Positions 1-64,000 of a DNA stretch of 64,000 nucleotides are shown here, one piece after another. The position numbers and the translations under genes were made by a program. Source of the DNA: Oerskovia flava (GTDB taxonomy: Bacteria > Actinomycetota > Actinomycetes > Actinomycetales > Cellulomonadaceae); the NCBI RefSeq assembly GCF_026163685.1, contig NZ_JAOXSR010000001.1, positions 558,001-622,000 on the forward strand, written 5' to 3'. The notes below the pieces were generated by a model, which was not told the origin of the DNA, did not search any database, and was given only the letters and a program-made list of their open reading frames with translations. The number at the start of each line of letters is the position of its first letter. Position 1 is the first letter of the stretch.

Positions 1-383
1 AGATCTTCGACGAGACCACGTGCGTGGTACGCGCGATCAGCCGCTGGACGGACTTCTACGCGCACGAGTCGTGCGGCAAGTGCACGCCGTGCCGCGAGGG
101 CACGTACTGGCTCAAGCAGATCCTGCGGCGCGTCGAGGACGGGACGGGGACCGAGGCCGACCTCGACGTCCTGCTCGACACGTGCGACAACATCCTCGGC
201 CGCTCGTTCTGCGCGCTGGGTGACGGTGCGACGTCGCCCATCACGAGCGGGCTGCAGTACTTCCGGGACGAGTTCGAGGCGCACATCACGGGGCGCGGGT
301 GCCCGTTCGACCCCGCGGCCTCGGCGCTCTTCGACCACACCCCGAGGCGTGCCCGGCAGGTCCAGACGGCGGGAGCCCACTGA
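1..383 (+). CDS. nuoF: NADH-quinone oxidoreductase subunit F, C-terminal part (cut by window start)
   Basis: This is the last 126 residues of the flavin-carrying NADH-oxidising subunit of complex I; the start lies before the window. The reading frame runs from base 3. The N3 [4Fe-4S] ligands are visible: the [11 protein letters not shown] motif (Cys codons from base 72) and the fourth ligand in SFCALGDGA (Cys codon 210-212). The end of the family, with DEFEAHI and a short tail, is intact. The stop codon overlaps the ATG of nuoG (ATGA), so the two are probably translationally coupled. Identification is secure; only the missing 5' part is unknown. Confidence 0.97.
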
Positions 384-3142
384 TGACGACGACGACACCG
401 AAGCCCGGCACGCCCGCCGCTCAGCCGCCGCAGGGCAAGGCCCCCGTGCCGGCCGACCAGGTGACGTTCACGATCGACGGCATCGAGATGGCCGTGCCCA
501 AGGGCACGCTCGTCATCCGGGCCGCCGAGCAGGTGGGCATCCAGATCCCGCGGTTCTGCGACCACCCGCTGCTCGCCCCCGCCGGTGCCTGCCGCCAGTG
601 CCTCGTGGAGGTCGCCGCCCCCGACCGTGAGGGCAACGTGCGGCCGATGCCCAAGCCGCAGGCGTCCTGCACGCTCGAGGCGACGGCCGGAATGGTCGTG
701 CAGACCCAGCGCACCTCGGCCGTCGCCGAGAAGGCGCAGCACGGGGTGATGGAGCTGCTGCTCATCAACCACCCGCTCGACTGCCCGGTGTGCGACAAGG
801 GCGGCGAGTGCCCCCTGCAGAACCAGGCGATGAGCAACGGCCGCGCCACGAGCCGGTTCGTCGACGTCAAGCGCACGTTCCCCAAGCCGATCGCGATCTC
901 GACCGAGATCCTGCTCGACCGTGAGCGCTGTGTCCTGTGCCAGCGCTGCACCCGCTTCTCCGCCGAGATCGCCGGCGACGCGTTTATCGACCTGCAGAAG
1001 CGCGGGGCGCAGCAGCAGATCGGCCGGTTCGACGAGAACGTGCTCGGGTTCGCCGAGCCTGCGGGTCCGTCCGACGGGCGCACGGACGAGGGCGCGCTGC
1101 TGCGCGGCCCTGCCGACGAGTACGCGAGCCAGTCGCGCGGGCGCGACGGCGAGCGGCCGGTCGGGCTCGCGCTCGAGGACGAGTCGGGGCTGCCCTTCGC
1201 GTCGTACTTCTCGGGCAACACCGTGCAGATCTGCCCCGTGGGCGCGCTCACCGGCGCCGCCTACCGCTTCCGGTCCCGGCCGTTTGACCTGGTCTCCACC
1301 CCGTCGGTCGCGGAGCACGACGCGTGCGGCTCGGCGATCCGGATCGACCACCGTCGCGGCACCGTGCTGCGGCGGCTCGCGGGCGACGACCCCGTGGTCA
1401 ACGAGGAGTGGATCACCGACAAGGACCGCTTCGCGTTCGCGTGGCAGAGCGCTCCGGACCGCCTGACGCACCCCCTCGTGCGCGACCGTCACGTGGACGC
1501 CGCCGGACGCACGACCCGCGGTGAGCTGCGGCCGGCCTCCTGGGCCGAGGCCCTCGAGGTCGCGGCGGACTCGCTGCGCGCAGCGGTCGACGCCGGCGGC
1601 GTCGGTGTGCTGCCGGGCGGTCGGCTCACGCTCGAGGACGCCTACGCGTACGCGAAGTTCGCGCGCGTCGTCCTGGGGACCCACGACGTCGACCACCGCG
1701 CTCGTGCGCACTCCGCGGAGGAGGCCCAGTTCCTCGCCCACGCGGTGGCGGGCACGGGCATCGGCGTGACGTTCGGCGAGCTGGAGAAGGCGCCCGCGGT
1801 CCTCCTCGTCGGCCTCGAGGCCGAGGAGGAGGCGGGCGTGACCTTCCTGCGCCTGCGCAAGGGCGCCACGCGCCACGGTCTCAAGGTGTACTCGATCGCG
1901 CCGTTCGCCAGCCGCGGCCTCGAGCGCTGCCACGGGACGCTGCTGCCCGCGGCCCCCGGGACCGAGGCGGAGTGGCTCGACGGCATCGCCGGCGGGTCGG
2001 GCACCCTCGACGCCGCCTCGCAGCTCTCGGACGCCGCCGACGCGCTGCGCGAGCCCGGTGCCGTCATCCTCGTCGGCGAGCGGCTCGCGACCACGCCGGG
2101 CGGCTACTCCGCGGTGCTGCGCGCCGCGCAGGGCACCGGGGCACGCGTCGCCTGGATCCCGCGTCGCGCGGGGGAGCGCGGCGCCGTCGAGGCCGGGACC
2201 CTGCCGGGGCTCCTGCCGGGCGGTCGGCCGGTGGCCGACCCCGCGGCCCGGGTCGACGTCGCCGCCGCCTGGGGCGTCGACCACCTCCCCGAGTCTCCGG
2301 GGCGGGACACGGGGGAGATCCTCGACGCGCTCTCGGTGGGCCAGCTCGCCGGCGTGGTCGTCGGCGGCCTCGAGCTCGCCGACCTGCCCGACCCCGACCA
2401 CGCGCGACGCGCGCTCGCCGCGGCCGCCGTCGTCGTCAGCCTCGAGGTGCGGCGCTCCGAGGTGTCCGACCTCGCCGACGTCGTGCTCCCGGTGGCTCCG
2501 CCGGTCGAGAAGCAGGGGACCTTCTGCAGCTGGGAGGGCCGCCTGCGCCCGTTCCCCGCGGCGCTCGAGTCCTCCGCCATGCCCGACCACCGCGTGCTCG
2601 ATGCCCTCGCCGATGCCGCCGGGGCGACGCTCGGCACCCGCACGGTCGACGACGTCCGGCGCGAGCTCGACGAGCTCGGCGGCTGGGACGGTGCCCGGGC
2701 CGAGGCCCCGGCCGTCGAGGCCGCCGAGCCGCCCGCCGTCGCTCCCGGCACCGCCGTGCTCGCGGGCTGGCGCCTGCTGCTCGACGCCGGTCGCGGCCAG
2801 GACGGCGAGCGTTTCCTCGCCGGGACCGCGAAGAGGCCCGTGGCGCGGCTGTCGGCCGCGACGGCTGCCGCCGTCGACGTGTTCGACGGCGAACTCGTCC
2901 GCGTCGCGACGGACCGCGGGTCCGTCACGCTGCCCGTGGTCGTGACCGACATGGTGGACCACGTCGTGTGGCTGCCGCTGCGGTCGGCCGGGTCGTTCGT
3001 CCACGAGTCGCTGGCGGCCGGTCCCGGCGCGCTCGTGACGCTCGCCCCGGGGGCCTCCGCCGACGTGTCGCAAGGAGCGAGGGGTATGAGTCACCCAGGG
3101 TCTGGCAGCACGACCACGACGGACGAGGGGAGGCAGGCGTGA
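383..3142 (+). CDS. nuoG: NADH-quinone oxidoreductase subunit G lacking the N7 cluster ligands
   Basis: This is the large iron-sulfur subunit of the complex I peripheral arm (919 aa, ATG overlapping the nuoF stop). The N-terminus is a [2Fe-2S] ferredoxin domain (Cys in CDHPLL, CRQC and ASCTLEA). It is followed by the Hxxx[11 protein letters not shown] cluster motif and the N4 motif CVLCQRC plus QICPVGAL. The C-terminal 600 residues are the degenerate molybdopterin-oxidoreductase-like domain. The N7 site should read C-x2-C-x3-C-x27-C after STPSV. Here those exact positions are Ala310, Asp313, Ser317 and Thr345, so N7 cannot form. N7 lies off the main electron path, so the enzyme is probably still active. 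The surrounding sequence ([17 protein letters not shown]) is normal, which argues against sequencing error. Confidence 0.96.
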
Positions 3143-4467
3143 TCACCGCCGCAACCGTCCCCGGCGTCTCCGCGGACTTCTCGAACGACACGTTCTGGAC
3201 GTACCTCGTCAAGGCCGTCCTCATCATCGTCTTCCTGCTGACGAGCGTGCTCGTCGCGATCTGGTTCGAGCGCAAGGTCGTCGCCCGGATGCAGGTCCGG
3301 CCGGGCCCGAACGTGCACGGCCCGTTCGGCCTGCTCCAGTCGCTCGCCGACGCGATGAAGCTCCTTCTCAAGGAGGACATCACCGTCAAGGCGGCCGACA
3401 AGTTCGTCTACCTGCTGGCCCCGATGATCGCGGTGTTCTGCTCGCTGCTGACGTTCGCGGTGATCCCGTTCGGGCCCGAGGTCCGGATCCCGTTCACCGA
3501 CTTCGTCACGCCGGCCCAGCTCACCGACTTCCCCGTCGCGGTCCTGTACTTCCTCGCGTGCGCGTCGGTCGGTGTCTACGGCATCGTGCTCGGCGGCTGG
3601 TCGTCCGGGTCGACGTACCCGCTGCTCGGCTCCGTGCGCTCGACCGCCCAGGTCATCAGCTACGAGCTCGCCATGGGCCTCGCGCTCGTCGGTGTCTTCA
3701 TCATGGCGGGGTCGATGTCGACGTCGCAGATCGTCGACTCCCAGGAACAGCTGTGGTGGGCGCTGCCGCTCCTGCCGGCGTTCGTCATCTACGTCATCGC
3801 GATGATCGGCGAGACGAACCGCCTGCCGTTCGACCTCCCCGAGGCCGAGGGCGAGCTCGTCTCCGGCTACATGACCGAGTACTCGTCGATGAAGTTCGCG
3901 TGGTTCTTCCTCGCGGAGTACATCAACATGATCAACGTCTCGGCGATCGCCACGACGCTGTTCCTCGGCGGGTGGCGTGCGCCGTGGCCGCTGTCCGCGG
4001 TCAACGACGGCATGTTCAACGAGGGCTGGTGGCCGATCCTCTGGTTCCTCGTGAAGATGTGGGGCTTTATGTTCCTCTTCGTGTGGGTCCGCGGCACGCT
4101 CCTGCGCCTGCGCTACGACCAGTTCATGAAGTTCGGCTGGACGCGCCTCATCCCCTTCGCGCTCGCCTGGATCGTGCTGCTGGCGCTCACCCAGGGTGCC
4201 CGCCAGTTCCTCGAGATCGACACCACCACGATCCTCGTCGTCGGCGGGGTGATCGCCGTGATCGCGATCGCGGTCCTGTGGTTCTGGCCGGAGAAGAAGC
4301 CGGCCGCCGCCGAGCCCCCGCCGTTCGACGCCTTCGCGGGCGGCTTCCCCGTCCCGCCGCTGCCGGGGCAGCAGCTCCCGCCCTCGCCGCGCCGCGGCCG
4401 GGCACTGGTGCCCGAGACCGCCGACGACACCCAGACCGAGACCACCGAGGAGGCAGATCGTGGCTGA
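3139..4467 (+). CDS. nuoH: NADH-quinone oxidoreductase subunit H
   Basis: This is the membrane-arm subunit that, with the peripheral arm, forms the quinone-binding cavity of complex I (442 aa). The GTG start overlaps the nuoG stop (GTGA). Family signatures are present: [17 protein letters not shown] early on, [32 protein letters not shown], and the cavity motif [20 protein letters not shown]. About eight hydrophobic segments follow in the usual order. The C-terminus has a Pro/Ala-rich cytoplasmic tail of roughly 60 residues, common in actinobacterial NuoH. It overlaps nuoI by 8 bases. Confidence 0.97.
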
Positions 4468-5125
4468 GGAGCCGTACGAGCCGCTCGTGCCGAGGAAGAA
4501 GGGCGTCGCGGACCTGTTCGCGCCGGTCGCCGGCTTCGGCGTGACCTTCGCGTCCATGTTCAAGCCGACGGTGACCGAGCAGTACCCGTTCGAGAAGGTC
4601 CCGACCAAGCCGCGCTACCACGGCCGCCACCAGCTCAACCGCTACGCGGACGGGCTGGAGAAGTGCATCGGCTGCGAGCTGTGCGCGTGGGCCTGCCCCG
4701 CGGACGCGATCTACGTCGAGGGCGCGGACAACGCCGACCTGCCCGACGGCGCGCACCGCTCCCCGGGCGAGCGGTACGGCAGCGTCTACCAGATCAACTA
4801 CCTGCGCTGCATCTTCTGCGGGCTGTGCATCGAGGCGTGCCCGACGCGTGCTCTGACGATGACCAACGAGTTCGAGCTGGCCGGACCCACGCGTGCCGGG
4901 CTCATCTGGGAGAAGGACGACCTGCTCGCGCCGCTGCGCGACGGGATGCTCGCCGCGCCGCACCCGATGGTGCCCGGGACGACCGACACCGACTACTACC
5001 GCGGCGAGGTGAGCGGCCCCGTGCCCGAGCAGGTCGACTGGGTGCGCGAGCACCGTCCCGACGACCCGAGCCTCCCGCCCACGCCGCCCCCGCCGGCGCC
5101 CGAGGTCCGGAAGGTGGTCCGGTGA
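4460..5125 (+). CDS. nuoI: NADH-quinone oxidoreductase subunit I
   Basis: This is the two-cluster ferredoxin-like subunit that passes electrons from NuoG to cluster N2 (221 aa, GTG start inside the end of nuoH). Both [4Fe-4S] motifs are complete: [16 protein letters not shown] near residue 70 and [16 protein letters not shown] near residue 115. The C-terminal 60 residues are a Pro-rich extension. Its stop overlaps the GTG of nuoJ. Confidence 0.97.
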
Positions 5126-6006
5126 CCGCGTCCACCGGCGAGGCGGTGCTGTTCTGGGTCCTCGCCCCGCTCATGGTCGTGGCCGCGCTCGGCCTGCTGT
5201 TCACGCGCAAGGCCGTGCACGCCGCGATCAGCGTCGTGTTCGTCATGATCAGCCTCGCGATCCTCTACATCGCGCAGGAGGCGCCGTTCCTCGGCGTCGT
5301 GCAGATCGTGGTCTATACGGGCGCCGTCATGATGCTCTTCCTGTTCGTGCTCATGCTCGTCGGGGTGGACGCGTCGGACTCGCTGGTCGAGACCATCAAG
5401 GGCCAGCGCTGGATCGGTGTGCTGCTCGGGCTCGGCCTGGGGTCGGTCCTCGTCGGGGTCGTCGCCCAGACGGCGTTCCCGCCGTCGGTGGGGCTCACCG
5501 AGGCCAACGCCGTCACCAACCCGGTGGCGCTCGCCCGGATCCTGTTCTCCGACTACGTCTTCGCCATGGAGGTCGTCGGGATCCTGCTCGTCACGGCCGC
5601 CGTCGCCGCGCTGGTCCTCACGCACAAGCGCCGCCTCTCCCCGAGGATCGGCCAGCGCGAGGTCGCGGACGCGAAGGTCTCTGCCCTCGCCACGGGCGGG
5701 CGGCTGACGCCGCTGCCCGCGCCCGGTGTCTACGCGCAGAACAACGCCATGGACACCCCGGCGCTCGACCCCCAGGGGCGGCCGATCGAGCTCTCGGTCT
5801 CGCGCGTGCTGCGCATCCGGGGCCAGGAGCGCTCGGCCGGGACGATCCTCGCCGCCGAGCGGGACGTGCTGCTCGAGCACGAGCCCGAGCGGGCGCTGCC
5901 CGCCCTGCGGGCGGACACGTCCGTGGACGCCTCTGCGGACACGACCGCCGGGGCAGCAGCGGACGACGCCGACGGTGCCGACACCTCTGACCGGCAGGAG
6001 CGCTGA
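5122..6006 (+). CDS. nuoJ: NADH-quinone oxidoreductase subunit J
   Basis: This is a membrane-arm subunit of complex I (294 aa) next to NuoK and NuoH. The GTG start overlaps the nuoI stop. Five hydrophobic segments occupy roughly residues 8-190, including the conserved stretch [19 protein letters not shown] around the pi-bulge helix TM3. The last 100 residues are a hydrophilic, acidic, Asp/Ala-rich tail absent from enterobacterial NuoJ but usual in actinobacteria. Confidence 0.95.
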
Positions 6007-6007
6007 C

Positions 6008-6307
6008 ATGGAGCTGTCGAACTACCTCTACCTCGCCGCGATCCTCTTCGCGATCGGTGCCACGACCGTTCTGCTGCGCCGCAACGCGATCATCGTGTTC
6101 ATGGGCGTCGAGCTCATGCTCAACGCCACGAACCTCGCGTTCGTGACCTTCGCGCGGATCCACGGCGACCTCACCGGTCAGGTCGTCGCGTTCTTCGTCA
6201 TGGTCGTCGCGGCGGCCGAGGTCGTGGTGGGTCTCGCGATCATCGTCGCCATCTTCCGTACCCGCCGGTCGGCCTCGGTCGACGACGTCAACCTGCTGAA
6301 GAACTGA
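6008..6307 (+). CDS. nuoK: NADH-quinone oxidoreductase subunit K
   Basis: This small three-helix membrane subunit (99 aa) is MrpC-like and takes part in proton transfer. It has the family length and signatures: [17 protein letters not shown], the [13 protein letters not shown] helix with the conserved Glu, and [15 protein letters not shown] with the second conserved Glu. It lies 1 base after nuoJ and 10 bases before nuoL. Confidence 0.97.
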
Positions 6308-6317
6308 GAGGGCCGGA

Positions 6318-8348
6318 ATGCTGTCGTCAGCCATCGGGCCGACCGAGATCGTGGTCGCCACCGACGTGGTGCCCCCGGGCCTCCAGCTCGCACCCCTGCT
6401 CGTCCTGCTGCCGCTCGTCGGTGCCGCGATCCTGCTCCTCGCGGGCCGGCGGAGCGACCGCTGGGGGGCCTGGTTCGGCGTCGCGACGTCGGCCGGTGCC
6501 TTCGCGGTCGCCGTCGCGGTGGTCGTGACGATGCTCGGCCTGCCGGCCGAGGAGCGGGTCGTGGACCACCGTCTCTTCGACTGGATCTCCGCGGGGGGCC
6601 TCGACGTCGCGGTCGGCATGCGGATCGACCCGCTGTCGATGACGTTCGTCCTGCTCGTGACGTTCGTCGGGACGCTCATCCACGTCTACGCGGTCGCCTA
6701 CATGGCGCACGACCAGGACCGGCGGCGCTTCTTCGCGTACCTCAACCTGTTCGTGGCGGCGATGCTGATCCTCGTCCTCGCCGACTCGTTCCTGCTGCTC
6801 TTCGTCGGCTGGGAGGGTGTGGGCCTCGCGTCCTACCTGCTCATCGGCTTCTGGAACCACCGCCGCGACTACGCGGTGGCGGCGAAGAAGGCGTTCGTCA
6901 TGAACCGCATCGGCGACCTGGGCCTCATCGCGGCGCTCATGCTGATGTTCGCGACCTTCGGCGCGGTGGACTTCGCGACGGTGTTCGAGCAGGCTCCGGC
7001 CGCGGACGTCGCTCTGCTCACCGCGACCGGCCTCGCGCTGCTCGTCGCGGCGTGCGGCAAGTCGGCCCAGTTCCCGCTGCAGGCGTGGCTCGGGGACGCG
7101 ATGGCGGGCCCGACGCCGGTCTCCGCCCTCATCCACGCGGCCACCATGGTCACGGCGGGCGTCTACCTCGTGGTGCGCTCGGCGCCGATCTTCGAGGGCG
7201 CGCCGACCGCGCAGCTCGTCGTCGTCATCGTCGGTGGTGTCACCCTGTTGTTCGGGGCGATCGTGGGCTGCGCCAAGGACGACATCAAGAAGGCGCTCGC
7301 CGCCTCCACGATGTCCCAGATCGGGTACATGATCCTCGCCGCGGGCCTCGGCCCGATCGGCTACGCGTTCGCGATCTTCCACCTCGTCACGCACGGGTTC
7401 TTCAAGGCCGGGATGTTCCTCGGCGCGGGGTCGGTCATGCACGGCATGGGCGACGAGGTGAACATGCGGCGCTTCGGCGCGCTGCGCACCTCGATGAAGG
7501 TCACGTGGATCACGTTCGGCCTCGGCTGGCTCGCGATCCTCGGCGTCCCCCCGTTCTCCGGCTTCTGGAGCAAGGACAAGATCATCGAGGCCGCTTTCGT
7601 GCCGGTCGACGGCGAGCCGTGGCGCGCCTGGGTGTTCGGCGGCGTCGCGCTCCTCGGTGCCGGCATCACCGCGTTCTACATGTCGCGGCTGTTCTTCATG
7701 ACGTTCCACGGCGAGCGCCGCTGGAACGACGGGTCGGGAGACGAGCACGGCCGCGGGCCGCGGGACGGCGTCGTGCAGCACCCGCACGAGTCGCCCCGCC
7801 TGATGACGGTGCCGATGATCGTCCTCGCGGTCGGGTCGGTCGCGCTCGGTGGCCTGCTCGCGTTCGGGGACGGGTTCGTGCACTGGCTGGAGCCCGTCAC
7901 CGGCCACGCCGCGCACGAGGACCCGGTCCTGCCGGTGTGGCTGATCATCACGCTCACGCTCGTGCTCGTGGCACTCGGCGTGCTGCTGGCCTGGCGCCGA
8001 TACGTGACGACCCGCGTCCCCGTGGCGGTCCCGCGGGGATCGGTCCTCACCCGCGCCGCCCGTCGCGACCTGTACCAGGACGACGTCAACGAGGCGGTCG
8101 TCATGCGCCCGGGCCAGTACCTGACCCGCTCGCTCGTGTACGCCGACCGGCAGATGGTCGACGGCGGGTGGATGGGCCTGGCAGGCCTCGTCGGCTCGAT
8201 CGGGGAGAGGGTGCGCGGCATGCAGAACGGATTCGTCCGGTCCTACGCGGCGATCATGCTCGCCGGCCTCCTGGTGGTGATCGCGGTGGTCCTCGCCCTG
8301 TCGGGCGGAGCAGACGCCACCGACGCCCTGACCGGTCCGACGAGCTGA
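6318..8348 (+). CDS. nuoL: NADH-quinone oxidoreductase subunit L
   Basis: This is the distal antiporter-like proton-pumping subunit (676 aa). The Mrp/NADH-Q core is clear: [36 protein letters not shown] with the key Glu, the lysine helix [33 protein letters not shown], and [19 protein letters not shown]. About sixteen hydrophobic segments are seen. The C-terminal region should be the long lateral helix plus anchoring TM. It is 10 bases from nuoK and 12 from nuoM. Confidence 0.97.
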
Positions 8349-8360
8349 GGGGACACCATC

Positions 8361-9947
8361 ATGTCGACACAGATTCCTTGGCTCACGCTGCTCGTCGCCT
8401 GGCCGCTCGTGGGTGCGGCCGCCGTCTGGCTCACCACGCTCCTGCCCGTGCGCACGACCGGGGTGCGGGCCGTGCGCGGCGTCGCCCTCGGCGCGTCGCT
8501 CGTGCAGGTCGCGCTCCTCGTCGCCGCCTTCACGGCGTTCGACACCTCGACCGCCGGCACGCACCAGCTCGTCGAGACCTACCCCTGGATCCCGCAGCTC
8601 GGCGTGAGCTACGCGCTCGGCGTCGACGGGGTGGCGCTGCTGCTCGTCGCGCTGTCGGTCGTGCTCGTGCCCCTGGTGATCCTCGCGGCGTGGCGCGAGC
8701 AGGGTGAGGACGCCCGCAAGCTGAGGCACTACCTCGCGCTCGTCCTCGTGCTCGAGGCGCTGATGGTCGCGGTCTTCGCGGCTCGCGACGTGTTCTTCTT
8801 CTACGTCGTGTTCGAGGCCATGCTGGTGCCCGTCTACTTCATGATCGGCGGGTTCGGGGGCGGGGCGCAGCGCCGGTACGCCGCGGTGAAGTTCCTCTTG
8901 TTCTCCCTCGCGGGCGGGCTCATCATGCTCGCGGCGGTCGTCGGCCTGTACTTCTGGGGCCCCGGAGGGGAGCAGGCGTACCTCACGGACAACCTCGTGG
9001 CGAGCCTCGCCGCGCAGCCTGCCGACCCGGTGGCCGAGCGGTTGCTCTTCCTCGGGTTCTTCCTCGCCTTCGCGATCAAGGCGCCGCTGTTTCCGGTGCA
9101 CACCTGGCTGCCCGACGCGGCGCAGCACGCCCCGGCAGGGACCTCCACCCTGCTCGTGGGTGTGCTCGACAAGGTCGGCACCTTCGGCATGCTCACGCTG
9201 TGCCTGCCGCTCTTCCCGGAGGCCAGCCGCTGGGCGGCACCGGCGATCGTCGTCCTCGCGGTCGTGTCGATCCTCTACGGCGCGCTCATGGCGATCGGGC
9301 AGTCCGACATCATGCGGCTCATCGCGTACACGTCGGTCTCCCACTTCGGGTTCATCGTGCTCGGCATCTTCGCCTTCACGTCGCTGAGCATCTCCGGCTC
9401 GTCGCTCTACATGGTCAACCACGGGATCTCGACGGGTGCGCTGTTCCTCATCGCCGGGTTCCTCGTCGCCCGGCACCCGCAGCGATCGCAACGGGTCGAG
9501 GACTACGGCGGCCTGCAGCGCGTGACCCCGGTGCTGGCCGGCACGTTCCTCGTGGCGGGCCTGTCCGCCCTGTCGCTGCCGGGGCTGTCTACGTTCGTCA
9601 GCGAGATCATGGTGCTCGTCGGGACGTTCGCGGCCAGCCGCCCCGCGGCGCTCGTTGCGGCCCTCGGCGTCGTCCTCGCCGCGCTGTACGTGCTGCTGAC
9701 CTACCAGCGGGTGTTCACCGGCCCGGTGCCCACCGGTCTCGAGGCGCTGCCCGACCTGGGCGCCCGCGAGAAGTGGGTGGCGGGTGTCCTGGTCGCCGGC
9801 CTGCTGGTCCTCGGGTTCTACCCCGCCCCGGCCCTCGAGCTCGTGCGGGAGCCGGCCGAGGTCACCATGACCACCCTGGGCGCGGTCGGGATCACCGACC
9901 CGTCCGCCGACATCGAACTCCTCGCCGGTGAAGGGAGCGACTCGTGA
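8361..9947 (+). CDS. nuoM: NADH-quinone oxidoreductase subunit M
   Basis: This is the second antiporter-like proton-pumping subunit (528 aa, ATG start). Typical signatures are FYVVFEAMLVPVYFMIGGFGG with the conserved Glu, FLAFAIKAPLFPVHTWLPDAAQHAP and MRLIAYTSVSHFGFI. Around fourteen hydrophobic segments are present. The last four bases overlap the GTG of nuoN. Length and order are normal for actinobacteria. Confidence 0.97.
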   Translation: MSTQIPWLTLLVAWPLVGAAAVWLTTLLPVRTTGVRAVRGVALGASLVQVALLVAAFTAFDTSTAGTHQLVETYPWIPQLGVSYALGVDGVALLLVALSVVLVPLVILAAWREQGEDARKLRHYLALVLVLEALMVAVFAARDVFFFYVVFEAMLVPVYFMIGGFGGGAQRRYAAVKFLLFSLAGGLIMLAAVVGLYFWGPGGEQAYLTDNLVASLAAQPADPVAERLLFLGFFLAFAIKAPLFPVHTWLPDAAQHAPAGTSTLLVGVLDKVGTFGMLTLCLPLFPEASRWAAPAIVVLAVVSILYGALMAIGQSDIMRLIAYTSVSHFGFIVLGIFAFTSLSISGSSLYMVNHGISTGALFLIAGFLVARHPQRSQRVEDYGGLQRVTPVLAGTFLVAGLSALSLPGLSTFVSEIMVLVGTFAASRPAALVAALGVVLAALYVLLTYQRVFTGPVPTGLEALPDLGAREKWVAGVLVAGLLVLGFYPAPALELVREPAEVTMTTLGAVGITDPSADIELLAGEGSDS

Positions 9948-11707
9948 CCCCGGACACCGCCTTCGTGGCGCCCGTCATCGAGTGGGCCTACCTGGTCCCC
10001 GTCCTCGTCGTCCTCGGGGCGGGGGTCATCGGCGTCCTCGTCGAGGCGTTCGTCCCCGACCGCGCCCGCCGGCCGGTGCAGATCGTCCTCGGGCTCGGTG
10101 CCCTCCTCGGAGGGCTCGCCGCGGTCGTCGTCCTGTGGGGCGACGAGCGGGTGCAGGGTCTGCCGAACGAGGTCCCGGGCGTCCGCATCCTCGGCGGGTC
10201 CATGGTCGTCGACCCGTTCGCGCTCGCCGTGCAGGGCATCGTCCTGCTGCTGGCCGTCCTCGGGCTGCTCGTCGTCGCCGACCGGACCTCCACCGGCCAG
10301 GACGCGTTCGCCCCCACCGCCGCGGCGGTGCCCGGTACACCGTACGAGGATCTTGCGCGGCGCCGCGGGGTCCAGCAGACCGAGGTCTACCCGCTCGTCC
10401 TCTTCGCGGTGGGCGGCATGATGATCTTCCCCGCGACGGGGAACCTCCTCGTGATGTTCGTCGCGCTCGAGGTGCTCTCGCTGCCCCTGTACGTGCTCTC
10501 CGCGATGGCCCGCCGCCGTCGGCTCCTGTCGCAGGAGGCGTCCTTCAAGTACTTCCTGCTCGGCGCCTTCGCCTCTGCGCTGTTCATCTTCGGCGTGGCG
10601 CTCCTGTACGGGTACGCCGGGTCCGTCGACCTCGCCCGCATCTTCGAGGCGCTCGTGAGCGGTACGTCGCCGTTCGGCCCGCCCGGGGCGATGGTGCTCA
10701 CGGGGCTGTTCCTCGTGCTCGCCGGGCTGCTCTTCAAGATCGGTGCGGTGCCCTTTCACGCGTGGACGCCCGACGTCTACCAGGGTGCGCCCACCCCGAT
10801 CACCGGGTTCATGGCGGCCTGCACCAAGGCGGCCGCCTTCGGTGCGCTCCTGCGGGTGCTCTACGTCGTCGGCTCGGGTCTGCCGCAAGAGCAGCTCGAC
10901 CACGTGCTCGTCGGGCTGTGGGTCGTCGCGATCGCCACGATGGTCGTCGGCACGGTCGTCGGTGTCGTGCAGACCGACATTAAGCGGCTGCTCGCGTACT
11001 CGTCCATCGCCCACGCGGGGTTCCTGCTCGTCGGTGTCATCGGGTTCAACGCGCTGTCGATCCGCGCGACGGTCTTCTACCTGCTCGCCTACGGACTGGC
11101 CACGATCGGCGCGTTCGCGGTCGTGACGCTCGTGCGGGAGCGCGCCCCTCGGCGGGAGCCGGTGGCGGTGGCCGTCGGCACCGCGGGCGCTGCGGACGCT
11201 GGGAGCACTGCCGGGGCCGGGAGCACTGCCGGGGTCGAGGGCGCCCCCGAGAGCGACGTCGTCCTCGGCGAGGCCACCCATCTCGTGGAGTGGGCCGGGC
11301 TCGGCAAGCGCAGCCCGTGGCTCGCGGGCGCGTTCTCCCTGTTCCTGCTCTCGATGGCGGGCATCCCCTTGACGGCCGGCTTCATCGGGAAGTTCACGGC
11401 CTTCCAGGCCGCGATCGGCGGCGGTGGCTGGATGTGGGTCCTGGTCGTCATCGGTGTGCTGACGTCCGCGGTGGCCGTGTTCTTCTACGTACGGATCATC
11501 GTGCTGATGTTCTTCACGCCTGGAGGGCGTCCGGAGGCGACGGGCGACGAGCCCGACGGCGGCCTCGCGCCCGGTGTGACCGTCGTCCGCTCGCAGGGAT
11601 TCACCACCGTCGCGCTCGTCCTGTGCGTCGTCGGGGTCGTCGCGCTGGGTGTATTTCCGTCCCCGGTTCTCGATCTTGCCCTCGAGGCGGTTAAGTTCAG
11701 ACCGTGA
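9944..11707 (+). CDS. nuoN: NADH-quinone oxidoreductase subunit N
   Basis: This is the third antiporter-like subunit (587 aa, GTG overlapping the nuoM stop). Core motifs are FVALEVLSLPLYVLSAMARRR, LFKIGAVPFHAWTPDVYQGAP and KRLLAYSSIAHAGFLLVGV. It is about 100 residues longer than the enterobacterial protein. Part of the excess is an Ala/Gly/Ser-rich cytoplasmic linker (about residues 405-435), inside which an 18-base unit is duplicated. It ends the nuo operon; the stop overlaps the GTG of the polyprenyl synthase gene. Confidence 0.96.
   Translation: MTPDTAFVAPVIEWAYLVPVLVVLGAGVIGVLVEAFVPDRARRPVQIVLGLGALLGGLAAVVVLWGDERVQGLPNEVPGVRILGGSMVVDPFALAVQGIVLLLAVLGLLVVADRTSTGQDAFAPTAAAVPGTPYEDLARRRGVQQTEVYPLVLFAVGGMMIFPATGNLLVMFVALEVLSLPLYVLSAMARRRRLLSQEASFKYFLLGAFASALFIFGVALLYGYAGSVDLARIFEALVSGTSPFGPPGAMVLTGLFLVLAGLLFKIGAVPFHAWTPDVYQGAPTPITGFMAACTKAAAFGALLRVLYVVGSGLPQEQLDHVLVGLWVVAIATMVVGTVVGVVQTDIKRLLAYSSIAHAGFLLVGVIGFNALSIRATVFYLLAYGLATIGAFAVVTLVRERAPRREPVAVAVGTAGAADAGSTAGAGSTAGVEGAPESDVVLGEATHLVEWAGLGKRSPWLAGAFSLFLLSMAGIPLTAGFIGKFTAFQAAIGGGGWMWVLVVIGVLTSAVAVFFYVRIIVLMFFTPGGRPEATGDEPDGGLAPGVTVVRSQGFTTVALVLCVVGVVALGVFPSPVLDLALEAVKFRP
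11201..11234 (+). repeat. 18-bp-period direct duplication inside nuoN
   Basis: The 16-base unit GGGAGCACTGCCGGGG occurs at 11201-11216 and again at 11219-11234. It encodes a repeated Gly-Ser-Thr-Ala-Gly stretch in a hydrophilic loop of NuoN. The period is a multiple of three, so copy-number change would not break the frame. Confidence 0.85.
11692..11697 (+). promoter_or_regulatory. -10 element for a leaderless polyprenyl synthase mRNA
   Basis: TAAGTT fits TANNNT and ends exactly 6 bases before the GTG at 11704, placing a transcription start on the start codon. No Shine-Dalgarno sequence precedes that GTG. It would give the polyprenyl synthase its own promoter inside the end of nuoN. Confidence 0.5.
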
Positions 11708-12750
11708 CCTCCGTACCTCCCGTCTCTCCGCTCGGCTCGCCCCCCGAGACTTCCTCGGCCATCCCGCTGGCCGACCCGGAGCTCGCCGAGCGGCTCACGG
11801 CCCGGCTCGCGGGCGTCGAGGACCGGCTGCGCGACGCCGTCGCGCACGCCGAGGACCTCGTCGACTCCGCGGCCCGGCACCTCGTCGACGCCGGGGGCAA
11901 GCGGCTCCGCCCGCTGCTGACGCTCCTCGCCGGCGAGCTCGGCGACGGTGGGCGCCCGGAGGTGGCGCAGGCCGCGGTGGTCGTGGAGCTGACGCACCTC
12001 GCGTCGCTCTACCACGACGACGTCATGGACTCGGCGCCCGTGCGCCGGGGCGCGCCGTCGGCGCACGCCGTGTGGGGCAACTCGGTCGCGATCCTCACGG
12101 GGGACCTGCTCTTCGCCCGCGCGGCCGCGACGGTCGCCGAGCTCGGCCCCGAGGCGGTCCTCATCCAGGCCCGGACGTTCGAGCGGCTGTGCCTGGGCCA
12201 GCTCCACGAGACGCTCGGGCCGCGTGCCGGCGAGGACGCCGTCGAGCACTACCTGCAGGTCCTCGCGGACAAGACCGCGTCGCTGCTGTCCACCTCGGCA
12301 CGTCTCGGGGCGATGTTCGGCGACTGCCCCGCCGACATCGTCGAGACGGTCAGCGCGTACGGCGAGAAGCTGGGCGTCGCGTTCCAGCTCGCGGACGACG
12401 TGCTGGACCTCGCGTCGTCGGGCGCCGAGTCGGGCAAGACCCCGGGGACCGACCTGCGGGAGCAGGTCCCGACCATGCCAGGGCTGCTGCTGCGAGCGCG
12501 CGCCGCGGCACCGGGCGCGAGCGCGGCCGACGTGGAGCTCGTGCGGATGCTCGACGCCGACCTGTCCTCGGACGAGGACCTGGCGCGGGTCGTCGAGGCG
12601 CTGCGCGCCCACGAGGTCCTCGCCGAGACCCGCGCGCTCGCGGTGTCCTGGGCGCGCGCAGCCGTCGAGGAGATCGCGACGCTCCCGGCCGGTCCGGTCA
12701 AGGACGCGCTCGTCGCGTTCGCCCAAGCCCTGGCGGATCGCACGGCCTGA
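11704..12750 (+). CDS. long-chain (all-E) polyprenyl diphosphate synthase
   Basis: This cytosolic prenyltransferase (348 aa, GTG) adds isopentenyl units to an allylic diphosphate. Both Asp-rich metal-binding motifs are present: DDVMD at 105-109 followed by RRG, and DDVLD at 231-235. The GGKRLRPLL substrate-binding motif lies near residue 62. The residue five positions before the first motif is Ala. A small residue there is known to permit long products, so a C35-C50 chain is likely. Its place directly after nuoN suggests it supplies the menaquinone side chain; mycobacterial GrcC1-type enzymes are the nearest family I can name. Product length cannot be read from sequence alone. Confidence 0.92.
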   Translation: MTSVPPVSPLGSPPETSSAIPLADPELAERLTARLAGVEDRLRDAVAHAEDLVDSAARHLVDAGGKRLRPLLTLLAGELGDGGRPEVAQAAVVVELTHLASLYHDDVMDSAPVRRGAPSAHAVWGNSVAILTGDLLFARAAATVAELGPEAVLIQARTFERLCLGQLHETLGPRAGEDAVEHYLQVLADKTASLLSTSARLGAMFGDCPADIVETVSAYGEKLGVAFQLADDVLDLASSGAESGKTPGTDLREQVPTMPGLLLRARAAAPGASAADVELVRMLDADLSSDEDLARVVEALRAHEVLAETRALAVSWARAAVEEIATLPAGPVKDALVAFAQALADRTA

Positions 12751-12775
12751 ACTTCACCCGTGCTGCACCAGGCCT

Positions 12776-12800
12776 GCACCTGACCTGGTCGGACAGGTGC
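12776..12800 (+). terminator. weak hairpin after the polyprenyl synthase gene
   Basis: GCACCTG and CAGGTGC form 7-base arms around an 11-base loop, 25 bases after the stop codon. No T-run follows, and the stem is weak for this G+C content. It is a possible end of the nuo-prenyl synthase transcript. Confidence 0.35.
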
Positions 12801-12884
12801 GGTGTGGCTGTTGTCGACAGGCAGGCGCCGTCCGAGGGTAGTTCTCCCCATCGGACGTGGGGGTCGAAACCGGGCCAAGACAGT

Positions 12885-12890
12885 TATCCT
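12885..12890 (+). promoter_or_regulatory. candidate -10 for the surface-protein locus
   Basis: TATCCT (TANNNT) lies 79 bases upstream of the GTG at 12970 in the only sizeable gap before the long co-directional locus. No convincing -35 is seen 17-18 bases upstream, so this is tentative. Confidence 0.3.
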
Positions 12891-12969
12891 TCTGAGCGCG
12901 ACCGGTACGCGCGCCCTGAGCGCGCGGAGCACGGGGCCGGTCGCGACGCCCCACATCCTCGGAGGATCT

Positions 12970-15900
12970 GTGAGCTTCCTGTCGCGCTTGTACGACAAGC
13001 GTCGGACGGTCGCGTCCGCGACCACCGTCTCGATCTTCTCCACGGCTCTCGTGGTCCTCGCGGTCACCTATGACGGCGAGCCGACGGCCGACGTCGAGCT
13101 CAACGACTCCGGCGTGTGGGTCACCCGCACGTCGGGGGGTGAGCTCGCCCGCTTCAACTACGAGTCGCAGGCGATCGACGGCACCCTCCTGGCCGGCAGC
13201 GCGTCGTTCGACGTCGCGCAGACCGGCAACCGGGTGCTGCTCGCCGACACCGGGTCCGGGAGCGCCAGCCCTATCGACATCGCACGCCTGAAGTTCGACG
13301 GCACGGCCGCGCTCCCGGCCGAGGGGACGGTCGAGGCCGGGGGGCCGACGGCGGCCGTCTACGACGGCGAGACCGGCCTGCTGTGGGTCATGCCGTTCGC
13401 CGGCATCACGTCGTTCGACGCGGAGTTCCAGGAGCCGACGGCGGAGCTCGGCACCGACGGCGAGCTGGCTGTGGCGCAGGACGGCACCGTGTTCGTCGCG
13501 GTGCCGGCCGAGGGCGAGCTGACGACGGTCGAGGTGACCGGACGCGGTGCACCGAGCGGGGTCGAGACCACGAGCCTCGCCGTCTCGCCGAGCGACGCGG
13601 TCTCGGTGACCGTGGTGGGCGACGAGCCCGTGATCCTCAACCGGACGCAGTCGCGGCTCGTGCTGCCCGGGAACGCGACCGTCGCGATCGACGGGGGCGA
13701 CTCCGCCCGGCTGCAGCAGCCAGGTCCAGCGACCGAGACCGTCGCGGTCGCGACGGCCACCGGGCTGGTCCAGCAGCCGCTCGCGGGTGGCGACGCGCAG
13801 GTGCGCCGGGCAGAGGGCGTCCCGGCGCGGCCGGTCCAGCTCGGCGGGTGCACGTACGGCGCATGGTCGCAGTCGGGTCAGGTGCTGCGCGACTGCGAGG
13901 GCACCGGTCGTGACCTGGACATGCGGCTCGAGGGCGTCGACCCGCAGTCGCGCCTGGAGTACCGGGTCAACCGCGACGTCATCGTCCTCAACGACCTCGC
14001 CGCCGGCACGCTGTGGATGGCCGCGGACGAGTTCGAGCTCGTCGACGACTGGGACCAGACGATGCCCGAGCAGGCGGAGGGCGAGGAGTCCGACGCGGAC
14101 GACTCCGCCCCCGAGCAGGTCGACCAGGTCGTGCTCGACCGGTCGAAGCCGAACCAGCCTCCGGTGCCTGCCGACGACGACTTCGGGGTGCGTCCGGGGC
14201 GCAGCACGGTCCTGCCGGTGCTCGCCAACGACGTCGACCCGGACGGTGACGTCATGACGGCCGAGCTCGCCGGGGACCAGCCGAACGGCATCGAGATCCA
14301 GCAGGTCATGGGTGGCGCGGCTCTGCAGGCCGTCGTCCCGGACGACGCGACGGGCACCGCCGGCTTCCGCTACACGGTCGACGACGGTCGCCCCGGCGGC
14401 CGCGTCGACGCCTCGGTGAGCCTGCGCGTCGTGCCGTGGGAGGAGAACAACGCCCCGGAGCAGACGGGCGAGCCGGTGCTCGTCGTCGAGCAGGGCAAGT
14501 CGGCCACCATCAAGGTGCTGCCGTACTTCCGCGACCCCGACGGCGACGACCTCTACCTGTCGTCGGCGGCCGCGACGGTCGACGGGGACGAGGTGCGCTC
14601 GCGTCCCGACGGCACGGTCGAGTTCCGCGACGGCGGTGGGTCCACGGGGCGCAAGGAGGTCAGCCTCACGGTGGTCGACTCGTTCGGGATGCCGTTCGAG
14701 GGCCGCCTGCTCGTGCAGGTCTCAGGTGCCGGTCAGCTGCCGCCGATCGCGGTCCAGGACCACGTCGTCGTCCAGGCGGGCGAGCCGGTGACGATCGAAC
14801 CGCTGCGCAACGACTCCGACCCGAACGGCGACCCGCTGCGCCTGACCTCGGTCGGCGAGTTCGAGCCCGCGGAGATCACACCCAACTACGACGCCGGCAC
14901 GTTCCGCTTTCTGTCGAACGAGCCCCGCTCCTACGACATCCCCTACGTCGTCACCGACGGCCCGAACGAGACGACCGGGCTCGTGCGGGTCGACGTGCTG
15001 CCGCCCTCCGACGACGAGGGCGCACCCATCGTGGTGAGCGACACGGCGCTGCTGCCCTCGGGCGGGAGCACTCTCGTCGACGTGCTGGCCAACGACACCG
15101 ACCCCGCCGGCGGGGTGCTCGTCGTGCAGTCGGTCCGCGTCCCGGACGACGCCGGTGTCACCGTCGCCATCCTCGGCCACCAGATGCTGCGGGTCACGGA
15201 GATCCGCCGGCTGACGGACCCGGTGACCGTCGAGTACACCGTGTCGAACGGGACGCAGACCGCGACGGGCGAGGTGCGTGTCATCCCCGTCCGACCGCCG
15301 ACCAAGCTCCAGCCCCCGAACGCGGTCGCCGACGAGGCGACGGTGCGCACGGGGGACGTCGTGAGCATCCCGGTGCTGCGCAACGACACGCACCCCGACG
15401 GACTCCCGCTGTTCCTCCAGGACGAGTTCGAGCAGGGCGTCGACCCCGAGCAGGGCGAGATCTTCGTGTCCGAGGACCTCGTCCGGTTCAAGGCAGGTGA
15501 CGAGGCGGGGACCGTCTACGCGATCTACCGCGTGCGCGACGAGAACGGGCAGGAGGACTCCGCCCAGATCACGATCCACATCCGCGACGGTGAGGACAAC
15601 TCCCCGCCCCAGCCGCGCGACATCGAGGCCCGTGTGCTCGCCGGGAGCAGCGTGCGCATCGCGGTCCCGCTCGACGGCATCGACCCCGACGGCGACTCGG
15701 TCCAGCTGACGGAGATCTCGACGCAGGGTGACAAGGGCATCGCGCGGGTCGACGGCGCCTTCATCGAGTACGAGGCGGGGGCGCGCTCGAGCGGCGCCGA
15801 CGAGTTCACCTACACCCTCCTCGACGCCCGCGGCGAGGTCGCGACCGGGGTCGTCCGCGTCGGGATCGCGCGCCCGGCGGACACCAACCAGCCGCCGGTC

Positions 15901-18900
15901 GCGGTCGACGACATCGTGACGGTCCGCCCCGAGCGCACCGTGGCCGTGGACGCGCTCGCGAACGACACCGATCCGGACGGGGACGTCATCGCGCTCGTGC
16001 CCGGCGCGATCGAGGACGAGCACGACATGGGTGCCGAGGTCGTCGGTGACCGGGTCGTGCTCACGAGCCCCTCGGAGCCCGGGTCGTACACCTTCTACTA
16101 CGCCATCGAGGACACCTACGGCGCCCGGGCGTCGGCCGCGATCACGGTCGAGGTCGACCAGGACGCGCCGCTGCTCAAGCCGATCGCCCGCGACGACATC
16201 GTGCCTCTCGAGTCGATCCTCGGGCAGGAGTCGGTGAACGTCGACGTCCTGGCCAACGACGACGACCCGGACGGCGCCGCGAGCGAGCTCGAGGTGACCG
16301 TCGACGAGGAGACCGCGGTCGTCGAGGACGACGGCACCGTCACGGTGACGCTGGCGACCGAGCGTCAGGTGCTGGGTTACACGATCACGGACATCGACGG
16401 CCTCACGGCGCGCGCGTTCGTGCACGTGCCGGGCATCGCGGAGCAGAAGCCGACACTTCGCCCCGGCATCGCGCCTCTCGAGGTGTACTCGGGCGAGGAA
16501 CTGTCGATCGACATCACGGACTACGTCGTGGTGCTCGAGGGTCGCGCTCCGCGTCTCACGGTGGAGTCGAAGGTGACCGCGCGTGAAGGCTCACGCGAGG
16601 TTCCGGACGAGTCGACGATCGTCTATACGTCGAACGACGGCTACTCCGGACCGGCGTCCGTCTCCTTCGAGGTGACGGACGGGTCGGGTCCGGACGACCC
16701 CGACGGGAACACGGCCGTCCTGACGCTCCCCATCACGGTCCTGCCGCCGGAGAACCTGCCGCCGGAGCTGCGGGAACCATCGGTCGAGGTCGCGGCGGGC
16801 GAGGACGCGTCGGTCGACCTCGGGCGCTTCGCCTCGGATCCGGACGACGACCCGCTGACGTTCACCGCCGGCGCGTCGCCCGACGGGTTGACGGTCACGG
16901 TCGAGGGCAGCCGCGCCGTCGTGCAGGCCACCCCCCAGCTGCCGAAGGGAACGTCGGCGACCATTCCCCTGACGGTGTCCGACGGCGAGAACCCACCGGT
17001 GGACGGGTCGCTCGCCGTGCGGGTGGTCGCCTCGACACGCCCGCTCGCGCGGGCCAACGAGGACGTCGTGAACGACGTGCACCAGGGACGGACCGAGACC
17101 GTCCCGGTGCTCGCGAACGACTCCAACCCGTTCCCGGACACCCCGCTCGAGCTCGTCGCCGCTGTCGTCGAGACCGGAAGCGGCGAGGCCGTGGTCTCGG
17201 GGTCGAACGTCCAGGTCACGCCGAACGAGAACTTCGTCGGCGTCATGGTGGTGCGGTACCGCATCCAGGACGCCACGCAGGACGTCGACCGGGAGGTCGA
17301 GGGCCGGATCAAGCTCACTGTGCTCGGACGGCCGGACACCCCCACACGGCCGAGCGTCGAGGAGGTGCGGTCCCGGACGGTGGTGCTCTCGTGGACGCCG
17401 CCGAACAACAACGGTGCCGACATCACGGGCTACACGGTGCGCTCGGACCGGGGCTACTCCAAGGAGTGCGCGACGACGACGTGCACCCTGGACGGTCTGA
17501 CGAACGACGTCGAGTACACCTTCACGGTGGTCGCGACGAACGACGTCGGCGCGTCCGAGCCGTCGCCGGCCTCCGAGATGGCGCGTCCGGACGAGAAGCC
17601 CGACCCGCCGTCGCCGCCGTCGCTCGAGTTCGGTGACGAGAGCCTCACGGTGACGTGGCAGAACGCGTCGTACACGGACCGTTCGCCGATCGAGTCGGTC
17701 AACCTCGAGATCGTCCCGACCCCGCCGTCGGGCGAGCGGTACAAGGAAGGCGTCACCGGGTCCTCGGTGGTCTGGGACGGGCTCGCGAACGGCACCGCCT
17801 ACACGGTGAAGATCCAGGCCGTGAACGCGGCACCGGACCCCTCGGACTGGGGCGGCGCGTCCGCGGCCGAGGTCCCGGCGGGCAAGCCCGCGGCACCCGC
17901 GCGCCCGGCGGTGACGCGCACGTCGATCGGCGAGCAGTCGCAGATGAACGTGACGTGGACCGCGCCGCACAACAACGGTGCCGACATCACGTCCTACACC
18001 GTCCAGGCGCTGCGCGGGGACTCCGTCGTGCAGACCGCGACGGCGGGCGGCGGCGCGACGTCGCAGACGCTCAACGTCCCGGCCAACACCACGGACTACA
18101 CGTTCCGGGTGCGGGCGCACAACAAGGCCACCGACAAGTTCGGCGAGGCCGAGTTCAGCGGGGTGTCCAACCCTGTGCGCGCGTACGCAGCCCCGGGCGC
18201 CGTCTCGGGCCTGCGCGCGACGGCGACGGGGGCCAACGGCACCGTCCAGCTCGAGTTCGGGAACGCGTCGGGCACCGGCGTGCGCGCCGACGAGATCACG
18301 TACCAGTACAACGCGGGTGGAGGGTGGCAAGGGCTCGCCGCGAACAAGCGGGTGACCGGGCTGACCAACGGGCAGGGATATGCGATCCAGGTCCGGGGAG
18401 TCGCCGGCGTCGACGGTTCGCAGACACCGGGAACGGCCGCCACCGCGAACTCGGTGCGACCGTACGGCGACATCCGGGTGCCCGGCGTCAGCGCCACCAA
18501 GTCCGGCGCACAGCAGGTGCAGCTCTCGTGGACCGACCCGGGCTCGCACGGTCGGAGCTACCGGGTGCAGATCCGTATCAACGGCGGTAGCTGGGAGAAC
18601 GTCGCCAACTCTGGTTCGCGGACGGTCGGCAACGGCTACGACCAGACCCATTCGATCCAGGCTCGCGCCGTGGAGACCGAAGCGCCGAACCGGACCGGCA
18701 CCGCGTCAGCGACGAGGAGCGCGACGACGAACCCGCGTCCGCAACCCTCTGCTCGCGCAGCGAAGGGCAACTCCATGAGCAACAGCAACTGCAGCGACCC
18801 GACGTGCAAGTACGTCAACGTGGTCACGCAGAACTGGGAGGCGACCGGACAGCAGACCGTCCAGTGCTGGACCGACTTCCGGAGCGGCCCACACCAGTTC

Positions 18901-19038
18901 GCCTCCTCGTGGGTGAACGTGCCGGCGAACGGCGAGATCCAGACCCAGTGCTACATCGGGTCGGGATCCCCGAACTACGCCGGGCACAACGTCTGGGTCG
19001 TCATCAACGGACAACGGTCCGAGTCCGTGCGGTGGTGA
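12970..19038 (+). CDS. giant membrane-anchored Ig/cadherin-like and fibronectin type III repeat protein
   Basis: The GTG start (2,022 aa) is chosen because GGAGG sits 6 bases upstream and an anchor follows at once: basic YDKRRT, then about 20 hydrophobic residues (IFSTALVVLAV) with no cleavage site. The chain should therefore be anchored at its N-terminus and extend outward. Residues about 40-360 are a beta-rich, propeller-like region with a probable disulfide pair (GGCTYG...RDCEG). About ten cadherin/Ig-like modules follow, marked by ANDVDPDGD-type acidic turns that often bind calcium. Then come four to six fibronectin-III-like modules with TPPNNNGADITGYTV-type loops, and a Cys-containing C-terminal domain ending SVRW. 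There is no LPXTG motif. It heads the MoxR-kinase-EccC locus, so it may be that system's structural or surface component; the function is unknown. Confidence 0.9.
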   Translation: MSFLSRLYDKRRTVASATTVSIFSTALVVLAVTYDGEPTADVELNDSGVWVTRTSGGELARFNYESQAIDGTLLAGSASFDVAQTGNRVLLADTGSGSASPIDIARLKFDGTAALPAEGTVEAGGPTAAVYDGETGLLWVMPFAGITSFDAEFQEPTAELGTDGELAVAQDGTVFVAVPAEGELTTVEVTGRGAPSGVETTSLAVSPSDAVSVTVVGDEPVILNRTQSRLVLPGNATVAIDGGDSARLQQPGPATETVAVATATGLVQQPLAGGDAQVRRAEGVPARPVQLGGCTYGAWSQSGQVLRDCEGTGRDLDMRLEGVDPQSRLEYRVNRDVIVLNDLAAGTLWMAADEFELVDDWDQTMPEQAEGEESDADDSAPEQVDQVVLDRSKPNQPPVPADDDFGVRPGRSTVLPVLANDVDPDGDVMTAELAGDQPNGIEIQQVMGGAALQAVVPDDATGTAGFRYTVDDGRPGGRVDASVSLRVVPWEENNAPEQTGEPVLVVEQGKSATIKVLPYFRDPDGDDLYLSSAAATVDGDEVRSRPDGTVEFRDGGGSTGRKEVSLTVVDSFGMPFEGRLLVQVSGAGQLPPIAVQDHVVVQAGEPVTIEPLRNDSDPNGDPLRLTSVGEFEPAEITPNYDAGTFRFLSNEPRSYDIPYVVTDGPNETTGLVRVDVLPPSDDEGAPIVVSDTALLPSGGSTLVDVLANDTDPAGGVLVVQSVRVPDDAGVTVAILGHQMLRVTEIRRLTDPVTVEYTVSNGTQTATGEVRVIPVRPPTKLQPPNAVADEATVRTGDVVSIPVLRNDTHPDGLPLFLQDEFEQGVDPEQGEIFVSEDLVRFKAGDEAGTVYAIYRVRDENGQEDSAQITIHIRDGEDNSPPQPRDIEARVLAGSSVRIAVPLDGIDPDGDSVQLTEISTQGDKGIARVDGAFIEYEAGARSSGADEFTYTLLDARGEVATGVVRVGIARPADTNQPPVAVDDIVTVRPERTVAVDALANDTDPDGDVIALVPGAIEDEHDMGAEVVGDRVVLTSPSEPGSYTFYYAIEDTYGARASAAITVEVDQDAPLLKPIARDDIVPLESILGQESVNVDVLANDDDPDGAASELEVTVDEETAVVEDDGTVTVTLATERQVLGYTITDIDGLTARAFVHVPGIAEQKPTLRPGIAPLEVYSGEELSIDITDYVVVLEGRAPRLTVESKVTAREGSREVPDESTIVYTSNDGYSGPASVSFEVTDGSGPDDPDGNTAVLTLPITVLPPENLPPELREPSVEVAAGEDASVDLGRFASDPDDDPLTFTAGASPDGLTVTVEGSRAVVQATPQLPKGTSATIPLTVSDGENPPVDGSLAVRVVASTRPLARANEDVVNDVHQGRTETVPVLANDSNPFPDTPLELVAAVVETGSGEAVVSGSNVQVTPNENFVGVMVVRYRIQDATQDVDREVEGRIKLTVLGRPDTPTRPSVEEVRSRTVVLSWTPPNNNGADITGYTVRSDRGYSKECATTTCTLDGLTNDVEYTFTVVATNDVGASEPSPASEMARPDEKPDPPSPPSLEFGDESLTVTWQNASYTDRSPIESVNLEIVPTPPSGERYKEGVTGSSVVWDGLANGTAYTVKIQAVNAAPDPSDWGGASAAEVPAGKPAAPARPAVTRTSIGEQSQMNVTWTAPHNNGADITSYTVQALRGDSVVQTATAGGGATSQTLNVPANTTDYTFRVRAHNKATDKFGEAEFSGVSNPVRAYAAPGAVSGLRATATGANGTVQLEFGNASGTGVRADEITYQYNAGGGWQGLAANKRVTGLTNGQGYAIQVRGVAGVDGSQTPGTAATANSVRPYGDIRVPGVSATKSGAQQVQLSWTDPGSHGRSYRVQIRINGGSWENVANSGSRTVGNGYDQTHSIQARAVETEAPNRTGTASATRSATTNPRPQPSARAAKGNSMSNSNCSDPTCKYVNVVTQNWEATGQQTVQCWTDFRSGPHQFASSWVNVPANGEIQTQCYIGSGSPNYAGHNVWVVINGQRSESVRW

Positions 19039-19098
19039 CCGCCGGGTGCCCGCACTCCCTGAACACCTGACCGACGAGCACGACGAGAACGGAATCTG

Positions 19099-20073
19099 AT
19101 GGCAACGATGACCCCCGAGCAGGCCGCCTGGTTCGCTCAGACCTTCGACCGGCTGGTCACGAACGTCGGCCTGGCCGTGCTGGGCAAGCCCCACGTGGTC
19201 CGCCTGTCGCTGACGTGCATGCTCTCGGAGGGGCACATCCTCCTCGAGGACGCCCCCGGGACGGGCAAGACGTCGCTCGCCCGGTCGCTCGCCGCGAGCG
19301 TGCAGGGCACGCAGAACCGCATCCAGTTCACGCCCGACCTGCTGCCGTCGGACGTCACGGGTGTGACGATCTACGACCAGAAGACGGGCAAGTTCGACTT
19401 CCACCCGGGGCCGATCTTCTCGTCGATCGTGCTGGCCGACGAGATCAACCGTGCCTCGCCGAAGACACAGTCCGCGCTCCTCGAGGTCATGGAGGAGGGC
19501 CAGGTCACGGTCGACGGTGTCGGGCACTCCGTGGGCCGCCCGTTCATGGTCATCGCGACCCAGAACCCGATCGAGCAGGCGGGGACGTACCGCCTGCCGG
19601 AGGCCCAGCTCGACCGCTTCCTCATGAAGTCCTCGATCGGCTACCCCGACCACGCCTCGACCGTGGAGATCCTCGAGGGGGCGTCGGTGCGTGACCGCAG
19701 CCAGACGCTCAAGCCGCTCATCACGACCCAGGCCGTGACCGAGATGGCCGACCTCGCGGCGCGCGTGCACGTCGACGGCGCGGTGCTGGAGTACATCTCC
19801 CGGCTCGCCGAGGAGACGCGCAACGCGAGCGAGGCGCGCGTCGGTGTCTCGGTGCGCGGGGCGCTCGCCATCGTGCGCTGCGCCAAGGTGTGGGCTGCCG
19901 CCCACGGCCGCAACTACGTCCTGCCCGACGACATCAAGGAGCTCGCGCAGCCGGTGTGGGCGCACCGTCTGGTCCTCGACCCCGAGGCGGAGTTCGCCGG
20001 GGCCACGAACGAGGCCGTCCTGGGCCGTATCCTCGCGGACGTCGCAGCGCCGCAGGAACGTCGCTCGGCCTGA
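19099..20073 (+). CDS. MoxR-family AAA+ ATPase
   Basis: This cytosolic AAA+ chaperone-like ATPase has 324 aa. Walker A is APGTGKTS with Lys57, and Walker B is LADEINRAS with Asp115-Glu116. The MoxR signature continues with KTQSALLEVMEEGQVTVDG, then the sensor-1 region IATQNPIEQAGTYRLPEAQLDRF and the lid domain. MoxR proteins usually act with a DUF58 partner, and the next gene is one. With the transglutaminase-like gene after that, this is the classic MoxR-DUF58-transglutaminase triplet linked to maturation of envelope proteins or complexes. Its client here could be the giant protein just upstream; that is inference. Confidence 0.94.
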   Translation: MATMTPEQAAWFAQTFDRLVTNVGLAVLGKPHVVRLSLTCMLSEGHILLEDAPGTGKTSLARSLAASVQGTQNRIQFTPDLLPSDVTGVTIYDQKTGKFDFHPGPIFSSIVLADEINRASPKTQSALLEVMEEGQVTVDGVGHSVGRPFMVIATQNPIEQAGTYRLPEAQLDRFLMKSSIGYPDHASTVEILEGASVRDRSQTLKPLITTQAVTEMADLAARVHVDGAVLEYISRLAEETRNASEARVGVSVRGALAIVRCAKVWAAAHGRNYVLPDDIKELAQPVWAHRLVLDPEAEFAGATNEAVLGRILADVAAPQERRSA

Positions 20074-20086
20074 CCCGGAAAGCTCC

Positions 20087-21385
20087 ATGACCTCCTTCAC
20101 CTCGGCCTTCTCGGCCGTCCGCACCGCGCCGCGCCGGGCGGCGTCCGGCGTGCGCGCCGCGACCGTTCCGCTCGGCAAGCGCCTCGAGCCCGTCGTACGA
20201 CCGGTGGTCCGTCCGGTGGCCGACGCCGTCGGTCCCGTCCTCGGGGTCGTCAGCCCGTTCGGCTGGGCCGTGCTCGCCGGGACGATCGCGACTTGGTGGG
20301 CAGGCCTGTGGTACGTGTGGATCGAGGTCGTGGTCCTCGCGGTGCTCCTGACGGTGGCGCTGCTCAGCGCCGTCGTGTTCGTGCTCGGCCGGTTCCGCTA
20401 CACGGTCGCCCTCGACCTGGCGCAGCAGCGGGTCACGGTGGGGGACCGCGCCGTCGGGCGGCTGGACGTGCGCAACGACTCCGCGCGCCCGCTCCTGCCA
20501 TCCATCATGGAGCTGCCGGTGGGGGCCGGGGTCGCGTCGTTCCCGGTGCCGCGCCTGCGGCCGAAGGCCGCCCACGAGGAGGTCTTCGCGGTGCCCACGC
20601 ACCGACGTTCGGTCATCCCCGTGGGCCCGGTGCGCTCGGTGCGCGCCGACCCGCTCGGGCTCCTGCGGCGCACGGTCGTGTGGACCGAGCCCGAGGAGCT
20701 CTACGTCCACCCACGCACCAAGAACCTCGCAGGCTCCTCGACCGGGTTCCTGCGGGACCTCGAGGGCCGCGTCACGCAGGACATCTCCAACTCGGACGTG
20801 TCCTTCCACGCCCTGCGCGACTACGTCCCCGGGGACGACCGCCGGCACATCCACTGGAAGACGACGGCACGCACCGGCCAGCTCATGGTGCGCCAGTTCG
20901 AGGAGACCCGGCGTTCGCACCTCGCGGTCGTGCTCTCCACCCGGGCGCAGGACTACGCGCACGACGACGAGTTCGAGCTCGCCGTGAGCGTGTGCGGCTC
21001 GCTCGGGCTGCAGGCCATCAAGGAGGACCGTGGCCTGACGGTGCTCGTCAACGACGGGTCGCTCCGCGGTGACCACCGCACCCGCCTGCTCGACGACCTC
21101 TCCGCGATCGAGACCAAGGAGATGAGCACGAGCCTCGTCGACCTCGCACGGGTCGCCGGGTCGACCGTCGCCGACGCCTCGGTCGTCGCGCTGATCGTCG
21201 GCAGCAAGGTCACGCCCACCGAGCTGCGCGCCGCGTCCGCCCGCCTGCCCCAGGACGTGCGGGTCATGGCGATCCAGTGCGTACCCGGCGGTTCGCTCAG
21301 CCGGCACGCGATCGCCGAGCTCGTCGTGCTCACCCTCGGGGATCTCGCGGAGCTGCCCCACGCCCTGCGGAGGCTGAACGACTGA
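20087..21385 (+). CDS. DUF58 domain-containing membrane protein
   Basis: This MoxR-partner protein has 432 aa and an ATG start. A basic N-terminal region of about 60 residues is followed by two hydrophobic segments (about 65-105), then a beta domain and the DUF58/VWA-like domain. The family signature DYVPGDDRRHIHWKTTAR lies at about 245-262. It is 13 bases after moxR, and its stop overlaps the ATG of the next gene. The soluble part should be cytosolic, where it could bring MoxR to the membrane. Confidence 0.9.
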   Translation: MTSFTSAFSAVRTAPRRAASGVRAATVPLGKRLEPVVRPVVRPVADAVGPVLGVVSPFGWAVLAGTIATWWAGLWYVWIEVVVLAVLLTVALLSAVVFVLGRFRYTVALDLAQQRVTVGDRAVGRLDVRNDSARPLLPSIMELPVGAGVASFPVPRLRPKAAHEEVFAVPTHRRSVIPVGPVRSVRADPLGLLRRTVVWTEPEELYVHPRTKNLAGSSTGFLRDLEGRVTQDISNSDVSFHALRDYVPGDDRRHIHWKTTARTGQLMVRQFEETRRSHLAVVLSTRAQDYAHDDEFELAVSVCGSLGLQAIKEDRGLTVLVNDGSLRGDHRTRLLDDLSAIETKEMSTSLVDLARVAGSTVADASVVALIVGSKVTPTELRAASARLPQDVRVMAIQCVPGGSLSRHAIAELVVLTLGDLAELPHALRRLND

Positions 21386-23817
21386 TGAGTGCTCCCACCA
21401 CGACCCGCGGCGCGACCACGCCCGACAACGCCGGCAACACCGGCGAGCCCTGGACGACCGGCGGGACCGGCGGCACGGGGACGTCTCCGCGGCTCACCCG
21501 GCGCAACGGCCCGCAGGCGCCGCGCGCGGTGCGCCTCGTCGGCCTCGTCGACGGCCTGGCCGTCCTCGCGTTCCTGGTCGCCGCCATGATCGGGCTCGGT
21601 CCCGCCTGGGGGACTGCCTCGTACCTGCTGCCCGCGCTGGGCGGCGCCCTCGTCGGTCTCGGCGTGGCCTGGCTCGGTGCGTGGCGCCGCTGGCCCGCGA
21701 TCAGCGTCGCGGCCGTCACGGTCGTGGCCTACCTGCTCCTCGGCGGGGCGCTCGCGCTGCGCGGCACGACCCTGGGCGGCGTGCTGCCCACGTTGACGAC
21801 CTTCCGCGAGCTGCTCCTCGGCGCGGTCACCGGCTGGAAGGGGATCGTCACGACGGTCCCGCCGCTGCAGTCGTTCCCCGACCTCGCCGTCGTCCCGTAC
21901 CTGCTCTTCCTTGTCGCCGGGGTCCTCACCGGAACCATCGCGTGGCGTGCCCGCCGTGCGGCATGGGCTCTCCTGCCCGCGGTCGCCCTGCTCGTCGGGG
22001 TCATCCTGCTCGGCACGATCATCCCGGCCCTGCCGCTCGTCCAGGGTCTGGTTCTCGGCGTCGTCGGTCTGCTGTGGGCGTCCTGGCGCGTCACCGAGCA
22101 GCGGATGGGTCAGCACCCGGTCTCGACCGAGGCGAGCCGGGCCGCGGTGCGCAGGCTGCGCTGGCACCGGGCACGCGCGGGGGCAGGGATGCTCGCGGTC
22201 GGCGCGCTCGCCGCCGTCCTGCTCGCCCCGATGGTGACGCCGGGTACCGGGCGCACCGTGCTGCGCGAGGAGGTCGTGCCGCCGCTCGACCTGCACGAGT
22301 ACGTCAGCCCGCTCATGAGCTTCCGCAAGTACACGAAGGACATGACGGACACCGAGCTGTTCACGGTCCGCGGCCTGCCCGAGGGCGCGCGAGTCCGGCT
22401 TGCGACGCTCGACGAGTACAGCGGCGTCGTCTACGACGCATCGACCGGCGCCCCGGGCTCGGGTGTCTTCACGCGCGCAGGGGACCGGATCGCGACCCTC
22501 GAGAAGGGCACGCGGGCCACGCTGGACATCGAGGTCACGGGCTACGAGGGCTACTGGATGCCCGACGCGGGGTACCTCGCGGGGATCAGCTTCTCCGGTG
22601 AGCGTGCGGGCGAGCTCGCGGACAGCACCTACTACAACTCGACGACCGGTACGGCTCTGGCGACGGCGGGCCTGCGTCCGGGCGACGTGTACCGGCTCGA
22701 GGCGATCATCGCGCCGCAGCCGACCGAGGAGGACCTGCGCTCGGCCACCGTCGCCGACGTCGAGGTCCCCCAGCCGAGCGTCGTGCCCCAGGCGGCCGAC
22801 GCCAAGGGCGAGCAGTTCATGGGCTCGGCGACCGACCCGGTCGAGCGCCTGTTCAACCTGCGGGACGGGCTCGAGGCGACGGGCATCTACTCGAGCGGAC
22901 TCGAGGACCAGCTGCCGTCGCGCCCGGGCCACTCCGCGGAGCGGATCGAGACGCTGCTCGCCGCCGACGAGATGATCGGCGACGACGAGCAGTTCGCGGT
23001 GGCCCTCGCGCTGATGGCGAACAAGGCCGGCATCCCCGCGCGCGTCGTCATGGGCTTCTACCCCGACGAGGGTGCCTGGGAGCCGGGGCAGCCGTACATC
23101 GTGACGGGCGGCGACGTGCACGCCTGGGCCGAGATCGCGTTCGAGGGCTACGGCTGGGTGCCCGTGGACGCCGTGCCCGACGAGGACAACCAGGTCGAGC
23201 CGGAGCCGCGCAGCGACCCCGTGCCGAAGCCGCCCGTGCTCGAGGATCCGGAGCCGCCCGAGGAGCCGGCCGATGCCGAGTCCGGCACGGTCGACGACGA
23301 GGACGCCGAGGAGGACGCCGACGCCGACGAGTTCGACTGGGGACAGCTCTTCCTCGTCAGCGCGATCGTCGCGATCCCCCTCGTGCTGCTTGCGATCCCG
23401 ATCATCGCGATCCTGCTCTACAAGGGTCGGCGTCGTGCTCGGCGTCGCGAGGCGGAGCGCCCCGTCGACCGCATCAGCGGGGGCTGGCGCGAGGTGCTCG
23501 ACAACGCCACCGACCTCGGGACGGGCGTCCCGGCCGGGGCGACCCGTCGAGAGGGTGCGGGCCTGCTCTCGGACTCGTTCCCCTCGGCGCAGTCCCCGAC
23601 GACCAGGCTCGCGCACCGCGCGGACGCCACCGTCTTCGGGTCGGGGGAGCCGAGCGACCAGGAGATCGCGGCGTTCTGGGACGAGGTCGACGGCGTCGTC
23701 ACCGGGATGCGGTCCACGGTGAACCGTCGGCAGCGGATCCGTGCGGCGCTGTCCCTGCGGTCCGTCCAGATCGAGCGGTTCCGGCGCCGTCCGGGTACCC
23801 CGTCGAAGGGCAGCTGA
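21385..23817 (+). CDS. transglutaminase-like membrane protein with Cys-to-Asp active site (probable pseudoenzyme)
   Basis: This 810-aa protein has the TgpA architecture: an N-terminal bundle of about six or seven hydrophobic segments, an extracytoplasmic transglutaminase-like domain (about 480-610), an acidic Pro/Glu/Asp linker, one more TM (about 650-675) and a cytosolic tail. The family motif around the nucleophile normally reads G-x-C-E-Q-F-A. Here it is G-D-D-E-Q-F-A, so the catalytic Cys is Asp534. The other triad members remain: His579 in GDVHAWAE and Asp595 in WVPVDAVPD. The core helix ALMANKAGIPARVV is also intact. It should not perform thiol chemistry and may instead bind or scaffold a peptide. 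Overlapping ATGA junctions on both sides tie it to the DUF58 and FHA genes. Confidence 0.9.
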   Translation: MSAPTTTRGATTPDNAGNTGEPWTTGGTGGTGTSPRLTRRNGPQAPRAVRLVGLVDGLAVLAFLVAAMIGLGPAWGTASYLLPALGGALVGLGVAWLGAWRRWPAISVAAVTVVAYLLLGGALALRGTTLGGVLPTLTTFRELLLGAVTGWKGIVTTVPPLQSFPDLAVVPYLLFLVAGVLTGTIAWRARRAAWALLPAVALLVGVILLGTIIPALPLVQGLVLGVVGLLWASWRVTEQRMGQHPVSTEASRAAVRRLRWHRARAGAGMLAVGALAAVLLAPMVTPGTGRTVLREEVVPPLDLHEYVSPLMSFRKYTKDMTDTELFTVRGLPEGARVRLATLDEYSGVVYDASTGAPGSGVFTRAGDRIATLEKGTRATLDIEVTGYEGYWMPDAGYLAGISFSGERAGELADSTYYNSTTGTALATAGLRPGDVYRLEAIIAPQPTEEDLRSATVADVEVPQPSVVPQAADAKGEQFMGSATDPVERLFNLRDGLEATGIYSSGLEDQLPSRPGHSAERIETLLAADEMIGDDEQFAVALALMANKAGIPARVVMGFYPDEGAWEPGQPYIVTGGDVHAWAEIAFEGYGWVPVDAVPDEDNQVEPEPRSDPVPKPPVLEDPEPPEEPADAESGTVDDEDAEEDADADEFDWGQLFLVSAIVAIPLVLLAIPIIAILLYKGRRRARRREAERPVDRISGGWREVLDNATDLGTGVPAGATRREGAGLLSDSFPSAQSPTTRLAHRADATVFGSGEPSDQEIAAFWDEVDGVVTGMRSTVNRRQRIRAALSLRSVQIERFRRRPGTPSKGS

Positions 23818-25502
23818 TGGAGCGTCGGACGACGACCTGCACCTCGTGCGGGTCCACCCAGGTGGCGGGGGCGGCCTTCTGCGCGGTCTGCGGGACGGCG
23901 TTCCCCCGCACCGGCGCGCAGGCCGCGCCACCGCCGCCCGCGCCGGTGGGCCAGGTGCAGCTCGGGTACGGTGCGCGGACGGGCGACGCGGCAGGCGGGT
24001 CGGCGGGCGGGTCGGCAGGCGGGTCGGCAGGCGGGTCGGCACGGTACGCCGAGCCGGGCTCGCCCACGTTCGGCATCACCACGGAACCGGAGGTCATGGC
24101 TATGACACAACGTGCGGACGGTTCGTGGGCACCGGCGCCCACGGGGCCGTCGGGTGGACGAGGGTTGGACGGACCAAGGAACGTCGGCGGTGTCGGTTCG
24201 GCGCCGACCGCCGGGACGGGCCGCCGGTTCGCCGCCTACCTCCTCGACGGGCTGGCCGTCGGTACGCTCTCCGGGCTGGTCATCGGGATCGGTCTGGCGA
24301 CGGCCGGCGCCGACATGATGGCGAGCACGACCGAGGCCGAGCTGACCGACCAGATCCAGGCGCTGACCGGGTACATCGCCGTGGCAGGGCTGCTGTCCCT
24401 CGCGGCGATGGTCGGGCTGTGGCTGTGGGAGGGCCGCACCGGCCGGACGATCGGCAACTCGATCCTCGGTATCCGCACCCTCGACGCCGAGAACCGCACG
24501 CCGATCGGCTTCGGTCGCGCCGCGCTGCGGTGGATCATCATCGGCCTGGGCTCCATCGCGTTCGGCATCGGGCAGTACGTCGTCGTCCTGTCCCCGGCCT
24601 TCGACAGCTCCGGTCGCCGCCAGGGCTGGCACGACAAGGTCGCGCGCTCGGTGGTGCTCGACGTCCGCGCGGCCGACATCGAGCAGGCACCCGCCCAGCA
24701 GGTCCGGCCCGCGCCGCAGCACCCGGCCCAGCAGCACGCCCCGCAGCACCAGCCGCCGCAGCCTGCCACCGCGACGTCGGTGACCCCGCCCCCGCCGTCT
24801 GCCCCGGCACCCGACCCGTGGAGCTTCCCGGCACCCGCGCCCGCCCCGGTCGACGGGTCCGGGCTCATCACCGGCGTCCCGGGCATGGCACCTGCACCTG
24901 CACCGTCCTCCACCCCGCCCACGCCGGCGCCTGCTCAGCAGGCACCGGCGCCGGCTGCACCGCCGACGCCCGCACCCGCCCCGCCTGCTCCGCCCAGCCC
25001 TGCGCCGTCGGCCCACGGGCAGCCCGGCGCCCGGGCCCCCCACGACCCGACCCACCAGGCTCCGGCGCCCGCCGATCCGGGGACCGAGGACCCGGACTGG
25101 GACAGCACCCGGATGAGCCCGGCTGCGCTGCGCTCGACCGCCGGGGAGGCGACGTTGTTGCCCCGGTCCGGGGTGGTGCTCGTGACGGAGGCGGGTGAGG
25201 AGATCTTCGTCGAGGGTCGGGCGCTGCTCGGCCGCAACCCGCAGGCGCCGGCCGGCGAGGCCTGGACGCTCGTGCGGGTCGAGGACCCGACGCGGTCGGT
25301 GTCCAAGACCCACGCCGAGCTGCGCGTGGACCACAGCGGGATCTGGTTGACGGACCGCGGGTCGACCAACGGGACCGTGCTGGAGCCCGACGGCGCCGCC
25401 CCGCGTGTCGCGGCACCTGGAGAACGGGTGGCGGTCCTCCCGGGTGCGACGATCCAGGTCGGGGACCGCCGGGTCGTCGTCCGTGAGCGGGAGCACTCGT
25501 GA
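23817..25502 (+). CDS. zinc-ribbon / RDD membrane / FHA protein
   Basis: This 561-aa protein has three modules. The N-terminus is a four-Cys zinc ribbon (CTSCG and CAVCG, residues 8-26). Residues about 135-280 are an RDD domain: GRRFAAYLLDG, two or three TM segments, and RTIGNSILGIRT. A Pro/Ala-rich linker of about 180 residues leads to a C-terminal FHA domain (about 460-545) with LLGRNP, SVSKTHAEL and DRGSTNGT, the full phospho-Thr-binding set. A GGSA tetrapeptide is repeated four times early on. The FHA domain is probably a target or reader for the kinase two genes later. The ATG overlaps the upstream stop. Confidence 0.9.
   Translation: MERRTTTCTSCGSTQVAGAAFCAVCGTAFPRTGAQAAPPPPAPVGQVQLGYGARTGDAAGGSAGGSAGGSAGGSARYAEPGSPTFGITTEPEVMAMTQRADGSWAPAPTGPSGGRGLDGPRNVGGVGSAPTAGTGRRFAAYLLDGLAVGTLSGLVIGIGLATAGADMMASTTEAELTDQIQALTGYIAVAGLLSLAAMVGLWLWEGRTGRTIGNSILGIRTLDAENRTPIGFGRAALRWIIIGLGSIAFGIGQYVVVLSPAFDSSGRRQGWHDKVARSVVLDVRAADIEQAPAQQVRPAPQHPAQQHAPQHQPPQPATATSVTPPPPSAPAPDPWSFPAPAPAPVDGSGLITGVPGMAPAPAPSSTPPTPAPAQQAPAPAAPPTPAPAPPAPPSPAPSAHGQPGARAPHDPTHQAPAPADPGTEDPDWDSTRMSPAALRSTAGEATLLPRSGVVLVTEAGEEIFVEGRALLGRNPQAPAGEAWTLVRVEDPTRSVSKTHAELRVDHSGIWLTDRGSTNGTVLEPDGAAPRVAAPGERVAVLPGATIQVGDRRVVVREREHS
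23994..24041 (+). repeat. four tandem 12-bp units encoding Gly-Gly-Ser-Ala
   Basis: Four head-to-tail copies of a 12-base unit (GGCGGGTCGGCR) encode GGSA x4 in the flexible linker between the zinc ribbon and the RDD domain. Copy number can change without loss of frame. Confidence 0.9.
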
Positions 25503-26338
25503 GCACCGAGACCGGGGTCCACCTGAGCTGGGGCGCGTGCTCGCACCGCGGCGCGCGCCGCACGCTCAACGAGGACGCGTTCCTCGCCGGCCGCTCCGTC
25601 TTCTTCGTCGCGGACGGTATGGGCGGTCACGAGGCGGGGGAGGTCGCCAGCTCCACGGCGATCGACGCGCTGCGGCCGCTCGGTGCGCAGGCAGCGGTGT
25701 CGCCCGAGGACATCCGGGTGCGTCTCGCCGAGGCGCAGGACGGCGTCCGGGCGATCTCCACGGCACCGGGCCGTGGTGCCGGCACCACGATCACGGGCGT
25801 GGTCGTCGCGGAGCAGGAGGGGGTGCCGTACTGGCTGGTGGTGAACGTGGGCGACTCCCGCACCTATCACCTCTCTGACGGCGTCCTGGAGCAGGTGAGC
25901 GTCGACCACTCCGAGGTCCAGGAGCTCATCGACGCGGGACTCCTCACCGCGGCGCAGGCACAGGTCCATCCGCGCAGGCACGTGGTGACGCGGGCGCTGG
26001 GGTCCGCTCTCGCACCCCAGGCGGACTACTGGTACATCCCGATCCGCACGCAGGACCGCTTCCTCATCTGCTCCGACGGGCTCACCGGCGAGCTCTCGGA
26101 CGGGCGGATCAGCGAGATCCTGCTCGCGCAGCACGACCCGCAGCACGCTGCAGAGCTGCTGGTCAACGAGGCGATCACCGCAGGCGGGCGCGATAACATC
26201 ACAGTTCTCGTCATCGACGCCACGGGTCTGCGGCAGGACACCGACGGGGGCAGCACCACGCCCCGGGACGGCGACGGCCTCGCGGACGAGGACACCTTGC
26301 CACGAGAGATTCAGCTGCAGATGGGGGACGTGTCGTGA
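25499..26338 (+). CDS. PP2C-family Ser/Thr protein phosphatase
   Basis: This cytosolic metal-dependent phosphatase (279 aa, GTG overlapping the upstream stop) is PstP-like but lacks a transmembrane region. Active-site motifs are complete: RRTLNEDAF, VADGMGGHEAGEVAS, the SDGLTGELSD Asp and GGRDNITVLVID. It should reverse phosphorylation by the kinase encoded two genes downstream. Both neighbours are FHA proteins, so the operon carries writer, eraser and readers of phospho-Thr. Confidence 0.93.
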   Translation: MSTETGVHLSWGACSHRGARRTLNEDAFLAGRSVFFVADGMGGHEAGEVASSTAIDALRPLGAQAAVSPEDIRVRLAEAQDGVRAISTAPGRGAGTTITGVVVAEQEGVPYWLVVNVGDSRTYHLSDGVLEQVSVDHSEVQELIDAGLLTAAQAQVHPRRHVVTRALGSALAPQADYWYIPIRTQDRFLICSDGLTGELSDGRISEILLAQHDPQHAAELLVNEAITAGGRDNITVLVIDATGLRQDTDGGSTTPRDGDGLADEDTLPREIQLQMGDVS

Positions 26339-28101
26339 CGCTGCGCTACGAGACGGGTCCGGCGTTCGGTCTGGTCAAGGACGGGGCGGTCGTGCTCCTT
26401 CCGGAGGGCGTCTCGCCGAGCCTCCTCGACGAGCTGTGGGGTCGTCTCGGCGGCGATGCCGGGATCGTCGAGCTGATCCAGGTCCTCACCGGGGCGTTCG
26501 GCTCGAGCCTGCGCAGCATCCCGCCGTTCGCGGCGGTCGTCGTCCGGGGCCGCCGGGTCCAGGTCGCGGTGCGTGGTGAGCTGTCGGTCACGGTAGGGCT
26601 CGCCGGCGAGTCCGTGCACGTGTCGGGCGTGAACGTCACGACGTGGTCCGAGCGCACGCTCGAGGGCGTCGAGTCGGTGTCCGTCCAGCTCGGCACCGCC
26701 CTCGACGTCCCGCCCCCGCCCGGTGGAGCGGGCACGCTCGACGATCTCCCGGTGGTGGCCGGGATCGTGCTGACGCGCTGCGTACGGACCTGGCTCGTGG
26801 AACCTTCGGCGGCGGTGGACGTGGTGAGCCCAGCGGCGGACGTGGTGGGCCCACCGGCGGACCCCGCCCCCGCCCCGGAGGTGGTTTCCGTCCGGGGGCC
26901 CGCATCGGAGGAGACGATCGCCCCGGACCAGATGACCTTCGCCGAGGTCCCGGCCGGAGCAGCCGCGGACGCCGGGGTGCCCGGCGCGGACACGGTCGGC
27001 GACCTGCTCGGGCTGCCGGCGGACGTCGCGGCAGGTGCTCCGGACGACGAGCCGGAAGCCGCTCCTGTCGGCGACGACGGGTACGGCCACCTGTGGGGGT
27101 CGACCGTCCTGCGCACCGTCGAAGAGGCGGCTGTCCGCGTCGAGGAGTCGGACGAGGAGCACGACGACGCGGGCCCGCCCGTCCCCGGCCCGCCGACCGT
27201 CGCCGGGTCCGCCGCCGCACCAGAGGTCCCCGCTCCCGTGCCGGGCACGGCACCTGCGCCCTCCTCGTTGGACGCGCTGGTGGGTCCGCCGACCGACCTG
27301 CCCGCTGCTGATGGCAGCGGAGTGATCTCCGGGGTTCCCCGCGAGTGGACGGGGGCGACCCCGGCCGCCGTGGAACGGGCCGCGCACGTCGCGGTACCCG
27401 AGCAACCGGGGGCGCCCACGGACGCAGAGGTCGACGACCACGACGGGCACACCGTGTTCTCCTCGGCGATCGCCGACCTGCGCGCGGCGGCGGCGAGCGC
27501 CGCGGAGCACGCACCTCCCGGTCCGTCGTCGGGCGAGCCGACTCTCGCCGACGAGCTGCTGAGCGTCCCGCCGGCTCCGCCCGCACCACCCGTCCCCGGT
27601 CCCGGGGCGCAGGCGGGGCCTGCGTTCGACGCGACGCCGAGCGACCAGCAGATCCTCGCGCGCTGCTGCGCGCAGGGCCACCCGAACCCGCCGTCGCGCG
27701 ACACGTGCGCGCAGTGCGGCGGGGGGCTCGAGTCGGACGCCCAGCTCGTCGCCCGGCCGTCGCTCGGTCGGGTCGTGCTGTCGAACGGTCAGGTCGTCGA
27801 GCTGGACCGGTCCGTCGTCGTCGGTCGTCGGCCGCGGTCGCAGCGCGGGCAGAGCTCTGAGCTGCCGCGACTCGTGACGGTCGCCAGCCCGCAGCAGGAC
27901 ATCTCGCGCTCGCACGTCGAGATCCGGCTCGAGGACTGGCACGTGCTCGTCAGCGACCTCCGCACGACGAACGGCACCACCCTGCTCCGGCCCGGGCAGC
28001 CCGCCCGGCGCCTGCACCCGGGTGAGGCGGTCATGGTGGCGACGGACGACGTCGTCGACCTCGGCGACGGGGTGACGATGACGTTCGAAGGCCTTCTGTG
28101 A
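26335..28101 (+). CDS. FHA-domain protein with a zinc-ribbon-like segment
   Basis: This protein has 588 aa and a GTG overlapping the PP2C stop. The first 150 residues form an unassigned beta-rich domain. Residues about 165-440 are an acidic Pro/Ala/Val linker. At about 442-465 comes a short metal-site-like motif (CCAQGHPNPP then CAQCGG). The FHA domain (about 490-575) has VVVGRRP, DISRSHVEI and LRTTNGTTL. No membrane segment is seen, so it should be a cytosolic phospho-dependent adaptor. The N-terminal domain resembles nothing I can name. Confidence 0.88.
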   Translation: MTLRYETGPAFGLVKDGAVVLLPEGVSPSLLDELWGRLGGDAGIVELIQVLTGAFGSSLRSIPPFAAVVVRGRRVQVAVRGELSVTVGLAGESVHVSGVNVTTWSERTLEGVESVSVQLGTALDVPPPPGGAGTLDDLPVVAGIVLTRCVRTWLVEPSAAVDVVSPAADVVGPPADPAPAPEVVSVRGPASEETIAPDQMTFAEVPAGAAADAGVPGADTVGDLLGLPADVAAGAPDDEPEAAPVGDDGYGHLWGSTVLRTVEEAAVRVEESDEEHDDAGPPVPGPPTVAGSAAAPEVPAPVPGTAPAPSSLDALVGPPTDLPAADGSGVISGVPREWTGATPAAVERAAHVAVPEQPGAPTDAEVDDHDGHTVFSSAIADLRAAAASAAEHAPPGPSSGEPTLADELLSVPPAPPAPPVPGPGAQAGPAFDATPSDQQILARCCAQGHPNPPSRDTCAQCGGGLESDAQLVARPSLGRVVLSNGQVVELDRSVVVGRRPRSQRGQSSELPRLVTVASPQQDISRSHVEIRLEDWHVLVSDLRTTNGTTLLRPGQPARRLHPGEAVMVATDDVVDLGDGVTMTFEGLL

Positions 28102-29864
28102 GCAGCAAGCGCGCGCCGTCCGCACCACCGCTCATCAAGGGCTTCGAGTACGTCTCCCTCATCGGATCCGGCGGGTTCTCCGACGTCTTCCTCTACCAGC
28201 AGCAGCGACCGCGTCGGCGGGTGGCGGTCAAGGTCCTGCTGCACGAGTGGTCGGGGGAGGCGCAGCGGGCCGCGTTCGACGCCGAGGCCGACCTCATGGC
28301 GACGCTGTCGACGCACCCGTCGATCGTCACGATGTACGAGGCCGACGTCGCGGACGACGGCCGCCCGTACCTCGCGATGGAGTACTGCTCGCGCCCCAAC
28401 CTCGGCGCGCGCTACCGCGCCGAGAGGTTCAGCGTGGCGGAGGCGCTGCGCGTGGCGGTGCAGATCGCGGGGGCCGTGGAGACGGCCCACCAGCTCGGCA
28501 TCGTGCACCGCGACATCAAGCCGGCGAACATCCTCGTCACGGAGTACGGGCACCCGGTCCTCACGGACTTCGGCATCTCCGCGACCCTCGCCGACGCGAC
28601 CCGCGCGGAGGGCATGTCGATCCCGTGGTCCCCGCCGGAGTCGTTCGGCGACCCGCCGCAGAGCGGCCTGCCCACGGACATCTGGGCGTTGGCCGCTACG
28701 ACGTACACGCTGCTCGCGGGCCGGACCCCCTTCGAGGTGCCGGGCGGGTCGAACTCGAGCGCGAGCCTGATGAGCCGGATCGAGCAGGCGCCGCTCGCGC
28801 GGATCGGCCGCTCGGACGTCCCTGCCTCGCTCGAGCGCACGCTCGGCACGGCGATGGCGAAGGCGCCCGGGTCCCGCTACCCGACGATGCTCGCGTTCGC
28901 GCGGGCGCTGCAGCAGGTGCAGACCGAGCTCTCGCTCGCGGTGACGCCGATCGACGTCGTCGACGGGTCCGGTCAGGTGCATGTCGAGGAACCGGACGAC
29001 GACGGAGGCACCCGTCTGCGCCAGGTCGTCGCGATCGACCCACGTGGCGCGCGGCCCGCGGCCCCTGCCACCGGGCCGTCCGGGACGACACCGTACGCTG
29101 CGGGCACGGGCACGGGCACGAGCGGTGCGGTCGCCCCCGCGGGGACCTCGCCGACGTCGGACCTCGGTCCGGTGCCGTTGCCGCAGCACACGCCCGCCGG
29201 GTACGCGCAGCAAGCGTCCGCGCAGGAGGCGCCGCCCGTCGCGCCGGTGCGGACCCCGCCGCCGGTCGTGGCCCCGGCCCCGCGCTGGGGAACGGCGCCG
29301 GTCGAGGACACGGTGCACCGCACGCCCGACGTCGTGGGCGCCCCGACCCCCGGCGAGGAGGCCCCGACCCGGCGCCGTGCGCTGTGGCCGGCGATCGTCG
29401 CCGCCGTGGTGCTCGTCGGCGTCGGGATCGGGGGCTACGCCGTGCTCGACGCGTCCGACGGTTCGGACCCGAGACCGACCGGGACGGCGAGCAGCACTGC
29501 GGGTGGCACGTCGACCGACGGGTCGCCCGGGGAGGATGACGCCGGCTCGGGCGCAGGCTCCGGCGAGTCCACGCCCCAGGACAACCTCGGCGCGCTCGTC
29601 CCCTCGGTGACGGACCTGGACGGCACCTACGACGCCGACACCGACGAGGTGACGTTCACCTGGGAGTCCCCGTCCCACGAGGAGGGCGACACCTATCGGT
29701 GGCGGAGGCTGAGCGCCGGCAGCGCCGGGCCGTGGGAGCCTGCCGACCTCGACGCCGTGGTGCCGGTCGAGGGCCCCGAGACCTGTGTCGAGGTGACGCT
29801 CGTGCGGGACGGGCGGGCGTCGGCGTACCCCAAGCAGACCTGCGTGAGGACGGAGTCCGAGTGA
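28098..29864 (+). CDS. receptor-type Ser/Thr protein kinase
   Basis: This 588-aa PknB-type kinase starts at a GTG overlapping the upstream stop. The catalytic domain (about 15-280) is complete: glycine loop GSGGFSDV, Lys45, HRDIKPANIL with Asp139, DFGIS with Asp157, and SIPWSPPES. A Pro/Ala-rich juxtamembrane linker is followed by one TM (about 427-450). The outer domain of some 125 residues is short, beta-rich and fibronectin-like (DGTYDADTDEVTFTW) with a Cys pair; PASTA repeats are absent. The fibronectin-like ectodomain could sense the giant fibronectin/Ig protein of the same locus. The FHA proteins and the FHA-bearing ATPase are plausible substrates. Confidence 0.94.
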   Translation: MSSKRAPSAPPLIKGFEYVSLIGSGGFSDVFLYQQQRPRRRVAVKVLLHEWSGEAQRAAFDAEADLMATLSTHPSIVTMYEADVADDGRPYLAMEYCSRPNLGARYRAERFSVAEALRVAVQIAGAVETAHQLGIVHRDIKPANILVTEYGHPVLTDFGISATLADATRAEGMSIPWSPPESFGDPPQSGLPTDIWALAATTYTLLAGRTPFEVPGGSNSSASLMSRIEQAPLARIGRSDVPASLERTLGTAMAKAPGSRYPTMLAFARALQQVQTELSLAVTPIDVVDGSGQVHVEEPDDDGGTRLRQVVAIDPRGARPAAPATGPSGTTPYAAGTGTGTSGAVAPAGTSPTSDLGPVPLPQHTPAGYAQQASAQEAPPVAPVRTPPPVVAPAPRWGTAPVEDTVHRTPDVVGAPTPGEEAPTRRRALWPAIVAAVVLVGVGIGGYAVLDASDGSDPRPTGTASSTAGGTSTDGSPGEDDAGSGAGSGESTPQDNLGALVPSVTDLDGTYDADTDEVTFTWESPSHEEGDTYRWRRLSAGSAGPWEPADLDAVVPVEGPETCVEVTLVRDGRASAYPKQTCVRTESE

Positions 29865-30559
29865 GCGAGCTGGCGATCGAGTTCTGCGGTGAGTGGTTCC
29901 GTGCCGACCCGGACGGCCCGACGTTCGACATCGGCCGTGACGGTGACCTCGCCATCGAGGACAACCCGTACCTGCACCGTCGCTTCCTGTGCATCACGTA
30001 CGAGGCCGGGCTGTGGTGGCTCGTCAACGTCGGCACGCTCATCTCCGCGACGGTCTGTGACGCGGGCGGGGGAGTGCAGTCCTGGCTGTCGCCGGGCAAC
30101 CGGCTGCCGATCGTCTTCCCCACGACGTCGATCGTCTTCACCGCTGGCCCGACGACGTACGAGATCCTCGCCCAGCTCAAGGGCGCGCCGTACCAGGAGA
30201 TCCGCTCCGAGGACCCCGACACCGGCGCGACGACGATCGGCATGATCAGCTTCACGACGAGCCAGAAGCAGCTCATCGTGGCGCTCGCGGAGCCGATGCT
30301 GCGCCGTGACGGCACCGGGCTGTCGGAGATCCCCAGCTCGGCCGGCGCGGCCGCGCGGCTCGGCTGGGCCACGACGCGGTTCAACCGCAAGCTCGACAAC
30401 GTCTGCGACAAGCTCGACCGGATCGGGGTCAAGGGGCTGCGCGGAGGGCCGGGCGCGCTCGCGACGAACCGTCGTGCGCGCCTCGTCGAGTACGCGGTCG
30501 CGTCCCGGCTCGTCACGACCGAGGATCTCCCGCTGCTCGACCTGACCGAGGACGTCTGA
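29861..30559 (+). CDS. FHA-like / winged-helix protein
   Basis: This 232-aa protein starts at a GTG overlapping the kinase stop. The N-terminal half looks like a divergent FHA fold (DIGRDGDLAIEDNPYLHRRF, then LWWLVNVG), but the NG turn is replaced. The C-terminal half (about 135-225) looks like a winged helix-turn-helix: TTSQKQLIVALAEPMLR, AARLGWATTRFNRKLDNVCDKL. It may be a phospho-responsive transcription factor or a cytosolic adaptor for the ATPase encoded 3 bases downstream. The FHA assignment is moderate, the helix-turn-helix good. Confidence 0.8.
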   Translation: MSELAIEFCGEWFRADPDGPTFDIGRDGDLAIEDNPYLHRRFLCITYEAGLWWLVNVGTLISATVCDAGGGVQSWLSPGNRLPIVFPTTSIVFTAGPTTYEILAQLKGAPYQEIRSEDPDTGATTIGMISFTTSQKQLIVALAEPMLRRDGTGLSEIPSSAGAAARLGWATTRFNRKLDNVCDKLDRIGVKGLRGGPGALATNRRARLVEYAVASRLVTTEDLPLLDLTEDV

Positions 30560-30562
30560 CCC

Positions 30563-33500
30563 GTGCGCATCAAGCTGACCCTGCACCGCCCCGACGCGTC
30601 CCTGACCAACGTCGCCGTCACCGCCGACGCCACCGCGTCGGTGCGCGACGTCGCCGAGGCGCTGTTCGCGGGCGACCCCGCCCGCGCGGGGACCCCGGTG
30701 CCGGACCGGCTCAGCCTCGAGGTCACGACCGACTCGGCACGGGGCTCGCAGGGACGAGTCCTGAGCCCCACGAGCGACCTCATCGAGGCCGGCCTGCGGT
30801 CGGGGTCCACGGTCTCGATCGTCCGGGTCTCGGAACAGTTCGAGAGCCCTGGGCAGGACCGCGGTCCGGCTGTCGCCGTCCTGCGGGTCCTCGAGGGGCC
30901 CGACGCCGGGCGCGAGTTCCCGCTGCCCGTCGGCACGAGCTACCTCGGCCGCGACCGGGACATGGACATCCGTCTCAGCGACACGCTCGTCTCCAAGCGC
31001 CACGCGCGGATCACGGTCGGCGAGTCGATCGAGATCGTCGACACGAACTCCGCGAACGGTCTGGTCATGGGCGGCGAGCGGATGACCCGCGCGCACCTGA
31101 CGTCGGCGGACACCGTCGAGATCGGCGGGACCACGGTCTCTGTCGTCGCGCTGCAGCGCACCGCCGCCGCCGTGGTGCCGTCGAGCCCGATCATCGAGTT
31201 CAACCGCTCGCCGCGCGTCGTCGCCCGGTTCCCCGAGCGGGAGCTGGCCCCGCCGAAGCCGCCGCAGCCGCTGCAGCCCGCCCGGTTCCCCCTCGTCGCG
31301 ATGGTGGCCCCGCTCCTCATGGGCGTGGTGCTGTTCTCGATCCGGCAGAACGTGCTGTCCGTCGTGTTCATCGCGCTCAGCCCGCTGATCATGATCGGCA
31401 ACTACATCGACCAGAAGATCACGGGGCGGCGGCGGTTCCGGGCGCAGGTGGCGCAGTTCAAGGAATCCGTCACGGCGATGCACGAGACGATCGAGCGCAC
31501 CCACGCCGTCGAGCGTGCCGTACGCCTGACCGAGACGCCGTCCGTCGCCGACACCCTCGACGCCGTCCGGCGCTTCGGCGGGCTCCTGTGGACGCACCGC
31601 CCGGAGCACCGGGCGTTCCTCAGCGTCCGGCTGGGCCTGGGGCGCGGGGTCTCCCGCGTTCAGGTCGAGGACGCCGGGTCCGCCGACACGCTGCCCGAGT
31701 TCCTCCGTGAGATCGAGGAGCTCCAGGCGCACTGCGCCCACATCGACGGCGTCCCGATCGTCGCCCACCTGCGCACCGCGGGTGCCACGGGGATCGCCGG
31801 GCCCAGCGCGAGGGCGGCGGCCGTGGGCCGCGGTGTGCTCGTCCAGCTCGCCGCCCTGCACTCGCCCGCGGAGCTCGTGCTCACCGCGATCACCTCACCG
31901 CGCTCGCGGACCGAGTGGGAGTGGCTCGAGTGGTTGCCCCACACGGGGTCGCCGCACAGCCCGCTCGACGGCGCGCACCTGGCGGACAACCCCGGTGCGG
32001 GCGCCGCGCTCCTCTCGCGGCTGGAGGACCTCATCGGCTCGCGCGGGGCGGACCTCGACCGGCCGGCGGAGCGGCGCGGGGAGCTCGACCCGCACAAGGA
32101 GACCGAGAAGCTGCCCGAGCCGGTCCTGCCGACCGTCGTCGTGCTCGTGGAGGACGACGCCCCGGTGGACCGTTCACGCCTGACCCGCCTCGTGGAGCGC
32201 GGGCCGGACGTGGGCGTGCACGTCGTGTGGGTCGCGCCGACGGTCGAGCAGCTGCCCGCCGCCTGCCGCACCTTCGTGCTCACCGGGACGGACGGCTCGA
32301 CGACGGGGGAGGTGCGCGTCGGCCGGCTGACGTTCCCCGTCGAGTGCGAGCCCGTCGACCTGGCGACCGCGCACGAGCTCGCCCGGATCCTCGCTCCGGT
32401 GGTCGACGTCGGCGCTCCCGTCGACGACGACTCGGACCTCCCGCGGTCGGTGTCCTACGTGACGCTCGCGGGGAAGTCGCTCGTGAGCGACCCCGAGGCG
32501 CTCGTCGAGCGCTGGCGGGAGAACAACTCGCTCACCGTGCGTGACGGCTCCCCGCCCGTGCGTCGGCGTTCGGACGGGACGCTGCGCGCGCTCGTCGGGC
32601 ACTCCGGCACCGAGCCGCTCCACCTCGACCTGCGGACGCAGGGGCCGCACGCCCTCGTCGGCGGGACGACGGGAGCCGGCAAGTCCGAGTTCCTCCAGGC
32701 GTGGGTGCTCGGCATGGCCGCGGCCCACAGCCCCGACCGGGTGACGTTCCTGTTCGTGGACTACAAGGGTGGCGCGGCGTTCGCCGACTGCGTGAACCTG
32801 CCGCACACCGTCGGGCTCGTCACGGACCTGTCGCCGCACCTCGTGCGCCGTGCGCTGACGTCGCTGCGCGCGGAGCTGCGCTACCGCGAGCACCTGCTCA
32901 ACCGGAAGAAGGCCAAGGACCTCATCTCCCTCGAGCGCACCGGCGACCCGGACACCCCGCCGAGCCTGCTCATCGTGGTGGACGAGTTCGCCGCCCTCGT
33001 CAACGAGGTCCCGGAGTTCGTCGACGGCGTCGTGGATGTCGCCCAACGAGGGCGCTCGCTGGGGCTGCACCTCATCCTCGCGACGCAGCGCCCTGCCGGT
33101 GTCATCAAGGACAACCTGCGGGCCAACACGAACCTGCGCGTCGCGCTGCGCATGGCCGACGAGGGGGACTCCACCGACATCCTCGGCATCCCCATGGCCG
33201 CGCACTTCGACCCGTCCATCCCGGGCCGCGGAGCGGTCAAGACCGGACCTGGTCGCATCACGCCGTTCCAGACGGGCTATGCCGGCGGCTGGACGACCGA
33301 CCAGCCCGAGCGTCCGCGCCTCGACGTCGAGGAGATGACCTTCGGCACGTCCGTGAAGTGGGACATCCCGGCACCCGAGGTCGAGGAGGTCGCCGACCCG
33401 GGGCCGAACGACATCGCGCTCGCGGTGGCAACCATCTCCGCCGCGGCGCGCGCCGCGGCGGTGCCGGAGCCTCGCAAGCCTTGGCTGCCCGAGCTCGCCA

Positions 33501-35020
33501 CGACGTACGACCTGGCGCTCCTGCCCAACCCGCGCACCGACGAGCGGCTGCTGCTCGGGGTCGTCGACGACCCGACGACCCAGCAGCAGCCCACGGTCTT
33601 CTACGAGCCGGACCGCGACGGGAACATGGCGATCTACGGCACGGGCGGGTCGGGCAAGAGCGCGGCGCTGCGCTCGATCGCCGTCTCGGCCGCCATCACG
33701 GCGCGCGGTGGGCCCGTGCAGGTGTACGCCATCGACTGCGGCGCGAACGGCCTGCGCATGCTCGAAGACCTGCCGCACGTGGGTGCCGTGATCTCCGGCG
33801 ACGACTCCGAGCGCGTGACCCGTGTGCTGCGCATGCTGCGCACGGTCGTCGACGAGCGGTCGGCGCGCTACGCGAGCGTCCGGGCGGGCACCATCGGCGA
33901 GTACCGGGCGCTGGCGTCAGTGCCGACCGAGCCCCGCATCCTGCTCCTCGTCGACGGGATCGGCGCCTTCCGGGACGAGTACGAGTACAAGTCGACGCCG
34001 TGGTTCCCGGTCTTCGCCGCGTTCTCCCAGATCGCGACCGACGGCCGCCAGGTCGGGGTGCACGTCGTGGTCACCGGGGACCGGCCCTCGTCGGTGCCGA
34101 CGTCCCTGGGCTCCACCATCCAGCGCCGCCTCGTGCTGCGCCTGGCCAACGCGGACGACTACATGATGCTCGGCACCCCCAAGGATGTCCTCTCGGCCGC
34201 CTCCCCGCCGGGACGGGGTGTGCTCGAGGGCAACGAGGTGCAGGTCGCCGTCCTCGGCGGCGACGCCAACGTCTCGATCCAGTCGCGTGAGATCGCCCGC
34301 CTCAAGGACGCGATGGTGCGCAACGGCGTGCCCGAGGCGCCACGGGTCGAGCGCCTGCCGGACTCCTTCCCGCTGGACGCGCTGCCGCTCACGGTCGGTG
34401 GTACCCCGGTCTTCGGACTGGACGACATGGACATCGCCCCGGTGGGCCTGCCCGAGAAGGGCACGCTGCTGCTGGGCGGGCCGCCGTCGTCGGGCCGCAC
34501 GACGGCGCTCGTGGCCATGGCGCAGGCCGTCGCGCGGTCGCGTCCCGGCACGCGCGTCGTGTACTTCTCCCCGCGCAGCACCCCGATCTCGGGACTGCCG
34601 TGCTGGGACGTGGCGGCGACGTCGCCCGAGGAGGTCGTCAAGGTCGTCGAGAACCTCAAGGAGTCCGTCGAGAGCGGGCGGGTCGGCCGTGGGGAGATCG
34701 TGGTGCTGGTCGAGAGCATCACCGAGTTCACGGGCACCCCCGCCGAGACGCCGCTCGACAAGTTCGTGCAGGCGCTCGTCCGTGCAGGCCAGCTGGTGGT
34801 CGGCGAGGCCGAGACCTCCACCTGGAGCCAGGCGTGGTCGCTCGCCAAGCCGTTCAAGGCGGGCCGCACAGGCCTGCTGCTGACCCCGGGGGACACGGAC
34901 GGCGACCTGCTCCTCGGCACGTCGCTCGGCCGGATCCGCAGGGCAGACTTCCCGGTCGGGCGAGGCTTCCTCGTCGTGTCGGGTCGCGCCCGGAAGATGC
35001 ACGTCGCGCTTCCGGAGTGA
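30563..35020 (+). CDS. EccC/EssC-type FtsK/SpoIIIE secretion ATPase with ubiquitin-like and FHA domains
   Basis: This is the motor of a type VII-like secretion system (1,485 aa, GTG). Residues 1-90 look ubiquitin/YukD-like, and about 115-200 are an FHA domain (YLGRDRDMD, VSKRHARI, NSANG). Two TM segments lie at about 238-285. Three FtsK-like ATPase domains follow. The first has Walker A GTTGAGKS with Lys707 and Walker B IVVDEFAAL. The second has GTGGSGKS with Lys1032, but its Walker B reads LLLVDGIGAF without the Glu. In the third, Walker A is GPPSSGRT, with Arg1312 for Lys. Only the first looks fully competent, as known for EccC. An FHA N-terminus and this length are typical of firmicute EssC rather than mycobacterial EccC. 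No other conserved ESX membrane component is encoded nearby. Confidence 0.93.
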   Translation: MRIKLTLHRPDASLTNVAVTADATASVRDVAEALFAGDPARAGTPVPDRLSLEVTTDSARGSQGRVLSPTSDLIEAGLRSGSTVSIVRVSEQFESPGQDRGPAVAVLRVLEGPDAGREFPLPVGTSYLGRDRDMDIRLSDTLVSKRHARITVGESIEIVDTNSANGLVMGGERMTRAHLTSADTVEIGGTTVSVVALQRTAAAVVPSSPIIEFNRSPRVVARFPERELAPPKPPQPLQPARFPLVAMVAPLLMGVVLFSIRQNVLSVVFIALSPLIMIGNYIDQKITGRRRFRAQVAQFKESVTAMHETIERTHAVERAVRLTETPSVADTLDAVRRFGGLLWTHRPEHRAFLSVRLGLGRGVSRVQVEDAGSADTLPEFLREIEELQAHCAHIDGVPIVAHLRTAGATGIAGPSARAAAVGRGVLVQLAALHSPAELVLTAITSPRSRTEWEWLEWLPHTGSPHSPLDGAHLADNPGAGAALLSRLEDLIGSRGADLDRPAERRGELDPHKETEKLPEPVLPTVVVLVEDDAPVDRSRLTRLVERGPDVGVHVVWVAPTVEQLPAACRTFVLTGTDGSTTGEVRVGRLTFPVECEPVDLATAHELARILAPVVDVGAPVDDDSDLPRSVSYVTLAGKSLVSDPEALVERWRENNSLTVRDGSPPVRRRSDGTLRALVGHSGTEPLHLDLRTQGPHALVGGTTGAGKSEFLQAWVLGMAAAHSPDRVTFLFVDYKGGAAFADCVNLPHTVGLVTDLSPHLVRRALTSLRAELRYREHLLNRKKAKDLISLERTGDPDTPPSLLIVVDEFAALVNEVPEFVDGVVDVAQRGRSLGLHLILATQRPAGVIKDNLRANTNLRVALRMADEGDSTDILGIPMAAHFDPSIPGRGAVKTGPGRITPFQTGYAGGWTTDQPERPRLDVEEMTFGTSVKWDIPAPEVEEVADPGPNDIALAVATISAAARAAAVPEPRKPWLPELATTYDLALLPNPRTDERLLLGVVDDPTTQQQPTVFYEPDRDGNMAIYGTGGSGKSAALRSIAVSAAITARGGPVQVYAIDCGANGLRMLEDLPHVGAVISGDDSERVTRVLRMLRTVVDERSARYASVRAGTIGEYRALASVPTEPRILLLVDGIGAFRDEYEYKSTPWFPVFAAFSQIATDGRQVGVHVVVTGDRPSSVPTSLGSTIQRRLVLRLANADDYMMLGTPKDVLSAASPPGRGVLEGNEVQVAVLGGDANVSIQSREIARLKDAMVRNGVPEAPRVERLPDSFPLDALPLTVGGTPVFGLDDMDIAPVGLPEKGTLLLGGPPSSGRTTALVAMAQAVARSRPGTRVVYFSPRSTPISGLPCWDVAATSPEEVVKVVENLKESVESGRVGRGEIVVLVESITEFTGTPAETPLDKFVQALVRAGQLVVGEAETSTWSQAWSLAKPFKAGRTGLLLTPGDTDGDLLLGTSLGRIRRADFPVGRGFLVVSGRARKMHVALPE

Positions 35021-35027
35021 GGCGGGG

Positions 35028-35049
35028 ACATGGGGACCGGTCCCCATGT
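35028..35049. promoter_or_regulatory. perfect 22-bp palindrome before the WXG100 gene
   Basis: Half-site ACATGGGGACC is followed directly by its exact reverse complement. The site begins 7 bases after the ATPase stop and lies 88 bases before the WXG100 ATG. There is no loop and no T-run, so an operator is at least as likely as a terminator. Confidence 0.6.
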
Positions 35050-35137
35050 ACGACCCCGTCGATGCATGGTTGAGTTCTCTGTGTCGAGAACATGAGCGGC
35101 TGCCCGCAGGGGGCGGCCCCGAACGAAGGAGCAGGAC

Positions 35138-35410
35138 ATGGCTGGTATGTGGGGTCTTGATGTCGAGCAGGTCCGGCAGCTCTCGGTCGAGCTGAACTCG
35201 AAGTCCGGTGAGATCGAGACGATCGCCAGCACGCTCACGTCGCGTCTCGCCTCGACGGCCTGGGAGGGCCCGGACGCCACGCGCTTCCGCGACGACTGGC
35301 AGAGCATCCACCTGACGGCGCTGAACAACGTGTCGCAGGCGCTCGCCGAGGCGGGCAACCGTGCTCAGCAGAACGCTGCGGAGCAGGAGAGCACCTCGAA
35401 CGCTGGCTGA
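35138..35410 (+). CDS. WXG100-family (EsxA/EsxB-like) protein
   Basis: This small all-helical protein (90 aa) has the WXG100 hairpin: helix 1, the W-x-G turn WEG at 42-44 (AWEGPDATRF), then helix 2. GAAGGAG sits 7 bases before the ATG. Family members are substrates or partners of EccC/EssC ATPases, and the ATPase gene is immediately upstream. Only one WXG100 gene is present, so a homodimer is likely. The C-terminus (AAEQESTSNAG) has no clear YxxxD/E export motif. A strong hairpin follows, suggesting a separate, abundant transcript. Confidence 0.93.
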   Translation: MAGMWGLDVEQVRQLSVELNSKSGEIETIASTLTSRLASTAWEGPDATRFRDDWQSIHLTALNNVSQALAEAGNRAQQNAAEQESTSNAG

Positions 35411-35424
35411 CGCCGGTTCGGGAA

Positions 35425-35460
35425 CGAAGGGCGCGAGATCCTCGGATCTCGCGCCCTTCG
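35425..35460 (+). terminator. strong hairpin after the WXG100 gene
   Basis: A perfect 16-17 bp stem (CGAAGGGCGCGAGATCC and its complement) closes around a tiny CTCG loop, 14 bases after the WXG100 stop. No U-tract follows, as usual in high-G+C actinobacteria. Confidence 0.85.
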
Positions 35461-35597
35461 CGCGTGCGGGCGGCGGCGCCGGCAGCGAGCGGTGCCGGGT
35501 CGCGTATCGTGCCGCGTGTGTCGGGCGCACGGCGCCGACCTGACCTGTGGGCGGCACGCCGCGGGTCCCCCGAGACGAAGGACGGACCAGGACCATC

Positions 35598-36074
35598 ATG
35601 AGCACCCAGCTCGCCTATCCCAGCGCTGACTTCCCCGGACCGGTCGGGGTGGGGATCGACCAGCCCGAGGGGTGGCAGCCGCTGCCCGACGTCGCCGTGC
35701 CGCTCGCCCTCGCGAAGGACGTGGAGGCGGGGGCGTTCCGGCCGAACGTCATCGTCATCGTCTCGCGCGTCCGCCGCCAGTACGGCCTGGAGCAGGCGGT
35801 CGCCGAGCTCCTCGGCAAGCTCACCGGCGTCGACGGCTACACGGAGATCGGGCGGGAGGAGCGCGACGTCGCAGGCTTCCCGGGCTTCCGCGTCGAGGCG
35901 TCGTTCCCCGACGCGCAGGGCGGGACGCTCGCGCAGGCCGTCCGCCTGACGGTCGTCGACCGGGGACCCGTCCTCGACATGGTCCAGACGACCGGCACCT
36001 GCGCGGGCCACCAGATGGCCGGCACGTGGCCGGAGATCCGTGCGATCCAGGACAGCCTGCGCATCACAGCCTGA
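35598..36074 (+). CDS. LpqN/Mog1-PsbP-fold-like small protein
   Basis: This 158-aa protein starts at an ATG preceded by GAAGGACGGACC. It has no signal peptide or lipobox. Its pattern recalls the mycobacterial LpqN/LpqT family and the related Mog1/PsbP fold: an early P-x-GW segment (QPEGWQPLPD), then NVIVIVSRV, a central helix and the strand pair LAQAVRLTVVDRGPVLDMVQTTG. The match is by pattern only. Its place after the WXG100 gene suggests a cytosolic chaperone or accessory for the secretion ATPase, similar in idea to DUF1795/Eag chaperones. That is inference. Confidence 0.7.
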   Translation: MSTQLAYPSADFPGPVGVGIDQPEGWQPLPDVAVPLALAKDVEAGAFRPNVIVIVSRVRRQYGLEQAVAELLGKLTGVDGYTEIGREERDVAGFPGFRVEASFPDAQGGTLAQAVRLTVVDRGPVLDMVQTTGTCAGHQMAGTWPEIRAIQDSLRITA

Positions 36075-36188
36075 GGTCCACCGCATCCCTGGCCGGGTCG
36101 AGGCCGGTGTTACATTGGGCCACATCGCGAGACGGGGTATCCATCTGGCGAGACTGGCTGGCACAGTGAGGGTTCACTGACGCAGTCG

Positions 36189-36194
36189 TACAAT
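36189..36194 (+). promoter_or_regulatory. candidate -10 for the ferredoxin reductase gene
   Basis: TACAAT is the best sigma70-type -10 in the 227-base gap, giving a leader of about 100 bases. The -35 region is weak. Nothing else clear is seen in 36075-36301. Confidence 0.4.
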
Positions 36195-36301
36195 CGAGTT
36201 GGTCTGCCCGACCAGTCGCAGGGCCGGAGCAGCGCGCACAGCGCGACGCACGGAACGACGGCGGACGACCACTCATCCTCGATCGGAAGGCGCCCATCCT
36301 C

Positions 36302-37699
36302 GTGAGCAGCACCCGTCCACTGCGCGTGGCAATCGTCGGCGCAGGACCTGCCGGAATCTATGCCGCGGACATCCTGTCCAAGACGGACCTCGACGTGAGC
36401 ATCGACCTGTTCGAGCGCCTGCCCGCGCCGTTCGGCCTCGTGCGCTACGGCGTCGCACCGGACCACCCGCGCATCAAGCAGATCATCGTCGCGCTCCACA
36501 AGGTTCTCGACCGCGGCGACGTCCGGCTCCTTGCGAACGTGGACTACGGCGTCGACCTCAAGCTCGACGACCTGCGCCAGTACTACGACGCCGTGATTTT
36601 CTCCACGGGCTCGATCCGGGACGCCGCGCTGCCGATCCCGGGCATCGACCTCGACGGCTCGTACGGCGCGGCGGACTTCGTGTCCTGGTACGACGGGCAC
36701 CCGGACGTGGCACGCACGTGGCCCCTGGAAGCCCAGCAGGTCGCCGTCCTCGGCGCCGGCAACGTGGCGCTGGACGTGGCGCGCATCCTCGCGAAGCACG
36801 CGGACGACCTCCTGCCGACCGAGATCCCGGCGAACGTCTACGAGACGCTCAAGAGCTCGCCCGTGACCGACGTGCACGTCTTCGCCCGCCGGGGGCCGGC
36901 GCAGGCGAAGTTCTCCCCGCTGGAGCTGCGCGAGCTCGGTCACGTGCCCGACGTCGACGTCATCGTCTACCCCGAGGACTTCGAGTTCGACGAGGGCTCG
37001 ATGGCCGCGATCAACTCCTCCAACCAGACCAAGCAGGTCGTCAAGACCCTCACGGACTGGACGCTCAAGGACCCGAGCGAGCACACGGCCTCGCGGCGGC
37101 TGCACCTGCACTTTCTGCACGCGCCGGCGGAGGTGCTCGGCGAGGACGGCACGGTTGTCGGGCTGCGGACCGAGCGCACGCAGCTCAACGGCGACGGCAC
37201 CGTCTCCGGGACGGGCGAGCACCACGACTGGCCCGTCCAGGCGGTCTACCGGGCCGTCGGCTACTACGGCTCGCCTCTGCCGGAGATCCCCTTCGACGAG
37301 CTCAAGGGCGTCATCCCGAACCGCGAGGGCCGCGTCGTCGACATCGACGGCGAGCAGGTCCCCGGCGTCTACGCGACGGGCTGGATCAAGCGTGGGCCCG
37401 TGGGCCTCATCGGCCACACCAAGTCCGACGCGTCGGAGACGATCCGCAACCTCGTCGAGGACGTCACCGCCGCCGACGCGGAGGGCCGTACGGCGCCCCA
37501 CGGTGAGCCGGGCGCCATCACCGAGTTCCTCGCCGAGCGGGGCGTCCACGTCATCGAGTGGAGCGGCTGGCAGGTGCTCGACGCGCACGAGCGGTCGCTG
37601 GGCGAGGCCCAGGGCCGTGAGCGCGTGAAGGTCGTGCCGCGCGAGGACATGGTCTCGATCGCGCTCGGGACGATCATCGCGAGCACGACGACCGACTGA
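36302..37699 (+). CDS. fprA: ferredoxin/adrenodoxin-type NADP+ reductase
   Basis: This cytosolic FAD enzyme (465 aa, GTG) moves electrons between NADPH and ferredoxins and is closely like mycobacterial FprA. The FAD fold has GAGPAG at 13-18 and the [21 protein letters not shown] signature. The NADP-binding segment reads [13 protein letters not shown] near residue 150. The C-terminal signature [20 protein letters not shown] is intact. GGAAGG lies about 10 bases before the GTG. It is flanked by gaps, and a hairpin follows, so it is probably monocistronic. Confidence 0.96.
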
Positions 37700-37734
37700 T
37701 CGCCCGCGCACGCTGCGCGGCTCGTACCGCCGAC

Positions 37735-37773
37735 CGACGGCGCCTCTCCCCAGCTCGGGGCGGGGCGCCGTCG
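37735..37773 (+). terminator. hairpin after fprA
   Basis: Arms CGACGGCGCC (37735-37744) and GGCGCCGTCG (37764-37773) pair perfectly, with an inner CCCC/GGGG extension. It begins 35 bases after the fprA stop. Confidence 0.8.
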
Positions 37774-37877
37774 TCGTGCGGTGGGCGAGGCGGTGGCCGG
37801 GAACGACGAGCCTGCGCCGGACGTTGACCTCTCGGGACGCCGATGGGCGCCCCGTGCACGCACGAAAGGGGCTCGAT

Positions 37878-38753
37878 GTGGGTCATCAGCACTTCAACGG
37901 CCTGAAGACAGCCGCTCTGTTCGGTGGGATGTGGGCCGTGATCCTCGGCCTGTGGGCGCTCTTCGGGGCGCGGTCGAACCTGCTCTGGGTGTTCGTCGCC
38001 ATCGGTCTGGCGACGACGGCCTACAGCTACTGGAACTCCGACAAGCTCGCGATCCGCGCGATGCACGCACGTCCAGTGAGCGAGCTGGAGGCTCCGGCGA
38101 TGTACCGGATCGTGCGGGAGCTCTCCACGGCCGCACGGCAGCCCATGCCGCGGCTGTACGTCTCCCCGACGCAGGCCCCCAACGCGTTCGCGACCGGGCG
38201 CAACCCGAAGAACGCGGCCGTGTGCTGCACCGAGGGGATCCTGACGCTCCTCGACGAGCGCGAGCTGCGGGGTGTGCTCGGCCACGAGCTCATGCACGTC
38301 TACAACCGGGACATCCTCACGTCGTCCGTCGCGGGTGCGCTCGCCGGGGTCATCACCTCGCTCGCGCAGTTCCTCATGTTCTTCGGCGGGGACCGCAACC
38401 GCGGGGGCAACCCGCTCGCCGGCCTCGCCATGGCACTGCTGGCACCGATCGCGGCCATGCTCATCCAGATGGCGATCTCCCGGACGCGCGAGTACGACGC
38501 GGACGAGGACGGCGCGAAGCTGACCGGCGACCCCCTGGCGCTCGCGTCGGCGCTGCGCAAGCTCGAGGCCGGCACCCAGCGCGCTCCGCTGCCGCAGAAC
38601 CGCGACCTCGTCGACGTCTCGCACCTGATGATCGCCAACCCGTTCCGTGGCGCCGGCATCGGCAAGCTCTTCGCCACCCACCCGCCGATGTCCGAGCGCA
38701 TCGCCCGGCTCGAGAAGATGGCAGGCTCGGGCGGCGGCATCACCCGCTACTGA
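37878..38753 (+). CDS. htpX: HtpX-type membrane zinc metalloprotease
   Basis: This M48-family membrane protease (291 aa) is involved in membrane-protein quality control. The GTG start is chosen because GAAAGGGG lies 7 bases upstream and it yields the family N-terminus. The zinc motif HELMH (His136-Glu137, His140) and the downstream ligand in [12 protein letters not shown] are present. Two N-terminal TM segments and a hydrophobic pair near residues 155-195 match the family. [17 protein letters not shown] is also conserved. Its end overlaps the convergent small ORF by 7 bases. Confidence 0.95.
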
Positions 38754-38878
38754 GACCCGCCGCCCTCCGAGGTCCCAGGTCCAGGGAGGCCAGGTTCGAG
38801 CCCGTAGGGGTCGAGCTCGTCGAGCAGGGCGCGCACGTGCATGGTCGCGCTCCGCCACTGCCGGGTGCCCTCGGTCAT
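38747..38878 (-). CDS. small ORF, 43 aa, unknown function
   Basis: The ATG at 38878 lies 8 bases after the stop of the upstream membrane-protein gene and has GAGG 5 bases before it. The peptide begins MTEGTRQW and contains a helix-like [18 protein letters not shown], which resembles part of DUF1871-like small proteins. Composition is unlike the Arg/Pro-rich noise of spurious frames here. It overlaps the end of htpX on the other strand. It may be a real last gene of the minus-strand unit. Confidence 0.45.
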
Positions 38879-38885
38879 GACCTCG

Positions 38886-40808
38886 TCACCAGGCGCCGCC
38901 ACCGCCGAGCACCACTCCCGTGACGGCGGCGACCGCCCCGGCCGCACCGACGAGCGTCGCGCGCGAAGGCCGTCGGGGGATGCGCTCGAGCGGCTGGTCT
39001 GGCGCAGCCGCTGTCGTGCTCCGTCGGCGTGCTGCCAGGATGGCTTCGCGGGCGGTACGAGGGTCCGTCGTCCCGGGCAGCACGTCGAACCCGGACGGCG
39101 GCGCGACCATGATGGCGTCCGCCTCGCTCGTCGCGGTCTCGCGCACCCTGACGACGAGGGCTTGCCCGTCGGCCGCCACGTCCTCGACGGCGATCCACGG
39201 GACGTGCTCGTCGAGGTGCCGTCCGGTGCTCACCAGCGCGCGGGGTGTGATCCGCAGCGACGGTTCGGCCAGCCACGCCCAACCGCCGAGCGCTGACCAC
39301 ACCAGGACGGTCCCGAAGAGCAGGCCGACGAGGTGGAGCTCGGTCCCCCACCACGCCGCGAGCACGGCGACCGCGGGCACGGTGAGCCACGGGCCGACCG
39401 TCCCGGTCGCGACGGCGAGCCGGAGCACGGGCCCCGCAGCGTCCTCGGCGGCACCCGCCCGTGGCCCGTGGCCGAGCTCTGACCCGGCGGTCCCGGCGTC
39501 GGGCGGCGTCGGCTGCTCGGGCGTCGACTGATCGGAGGCGAGGTCGCGGGAGAGGGAGGTCGCAGGGCGGAGCACCCCGACCTCGGAGACGTACCAGGCG
39601 CCGTCCGGGCCACGGAGAGCCACGGGCAGCCCGTCCGCGACGAGCCCCACGACCGTGACCGGAGTCCGGTGCCACCGGTCCGGTGCCTGCGATGCGTCCG
39701 GTGCCTCGTCGGACTGCTCCCCGTGCGCCAGCTCGACCGCGAGGCGGAGGAGCTCGTCGTCGTCGACGTCGGCCACGGGACGCTCCGTCCTGCTCTCGGA
39801 CGAGACCGCCTCGGGCTCGGGAACCAGCTGCAGACCGACCACGTCGCGCACCCGTGCCACGGGTCGATCCCCGTCGGCGGTGACGAGAAGGAGCTGCCCG
39901 TCATTCCACGTCGCGAGCACGGTGTGCGCGACGCCCCCGTCCCGCAGGATCCGACGCACCGCGTCTCGGCGACGGATCTCCCGGACGAGGAGGACGGGGG
40001 CGAGGAGCAGCCCTGCGGCCAGGAGGAGCGCCCCCGACGGGTCGTCGACGTCGTCGACGGCCTCGGCACGGCCGGCCGCGTCGTACCGGACGCCGACCTG
40101 CTCGCCGACGACGCGTTCGACGCCTTCGGTGCTGATCGTGAACCGGCGCCCGTCGACCTCGATGTCGGCCTCGAGCGCGTCGTCGTCGAGGGCGGTGACC
40201 GTGCCCGTCGCCACGGTCGCCGTCGCGCGGAACTCCTGCGCGGAGGTGGTGGCCGCCGCGAAATACCAGACCGCCGCGATGCCGCCGAGCGCGCAGAGCG
40301 CCGGGAACGCGAGGCGTGCAGCGCGCAGCCGGTAGAGCTCCGCGCGGATCGCAGGTGCCACCACCGGCACGACCGGTGGTGCACTCGCACCTGGCCAGCC
40401 CGCCGCCTCCGTGCGCTGACGGGCCACGCCGATCAGGTCCGCGATCCCGGGCGCGGCGCAGAGCAGGGCGAGTCCCCACACGACGACCATGCCCTCTCGA
40501 GCGTCCGCGGGTGCGGTGGTGGCGAGGAGCGCGCACGTCCCGGCGGCCAGCCACGGGGTGGCGCCGGGCAGAGCGAACGCGGTGGCGACCCCGGCGAGAG
40601 CCAGCCCGAAGACGACGCCCAGCATCCAGTAGGAGGGGTCCTCGACGAGCGTGGCGGGGTAGCCGCTCCCGTCGTCCTCCTCGAGGATGACGAGGGCGGC
40701 GAGGAGCAGCACGGGAACTGCCGCGGCGATCAGGGCCAGGCGGCGGGTCCGCGGGCGACGTCGCCAGACGGCGACGTCGGTGGCGAGCAGGGGCTCGGGA
40801 CGGTTCAC
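38886..40808 (-). CDS. multi-pass membrane protein with DUF3592-like domain
   Basis: This 640-aa protein starts at a GTG with a -10-like TATGCT exactly 6 bases upstream. Two N-terminal TM segments precede two more (about 105-160) and another near 215. An extracytoplasmic beta segment resembles DUF3592 (VATGTVTALDDDALEADIEVDGRRF, then GEQVGVRYD). Later come a TM, soluble DUF3592/PH-like beta regions (residues 300-430), a Pro-rich linker, two TMs near 500-540 and a final PH-like segment (SLRITPRALVSTGRHL). I recognise no enzymatic motif. The function is unknown; the family assignment is tentative. Confidence 0.8.
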   Translation of the reverse strand: MNRPEPLLATDVAVWRRRPRTRRLALIAAAVPVLLLAALVILEEDDGSGYPATLVEDPSYWMLGVVFGLALAGVATAFALPGATPWLAAGTCALLATTAPADAREGMVVVWGLALLCAAPGIADLIGVARQRTEAAGWPGASAPPVVPVVAPAIRAELYRLRAARLAFPALCALGGIAAVWYFAAATTSAQEFRATATVATGTVTALDDDALEADIEVDGRRFTISTEGVERVVGEQVGVRYDAAGRAEAVDDVDDPSGALLLAAGLLLAPVLLVREIRRRDAVRRILRDGGVAHTVLATWNDGQLLLVTADGDRPVARVRDVVGLQLVPEPEAVSSESRTERPVADVDDDELLRLAVELAHGEQSDEAPDASQAPDRWHRTPVTVVGLVADGLPVALRGPDGAWYVSEVGVLRPATSLSRDLASDQSTPEQPTPPDAGTAGSELGHGPRAGAAEDAAGPVLRLAVATGTVGPWLTVPAVAVLAAWWGTELHLVGLLFGTVLVWSALGGWAWLAEPSLRITPRALVSTGRHLDEHVPWIAVEDVAADGQALVVRVRETATSEADAIMVAPPSGFDVLPGTTDPRTAREAILAARRRSTTAAAPDQPLERIPRRPSRATLVGAAGAVAAVTGVVLGGGGAW

Positions 40809-40814
40809 GCGCGG

Positions 40815-40820
40815 AGCATA
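40815..40820 (-). promoter_or_regulatory. -10 element for a leaderless mRNA of the DUF3592-like gene
   Basis: On the minus strand TATGCT (TANNNT) ends exactly 6 bases before the GTG at 40808. No Shine-Dalgarno sequence is present. Confidence 0.5.
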
Positions 40821-40842
40821 GCGACTCTCGCGGCGCTGCGGA

Positions 40843-41745
40843 TCATCCGATCGCGGCGAGGGCGTCCTCGAGTGCCGTGGCGACGCCGTCGTCGTCGTGG
40901 TGCCCGACGACGTCGCTCGCGGCAGCGAGGACCTGCGGGTGGGCGTTGCTGACCGCGAAGGAGCGGCCGGCCCACGCGAGCATGGGCAGGTCGTTGGGCA
41001 TGTCGCCGAAGGCCCACACGTCCTCCGCGTCCACCTCGAGGCGGGCGCACCAGCGGGCGAGCGCGGCGTCCTTCGTGACGCCGGGGGCGAGGAGCTCCGC
41101 CAGTCCGACGGCGCCCGAGTAGGCCAGGTGTGCCCGCTCCCCGACGGCGTCGCGCACGCGGGCGAAGAGCTGCTGCTGGGCGTCGTCGTCGGCTCCGTCA
41201 GCGTGCCCGACGTCGCCCGGCCGGGTGGAGGAGAGCGCGGCGGGGGAGACCGCCAGCAGCTTGCCGACCGGTGCCGTGGAGCCCGACGTGCCGAGCGACT
41301 CCTCGACCGGGACCGCCCGTACCGCGGCCGGGAGGTCGGGCTCGCCCGGTGGGAACCACGGGTCGAACACCGGGCCGTCGATGCGTTCCAGCGCGAGCGC
41401 GACCCCGGGTACCGCGGCGCGCAGGTCGCCGACGAGCCCGGCGACGGCGTCGGGCGCGAAGCCGCACGTGTCGAGCGCCTCCCCGGCCCCCAGGTCCCAC
41501 ACGGCGGCACCGCCGAGGCAGATCACGCGACCGTGCCCGCCGACGAGGTCGGTCAGGGCGCCGAGCCAGCGCGGTGGCCTGGCCGTGACGAAGACGACCT
41601 CGACCCCGGCGGCCTCGACCTCGGCCAGCACCGCCCGGGTGCGCGACGAGACCGTGCCGTCGCTGCGCAGGAGGGTGCCGTCGAGGTCGGTGGCCACGAC
41701 GCGTGGACGGCGCGCCGGGCCCTCCCGGAGCGCCGCGGGACTCAC
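40843..41745 (-). CDS. Cof-type HAD-superfamily phosphatase
   Basis: This cytosolic phosphatase (300 aa, GTG) has a Cof-like cap domain. Motif I is ATDLDGTLLRSDG with the nucleophile and acid Asp pair. Motif II Thr lies in VVFVTARPP. Motif IV reads VWAFGDMPNDLPML, with the metal-binding GDxxND pattern. Substrates of this class are usually sugar phosphates or nucleotides and cannot be predicted here. It starts 2 bases after the yajQ stop, so the two are co-transcribed. Confidence 0.92.
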   Translation of the reverse strand: MSPAALREGPARRPRVVATDLDGTLLRSDGTVSSRTRAVLAEVEAAGVEVVFVTARPPRWLGALTDLVGGHGRVICLGGAAVWDLGAGEALDTCGFAPDAVAGLVGDLRAAVPGVALALERIDGPVFDPWFPPGEPDLPAAVRAVPVEESLGTSGSTAPVGKLLAVSPAALSSTRPGDVGHADGADDDAQQQLFARVRDAVGERAHLAYSGAVGLAELLAPGVTKDAALARWCARLEVDAEDVWAFGDMPNDLPMLAWAGRSFAVSNAHPQVLAAASDVVGHHDDDGVATALEDALAAIG

Positions 41746-41746
41746 G

Positions 41747-42241
41747 TCAGCGGTAGTTGGTGAACTGCAGGGCGATGTCGAGATCGGCGCCCTTGAGGAG
41801 CGCTTGGACGGCCTGCAGGTCGTCGCGGGACTTGCTCGTCACGCGGACCTCCTCGCCCGTGATCTGCGTCTTGACCGCCTTGGGGCCCTCGTCACGGATG
41901 ATCTTCGTGATCTTCTTCGCGTTCTCGCCCGCCAGGCCCTCCTTGAGGGTGCCGACGAGACGGTACTCCTTGCCCGAGGCCTGGGGCTCCTTGTCGCCCG
42001 TGTCGAACGCCTTGAGCGAGATGCCGCGCTTGATGAGCTTGGTCTGGAAGACGTCGAGGATCGCGAGGACCCGCTCCTCGGAGTTCGCCTTCATGACGAT
42101 CGACTCGCCGCTCCACTCGATCGAGGCGCCGACGTTCTTGAAGTCGTAGCGCTGCGAGATCTCCTTCGAGGCCTGGTTGAGGGCGTTGTCGACCTCCTGG
42201 CGGTCGACCTTGCTGACGACGTCGAACGACGAGTCGGCCAT
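41747..42241 (-). CDS. yajQ: YajQ family (DUF520) nucleotide-binding protein
   Basis: This small cytosolic protein (164 aa) has two ferredoxin-like halves and binds nucleotides; homologues bind cyclic-di-GMP. The ATG is preceded by GAAGGAGACC. Signatures are [46 protein letters not shown] and the C-terminal LQFTNYR. Length is normal for the family. Confidence 0.95.
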
Positions 42242-42341
42242 GGTGGGTCTCCTTCGTGCAGGTGTCCGGGGTGCTGGTCCCACCGTATCGGGTCGCGCGC
42301 GTCGGCTCGGGTGATGTCCGGTCGTGGAGGTCCAGGTCGGG

Positions 42342-43334
42342 TCACGCCGCCCGGCGGACCGCCAGCCGTGTCACCCGGGCGTGGCGGAGCCCGTCGACCG
42401 TGAGGATCACGAGAGCGAGCCAGACGAGGATGAACCCTGCCCAGCGCGCCGGCGGCATGTCCTCGCCGAAGACGAGCAGCCCCACGAGGAACTGCAGGAC
42501 GGGCGCGAGGTACTGCAGCATGCCGACGATGCTCAGGGGCAGGCGTCGGGCCGCCTCCGAGAAGAGGAGCAGGGGGAGCGCCGTGACGAGCCCGGCGGAC
42601 GCCAGCAGCAGCGAGTGCCCCCAGCCCTCGGTCGCGAAGGTGCCGGCCCCGGTCGCGGCGAGCCAGCCGAGGTACACGACCGCGAGCGGCGTGAGCACCG
42701 CGGTCTCGACCGCCAGGCCGGGCAGGGCGTGGACGGTCCGCCCCACGCGGTTCTTGACGAGGCCGTAGAGGCCGAACGACACCGCGAGCGTCAGGGAGAT
42801 CCACGGCAGCCGGCCGAGGCCGAGGGTGATGACGACGACCGCGACGGTCCCGACGCCTATCGCGACCCACTGGACGGGACGCAGCCGTTCGCCGAGGACG
42901 ACGACAGCGAGCAGCACGGTGACGAGCGGGTTGATGAAGTACCCGAGGGCGGCGTCGAGCACGTGGCCGGTGAGCACGCCGTGGACGTAGACCGTCCAGT
43001 TGGTCGCGATGAGGACGCCCGCGACGGCGAAGAGGCCCAGCGTCCGTGGGGTGCGCAGCACGCTCCGGAAGGCGTGCAGGTGGCGGGTCGCGGCCAGCAG
43101 GAGCAGGCAGACCACGAGGCTCCACACGATGCGGTGGGCGATGATCTCGAGCGCCCCGGCGGGCTGCAGCAGCGGGAAGTACAGGGGCATGGCGCCCCAG
43201 AGCACGTAGGCGCCGGCGCCGGTCACGAGGCCCCACCGGTCGAGGCCGCCGCGGGGCGCGGTCCCCGAGGTGGACGATGCCGCCCCCTGGGGAGAGGGCG
43301 GCGGGCTGCCGGGGCTGCCGGCGGGGTGGCTCAC
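42342..43334 (-). CDS. rarD: RarD/EamA-type drug/metabolite transporter
   Basis: This ten-helix inner-membrane transporter of the DMT superfamily has 330 aa. The GTG at 43334 is chosen because it begins just before the Ser/Pro-rich N-terminus and has TACAGT 6 bases upstream. RarD signatures are [57 protein letters not shown] and the mirrored [19 protein letters not shown]. The substrate is unknown. Confidence 0.93.
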
Positions 43335-43340
43335 CTGCTC

Positions 43341-43346
43341 ACTGTA
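43341..43346 (-). promoter_or_regulatory. -10 element for a leaderless rarD mRNA
   Basis: On the minus strand TACAGT ends exactly 6 bases before the GTG of rarD, with no ribosome-binding site between. Confidence 0.5.
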
Positions 43347-43375
43347 GGTCGCGATCGGCGGGGCGGGGGAACGGA

Positions 43376-43406
43376 TTTCGTGCCACGGGCGGTGGGGCGC
43401 TATTGT
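43376..43406 (+). promoter_or_regulatory. candidate tRNA-Tyr promoter
   Basis: TTTCGT (43376-43381) and TATTGT (43401-43406) are separated by 19 bases. The block GATTTCGTGCCA is shared, with one change, with the region before tRNA-Thr. The implied leader before tRNA-Tyr is about 100 bases. Confidence 0.4.
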
Positions 43407-43511
43407 TACCTGGCCCCCGGGGTGCAGCACGGCTGCGCCAGACGGCCCGTCGCACTCCCGACTCTGTCGGGCGGGACACGGGACGTCGACCAGGAGCGAC
43501 AACTCCACACC

Positions 43512-43593
43512 GGCAGGTTGCCCGAGCGGCCAAAGGGAGCTGACTGTAAATCAGCCGTCATCGACTACGTGGGTTCGAATCCCTCACCTGCCA
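43512..43593 (+). tRNA. tRNA-Tyr (GTA)
   Basis: Acceptor arms GGCAGGT and ACCTGCC pair fully with discriminator A. The anticodon loop CTGTAAA in a GCTGA/TCAGC stem gives GTA. It has the long variable arm expected for tRNA-Tyr and a TTCGAAT T-loop; the T-stem has one mismatch. CCA is not encoded. Confidence 0.95.
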
Positions 43594-43598
43594 CAGCC

Positions 43599-43632
43599 GA
43601 CGGGGCGTCACCTGCGAAGGTGTCGCCCCGTC
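43599..43632 (+). terminator. hairpin after tRNA-Tyr
   Basis: GACGGGGCG and CGCCCCGTC pair, with an inner CACCT/AGGTG extension and a GCGA loop, starting 5 bases after the tRNA. Confidence 0.85.
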
Positions 43633-43744
43633 GTCATCCACGGGTCAGCGCGGGCCGAGGTAGGGTTCCGGTGGGTGCTCGCGGTGGTGCCGACTCGTGT
43701 GCGACGAGCACTCGAGGAGCGCCACAGCGTTGCAACGGCGCCGA

Positions 43745-43774
43745 TTTCGTACCAGGCCTCAACCCGTGTAAAGT
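43745..43774 (+). promoter_or_regulatory. tRNA-Thr promoter
   Basis: TTTCGT (43745-43750) and TAAAGT (43769-43774) are 18 bases apart, and transcription would start a few bases before the mature tRNA at 43785. The block GATTTCGTACCA matches the tRNA-Tyr upstream region. Confidence 0.5.
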
Positions 43775-43784
43775 TTCCCGCGCC

Positions 43785-43857
43785 GCCCCGATAGCTCAGT
43801 CGGCAGAGCGTCTCCATGGTAAGGAGAAGGTCAAGGGTTCGATTCCCTTTCGGGGCT
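43785..43857 (+). tRNA. tRNA-Thr (GGT)
   Basis: Acceptor arms GCCCCGA and TCGGGGC pair with discriminator T. The anticodon stem CTCCA...AAGGAG presents GGT. D and T arms are standard. This tRNA-Thr/tRNA-Met/rpmG order is the usual actinobacterial arrangement. Confidence 0.97.
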
Positions 43858-43919
43858 CTGTGGATGACGCGGGGCCGATTCGCTGGAATACTGGCGAACG
43901 GCCTCGCGTTCAGTCACGC

Positions 43920-43996
43920 GGCGGGGTAGCTCAGATGGTTAGAGCGCACGACTCATAATCGTGAGGTCGCGGGTTCGATCCCCGCCTCCGCTACCA
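43920..43996 (+). tRNA. tRNA-Met (CAT), elongator type
   Basis: Acceptor arms GGCGGGG and CTCCGCT pair with two G-U pairs; discriminator A is followed by an encoded CCA (43994-43996). The anticodon is CAT in a CACGA/TCGTG stem. The paired first base argues against initiator tRNA, and the position before rpmG matches actinobacterial metT. Confidence 0.94.
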
Positions 43997-44082
43997 CTTC
44001 CTGACAACACCCGTACGACGGCCGGCGCCGTACGGCCTGCACGCACATGGCGCCCTCCGGAGGCGCGAGAGGTGGCACTACC

Positions 44083-44253
44083 GTGGCAAGCAAGAGCTCA
44101 GACGTTCGCCCCAAGATCACGCTGGCCTGCGTGGACTGCAAGGAGCGCAACTACATCACCAAGAAGAACCGTCGCAACGACCCGGACCGCCTGGAGCTCG
44201 CGAAGTTCTGCCCGCGTTGCGGCAAGCACACCGCGCACCGCGAGACCCGCTGA
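44083..44253 (+). CDS. rpmG: 50S ribosomal protein L33
   Basis: This 56-aa ribosomal protein is the zinc-binding form, with two CxxC motifs (CVDC, CPRC). The GTG at 44083 gives the standard family length; an in-frame ATG at 44047 would add 12 atypical residues. It follows tRNA-Met and precedes the dehydratase pair, as in other actinobacteria. Confidence 0.96.
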
Positions 44254-44300
44254 TCTCGAGCGACACCAGAACCGACGGCTGATCCGGCAGGCAAGCAGAC

Positions 44301-44762
44301 ATGGCGATCAACGCAGACTTCGCCGGCCGTGAGTACCCGGTGAACGCGCCCTACTCGGTCGGCCGCGAGAAGGTCCGCGAGTTCGCCGCGGCCGTCGGTT
44401 CCACCCACCCCGTGCACCACGACACCGTGGCGGCGCGGGGTGCTGGCTATCCGGACCTGATCGCCCCCCCGACCTTCGCGGTGATCGTCGCGCAGCGCGC
44501 CGAGGCGCAGCTCGTCGAGGACCCGGAGGCGGGGATCGACTTCTCCCGCGTCGTCCACGCCGACGAGCGGTTCACGCACCACCGACCGATCGTCGCGGGC
44601 GACGAGCTCGTGACGGTGCTGCACGTGGACTCGATCGTCGAGCGCGCCGGCCTCGCGATGGTCACCACGCGCTCGGAGATCGCCGCCCTCGCGACGGACG
44701 GCACGACGACGCCCGTCGCGACCGTGACCTCCACCCTGGCCGTGCGGGGAGGCGACGCATGA
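44301..44762 (+). CDS. HadA-like MaoC/FAS1-type dehydratase subunit
   Basis: This hot-dog-fold protein (153 aa, ATG) is like mycobacterial HadA, the substrate-binding half of a (3R)-hydroxyacyl-ACP dehydratase. Visible features are YSVGREKVREFAAAVG, the PDLIAPPTF turn and ERFTHHRPIVAGDELV. It overlaps the HadB-like gene (ATGA). In mycobacteria the pair works in mycolate FAS-II; nothing here points to mycolates, so a general fatty-acid role is more likely. Confidence 0.9.
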   Translation: MAINADFAGREYPVNAPYSVGREKVREFAAAVGSTHPVHHDTVAARGAGYPDLIAPPTFAVIVAQRAEAQLVEDPEAGIDFSRVVHADERFTHHRPIVAGDELVTVLHVDSIVERAGLAMVTTRSEIAALATDGTTTPVATVTSTLAVRGGDA

Positions 44763-45190
44763 GCGGCGCGCTCAAGCCCGTCCTCGCGGACCTGAGCGTC
44801 GGTGACGTCATCGGCACCCGCAGCATCGAGGTCGACCGCGCGCGTCTCGTCCGGTATGCGGGCGCCAGCGGTGACTTCAACCCGATCCACTGGAACGACA
44901 CGTTCGCCGAGCAGGTCGGGCTCCCCGGCGTCATCGCCCACGGGATGTTCACGATGGGAGCGGCCGTCGCGCTCGTCGAGGACTGGGCCGGCGACCCCGG
45001 GGCGGTCGTGGACTACCAGACCCGGTTCACCCGTCCCGTCGCCGTGCCGAACCCGGGTACCGCGACCGTCGAGGTCACCGGCACGGTGGGCGTGATCGAC
45101 GCCGACGCCGGCACGGTCCGCATCGACCTGACCGTCACCTTCGAGGGCGCGCGCGTCCTCGGCAAGTCCCAGGCCGTCGTCCGCCTCTGA
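44759..45190 (+). CDS. HadB-like MaoC (R)-specific dehydratase subunit
   Basis: This is the catalytic partner of the preceding gene (143 aa, ATG overlapping its stop). The hydratase-2 motif is present: ASGDFNPIHWNDTFA with the catalytic Asp and His, then GLPGVIAHGMFTMG. The hot-dog fold is complete. The two subunits should form a heterodimer. Confidence 0.93.
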   Translation: MSGALKPVLADLSVGDVIGTRSIEVDRARLVRYAGASGDFNPIHWNDTFAEQVGLPGVIAHGMFTMGAAVALVEDWAGDPGAVVDYQTRFTRPVAVPNPGTATVEVTGTVGVIDADAGTVRIDLTVTFEGARVLGKSQAVVRL

Positions 45191-45226
45191 CGCACACCTC
45201 TCCTCCCTGCGAGAGACCTTCCACTC

Positions 45227-45240
45227 TGGGAGCGCTCCCA
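45227..45240. promoter_or_regulatory. CebR/CelR-type operator
   Basis: TGGGAGCGCTCCCA is a perfect 14-bp palindrome, identical to the cellobiose-responsive CebR/CelR site known from Streptomyces and Thermobifida. A TACAGT -10-like hexamer follows at 45242-45247, so bound repressor would block the promoter of the gene at 45279. Confidence 0.85.
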
Positions 45241-45278
45241 CTACAGTGGGCGGCAGTCGCACGTCAAAGGAGACGATC

Positions 45279-46736
45279 ATGGCGAATGCCGCGCACCGCG
45301 CCCCCGTACCCTCGACCTCCACGTCTGGGCGGCCCCAGCTCGACCGCCGCGCGTTCCTCGCGCTCGGCGGCGCCGGGGCGCTCGTCCTGACCGGGCTCGC
45401 CCCCGCGGCGGCAGGTCCGTCACGTCCTGCCCGCGCCGGTGGTCTCACGAGCGCGCAGAGCTCGGCACAGGCCTCGGCGAACGGGTCCGTCGAGCGTGCG
45501 CTCGGCTTCCTCGACGCCGCCGCCGACGCGTACCCCGACCTCGCCGGTCCGCGTCTGGCCCAGTCCTACGCGGACCAGCTCGGCCTGTTCTCGACCGCGT
45601 TCGTCTACGACAACGCGCTCGCGATCTGCGCGTACCTCGCGAGCGGTCCCGCGTACGTCGACCGCGCCCGGGGGCTCGGGGACGGGCTCGTGTTCGCCCT
45701 GGAGAACGACCCGGTCCACACGGACTTCCGGCTGCGGCAGGCGTACAACGTCGGCCCGTACGTCTTCTACGACGGCAGCCCGCAGGACCACGGCCTCGTG
45801 CTGCCCGACGGCACGGCGAACATCGGCTGGCAGTTCGGCTTCCTCGGCACGGCGGTGGGGGACATGGCGTGGCCCGGCATCGCGCTCCTGCACCTGCACG
45901 CCGCGACCCGCGACTGGCGGTACCTGCGGGCGGCGCACCGGATCGGCGAGTGGATCATCGACAACGCGTGGTCGCGCCGGCCGCTCGGCGGGTACTCGTT
46001 CGGGGTCGACGGGAACGACGTCCCGATCCCCAACGGGTCGACCGAGCACAACATCGACTGCGTCGCGTTCTTCCGCCAGCTCGCGGCGGCCACGCGTGAC
46101 CGTCGGTGGACGCGCGCGGCGGCCCACGCGCGTGCGTTCGTCGACCGGATGTGGGAGCCCGACGGCGGCTACTTCTACACCGGCACGAACGACGGCACCG
46201 AGATCAACCGCGACCCGCTCCCGCTGGACCCGCAGACGTGGGGCTGGCTCGCCCTGCGCGAGCCCGGGTACGCGGGCGCGCTCGGGTGGGCGGCCACGGA
46301 GCTGGCCACCCACGACGTCGCGGGCGACGGGACGTCGCAGCTCCCCGCCGGGACGCAGGTGTCGGGCGTGACGTTCTCGAGCGCGAGCCTGACCTCGACG
46401 GCGGTCTACAACGACCTGCCGGTCCACCCCCAGGGAGTGTGGCTCGAGGGGACGGCGCAGCTCGCGACGGCGTTCGCCGACCGGGACGCGGCCGGTGACG
46501 CCGTGAGCGCCGAGGCGCTCCTGGCCCAGACACGGCTGGTGCAGGACGAGGTGGGCGCCGGCCAGACGATGGGTGGGACGCCGCTCCCGACGGCCGGAGG
46601 GGTGGTCGCGGCGTCGAGCCTGCTGGACTCGGGGTTCGGCTTCGGGTACTTCCAGGTCCAGCACGTCGGTGCGACCGCCTGGTACCTGATGGCTGCGGCC
46701 CGCTCGAACCCTCTGCAGGTCGGCGGTCTCGGCTGA
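45279..46736 (+). CDS. Tat-exported (alpha/alpha)6-barrel protein, probable carbohydrate-active
   Basis: This 485-aa protein has a twin-arginine signal: LDRRAFLAL (Arg23-Arg24), a hydrophobic stretch and APAAAG. The mature part is helical, with aromatic motifs typical of six-hairpin glycosidase-like folds: QAYNVGPYVFYDG, ALLHLHAATRDWRYLRAA, STEHNIDCVAFFRQLA and LDPQTWGWLAL. I cannot assign a CAZy family. Control by a CebR-type box suggests a role in cellulose or cellooligosaccharide use. Start context is CAAAGGAGACGATC-ATG. It ends 3 bases from the convergent LacI gene. Confidence 0.82.
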   Translation: MANAAHRAPVPSTSTSGRPQLDRRAFLALGGAGALVLTGLAPAAAGPSRPARAGGLTSAQSSAQASANGSVERALGFLDAAADAYPDLAGPRLAQSYADQLGLFSTAFVYDNALAICAYLASGPAYVDRARGLGDGLVFALENDPVHTDFRLRQAYNVGPYVFYDGSPQDHGLVLPDGTANIGWQFGFLGTAVGDMAWPGIALLHLHAATRDWRYLRAAHRIGEWIIDNAWSRRPLGGYSFGVDGNDVPIPNGSTEHNIDCVAFFRQLAAATRDRRWTRAAAHARAFVDRMWEPDGGYFYTGTNDGTEINRDPLPLDPQTWGWLALREPGYAGALGWAATELATHDVAGDGTSQLPAGTQVSGVTFSSASLTSTAVYNDLPVHPQGVWLEGTAQLATAFADRDAAGDAVSAEALLAQTRLVQDEVGAGQTMGGTPLPTAGGVVAASSLLDSGFGFGYFQVQHVGATAWYLMAAARSNPLQVGGLG

Positions 46737-46739
46737 CGG

Positions 46740-47849
46740 TCAGTCGGCCGGGGTGGGAACCGGGCCGGTGGTGCTGCCGACGACGAGCTCGACGTCGAGC
46801 AGCACCGGGGCCGGGTTCTCCCCGGCGAGGAGTGCGATGACGGCGCGGCCGAGCTCGGCGCCCTTCTCGGCGAGCGGCTGGTGCACGGTCGTCAGCACGT
46901 CGGGGCTGAGCCACGGCAGGTCGAGGCCGTCGAACCCCGCGACCGACACGTCCTGAGGGACGCGCAGCCCGAGCTCGTGCGCCGCGAGCAGAGCCCCGGC
47001 GGCGAGGAGGTCGGAGTGGGCGATGAGCGCCGTCGGCCGCTCGCGCACCGGCACGTCGAGCAGGGCGAGGCCGGCGGTCTTGCCGTGCTCGACGAGCGAC
47101 GCCTCGGTCTCCCACGTGATGACCGGCTCGATGGCGTCGCGGACCCCGGCGAGCCGGTTGGCCGTGGGCGTGCGGTCGACCTGCGCGAGCCGGGCGGCAT
47201 CGATGGGGCCCGTGCGCTCGGCGGTGCCGAAGGACAGCGCGATCTCCGCGATCCGGGTGTGGCCGAGCTCGACGAGGTGGCGGACGACCGCGGCGGTGCC
47301 CTCCCGGTCCTTGATCCCCACGAGTCCCGCCCCGGGCACGGCGCGGCCCTCGCCGACCACGACGGGGACCCCGCGGCGCTGGAGCGCTGTCAGGGTCGCG
47401 TCGTCGCTGCTGACGCCCCAGACGAGGACGGCGACGTCCATCGCGGCGCTCTCCACGAGGGGGTCGACGGCGCGGGCCGGGTCGTCGCTCGGGATCCCGG
47501 GGATGAGCAGGACCCCGAGACCGTTCTCGCCGAGCGTGGAGACGAGCCCGTCGAGGACCTGTACCGAGACGGGATCGCGGAACGAGCGCTTGAGCTGGTC
47601 GCCGATGACGACACCGACGATCCCCGAGCGGCCGGACCGCAGCTGGCGCCCGAGCGGGTTCGGTCCCGTGTAGTCCAGCTCGGCCGCGGCCGCGAGGACC
47701 CGGTCCCGGGTCTCGGGGGTGATCGGGCCGGCGCCGGAGAAGGCGAGGGACGCCGTCGAGACCGAGACGCCCGCGAGCTCGGCGACCTTCGCGAGCGTCG
47801 GCCGGGACCCGTGGGTCGGGGTCGCCGGGCGCGGCGTCGCTCCGTTCAT
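46740..47849 (-). CDS. LacI-family transcriptional regulator
   Basis: This DNA-binding repressor (369 aa, ATG preceded by GAGAGG) has the LacI helix-turn-helix (TLAKVAELAGVSVSTASLAFSG) with a hinge helix, then a periplasmic-binding-like effector domain. The recognition helix reads V-S where CebR-type regulators, as I recall them, have R-G. It is therefore unlikely to be the protein that binds the CebR box on its other side. It is divergent from the first MFS gene, whose 5' end carries two LacI-type palindromes. The ligand is unknown, probably a sugar. Confidence 0.93.
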   Translation of the reverse strand: MNGATPRPATPTHGSRPTLAKVAELAGVSVSTASLAFSGAGPITPETRDRVLAAAAELDYTGPNPLGRQLRSGRSGIVGVVIGDQLKRSFRDPVSVQVLDGLVSTLGENGLGVLLIPGIPSDDPARAVDPLVESAAMDVAVLVWGVSSDDATLTALQRRGVPVVVGEGRAVPGAGLVGIKDREGTAAVVRHLVELGHTRIAEIALSFGTAERTGPIDAARLAQVDRTPTANRLAGVRDAIEPVITWETEASLVEHGKTAGLALLDVPVRERPTALIAHSDLLAAGALLAAHELGLRVPQDVSVAGFDGLDLPWLSPDVLTTVHQPLAEKGAELGRAVIALLAGENPAPVLLDVELVVGSTTGPVPTPAD

Positions 47850-47932
47850 CGCGTTCCTCTCACAAGATCTTCGAACAGTTCTGCAGAAAAGTAGATTGAC
47901 GGCGCGGCCAGCGTACCCGCAGACTGGTGACC

Positions 47933-49513
47933 ATGCCTCGAATCGATTCGAAGCCCAGGTCCGACGGTCGGCTCGAATCGATTCGAACCGCAGGACCGGG
48001 CGATTCCTCCCTGACCCGTGCCCGCTGGGCCCTGCTCGGCATCTTCCTCCTCTCCGGCATCACGATGTCGAGCTGGCTCGTGCGCATCCCCTCCGTGCGC
48101 GACGCGCTCGACATGTCGCCGGCCGATCTCGGCGTGGTGCTGCTCGCGGGCGCCGTCGGTGCGCTCGTGACGGTCGCCGCGGCCGGACCCATCGTCAACC
48201 GGTTCGGCGGTCGCATCGCCTTCGTCGTCTCCGCGGCGCTCTTCGGCGCCGCCTTCACGCTGCTCGGCCTCGGGCCGACGCTCGGCAGCGTCGAGCTGCT
48301 CGCCGGCGGCATCTTCCTCACCGGTGTCGCCTTCGCGCTCGGTAACGTCCCCATGAACGTCGAGAGCGCCGGCATCGAGCGCCGGATCGGGCGAACGATC
48401 CTGCCGCAGTTCCACGCCGCGTTCAGCGTCGGCGCCGTCGCGGGCTCGCTCGTGGGTGCCGCGTGCGCGTACGCGGACGTCCCCGTCCTCGTCCAGTTCC
48501 TCGTGACCGGCGCGGTCGCCACCGCCTGGCGCCTCGTGAGCATCCCGGCGATCGTGCACGACACGGCCCGTCGCCCCGCCTCGTCGGCGGGCGACCGGCC
48601 CGCGGTGCACGGCGAGGTCGCCGACGCCGTCGTCGACGTCGAGAGCGCCGGTGTCCGCCTCGCCCCGCGGCGCACCCGCCTCGGCGCGGCACTCGGCGCG
48701 TGGCGCGAGCCGCGCACCCTGCTCATCGGCCTCGTCATCCTCTCGGCCGCCCTCTCGGAGGGTTCGGCGAACGACTGGTTGTCCCTCGCCGTCGTCGACG
48801 GGTTCGACCAGACCGAGGCCGTGGGCGCCATCGTGTTCGGCACGTTCGTCGGCGCGATGACCGTCATGCGCCTCGCGGGCGCTCGGCTCATCGACCGCTT
48901 CGGCCGGGTCACGGTCCTGCGGGCCTCGGGCATCACCTCGATCGCCGGCCTGCTGCTCTTCGGCTTCGCGCCCACGCTGCTCCTCGCGGGCGTCGGGGTG
49001 GTCGCCTGGGGCTTCGGGGCGGCGCTCGCGGTCCCGATCGGGATCGCGGCTGCGTCCGACGACCCCCTGCGGGCCGCGAGCCGCGTCTCCGTCGTCTCGG
49101 CGTTCTCGTCGATGGCCTCGCTCGCCGCGCCCCCGCTGCTCGGTCTCGCCGCCGAGGCGATCGGCGCACGGCACGCCCTCGTGCTCATCGTCGGCGCGAT
49201 GGTGCTCAGCGTGCTCCTGGCACGTCAGGTCGCGCCACCCGCACCCTCGACGCCCGTCGCCCCGCTGCCGGCGGAGCTCACCGGCGGCGAGCCGCCGGTG
49301 TCGGTCACGCAGCAGCCGGAGGAGCCGCAGCGGGACGAGCACCAGCAGGCGCGCGTCGTGGTGACCGCGGACCTCGCGTCCGACGGGCACGAGGCGCACG
49401 ACGTGCGAGGCACCCACCGCAGGCGTGGTGGCCGTCGGGCACCGGGTCGTAGCCTGGGACGGGGCCGTCGCGGCGCCCGTTCCGCCCGTCGTCGTGAGGA
49501 GACCTCCCCGTGA
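47933..49513 (+). CDS. MFS transporter (YbjJ/fucose-permease-like), first of a tandem pair
   Basis: This twelve-helix transporter is 526 aa from the ATG at 47933; a GTG at 47927 is an alternative. A TTGACG...CAGACT promoter-like pair (47896, 47920) would start transcription at the ATG, so the mRNA may be leaderless. MFS features are WLVRIPSVRDALDM, NVPMNVESAGIERR and a mid-protein repeat beginning SEGSANDWLSLAVVDGF. It is clearly paralogous to the next gene. The tail after the last TM (about 110 residues) is Arg/Gly-rich and looks untypical, perhaps read-through of former intergenic DNA. Control by the divergent LacI regulator is likely. Confidence 0.88.
   Translation: MPRIDSKPRSDGRLESIRTAGPGDSSLTRARWALLGIFLLSGITMSSWLVRIPSVRDALDMSPADLGVVLLAGAVGALVTVAAAGPIVNRFGGRIAFVVSAALFGAAFTLLGLGPTLGSVELLAGGIFLTGVAFALGNVPMNVESAGIERRIGRTILPQFHAAFSVGAVAGSLVGAACAYADVPVLVQFLVTGAVATAWRLVSIPAIVHDTARRPASSAGDRPAVHGEVADAVVDVESAGVRLAPRRTRLGAALGAWREPRTLLIGLVILSAALSEGSANDWLSLAVVDGFDQTEAVGAIVFGTFVGAMTVMRLAGARLIDRFGRVTVLRASGITSIAGLLLFGFAPTLLLAGVGVVAWGFGAALAVPIGIAAASDDPLRAASRVSVVSAFSSMASLAAPPLLGLAAEAIGARHALVLIVGAMVLSVLLARQVAPPAPSTPVAPLPAELTGGEPPVSVTQQPEEPQRDEHQQARVVVTADLASDGHEAHDVRGTHRRRGGRRAPGRSLGRGRRGARSARRREETSP
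47938..47951. promoter_or_regulatory. LacI-type operator, copy 1
   Basis: TCGAATCGATTCGA is a perfect palindrome centred on CG, as in LacI-family sites. It lies 5 bases inside the MFS coding start and next to the divergent LacI gene. Confidence 0.7.
47973..47986. promoter_or_regulatory. LacI-type operator, copy 2
   Basis: This is an identical 14-bp palindrome 35 bp from copy 1, also inside the MFS coding region. Two exact copies in a 49-bp span are very unlikely by chance. Confidence 0.7.
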
Positions 49514-50874
49514 GCCGTGCCCGCTCCTCCGCCGCGGTCGCCGAGGTGGGGGACCGCACGAGCCGGACGGCGTCCTGGGCGGTCTTCGCGGTCTTCTTCT
49601 TCAACGGCTTCAACTTCGCGTCCTGGGCCTCACGGCTGCCCGCGGTCCGGGACTCCCTCGGTTTTGCCGAGGCCGAGATGGGGCTGCTCCTGCTGTTCGC
49701 CGCGACGGGCTCGCTCATCGCCCTGCCGCTGTCCGGGATGGTCGTCCAGCGCATCGGTGCGTCGCGCGCGGTGGTCGTGTTCGCCACCGTCAGCACCGCC
49801 GGGCTGGTCGTGGCCGTCCTGGGCGTCGGGGAGGGCTCCCCGCTCGCGGTGCGCGTCGGGCTGTTCTGCTTCGGTGTCGGCACCGGGGTGTGGGACGCCG
49901 CGATGAACCTCGAGGGTGCGGCGGTCGAGCAGCGTCTCGGCAAGGCGATCATGCCGCGGTTCCACGCCGGGTTCTCCTTCGGCACCATGGCCGGCGCCGG
50001 GGTGGGCATCGTCGCGGCCGCCCTGTTCGTGCCGGTGCAGTGGCACCTCGTCGGTGCGGTCTCGATGAGCCTGGTCGCCGTGCTGTGGTCGGTGCGCTAC
50101 TTCCTCCCGGCCGGTGAGGTCCACGAGGCCGACGTCGCGCCGGACGCGTCGGCGGACCCTGCGACGGCAGCCGCACCGATCTCGGCCGCGGAGAACGCCC
50201 GCAGCGCAGGCCGCGCCTGGCTCGAGCCTCGCACCCTGCTCATCGGTCTCGTCGTGCTCGCCGCCGCGCTGACAGAGGGTGCGGCCAACGACTGGGTGAG
50301 CCTCGCGGTCGTGGACGGGTTCGGCACGTCCGACGCGATGGGCGCAGTCGGCCTCGCGGTGTTCCTCACCGCGATGACGGGGATGCGGCTGCTCGGCACG
50401 GGGCTGCTCGACCGGTTCGGACGGGTCGCGATCCTGCGAGTGTCCGCCGGGCTCGCCCTGGTCGGGCTGACGATCTTCGCGCTCGTCCCGACGCTCTGGG
50501 CCGCGCTCGTCGGTGTCGCGCTGTGGGGCACCGGTGCCGCGCTCGGGTTCCCCGTGGGGATGAGCGCTGCCTCGGACGACCCGCGCCACGCCGCGGTCCG
50601 GGTGAGCGTCGTCGCGACGATCGGGTACTCGGCGTTCTTCGTCGGTCCGCCGCTCATCGGCTTCCTCGCCGAGGTGGTCGGGTATCGCGAGGCCCTGTTG
50701 GTCATCGCTCTCCCCGTGGTCGTCGGCCTGTTCGCGATCAGCGCCGCTCGCCCGCTCCCGGGTGCGGCGGGCTTCGCGCCCGACGCCGCGGCCCCGGCGC
50801 AGGGGCTGGGAGACCAGGCGGAGGACCGGGCGCAGGACCCGGCCGAGGACGTCGCGACGGGCCAGCCGAACTAG
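49510..50874 (+). CDS. MFS transporter (YbjJ-like), second of a tandem pair
   Basis: This 454-aa protein starts at a GTG overlapping the stop of the previous gene. The two share architecture and motifs: WASRLPAVRDSLGF, AAMNLEGAAVEQRLGKAIMPRFHAGFSFG and TEGAANDWVSLAVVDGF. It probably arose by tandem duplication. The substrate is unknown; sugars are suggested by the LacI context. Its TAG stop forms part of the -10 hexamer of murB. Confidence 0.9.
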   Translation: MSRARSSAAVAEVGDRTSRTASWAVFAVFFFNGFNFASWASRLPAVRDSLGFAEAEMGLLLLFAATGSLIALPLSGMVVQRIGASRAVVVFATVSTAGLVVAVLGVGEGSPLAVRVGLFCFGVGTGVWDAAMNLEGAAVEQRLGKAIMPRFHAGFSFGTMAGAGVGIVAAALFVPVQWHLVGAVSMSLVAVLWSVRYFLPAGEVHEADVAPDASADPATAAAPISAAENARSAGRAWLEPRTLLIGLVVLAAALTEGAANDWVSLAVVDGFGTSDAMGAVGLAVFLTAMTGMRLLGTGLLDRFGRVAILRVSAGLALVGLTIFALVPTLWAALVGVALWGTGAALGFPVGMSAASDDPRHAAVRVSVVATIGYSAFFVGPPLIGFLAEVVGYREALLVIALPVVVGLFAISAARPLPGAAGFAPDAAAPAQGLGDQAEDRAQDPAEDVATGQPN

Positions 50875-50877
50875 GCT
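50872..50877 (+). promoter_or_regulatory. -10 element for a leaderless murB mRNA
   Basis: TAGGCT ends exactly 6 bases before the GTG of murB, with no ribosome-binding site. Its first three bases are the stop codon of the MFS gene. Confidence 0.55.
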
Positions 50878-50883
50878 GTACGC

Positions 50884-52104
50884 GTGACCGACAGCCCCCG
50901 TACGCCCGCGCCCGAGCTCGACCGTCCCACAGGCGCGCGGCACGACGAGACCTACGCCCCGGCGCTCGCCGAGCTGACGACGCTGCGCGTCGGCGGCCCC
51001 GCCGACCGCTACGTCGAGGCGACGAGCGAGGCGGAGCTCGTCGAGACCGTGCGGGCGGCCGACGAGGCGGGCGAACCCCTGCTCGTGCTGGGTGGGGGGT
51101 CCAACCTGCTCGTGTCGGACGAGGGCTTCGGCGGCATCGTCGTGCGAGACGTCCGGAGCGGCATCACGGTCGCCGCCGAGGACACGTGCGGCGGCGCGAG
51201 CATCACGGGCCCTGCCGGCCAGGACTGGGACGAGCTCGTGGCGCGTGCGGTCGAGGAGGACTGGGTCGGTGTCGAGGCGCTCTCCGGTATCCCCGGCACG
51301 CTGGGCGCCGCCCCGGTGCAGAACATCGGCGCGTACGGCCAGGAGGTCGCGGGCGCTGTCTCGACCGTGCGGGTGTGGGACCGTGCGCAGTCCCGGGTGC
51401 GGACGCTGCCGGTCGGCTCGCTGGGCTTCGGGTACCGCACGTCGCTGCTCAAGGCGTCGATGCACGCGGACGCGGAGGGCGGCCCCTGGTACCCGACCCC
51501 CCGGTACGTCGTGCTCGACGTCAGCATGCAGCTGCGCCTCGGCTCGCTCTCCGCGCCGATCGCCTACCCGGAGCTCGCGCGCCGTCTGGAGGTGCAGGTC
51601 GGCGACCGGGCACCGAGCGCCGAGGTGCGCGCTGCCGTCCTCGCGCTGCGGGGCGCGAAGGGCATGCTGCTCGACGCCGACCCGGCGTCGCCCGGCTACA
51701 CGGGCCCGGACCACGACCGGTGGAGCGCGGGCTCGTTCTTCACCAACCCGGTCGTCGCCGCCGAGCAGGCCGACCTGCTGCCGGCCGACGCGCCGCGCTA
51801 CCCCGTGCGCTCGTCGGTGCCGAGCACCACGACGGGTCCGAGCCTCGGCGAGATCGACCCGTCGCTCGTCAAGACGTCCGCGGCCTGGCTGATCGAGCAC
51901 GCCGGGTTCACCAAGGGCTACGGCGTGGTGGGTCCCGCGAGCCCCGCGACCCTCTCCACGAAGCACACGCTCGCCCTGACGAACCGCGGCGGCGCGACCG
52001 CGGCGGACCTCCTCGCGCTCGCCCGCAGCGTGCGCGACGGCGTGGTGGACGCCTTCGGGATCCAGCTCGTCCCCGAGCCCGTGCTGGTGGGCGTCACTCT
52101 CTGA
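50884..52104 (+). CDS. murB: UDP-N-acetylmuramate dehydrogenase
   Basis: This cytosolic FAD enzyme (406 aa) reduces UDP-GlcNAc-enolpyruvate with NADPH to UDP-MurNAc. FAD-binding motifs LGGGSNLLVSDEGF and GIPGTLGAAPVQNIGAYGQEV are clear. The catalytic region has SAGSFFTNPVV, with the proton-donor Ser, and SAAWLIEHAGFTKG. The C-terminal STKHTLALTNRGGATAADLLAL is typical. Its 3' end overlaps the convergent gntR by 11 bases. Confidence 0.96.
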   Translation: MTDSPRTPAPELDRPTGARHDETYAPALAELTTLRVGGPADRYVEATSEAELVETVRAADEAGEPLLVLGGGSNLLVSDEGFGGIVVRDVRSGITVAAEDTCGGASITGPAGQDWDELVARAVEEDWVGVEALSGIPGTLGAAPVQNIGAYGQEVAGAVSTVRVWDRAQSRVRTLPVGSLGFGYRTSLLKASMHADAEGGPWYPTPRYVVLDVSMQLRLGSLSAPIAYPELARRLEVQVGDRAPSAEVRAAVLALRGAKGMLLDADPASPGYTGPDHDRWSAGSFFTNPVVAAEQADLLPADAPRYPVRSSVPSTTTGPSLGEIDPSLVKTSAAWLIEHAGFTKGYGVVGPASPATLSTKHTLALTNRGGATAADLLALARSVRDGVVDAFGIQLVPEPVLVGVTL

Positions 52105-52468
52105 GCAGGGCACCCCGCACGACGTCGAGGATCGCCTCGTCCGCGAGCCCTGCCTCTCGCGCGGCGCGGACGAAGGCGTGTGCGGCCTGCCGGGCGATCA
52201 CGTCGCCGGGGTCGGCCCCGTCGGCGACGACGGTCCCGGCACGGCGGCGCGTGACGATCGTCCCGGCGCCCTCGAGCTCGCGGTAGGCGCGGGCGACGGT
52301 CCCCGGTGCGACGCCGAGGTCGGTCGCGAGGGCGCGGATCGTCGGCAGCCGGTCGCCGACCACGAGCCGTTCCGCGGCGATGTGCGCGAGGATCTGCGAG
52401 CGGATCTGCTCGTACGGGGGGACGCCTGAGCCGAGGTCGATCTCGACCTGAAGCTCACCGGCGGGCAC
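52094..52468 (-). CDS. GntR-family (YtrA-like) regulator
   Basis: This short GntR protein is 124 aa from GTG 52468. That start is chosen because it gives the usual YtrA length and overlaps the upstream stop; GTG 52504 is possible. The winged helix reads PPYEQIRSQILAHIAAERLVVGDRLPTIRALATDLGVAPGTVARAYRELEGAG. Only a short C-terminal helix pair follows, with no ligand domain. It is the last gene of the operon with the two membrane proteins, which it probably controls via the inverted repeat at 54167. Confidence 0.92.
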   Translation of the reverse strand: MPAGELQVEIDLGSGVPPYEQIRSQILAHIAAERLVVGDRLPTIRALATDLGVAPGTVARAYRELEGAGTIVTRRRAGTVVADGADPGDVIARQAAHAFVRAAREAGLADEAILDVVRGALLRE

Positions 52469-53363
52469 GGTCGTCCTCAGCGTCGCTCGTGCCCGACGGG
52501 TCACCGAGGGTGACGTCCGCGCGGTGGGACGTGACGGAGAGCGCGACGACGGCGCACACGATCGCGAGCGCGACGAGCGACCACCCCACGGCCGGCATCC
52601 CGACGGAGGTCCACGCGGCGCCGAGGCAGGCGTAGAGGCCCGCGACGGTCAGCCCGCCGACGATCACGGGCCCGCGCAGGACGCGGTGCGCCGTCAGCCG
52701 CCGCAGGTCGGCGTCCCACTCGGACGGGACGTCGGGGACGGCCGGACGCGCGGCGATCGATCGCAGGACCAGCTCGCTCGCCCCGGTGACCGCGACCAGG
52801 GCGGCGAGGAGCGCGAGCCCGACGGCCCACGACGGGTAGGGCTCGCCGAACGACCAGGTGCTGGCGCCGTCGGGCAGCGTCCGCAGCCGCCGCAGCTCGC
52901 CGGTCGGTGCGGCGCTCACGCCGCCGAGGACGATCCCGGGCAGCGCGAGGAGCGGCCACCCCCACGTGAGCCGGCGCAGCGTGACCGGGGAGATCGTCGC
53001 GACACTGCGTGCGGTGAGGCTCGCGCTGCGCCGTTCGCCGGCAGGTCGCCGCCACGTGGACTCGCCGACGGCGAAGACCGCGACGTAGCCGAGCCCGATC
53101 ACGGCCGGGACGAGGGCCACGGTGGCCGGCAGCGCGGTGAGGCTCGCGCCGACGAGGACGACGACGAGCAGGGCGAGGAAGGGCACGGCGAGCCATGCGC
53201 AGACGTGCACGAGCGCCACGCGGTGGCGCGCGGCGCGGACCGCGGCCTCGGTCCCCTCGCGACGCGGGCTGGTGAGGCGCACCACGCCGTAGGCGATCGC
53301 GATCACGAGCGCGACCCCGAGAAGGAGGGGGACAAGGATCAGCAGCAGGGCGACGACGCTCAT
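52455..53363 (-). CDS. multi-pass membrane protein, paralogue B
   Basis: This 302-aa protein of about seven or eight TM segments starts at an ATG overlapping the upstream stop (ATGA). It shares features with its neighbour: a VGE(S/L)TW-RP-G turn, SLTARSVATISP versus SLSRRTVRDIAP, a PYPSW motif and DADLRRLTAHRVLR versus DLALRRLSAHRILR. I do not recognise the family. YtrA-type operons often encode ABC exporters, but no ATPase is present here. Confidence 0.85.
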   Translation of the reverse strand: MSVVALLLILVPLLLGVALVIAIAYGVVRLTSPRREGTEAAVRAARHRVALVHVCAWLAVPFLALLVVVLVGASLTALPATVALVPAVIGLGYVAVFAVGESTWRRPAGERRSASLTARSVATISPVTLRRLTWGWPLLALPGIVLGGVSAAPTGELRRLRTLPDGASTWSFGEPYPSWAVGLALLAALVAVTGASELVLRSIAARPAVPDVPSEWDADLRRLTAHRVLRGPVIVGGLTVAGLYACLGAAWTSVGMPAVGWSLVALAIVCAVVALSVTSHRADVTLGDPSGTSDAEDDRARR

Positions 53364-54178
53364 CGGGTGACCTCCGCGGTCGCGTGGAGAGGTGCGTCCG
53401 CGGCCTGCGCCGAGGCGGTCCTTCCAGCGTGCTCGGGGTCGCCCGGCGCCCGGCCGGGTAGGCACAGGACGAGGACCGACCCGAGCGAGACGAGCGCGCC
53501 GACCCCGGCGAGCACGCCGACCCCCGGGTGGTCGAGCCGAGCGGCAGCGCTCGACCCGAGCACGAGCACGCCCGACAGCGTGAGGGCGAGCGGCACCTGC
53601 GCCGCGCGCAGGATGCGGTGCGCGGACAGGCGACGCAGCGCCAGGTCCCACGAAGTGTCCACCCCGACGACCGCTGCGCGCTGCGCGACGAGCCGCAGCA
53701 CGGCCTCCGTGCCGGCCAGGACCACGATCGCGGCGATGAGCAGCGGCACCCCGTAGAACCACCCGGGGTAGGGGCTCACGGCGCTCATGGTCGTCTCGGT
53801 GGCACGGCTCATCGACCGGCCGTCGGGCGCCGCGGTGAGCCCGCCGACCACGACCGCGGCGGCGACGGCGACGGTCAGCGACCACACGAGGACACGCAGG
53901 CCGCGCGGCGCGATGTCACGCACCGTGCGGCGGGAGAGGCTCGCGGCGCGGACCGTTCCGGTGGGCCGTGGCCAGGTGAGCTCGCCGACGGCGTGCACGG
54001 CGAGGAACACGGCGCCCACTAGGGCCGGGACCATGCCGAGCACGACCCCGGTCACCAGGCCGCTCGTGGTGCCTCGCACAAGAGGGAGCGCCGAGAGGGC
54101 CGCGAGCACCGCGGCGACGAGCGCCGCCACCGTGACGAGTCCGGCGTGCCGGCGTGCGGCAGCAGTTTGTATCAACAC
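53360..54178 (-). CDS. multi-pass membrane protein, paralogue A
   Basis: This is the first gene of the operon (272 aa, GTG). Five or six hydrophobic segments and the same AVGELTWPRPTG, PYPGWFYG and LRRLSAHRILR motifs mark it as a paralogue of the next gene. No Shine-Dalgarno sequence precedes the GTG, and a GATTGT -10-like hexamer ends 6 bases before it, so the mRNA may be leaderless. The start codon lies inside the probable GntR operator. The function is unknown. Confidence 0.83.
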   Translation of the reverse strand: MLIQTAAARRHAGLVTVAALVAAVLAALSALPLVRGTTSGLVTGVVLGMVPALVGAVFLAVHAVGELTWPRPTGTVRAASLSRRTVRDIAPRGLRVLVWSLTVAVAAAVVVGGLTAAPDGRSMSRATETTMSAVSPYPGWFYGVPLLIAAIVVLAGTEAVLRLVAQRAAVVGVDTSWDLALRRLSAHRILRAAQVPLALTLSGVLVLGSSAAARLDHPGVGVLAGVGALVSLGSVLVLCLPGRAPGDPEHAGRTASAQAADAPLHATAEVTR

Positions 54179-54188
54179 ATCGATACAA
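54167..54188. promoter_or_regulatory. probable GntR operator overlapping a start codon
   Basis: TTGTATC and GATACAA form 7-base inverted arms around 8 bases. The site is centred on the GTG (54178) of the first membrane-protein gene and lies at the head of the operon encoding a YtrA-like regulator. Confidence 0.65.
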
Positions 54189-54253
54189 TCTCATCGGTGA
54201 CCCGGGCTGTCAACAGGGACGGCGGCGCCCGCGCCACGTCGCATGAGAGGTCT

Positions 54254-54270
54254 CTCATGCACGGCTCATG
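54254..54270 (+). promoter_or_regulatory. CTCAT direct-repeat box 1 (candidate OmpR-family site)
   Basis: CTCATG-N5-CTCATG has the 11-bp spacing typical of OmpR/PhoB-family sites. It overlaps a 9-base-arm inverted repeat (54241-54260). It lies 33 bases before the APH-like gene. The whole resembles the box at 55583 (14 of 18 bases). Confidence 0.4.
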
Positions 54271-54302
54271 CCCGTCCCACCGGCCCGCGGTCGGATGGGT
54301 GC

Positions 54303-55709
54303 ATGGAGACGACCGTCCGCAGCGCACCCACCGCCCCGCCCGCGCCCCCGGCGCCGTGGTACCGGAGCGCGGCGGCCGCCGACCTGCTCACGGGCGCGCA
54401 GGCGGGCGACCTGCTCGCCGCGGCGCTCGCGGCCGACGGCGCGGGCCTGGAGTCCTGGCGCGTGCACCAGGTGCACGCCCGGCCGGGCGCGGAGGTGAGC
54501 GTCGGGTACGACGTCGTCGCCCGCCGGGGGCGGTCCGCGCCCGAGTACCTCGTCGCGACCACCGCCGCGCTCCCCGCCGCGGCCGCGCGCCACGGCGTGG
54601 TCCGCCTCGACGACGGGCCGCGGTCGGTGCACGTGTGGCGCCACCCCGTCGACCCCCTCCTGCCGGGCCTCGCGACCGCGTGCGACGCGGCCGCGCTCGG
54701 CGAGCTGCTCGCCCGGTCGCCGCGCACGCGGGGCGAGGTGCCCGACGTCGTCACGTCCGTCGAGATGGTCGCCTACCGTCCGCTGCGGCGGGCGGTGCTC
54801 CGCGCACGGCTGCGCCGCGGCCCGGTCGAGAGCCCTGTCGACAGCACGGTCTACGTCAAGGTCGTCCGCCCGGACACGGTGCGCGACCTGGTGGCTCGCC
54901 ACGAGCTGTTCGACGGGCGGACGCCCGCGGCACCGGTCGTGCGCACCTGGTCGGCCGACGGTGTGGTCGTCCTGCAGGAGGCGGCCGGGCAGTCCCTCGC
55001 GCAGCACCTCGCCGCCACGGCGCCGGGCGACCAGGCGTCCGCCATCGACCCGCAGCACCTGCTCGACACGCTCACCACCCTGCCTGCCGGGGCGCTCGAC
55101 CTCACGCGACGACCGGCCTGGGCCGAGCGGACCGCGCACTACGCCCGGGCCGCGCGGACCACGCACGGTCTCGACGCGGAGCGGGTCGACCGTCTCGAGC
55201 GGGCGGTGCGCGCGATCGTCGACGACGTTGACGCGGGGCCGGTGGTGCCCACGCACGGCGACTACTACGAGGCCAACATCGTGCTCGACGGCGACCGCGT
55301 GCGCACCCTCCTGGACGTCGACACCCTCGGCCCCGGGCACCTGGTCGACGACCTCGCCTGCCTCGTCGGGCACCTCGCCGTCCTGCCGAGCCTCGCCCCG
55401 GACGTCTACGGCGGCGCCGCAGGGCTCGTCGCGCGCTGCCTGGAGACGTTCGACCGTGCGGTCGACCCGCGGTCGCTGCGTGCCCGCGCGGCCGCGGTCG
55501 TGCTGTCCCTCGCGGCGAGCACGGCCGACCGGCGGCTCGCGCACACGTGGTGCGGCGTCGCGGAGGAGTTCCTGAGAACCCTCTCATCGTCGGCTCCTGC
55601 TGCTCTCACCCGGCCCGACCAGGCTGTTCAGCACACGGCGACCACCAGGTCGTCCACACCGGGTCTCCCGCCCCCCGCGGGTGCCCCACGACTCGAAGGA
55701 GACGAGTGA
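54303..55709 (+). CDS. APH/choline-kinase-family phosphotransferase-like protein
   Basis: This cytosolic protein (468 aa, ATG) has a kinase fold of the aminoglycoside/choline kinase type. The catalytic loop THGDYYEANIVLDGD and the metal-binding DVDTLGPGHLVDDLA are present. The N-terminal lobe is long and divergent. The C-terminal 45 residues are a disordered Ser/Thr/Pro tail. There is no basis for calling it a resistance gene; in this position a metabolic or maltokinase-like substrate is as likely. It ends 1 base before the next gene. Confidence 0.8.
   Translation: METTVRSAPTAPPAPPAPWYRSAAAADLLTGAQAGDLLAAALAADGAGLESWRVHQVHARPGAEVSVGYDVVARRGRSAPEYLVATTAALPAAAARHGVVRLDDGPRSVHVWRHPVDPLLPGLATACDAAALGELLARSPRTRGEVPDVVTSVEMVAYRPLRRAVLRARLRRGPVESPVDSTVYVKVVRPDTVRDLVARHELFDGRTPAAPVVRTWSADGVVVLQEAAGQSLAQHLAATAPGDQASAIDPQHLLDTLTTLPAGALDLTRRPAWAERTAHYARAARTTHGLDAERVDRLERAVRAIVDDVDAGPVVPTHGDYYEANIVLDGDRVRTLLDVDTLGPGHLVDDLACLVGHLAVLPSLAPDVYGGAAGLVARCLETFDRAVDPRSLRARAAAVVLSLAASTADRRLAHTWCGVAEEFLRTLSSSAPAALTRPDQAVQHTATTRSSTPGLPPPAGAPRLEGDE
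55583..55599 (+). promoter_or_regulatory. CTCAT direct-repeat box 2 (candidate OmpR-family site)
   Basis: CTCATC-N5-CTCCTG lies inside the 3' end of the APH-like gene, 111 bases before the Ser/Pro/Ala-repeat gene. It matches box 1 in 14 of 18 bases. Confidence 0.35.
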
Positions 55710-55710
55710 C

Positions 55711-56124
55711 ATGAAGACTCGCAACGCTTGGATCGTCACCGGTGCTCTCGGGGCCGTCGGCCTCGGCGCGACCGTCGCGGCAGCGAACGGCACCTTCACC
55801 GCACCCGAGCCGGCGACCGTCTCGCCGGCCGTGACCGTCGGCGAGACGTCGACCCCGGAACCCACGGCCACCGTCTCGCCGCGCCCCACCGACGTGCAGA
55901 ACGGGTCGTCGATCACGACGATCACCGCGCAGTCGGCGAACAGCCCGACGTCGGCCCAGTCGCCGAGGTCGCCCGCCAGCCCGGCGTCGCCCGCCAGCCC
56001 GGCGTCGCCCGCCAGCCCGGCGTCGCCGAACAGCCCGGCGTCGCCCAACAGCCCGGTGACCCCGCCGTCGCCGGCGTCCGCGCCGTCCCCGGCGTCTGCG
56101 GACTCGGCCCCGTCGGCCGACTGA
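55711..56124 (+). CDS. secreted Ser/Pro/Ala-repeat protein
   Basis: This 137-aa protein starts at an ATG with GAAGGAGACGAG upstream. A signal-like N-terminus (MKTRNAWIVTGALGAVGLGATVAAA) should direct export. The rest is low-complexity Thr/Pro/Ser, then ASPASP repeats from five 18-bp units, and an acidic end. It has no enzymatic motif and no anchor. It may be a cell-wall spacer or a substrate for O-mannosylation. It faces the two-component operon tail to tail. Confidence 0.8.
   Translation: MKTRNAWIVTGALGAVGLGATVAAANGTFTAPEPATVSPAVTVGETSTPEPTATVSPRPTDVQNGSSITTITAQSANSPTSAQSPRSPASPASPASPASPASPASPNSPASPNSPVTPPSPASAPSPASADSAPSAD
55969..56058 (+). repeat. five tandem 18-bp units encoding Ser-Pro-Ala repeats
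   Basis: Units of 18 bases begin at 55969, 55987, 56005, 56023 and 56041. The first three are identical (TCGCCCGCCAGCCCGGCG); the last two carry AAC for GCC. The frame is kept if copy number changes. Confidence 0.95.
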
Positions 56125-56139
56125 CCGGCCTCCCAGCCA

Positions 56140-56187
56140 CGCACGCCGCCGCCCGCCCCGTGTCGACGGGGCGGGCGGCGGCGTGCG
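56140..56187. terminator. 22-bp perfect hairpin between convergent genes
   Basis: Arms 56140-56161 and 56166-56187 pair without mismatch around a GTCG loop. It lies between the stops of the Ser/Pro/Ala-repeat gene and the response regulator (56191), so it can serve both strands. Confidence 0.85.
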
Positions 56188-56190
56188 CGG

Positions 56191-56856
56191 TCAGGCCGCG
56201 TCGGCGAGCCGGTAGCCCATCCCGCGCACCGTCACGAAGTGCTCGGCGCCCAGCTTGTTGCGCAGGTAGCGCACGTACACGTCCACGACGTTGGACCCGG
56301 GGTCGAAGTCGTAGCCCCACACGCGCGAGAGCAGCTGCTCGCGGCTGAGGACCTGCCCGGGGTTGCGCAGGAAAGCCTCGGCGAGCGCGAACTCGCGGGC
56401 CGACAGGTCGACCTCCTTGTCGCCCGCGCGGGCGCGGCGTGTGCGCAGGTCGAGGCTGAGCCCGCCGTGGGACAGGACCGAGACCTCGCCGGCTGGTTCG
56501 CTCCGCAGCCGTAGCCGGATGCGTGCCAGCAGCTCCTCGAAGCGGAACGGCTTGGCCATGTAGTCGTCCGCTCCGCCCTCGAGCCCGGCCACGGTGTCCG
56601 ACACCGAGGTGCGGGCGGTGAGGATGATGACGGGGATGGCGCTGCGGGCCTCGCGCAGTCGCCGCAGCACGGTGAAGCCGTCCTGGTCCGGCAGGCCCAG
56701 GTCCAGCACGAGCAGGTCGAAGTCCCCGCTGACCGCGAGGTCGTACGCCTCGCGCCCGGTGGTGACGGTGCTGCACGCGTAGCCCGCGGCGCGGAGCCCC
56801 TTGGCGACGAACGAGGCGATGCGTGCCTCGTCCTCCGCGATGAGTATCTGGCTCAT
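56191..56856 (-). CDS. OmpR/PhoB-family response regulator
   Basis: This two-component regulator (221 aa) starts at an ATG overlapping the sensor kinase stop. The receiver domain has Glu8-Asp9, phospho-acceptor Asp52 (LLVLDLGLP), Thr in ILTAR and Lys in MAKPF. The C-terminal winged helix reads LSAREFALAEAFLRNPGQVLSREQLLSRVWG and ends VRGMGYRLA. Likely targets are the 11-bp CTCAT repeats before its own operon, and perhaps those before the APH-like and repeat-protein genes. Confidence 0.95.
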   Translation of the reverse strand: MSQILIAEDEARIASFVAKGLRAAGYACSTVTTGREAYDLAVSGDFDLLVLDLGLPDQDGFTVLRRLREARSAIPVIILTARTSVSDTVAGLEGGADDYMAKPFRFEELLARIRLRLRSEPAGEVSVLSHGGLSLDLRTRRARAGDKEVDLSAREFALAEAFLRNPGQVLSREQLLSRVWGYDFDPGSNVVDVYVRYLRNKLGAEHFVTVRGMGYRLADAA

Positions 56857-58439
56857 GGTGCGGTCCTTCCGGGTGGGGGCAGCGGGGGAGTGGGTGCGCT
56901 CGGCGCGGTGGCGGCGGTCGGTGCCGTGCGCAGGGCCGACGGCGGGGCGGGCGGCGCGTCGACGGCCGGGGTGGACGCCACGACCGGGAGCACGAGCGTG
57001 AACGTGGACCCAGCCCCTCGCACGGACGCGACATCGACCCGCCCGTCGTGCCCGGCGGCGATGGCGGTGACGATCGCGAGGCCCAGGCCGGCGCCGTCGC
57101 GCGCCTCGATGCCGTGCTCGGCGCGGGCGAAGCGCTCGAAGATCCGCTCCAGGTCGGCGGGCTCGATCCCGACGCCCTCGTCCCGGACCCACAGGGTCAG
57201 GTGTGCACCGTCGTCGGACACCCTCGATCCCAGGGCCACGGTCGAGCCGGGGGCAGAGAACTTCACGGCGTTCGCCGCGAGCTGCAACCACGCCTGGGTG
57301 ATGCGTTGCGCGTCGACGCGCGCCGTGGCGTCGGTGCGCGCGTCGACGAGCCACCGCCGGTCGCCGAGGGTGCGGGCCTTGTCGAGGACGTCGTCGGTGA
57401 GTCGCCCGAGGTCGACCTCGGTGGGGCGCACGAAGTCGGGCCGCCCCGCCGTCGCGAGGATGACGAGGTCGTCCACGAGCCGGTTCATCCGGTCGAGCTC
57501 GTCGAGCGCGAGGTCGCGCGTCGCGGTGGTGTCCTCGACGTCGGCGGGGTCCATGAGCTCGAGGTGACCACGGACCACGGTCAGCGGCGTGCGGAGCTCG
57601 TGGCCGACGTCGTCCAGCAGGCGTCGTTGTGACTCGAAGGACTCGTCGAGGCGGGCGAGCATGGCGTTGAACGCCCGGGTGAGCTCGGAGAGGTCGTCGT
57701 TGCCGGAGACCCCGATGCGCTGCGAGAGATCGGTGTCGCCGATCTGCTGCGCGGTCTGCGCGAGGACGCGGATGGGGCGCAGCAGCCGACCGGCGACGAC
57801 CCAGCCGACGACTCCGATGAGGACGAGCGCCACGAGTGCGACGAGCGCGTACGTCGCGAATACCTCGTTGAACTCGGCGTGTTCGGCGTCGCGGTCGAAG
57901 GCGAGCACGAGTGCGGCGGGTGCGGTGTCGACGGAGGCCGCGTCGCCGGTCGTGGTAGCTGTGCCACCGTCCGCACGGACCGGGAAGACCATGGCGCGGT
58001 AGCTCGCCGTCGGGGTGGTGACGGTCCGCAGGACGACGTGGTCGGAGTCGACGAGAGCGGTGAGCTCGGCGACGAGTGCCTCGTCGTCTTCGAGACGCAG
58101 CTGGACGTCCTGCTGGGAGACCAGCGGAGACCGCCCGCTGCGCAGGCCGATGATTCCCTCGTTGCCGGCGGGCACCGTGAGCTGGATCGCGGCGACGACG
58201 ACGTCCTCGGGCGAGTCGAACGGCTCTCCGGTGACGGGGTTGACCCCGGTGAGCGCGAGCTGCTTGAGCTCGAGGACGCTGCGGTTCAGCGTCTCCTCGA
58301 TGCGGTCGTCGACACGGTGGCGTTGCAGCGTATAGGCCGTCGCGCCGGCGATGACCAGAGCGAGCGCGCTGAGGGTGAGCACCGCGGCGAGGATGCGCGT
58401 GCGGACGGTCAGGACGCGGCGGGTGGGCTCAGTCGTCAT
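56853..58439 (-). CDS. membrane sensor histidine kinase
   Basis: This kinase is 528 aa from ATG 58439, the start overlapping the upstream stop; other in-frame ATGs lie in the GAC-repeat region. TM1 (about 15-35), an extracytoplasmic sensor of about 150 residues and TM2 precede a HAMP domain (RLLRPIRVLAQTAQQI). The phospho-acceptor His280 sits in VGHELRTPLTVVRGH. The N box LAANAVKFS and G boxes RDEGVGIEPADLERIFERF and GAGLGLAIV follow, then a Pro/Thr-rich tail. It pairs with the regulator downstream. Confidence 0.94.
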   Translation of the reverse strand: MTTEPTRRVLTVRTRILAAVLTLSALALVIAGATAYTLQRHRVDDRIEETLNRSVLELKQLALTGVNPVTGEPFDSPEDVVVAAIQLTVPAGNEGIIGLRSGRSPLVSQQDVQLRLEDDEALVAELTALVDSDHVVLRTVTTPTASYRAMVFPVRADGGTATTTGDAASVDTAPAALVLAFDRDAEHAEFNEVFATYALVALVALVLIGVVGWVVAGRLLRPIRVLAQTAQQIGDTDLSQRIGVSGNDDLSELTRAFNAMLARLDESFESQRRLLDDVGHELRTPLTVVRGHLELMDPADVEDTTATRDLALDELDRMNRLVDDLVILATAGRPDFVRPTEVDLGRLTDDVLDKARTLGDRRWLVDARTDATARVDAQRITQAWLQLAANAVKFSAPGSTVALGSRVSDDGAHLTLWVRDEGVGIEPADLERIFERFARAEHGIEARDGAGLGLAIVTAIAAGHDGRVDVASVRGAGSTFTLVLPVVASTPAVDAPPAPPSALRTAPTAATAPSAPTPPLPPPGRTAP

Positions 58440-58764
58440 CGTCGTCATCGTCGTCGTCGTCGTCGTCGTCGCTGTCGTCATGGCCGGTCGGTGGTGCGGG
58501 CGTGACGCGGTCGTCGTCCTCGCGGGACGGCGGTGTGCTGGGTGGTGGGGTGCTGTCGGGCGGGGTGGTCGGTGCCTCGGGCGCGGGCTCGGTGGGCTCG
58601 TCGGTCGGTGACCCGGGGGTCTCGGTGGCCGGTACGGGGGTGATGACGACGACGTCGCCCAGCTCGAGGTTCGCGGGTCGGGCGGTGACCGCGGCGACGC
58701 CGACGACGCCGCCGACGAGGACGAGGACGGCGAGCACCGCGCCGAGGAGGGCCTGACGTCTCAT
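58429..58764 (-). CDS. small secreted or anchored hydrophilic protein with poly-Asp tail
   Basis: This 111-aa protein starts at an ATG with AGGTGA upstream. One N-terminal hydrophobic segment (ALLGAVLAVLVLVGGVVGVAAV) is followed by a Pro/Thr/Glu-rich stretch and a run of about 13 Asp broken once by Ser. It overlaps the sensor kinase start by 11 bases. Similar small hydrophilic proteins sit beside sensor kinases in actinobacteria. The acidic tail could bind metal ions and modulate the sensor; that is inference. Confidence 0.75.
   Translation of the reverse strand: MRRQALLGAVLAVLVLVGGVVGVAAVTARPANLELGDVVVITPVPATETPGSPTDEPTEPAPEAPTTPPDSTPPPSTPPSREDDDRVTPAPPTGHDDSDDDDDDDDDDDDD
58432..58479. repeat. 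GAC/GAT trinucleotide repeat encoding poly-Asp
   Basis: A run of GTC units on the plus strand, with a few ATC and one GCT, encodes a nearly pure Asp tail on the minus strand. It overlaps the start region of the sensor kinase gene, where the same DNA reads Thr-rich in the other frame. Confidence 0.9.
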
Positions 58765-58793
58765 GGGTTCATCACCTGCCGGCTCATGGACCC

Positions 58794-58828
58794 AGTATCG
58801 GTCGTACCGATGAGAAGCGGATGAGAAG
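58794..58828 (-). promoter_or_regulatory. autoregulated promoter: CTTCTCATC direct repeats plus -10
   Basis: Two exact CTTCTCATC copies, 11 bp apart (58809-58817 and 58820-58828), lie 9 bases upstream of a GATACT -10-like hexamer (58794-58799), replacing the -35. This is the layout of PhoB-type activated promoters, 30 bases before the operon's first ATG. Confidence 0.6.
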
Positions 58829-58839
58829 AGACGGTGATA

Positions 58840-58853
58840 TCTTGAGATCAAGA
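58840..58853. promoter_or_regulatory. MarR-type inverted repeat before tam
   Basis: TCTTGA-GA-TCAAGA is followed one base later by a third TCTTGA (58855-58860). The pattern resembles MarR-family sites and lies 24 bases before the tam ATG. No MarR gene is in the window. Confidence 0.45.
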
Positions 58854-58877
58854 ATCTTGACGACGAGAAAGGCCAGG

Positions 58878-59639
58878 ATGAGCGACTGGGACCCGACCCG
58901 CTACCTGCAGTTCACGCACGAACGGTCACGGCCTATGGTCGAGCTGCTGGCCAGAGTACCGGGGCAGGCTCGTCGTGTGCTCGACCTCGGGTGCGGCCCG
59001 GGCCACCTGTCGGTCCTCCTGCGGGAGCGCTGGCCCGACGCCGAGATCACCGGTGTCGACGCCTCGCCCGCCATGATCGCCCGTGCGCGCGCCGAGGACC
59101 GCCGCGGCACCTACGTGCAGGCCGACCTGCGGGACCTGCCGCCCGAGCGTCGCGCGGACGTCGTCCTCAGCAACGCGACCTACCAGTGGCTGCCCGACCA
59201 CCTCGAGCTCCTGCCGGAGCTCACCGAGCACGTCGACGACGGCGGCACCTTCGCGTTCTCCGTGCCCGGCAACCAGGACGGCGCGAGCCACCGGCTCCTG
59301 GCCGAGCTCGCCGCGCACCCGCCGTACGCCGCGTACACGGCGGACGTCGTGCGGTCCGGCGCGCACGGCGCCGCCACCTATCTCGACGTCCTCGCGCGAC
59401 CGGGGTGGCACGTCGACGCCTGGGAGACGACGTACCTGCACGTGCTGCCGGGCGAGGACCCGGTCTTCGCGTGGATCTCCGCGACGGGCGCACGACCGGT
59501 GCTCGACGCCCTGCCGGCCGACCTGCGTCCGGAGTTCGAGGACGCGTACCGGGCGGCGCTCCGCGCCGCCTACCCGCGCGTGGCCTACGGCACGGTGCTG
59601 CCGTTCCGCCGCGTCTTCGTGGTCGCGACCCGCACCTGA
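58878..59639 (+). CDS. tam: trans-aconitate 2-methyltransferase
   Basis: This cytosolic SAM-dependent methyltransferase (253 aa) starts at an ATG with GAAAGG upstream. It methylates trans-aconitate, a by-product that inhibits the citric-acid cycle. Motif I is VLDLGCGPGHLSVLL, followed by GVDASPAMI and the Tam signature SNATYQWLPDH. The N-terminal WDPTRYLQFTHERSRP is also family-typical. It is convergent with the adenosine deaminase gene, with only 2 bases between them. Confidence 0.93.
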   Translation: MSDWDPTRYLQFTHERSRPMVELLARVPGQARRVLDLGCGPGHLSVLLRERWPDAEITGVDASPAMIARARAEDRRGTYVQADLRDLPPERRADVVLSNATYQWLPDHLELLPELTEHVDDGGTFAFSVPGNQDGASHRLLAELAAHPPYAAYTADVVRSGAHGAATYLDVLARPGWHVDAWETTYLHVLPGEDPVFAWISATGARPVLDALPADLRPEFEDAYRAALRAAYPRVAYGTVLPFRRVFVVATRT

Positions 59640-59641
59640 GG

Positions 59642-60658
59642 TCAGTCCGCGAGCCAGTCGTCGACGCCGGCGAGCAGCCGGGTCTTCGTGGCCGCCCGGG
59701 CGCGGCTCGCCCGGATCGAGGACCGGGCGAGGTCGGCGAGCTCCGCGTCCGAGAACCCGTGGTCGGTGCGCGCGGACTCGTACTGCGCGACGAGGCGCGA
59801 GCCGAACAGCAAGGGGTCGTCGGCGCCCAGCGCGACCTGCGCCCCGGCGTCGACCAGCGCGCCCAGCGGGACCTGCGCGTCATCGTCGTACACCCCGAGC
59901 GACACGTTCGACGCGGGGCACACCTCGAGGGCGATCCCGCGCTCCACGATGTCCGCCAGAAGCCGCGGGTCCTCGGCCGCCCGCACGCCGTGGCCGAGGC
60001 GGTCCGGGTCCAGCTCGCGCAGCACCTCGTGCACGTGCACGGGGCCGAGCAGCTCGCCGCCGTGCGGGACCAGCGCGAGACCCGCATCGCGCGCGATCGA
60101 GAACGCCCGCGCGAACTCCGCGGTGTCCCCGCGCCGCTCGTCGTTGCTCAGCCCGAAACCCACGACCTCGCCCGCGTCCTGACCGACGTGCTGCGCCGCC
60201 AGCCGCGCCAGGACGCGCGCGTCGAGCGGATGGCGCATCCGGGAGGCGGCGACCACGACGGCGACCTCCACGCCCGTCGCGGCGCTCGCGGTGCGTGCGG
60301 CGTCGAGCACGATCTCCACCGCCGGGGTGATGCCGCCGACGAACGGGGCGTACGACGTCGGATCCACCTGGATCTCCAGGCGGCCCGAACCCTCGGCCGC
60401 GTCGTCCTCGGCGGCCTCGTGCACGATGCGCCGCATGTCGGCCTCGGACCGCACACACGCGCGCGCCGCGTCGTAGAGCCGCTGGAACCGGAACCAGCCG
60501 CGCTCGGTCGCGGGCACGCGCAGGGGGTCGCCGTCGAGCAGCGCGTGGGGGAGCCGGACGTCGTACCGGTCCGCGAGGTCCTTGAGCGTCGCCGTCCGCA
60601 TCGAACCGGTGAAGTGCAGGTGGAGGTGGGTCTTGGGGAGCTTCGCCAGATCGCGCAC
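59642..60658 (-). CDS. add: adenosine deaminase
   Basis: This purine-salvage enzyme (338 aa) deaminates adenosine to inosine. GTG 60658 is chosen because it gives the usual VRDLAKLPKTHLHLHF beginning; GTG 60682, overlapping the upstream stop, would add 8 residues. Zinc ligands are in HLHLHFTG. Other active-site motifs are HGGELLG, RLGHGVRAAED, EVCPASNVSLGVY and ALGADDPLLFG. It follows the NarL-type regulator gene closely and may be co-transcribed with it. Confidence 0.92.
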   Translation of the reverse strand: MRDLAKLPKTHLHLHFTGSMRTATLKDLADRYDVRLPHALLDGDPLRVPATERGWFRFQRLYDAARACVRSEADMRRIVHEAAEDDAAEGSGRLEIQVDPTSYAPFVGGITPAVEIVLDAARTASAATGVEVAVVVAASRMRHPLDARVLARLAAQHVGQDAGEVVGFGLSNDERRGDTAEFARAFSIARDAGLALVPHGGELLGPVHVHEVLRELDPDRLGHGVRAAEDPRLLADIVERGIALEVCPASNVSLGVYDDDAQVPLGALVDAGAQVALGADDPLLFGSRLVAQYESARTDHGFSDAELADLARSSIRASRARAATKTRLLAGVDDWLAD

Positions 60659-60678
60659 CGTGGCAGTCTCGCATCCCC

Positions 60679-61335
60679 TCACGTGCTCGGCAGGTCGCCC
60701 CGCTGTCGGGCCACCGTCACCGCGTGGGTGCGGTCGTCCACGTCGAGCTTCGCGAAGGCCCGCAGCAGGTGTGTCTTGACCGTGGCCTCCGTGATGTAGA
60801 GCTCGCGGCCGATCGCCGCGTTCGACAACCCCTCGGACACCAGCGCGAGCACCTGCGACTCGCGGTCCGTGAGCCGCTCGCCACGGCGCATGGACGTCAC
60901 CAGCCGGGTCGCGACCCGCGGTGCCAGCACGGTCTCGCCGCGTGCCGCCGCCCGGACGCCCGCGACGAGCTCGTCGCGCGGGGTGTCCTTGAGCAGGTAG
61001 CCCGTGGCGCCGGCCTCGACCGCGCGCAGGATGTCGCCGTCGGTGTCGTAGGTCGTGAGCACGACGACGTGCGGCGCGCCGGTCCGGTCCGGCCCCGTCG
61101 CCCGGGGGCCGCCGACGATCTCCGTGGTCGCCCCCACCCCGTCGAGGACGGGCATCCGCAGGTCCATGAGCACCACGTCCGGTGACAGCTCGGCCGCGAG
61201 CGCGACCCCCTGCCGGCCGTCGCCCGCCTCGCCGACGACGACGAGGTCGGTCTCGGCCGCGAGGAGACCGACCAGCCCTGCACGCACGACGGGGTGGTCG
61301 TCGACCACGAGGACCCGGATCACCCCCGCGCTCAT
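60679..61335 (-). CDS. NarL/LuxR-family response regulator
   Basis: This 218-aa regulator starts at an ATG overlapping the kinase stop. The receiver domain has Asp12-Asp13 and phospho-acceptor Asp58 (VVLMDLRMP), with Lys in YLLKDTP. The C-terminal LuxR helix-turn-helix reads LTDRESQVLALVSEGLSNAAIGRELYITEATVKTHL. With the preceding kinase and the ABC transporter it forms a typical actinobacterial module in which the pair controls the transporter. Confidence 0.95.
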   Translation of the reverse strand: MSAGVIRVLVVDDHPVVRAGLVGLLAAETDLVVVGEAGDGRQGVALAAELSPDVVLMDLRMPVLDGVGATTEIVGGPRATGPDRTGAPHVVVLTTYDTDGDILRAVEAGATGYLLKDTPRDELVAGVRAAARGETVLAPRVATRLVTSMRRGERLTDRESQVLALVSEGLSNAAIGRELYITEATVKTHLLRAFAKLDVDDRTHAVTVARQRGDLPST

Positions 61336-62567
61336 GCCGTCCTCCGGTCCGCGGGCAGCTGGACCCGGACGGCCGTGCCGCCGTCGGGCACGGGCTCCAC
61401 CCGCACGTCGCCGCCGCTCGCCGCCACCCGCTCGCGCATCCCGCGCAGCCCGAACCCCTCGGCGGAGTCCGGGGCGATCCCCCGACCGTCGTCGACCACG
61501 GCCAGGCACACCGAGGTGCCCTGCGCGTCGAGCGTGAGCGACACCGAGCGCGCCTCGGCGTGCCGTCGGACGTTGGCGAGCGCCTCCTGCGCCGAGCGCA
61601 GCACGACGACCTCCTGCGCGCTCGACAACCGCCCGCCGGCGCCGGGCGTGACGTCGAGGTCCAGGCGTACCCGCACCCCGGTCTCCTCCTCGAAGCGGCG
61701 TGCCAGACGGGTGAGCGCATCCGCCAGCGACCCGTCCTGCAGCGGCACGGGCGCGAACGCCGCCACGAGCGACCGCGCCTCGGCGAGGTTGTCGCGGGCC
61801 GTCGCCTCGACGAGCTCCAGCCGGGCGCGCGCCTCGCCCGACGCTCCCCGGTCGAGGTCCGCGACGGCCGCCTGGGACAGCATGACGACGCTCGTGAAGC
61901 CCTGCGCGAGCGTGTCGTGGATCTCGCGGGCCATCCGCTCCCGCTCGGCCGCGACGCCGGCCGAGTGGTGCGAGCGGGCGAGCTCCGACTGCGTCGCGTG
62001 CAGCTCGTCGACGAGCCGCGCGTGCTTCTCCGACTGCCGCAGCGCGTGCGCCACCCACACGCCCAGCCCGAGCGCGAACGCCAGCACGACCCCCATCTCG
62101 GGGAGCACCAGCCAGAACCGCTCGAGGTCGATGCCGTCGTCCCACGCGAGCGCCCCCGCCGTCCCCAGCGCGAGCACGACGCAGAACGCGACCGAGACCA
62201 CGAGACGCTCGGAGAGCATCCACACCTGGGTGAACGCCACGAACAGCAGCAGCGTGTTGAGCGGGGCCTGCGTGATGATGACCAGGGTGCCCGTGACCAG
62301 CACCACCAGGTACGTGACGGCCAGGCGCTGGTCGCGCGAGCGCGCCGCCCGGCGGCCGACCAACGCGTAGGCCAGCATGATGACGCCGAGCACCAGGAGG
62401 GTCACGGTCCGCGCCGTGCCCGTGATGCCCGCGGTGAAGAGGGCCAGGGCGCTGAGCGCCACGATCACGTAGAAAGCGACGTCCCACCACACGACGTCGC
62501 GCGACCACGTGCCGTCGATCGTCTCGAGCGCCGACCCCTCGGCCGCAGGCCGCTCAGCCGTCGTCAC
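61332..62567 (-). CDS. NarL-type sensor histidine kinase (HisKA_3)
   Basis: This 411-aa kinase starts at a GTG within the end of the permease gene. Five or six TM segments fill the first 180 residues, with no large external domain, so it probably senses within the membrane. His217 lies in ERMAREIHDTLAQGFTSVVM. The ATPase domain has SAQEALANVRRHA and VVDDGRGI, then GFGLRGMRERV. It overlaps the regulator by 4 bases. Confidence 0.94.
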   Translation of the reverse strand: MTTAERPAAEGSALETIDGTWSRDVVWWDVAFYVIVALSALALFTAGITGTARTVTLLVLGVIMLAYALVGRRAARSRDQRLAVTYLVVLVTGTLVIITQAPLNTLLLFVAFTQVWMLSERLVVSVAFCVVLALGTAGALAWDDGIDLERFWLVLPEMGVVLAFALGLGVWVAHALRQSEKHARLVDELHATQSELARSHHSAGVAAERERMAREIHDTLAQGFTSVVMLSQAAVADLDRGASGEARARLELVEATARDNLAEARSLVAAFAPVPLQDGSLADALTRLARRFEEETGVRVRLDLDVTPGAGGRLSSAQEVVVLRSAQEALANVRRHAEARSVSLTLDAQGTSVCLAVVDDGRGIAPDSAEGFGLRGMRERVAASGGDVRVEPVPDGGTAVRVQLPADRRTA

Positions 62568-63429
62568 GCCGCCTCCACCGGAACACCCGCACCCCCACGA
62601 CCAGGCCCACCACGAGCCATGCGACCAGTACAGCAGCCGTCGCGCCGTGCTGCCACGACTCGCCTACCTCGAAGACCTTCGCCTCGTCGGGCAGGAAGAC
62701 CGAGCGCATCCCCTGCGCCATCCACTTCAGGGGGAACAGCGACGCGATCGTCTGCATCCACGACGGGAGCGCGAAGAACGCGAAGAACACCCCGGAGATG
62801 AACTGCAGCACCAGGACCACGGGCGTCACGACGGCGGTCGCGGACTTCCCGGAGCGCGGCACCGACGAGAACGCCACGCCGCACACGGCACCGGTCGCGG
62901 TGCCCAGGACGAAGACCCAGGCGAAGGTGCCCCAGGCGGCCGCGTCGTCCGGCATCGGGACGTCGTAGGCGGTGGTGGCCAGGACCAGCAGCAGCGAGAT
63001 CTGCACGACCGTGGTGATGAGGACGAGCCCGATCTTGCCGTAGAAGTAGCTCGACGCCGGCAGGGGCGTGGCGCGCAGGCGCTTGAGCGTGCCGTCGTCG
63101 CGTTCGACCGCGATGGAGATCGCGAGCGACTGGAAGCTCGTGAGCATCACGCCCGTCGCGATCATGCCGGGCAGGAAGTACTGGGCGAACGGCACGCTGG
63201 CGTCCGCCGTGCCCTGGTCCTGCCCCGCGAAGACGGTCGCGAAGATCGCCATCATGATCAGGGGGTAGGTGAAGATGAAGATCACCGCGTCGCGCTCGCG
63301 GAAGAACGCGCGCAGCTCGACGCCCGTGCGGTCCAGGCCGAGGCGCAGCGTCCCCGGCAGGCGTACCGCCCCGGAGGTGGGTGTGCGTCCCGCGCCGGTG
63401 GTGGGGCTCGCGCCGGCCGTGGTGCTCAT
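62554..63429 (-). CDS. ABC-2 type transporter permease
   Basis: This permease (291 aa, ATG) has six TM segments and the ABC-2 signature: an amphipathic start (VELRAFFRERDAVIFIFTYPLIMM), the RDDGTLKRLRATPLPASSYF loop, and a late helix before the LFPLKWMAQGMRSVFL segment. It should form a homodimer with the upstream ATPase and export a drug or lipid-like molecule. The ATG overlaps the ATPase stop. Confidence 0.92.
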   Translation of the reverse strand: MSTTAGASPTTGAGRTPTSGAVRLPGTLRLGLDRTGVELRAFFRERDAVIFIFTYPLIMMAIFATVFAGQDQGTADASVPFAQYFLPGMIATGVMLTSFQSLAISIAVERDDGTLKRLRATPLPASSYFYGKIGLVLITTVVQISLLLVLATTAYDVPMPDDAAAWGTFAWVFVLGTATGAVCGVAFSSVPRSGKSATAVVTPVVLVLQFISGVFFAFFALPSWMQTIASLFPLKWMAQGMRSVFLPDEAKVFEVGESWQHGATAAVLVAWLVVGLVVGVRVFRWRRRDDG

Positions 63430-64000
63430 CGTGCGATCTCCTCGTGCGTCGGACGGGCTGCTGCGGGGGCGGGCTCCTCGGCCCGTGCGTCGACGGGAGA
63501 GGCAGCGCCGATGAGGTCGAGGTAGACCTCCTCGAGGCTGGGCCGCACGACGCGCAGGCCGGGTAGCTCGCCGTCCGGGCCGGCGAGGCGTGCAGCGAGC
63601 GAGGTCACGAGGGCCGTCGGCCGAGCGGTGCGTTCCGCACGGGGCTCGCCGTCCTCGACCCAGTGCACGACGGGTCGCCGGGCGTCGGGTCCGCCGAGCG
63701 CGTCCGGGGCGCCGAGCGCGGCGAGGGTCCCGTCCCGCACGACGGCGACCCGGTCCGCCAGGTGCGCAGCCTCGTCGAGGTAGTGCGTCGTCAGGAGGAT
63801 CGTCGTGCCGTCGTGGCGCAGGGACTCCACGAGCTCCCAGAACGAGCGCCGGGCCTGCGGGTCGAACCCGGTGGTCGGTTCGTCGAGGAACAGCAGCTCG
63901 GGGCGCCCGACGATCCCGAGCGCGACGTCGAGCCGGCGGCGCTGGCCGCCCGAGAGCTGGCGGGCGCGGGTGGAGGCCTTCTCGCGCAGCCCGGTCGCGT
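63426..64000 (-). CDS. ABC transporter ATP-binding protein, C-terminal part (cut by window end)
   Basis: This is the 3' part of a DrrA-like ABC ATPase; the start and Walker A lie beyond base 64000. The signature QLSGGQRRRLDVAL, Walker B LLFLDEPTTGFDP and switch His in LLTTHYLDEA are visible. The C-terminal extension ends PSLEEVYLDLIG, as in drug-export ATPases, plus a short Pro/Ala tail. It is the first gene seen of the transporter/two-component unit. Confidence 0.95.
   Translation of the reverse strand, partial: ATGLREKASTRARQLSGGQRRRLDVALGIVGRPELLFLDEPTTGFDPQARRSFWELVESLRHDGTTILLTTHYLDEAAHLADRVAVVRDGTLAALGAPDALGGPDARRPVVHWVEDGEPRAERTARPTALVTSLAARLAGPDGELPGLRVVRPSLEEVYLDLIGAASPVDARAEEPAPAAARPTHEEIAR

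Follow-up and report, generated by a model that had tools for sequence, protein, structure and literature searches.

The 64,000-nucleotide stretch of Oerskovia flava DNA that we analysed (the window) encodes an MFS transporter, MFS1, on the forward strand (47933-49513; Pfam MFS_1), followed by a second MFS transporter with a GTG start (MFS transporter 2; 49510-50874, forward strand; Pfam MFS_1) that overlaps the end of MFS1. The two are presumed to form a single operon, and their tandem order recurs in relatives. Divergent from MFS1, and separated by 83 bp from its ATG at 47933, lies a reverse-strand gene (46740-47849) for a 369-aa LacI-family regulator and putative repressor, as the first-pass annotation of this DNA had described. 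Its product matches the Pfam families LacI (PF00356, 1.5e-11) and Peripla_BP_3 (PF13377, 1.2e-24), as well as the LacI-family PDB chain 3h5t (3.4e-34). A PDB sequence search with MFS1 gave no match at 1e-3, and a search of a plasmid collection with 47700-48100 gave no match.

The 14-mer TCGAATCGATTCGA, a perfect even palindrome with CG at its centre, occurs twice within the first 18 codons of MFS1, at 47938-47951 (predicted operator 1) and at 47973-47986 (predicted operator 2). Both copies are exact, start 35 bp apart and lie in the open reading frame, in agreement with the earlier description. Operator 1 encodes R-I-D-S (residues 3-6), and operator 2, which is read in another frame, encodes E-S-I-R (residues 15-18).

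The promoter proposed in the first-pass annotation could be located as two forward-strand hexamers separated by 18 bp, a predicted -35 TTGACG at 47896-47901 and a predicted -10 CAGACT at 47920-47925, the latter a weak -10. TTGAC is found 41-43 bp before operator 1 in 41/42 MFS1 loci (defined below) and CA[GC]A[CA]T 18 bp before operator 1 in 20/22 loci of the ATG class; as sequence geometry, the distances from -35 and -10 to the ATG are nearly fixed across relatives. The hexamer positions predict that transcription begins near 47933, at the A of the start codon ATG (47933-47935, forward strand), refining the earlier estimate of about 47932 and implying a leaderless mRNA. By eye, the window has no Shine-Dalgarno sequence before this ATG. 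Besides the ATG itself, the stretch from the upstream stop to codon 31 has no in-frame ATG, GTG or TTG other than a GTG at 47927. On the reverse strand, TACGCT at 47910-47915 is a candidate lacI -10, with AG[CA][GC]TA[CT] present 27-30 bp before operator 1 in 39/42 loci. If TACGCT is the lacI -10, operator 1 would overlap the lacI -35 region, suggesting autoregulation.

Copies of the motif in the genome

The first-pass annotation had called for a genome search with the 14-mer. We observe 13 places with ≤2 mismatches in the O. flava genome, of which 3 are exact, 4 carry a single mismatch and 6 carry two; one two-mismatch place overlaps a one-mismatch place. A control motif read backwards gave none. 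The three exact copies compare with 0.001-0.007 expected per genome from the window composition (0.0011 for independent bases, 0.0073 for a first-order and 0.0018 for a second-order Markov model). Within the window, the count at 3 mismatches is 3, no more than chance (shuffle mean 2.09), and we therefore place weight only on near-exact copies. Many copies unrelated to the regulator, which would have spoken against the earlier proposal, were not found; a single exact copy lies elsewhere, before another MFS gene.

This third exact copy (L085:5015-5028; G000 C18:115514) lies upstream of an unlinked MFS gene, 18 bp from its ATG; the product of that gene is nearest to the Cmx/CmrA and AraJ models, below their cut-offs. 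We searched 36 relatives for this gene, of which 26 matched at 1e-60, and fetched 20 loci, 18 from the family. In the interval from -110 to +30 relative to the extrapolated start, 11/18 family loci, the O. flava one included (10/17 relatives), have a site with ≤2 mismatches, as does one of the two same-order loci, there at the edge. In the stretches read the site precedes the likely start of the gene; a scripted scan found no in-frame start after the site in L184, L187 and L191. One of the one-mismatch copies (L089:4226-4239; G000 C1:367725) is centred in a long inverted repeat, hairpin- or terminator-like, and is for that reason probably not an operator.

Conservation beside the lacI orthologue

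Scanning with the LacI protein and keeping the best 80 of 152 relatives, we searched up to 580 bases at the start of each lacI gene and found a site within 3 mismatches in 64/80 lacI loci. The 16 loci lacking such a site include all 10 Promicromonospora and 3 Myceligenerans loci. The paired motif is present in 31 of the 221 genomes of the family, in exactly one place each, and the control search gave none in the 221. Two genera, which we read as Cellulosimicrobium and Oerskovia, carry the pair in 17/17 and 7/7 genomes. A lacI orthologue adjoins the pair in 31/31 genomes carrying it, 30 of them read as loci and the 31st (G233) placed ~80 bp from lacI by coordinates. The orthologue is found at 1e-90 in 203/221 genomes, so the pair in precisely this form is missing from most lacI-bearing genomes; site forms seen in Cellulomonas, such as TCAAATCGATTCGA, fall outside the search pattern. 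At L139 and L148, from genomes 81 and 87% complete, lacI matches in separate pieces, through either sequencing error or decay, and the operator pair is kept. Even palindromes with a central CG, beside a regulator gene and conserved with it, together with the frozen silent sites described below, support the earlier reading of these predicted sites as LacI-type operators.

The sites might nevertheless be bound by another regulator, for example another LacI paralogue, the adjacency to lacI being a by-product of synteny. ATG-nn-operator patterns occur at 61 places in 35/221 family genomes (control 0), which we sorted into 28 in the MFS1 gene, 25 of the form ATG[AT]CTCGTA[AT]CGATTCGA, and 8 others, some of which look fortuitous. 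The second group marks a GH13-type gene, represented in O. flava by an alpha-amylase-family gene (L086:4107-5882; G000 C18:59106; Alpha-amylase PF00128) in which codons 2-6 spell the operator-like TCGTATCGATTCGA. At the 15 of 25 GH13-type places that were read, translations run into the WWRDAVIYQVYPRSF motif, or towards it where the stretch ends. CGT and GAT are fixed in 15/15; their shares among synonymous codons in the gene bodies are 7.2% and 0.5%. A GAGGA stretch precedes the ATG, so the gene is not obviously leaderless. In all 15 loci, a LacI gene other than the MFS1-side lacI lies upstream. That a near-identical sequence heads a gene downstream of a different LacI gene gives binding by another regulator some footing, but double sites stand beside the lacI orthologue in 31/31 genomes and nowhere else in the 221, and we consider it unlikely that the divergent LacI protein is not the one that acts here.

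Operator layouts and predicted translation of the operators

To compare layouts we used 42 MFS1 loci, comprising the window, 39 named loci whose nearest MFS gene is MFS1-type, and L139 and L148, added for carrying the pair. Named loci with an MFS2-type neighbour, four loci with no MFS match (L043, L057, L071 and L077) and 30 further loci (L092-L121), many seemingly of the same species as named ones, were left out. Two operators are present in 37 of the 42 and one in 5. An ATG five bases before operator 1 defines the ATG class of 22 loci, the ATG itself being no result of that count; 15 loci have two operators without this ATG and 5 have one operator. In whole genomes, the ATG at this position is found in 17/17 and 7/7 members of the Cellulosimicrobium- and Oerskovia-type genera. 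The 22 ATG loci have a spacing of exactly 35, keep ATG, operators and TM1 in one frame with no stop between, and have a stretch from operator 2 to TM1 of five lengths (71, 89, 95, 107 and 119), all of one phase. The 15 other two-operator loci have spacings of 31-36 and mixed phases. Open frame and phase thus place the sites of the ATG class within translated codons, as far as the sequence can be read.

Other layouts were seen outside this class. Cellulomonas loci have, by eye, a GTG after a purine-rich stretch downstream of the operators, so the operators there look like leader; Cellulomonas and Sanguibacter carry the same promoter and operator pair in an apparent untranslated leader. In Isoptericola loci there is just one site, which ends in TTTGACC and could overlap a -35 box. 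In the Sanguibacter-type loci L060, L063, L068, L081, L110, L150 and L151, MFS1 seemingly starts at ATC or ATT after a Shine-Dalgarno-like stretch. These are 7 of the 8 Sanguibacter-type loci scanned (~5 distinct sequences), L149 being outside the search form, and L060, L110 and L151 have no canonical in-frame start from the upstream stop to ~70 bases downstream.

Such apparent ATC/ATT starts raise the alternative that the operators lie in an untranslated leader in O. flava too, with translation starting downstream at an unusual codon and the ATG being incidental. For 13 Cellulosimicrobium loci, pN/pS is 1.72 in the spacer and 0.83 in the tail, little sign of coding; third-position GC outside the operators is 0.74-0.75 in spacer and tail versus 0.95 in gene bodies. 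Oerskovia (5 loci) looks coding: all 12 differences in the spacer are synonymous, and the tail value is 0.15. A structure model predicts MFS1 residues 1-22 to be disordered (pLDDT < 50), with the TM1 helix running from residue 24; the weak coding signature is consistent with a weakly constrained, disordered tail, leaving some doubt. An incidental ATG, however, sits poorly with its presence in every member of the MFS1 clade described below and with an open frame held in phase with TM1 across five tail lengths in 22 loci. Nor does the window offer a substitute start: there is no in-frame ATG, GTG or TTG after ATG 47933 up to codon 31, and, by eye, no in-frame ATC or ATT with a Shine-Dalgarno sequence. 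We regard an untranslated leader in O. flava as improbable, and favour translation of both operators from ATG 47933.

DNA-level constraint inside the codons

Among the 22 ATG-class sequences, the eight codons that lie wholly inside the operators have 0 synonymous and 210 nonsynonymous pairwise differences, with all 210 confined to the central A/T positions in the two palindromes (I/N, D/V, S/T and I/F). Such pairwise comparisons are not independent of one another; even so, other parts of these genes differ plainly from the operators, with a pS of 0.379 in the adjacent spacer, 0.261 in the tail and 0.313 in a TM stretch. Among the operator codons that are kept are GAT, GAA, CGA and ATT, whose shares of their codon families across the gene bodies of the 22 loci are 1.5, 1.7, 4.5 and 0%. 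Operators 1 and 2 are read in different frames yet keep the same DNA. Silent sites frozen despite rare codons, with changes confined to the central A/T positions, argue for constraint at the DNA level, so that the DNA signal rather than the protein appears to be preserved in the first codons of MFS1. The suggestion in the first-pass annotation that the N-terminus was shaped by operator needs is strongly supported by this codon-level constraint.

The palindromes are very unlikely to act instead in RNA, as a long 5′ mRNA hairpin between the two copies that controls translation or termination: although operators 1 and 2 pair in the minimum-energy structure of the 5′-most 100 nt (z = -1.93, 9/200 shuffles as good), full 14-bp pairing is present in 14/22 ATG-class and 1/15 leader-class loci, the left half of the leader-class operator 1 varies against a right half invariant in 15/15 and breaks the stems without compensation, 5 loci have one operator only, and 47700-48200 has no Rfam match up to E 1. 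Compensatory pairing was not seen, with the unexplained exception that three of four operator-2 central A/T variants (L017, L083 and L139, not L082) still pair with operator 1 at those positions.

Proposed mechanism

Taken together, we estimate a probability of about 75% that MFS1 is expressed from a leaderless mRNA repressed by the divergent LacI protein through two operators that also encode the N-terminal tail. The mRNA would start at the A of ATG 47933; counted from there, operator 1 would occupy +6 to +19 and operator 2 +41 to +54. When no inducer is present, operator 1 (centre +12.5) would hold a repressor dimer that blocks loading or escape of RNA polymerase, and a dimer on operator 2 (centre +47.5) would halt polymerases that pass operator 1; ligand would free both operators. 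The lacI -35 region may be covered as well when repressor sits on operator 1. The first-pass annotation had proposed that bound repressor acts by roadblock, which fits operator 2. Operator 1 would fall within the footprint of the initiating polymerase, at the position of lacO1, so that lacO1-like occlusion is more likely there than roadblock. We infer occlusion at operator 1 and roadblock at operator 2. Helical phasing was rejected as evidence of cooperation between the operators; the spacing, here 35 bp or 3.3 helical turns, varies from 31 to 36 bp in relatives and thus does not clearly point to cooperative binding.

Relation to known systems

LacI-family operators are known near +11 (E. coli lac O1) and +53 (the gal internal operator), resembling the centres at +12.5 and +47.5 found here. 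lacO1 is untranslated, however, and the lac and gal site pairs are much further apart and work by looping, which we do not propose for the MFS1 operators. By appearing to have become part of the code of the MFS1 protein in Oerskovia, Cellulosimicrobium and related soil bacteria, this control switch would be a natural case in which regulatory DNA constraint overrides protein and codon constraint, and operator scans limited to upstream regions can miss intragenic switches of this kind.

In the parts available, a survey of LacI-family regulons describes palindromes of even length with CG at the centre, tandem sites ahead of ~20% of operons with intersite peaks at 13, 22 and 32 bp, and <1% of LacI-family sites in coding regions (PMC4052901). 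The motif type is common to that survey and to MFS1, whereas both MFS1 sites are in the coding region. According to the accessible text on AcrC, a MalR-type regulator of Actinoplanes, its acbD operator lies downstream of the transcription starts and is said to block RNA polymerase (PMC5526262). AcrC is likewise an actinobacterial LacI-family regulator with an operator downstream of the transcription start, but its operator is in an intergenic leader rather than in codons and has another motif.

The precedent that we set beside MFS1 is AnsR, a GntR-family regulator of the leaderless ans operon of Corynebacterium glutamicum. From the portions of that report available, the transcript starts at the A of the ATG and an inverted repeat in ansR lies at +5 to +19 in the coding region, as shown by experiment; its authors suggest a roadblock mechanism, and they connect conserved residues at the N-terminus with the occurrence of similar sites in relatives (PMC9145765). 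The likeness is that of an actinobacterium, a leaderless start (here predicted) and, in MFS1, a site at +6 to +19 in codons. AnsR differs in being GntR-type, in having one site, in the regulator's own gene, and in its experimental basis, binding and start being predicted for MFS1; those portions describe no relatives with the site in the untranslated leader of the same gene (PMC9145765). Among the matches listed by a literature search of titles and opening abstract lines, with subscription journals mostly uncovered, none dealt with a pair of LacI operators inside the first codons of a leaderless gene, and a search on a Cellulosimicrobium LacI operator, with the same coverage of journals, found nothing.

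Evolution of the layout

With the tail left out, the MFS1 tree groups the 22 ATG loci in a single clade (SH-aLRT 87); one change accounts for the ATG state. When the tree is rooted with MFS2, the leader layout falls outside the ATG clade; because the outgroup branch is very long, a gain of the ATG that turned an older untranslated leader into coding sequence is likely but not proven. An ATG arising at the start site in one clade would have made the older, operator-bearing leader coding, and since then DNA recognition would have fixed the silent sites and dictated most of the R-I-D-S and E-S-I-R residues. Close relatives seemingly have the same operators as non-coding leader, which makes an origin of the N-terminal extension from regulatory DNA testable.

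Whether operator-to-protein capture is recurrent, with repressor sites in the leaders of leaderless or short-leader actinobacterial genes becoming opening codons, is a tentative proposal to which we give somewhat less than an even chance. Besides MFS1, its basis is the GH13-type gene next to a different LacI gene, which repeats the ATG-nn-operator layout. If true, operator capture would give unrelated proteins the same M-x-R-I-D-S start, and N-terminal peptides common to unrelated proteins can be operator footprints.

The midpoint-rooted LacI tree places the window protein with Oerskovia, Cellulosimicrobium, Isoptericola and Promicromonospora (59 rows, support 99), apart from Cellulomonas, Actinotalea and Sanguibacter. 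Two loci (L035 and L069) have titles that conflict with the trees: a Sphaerisporangium-titled locus sits inside Cellulosimicrobium and one Cellulosimicrobium-titled locus sits with Cellulomonas, which suggests that these assemblies are mislabelled or contaminated.
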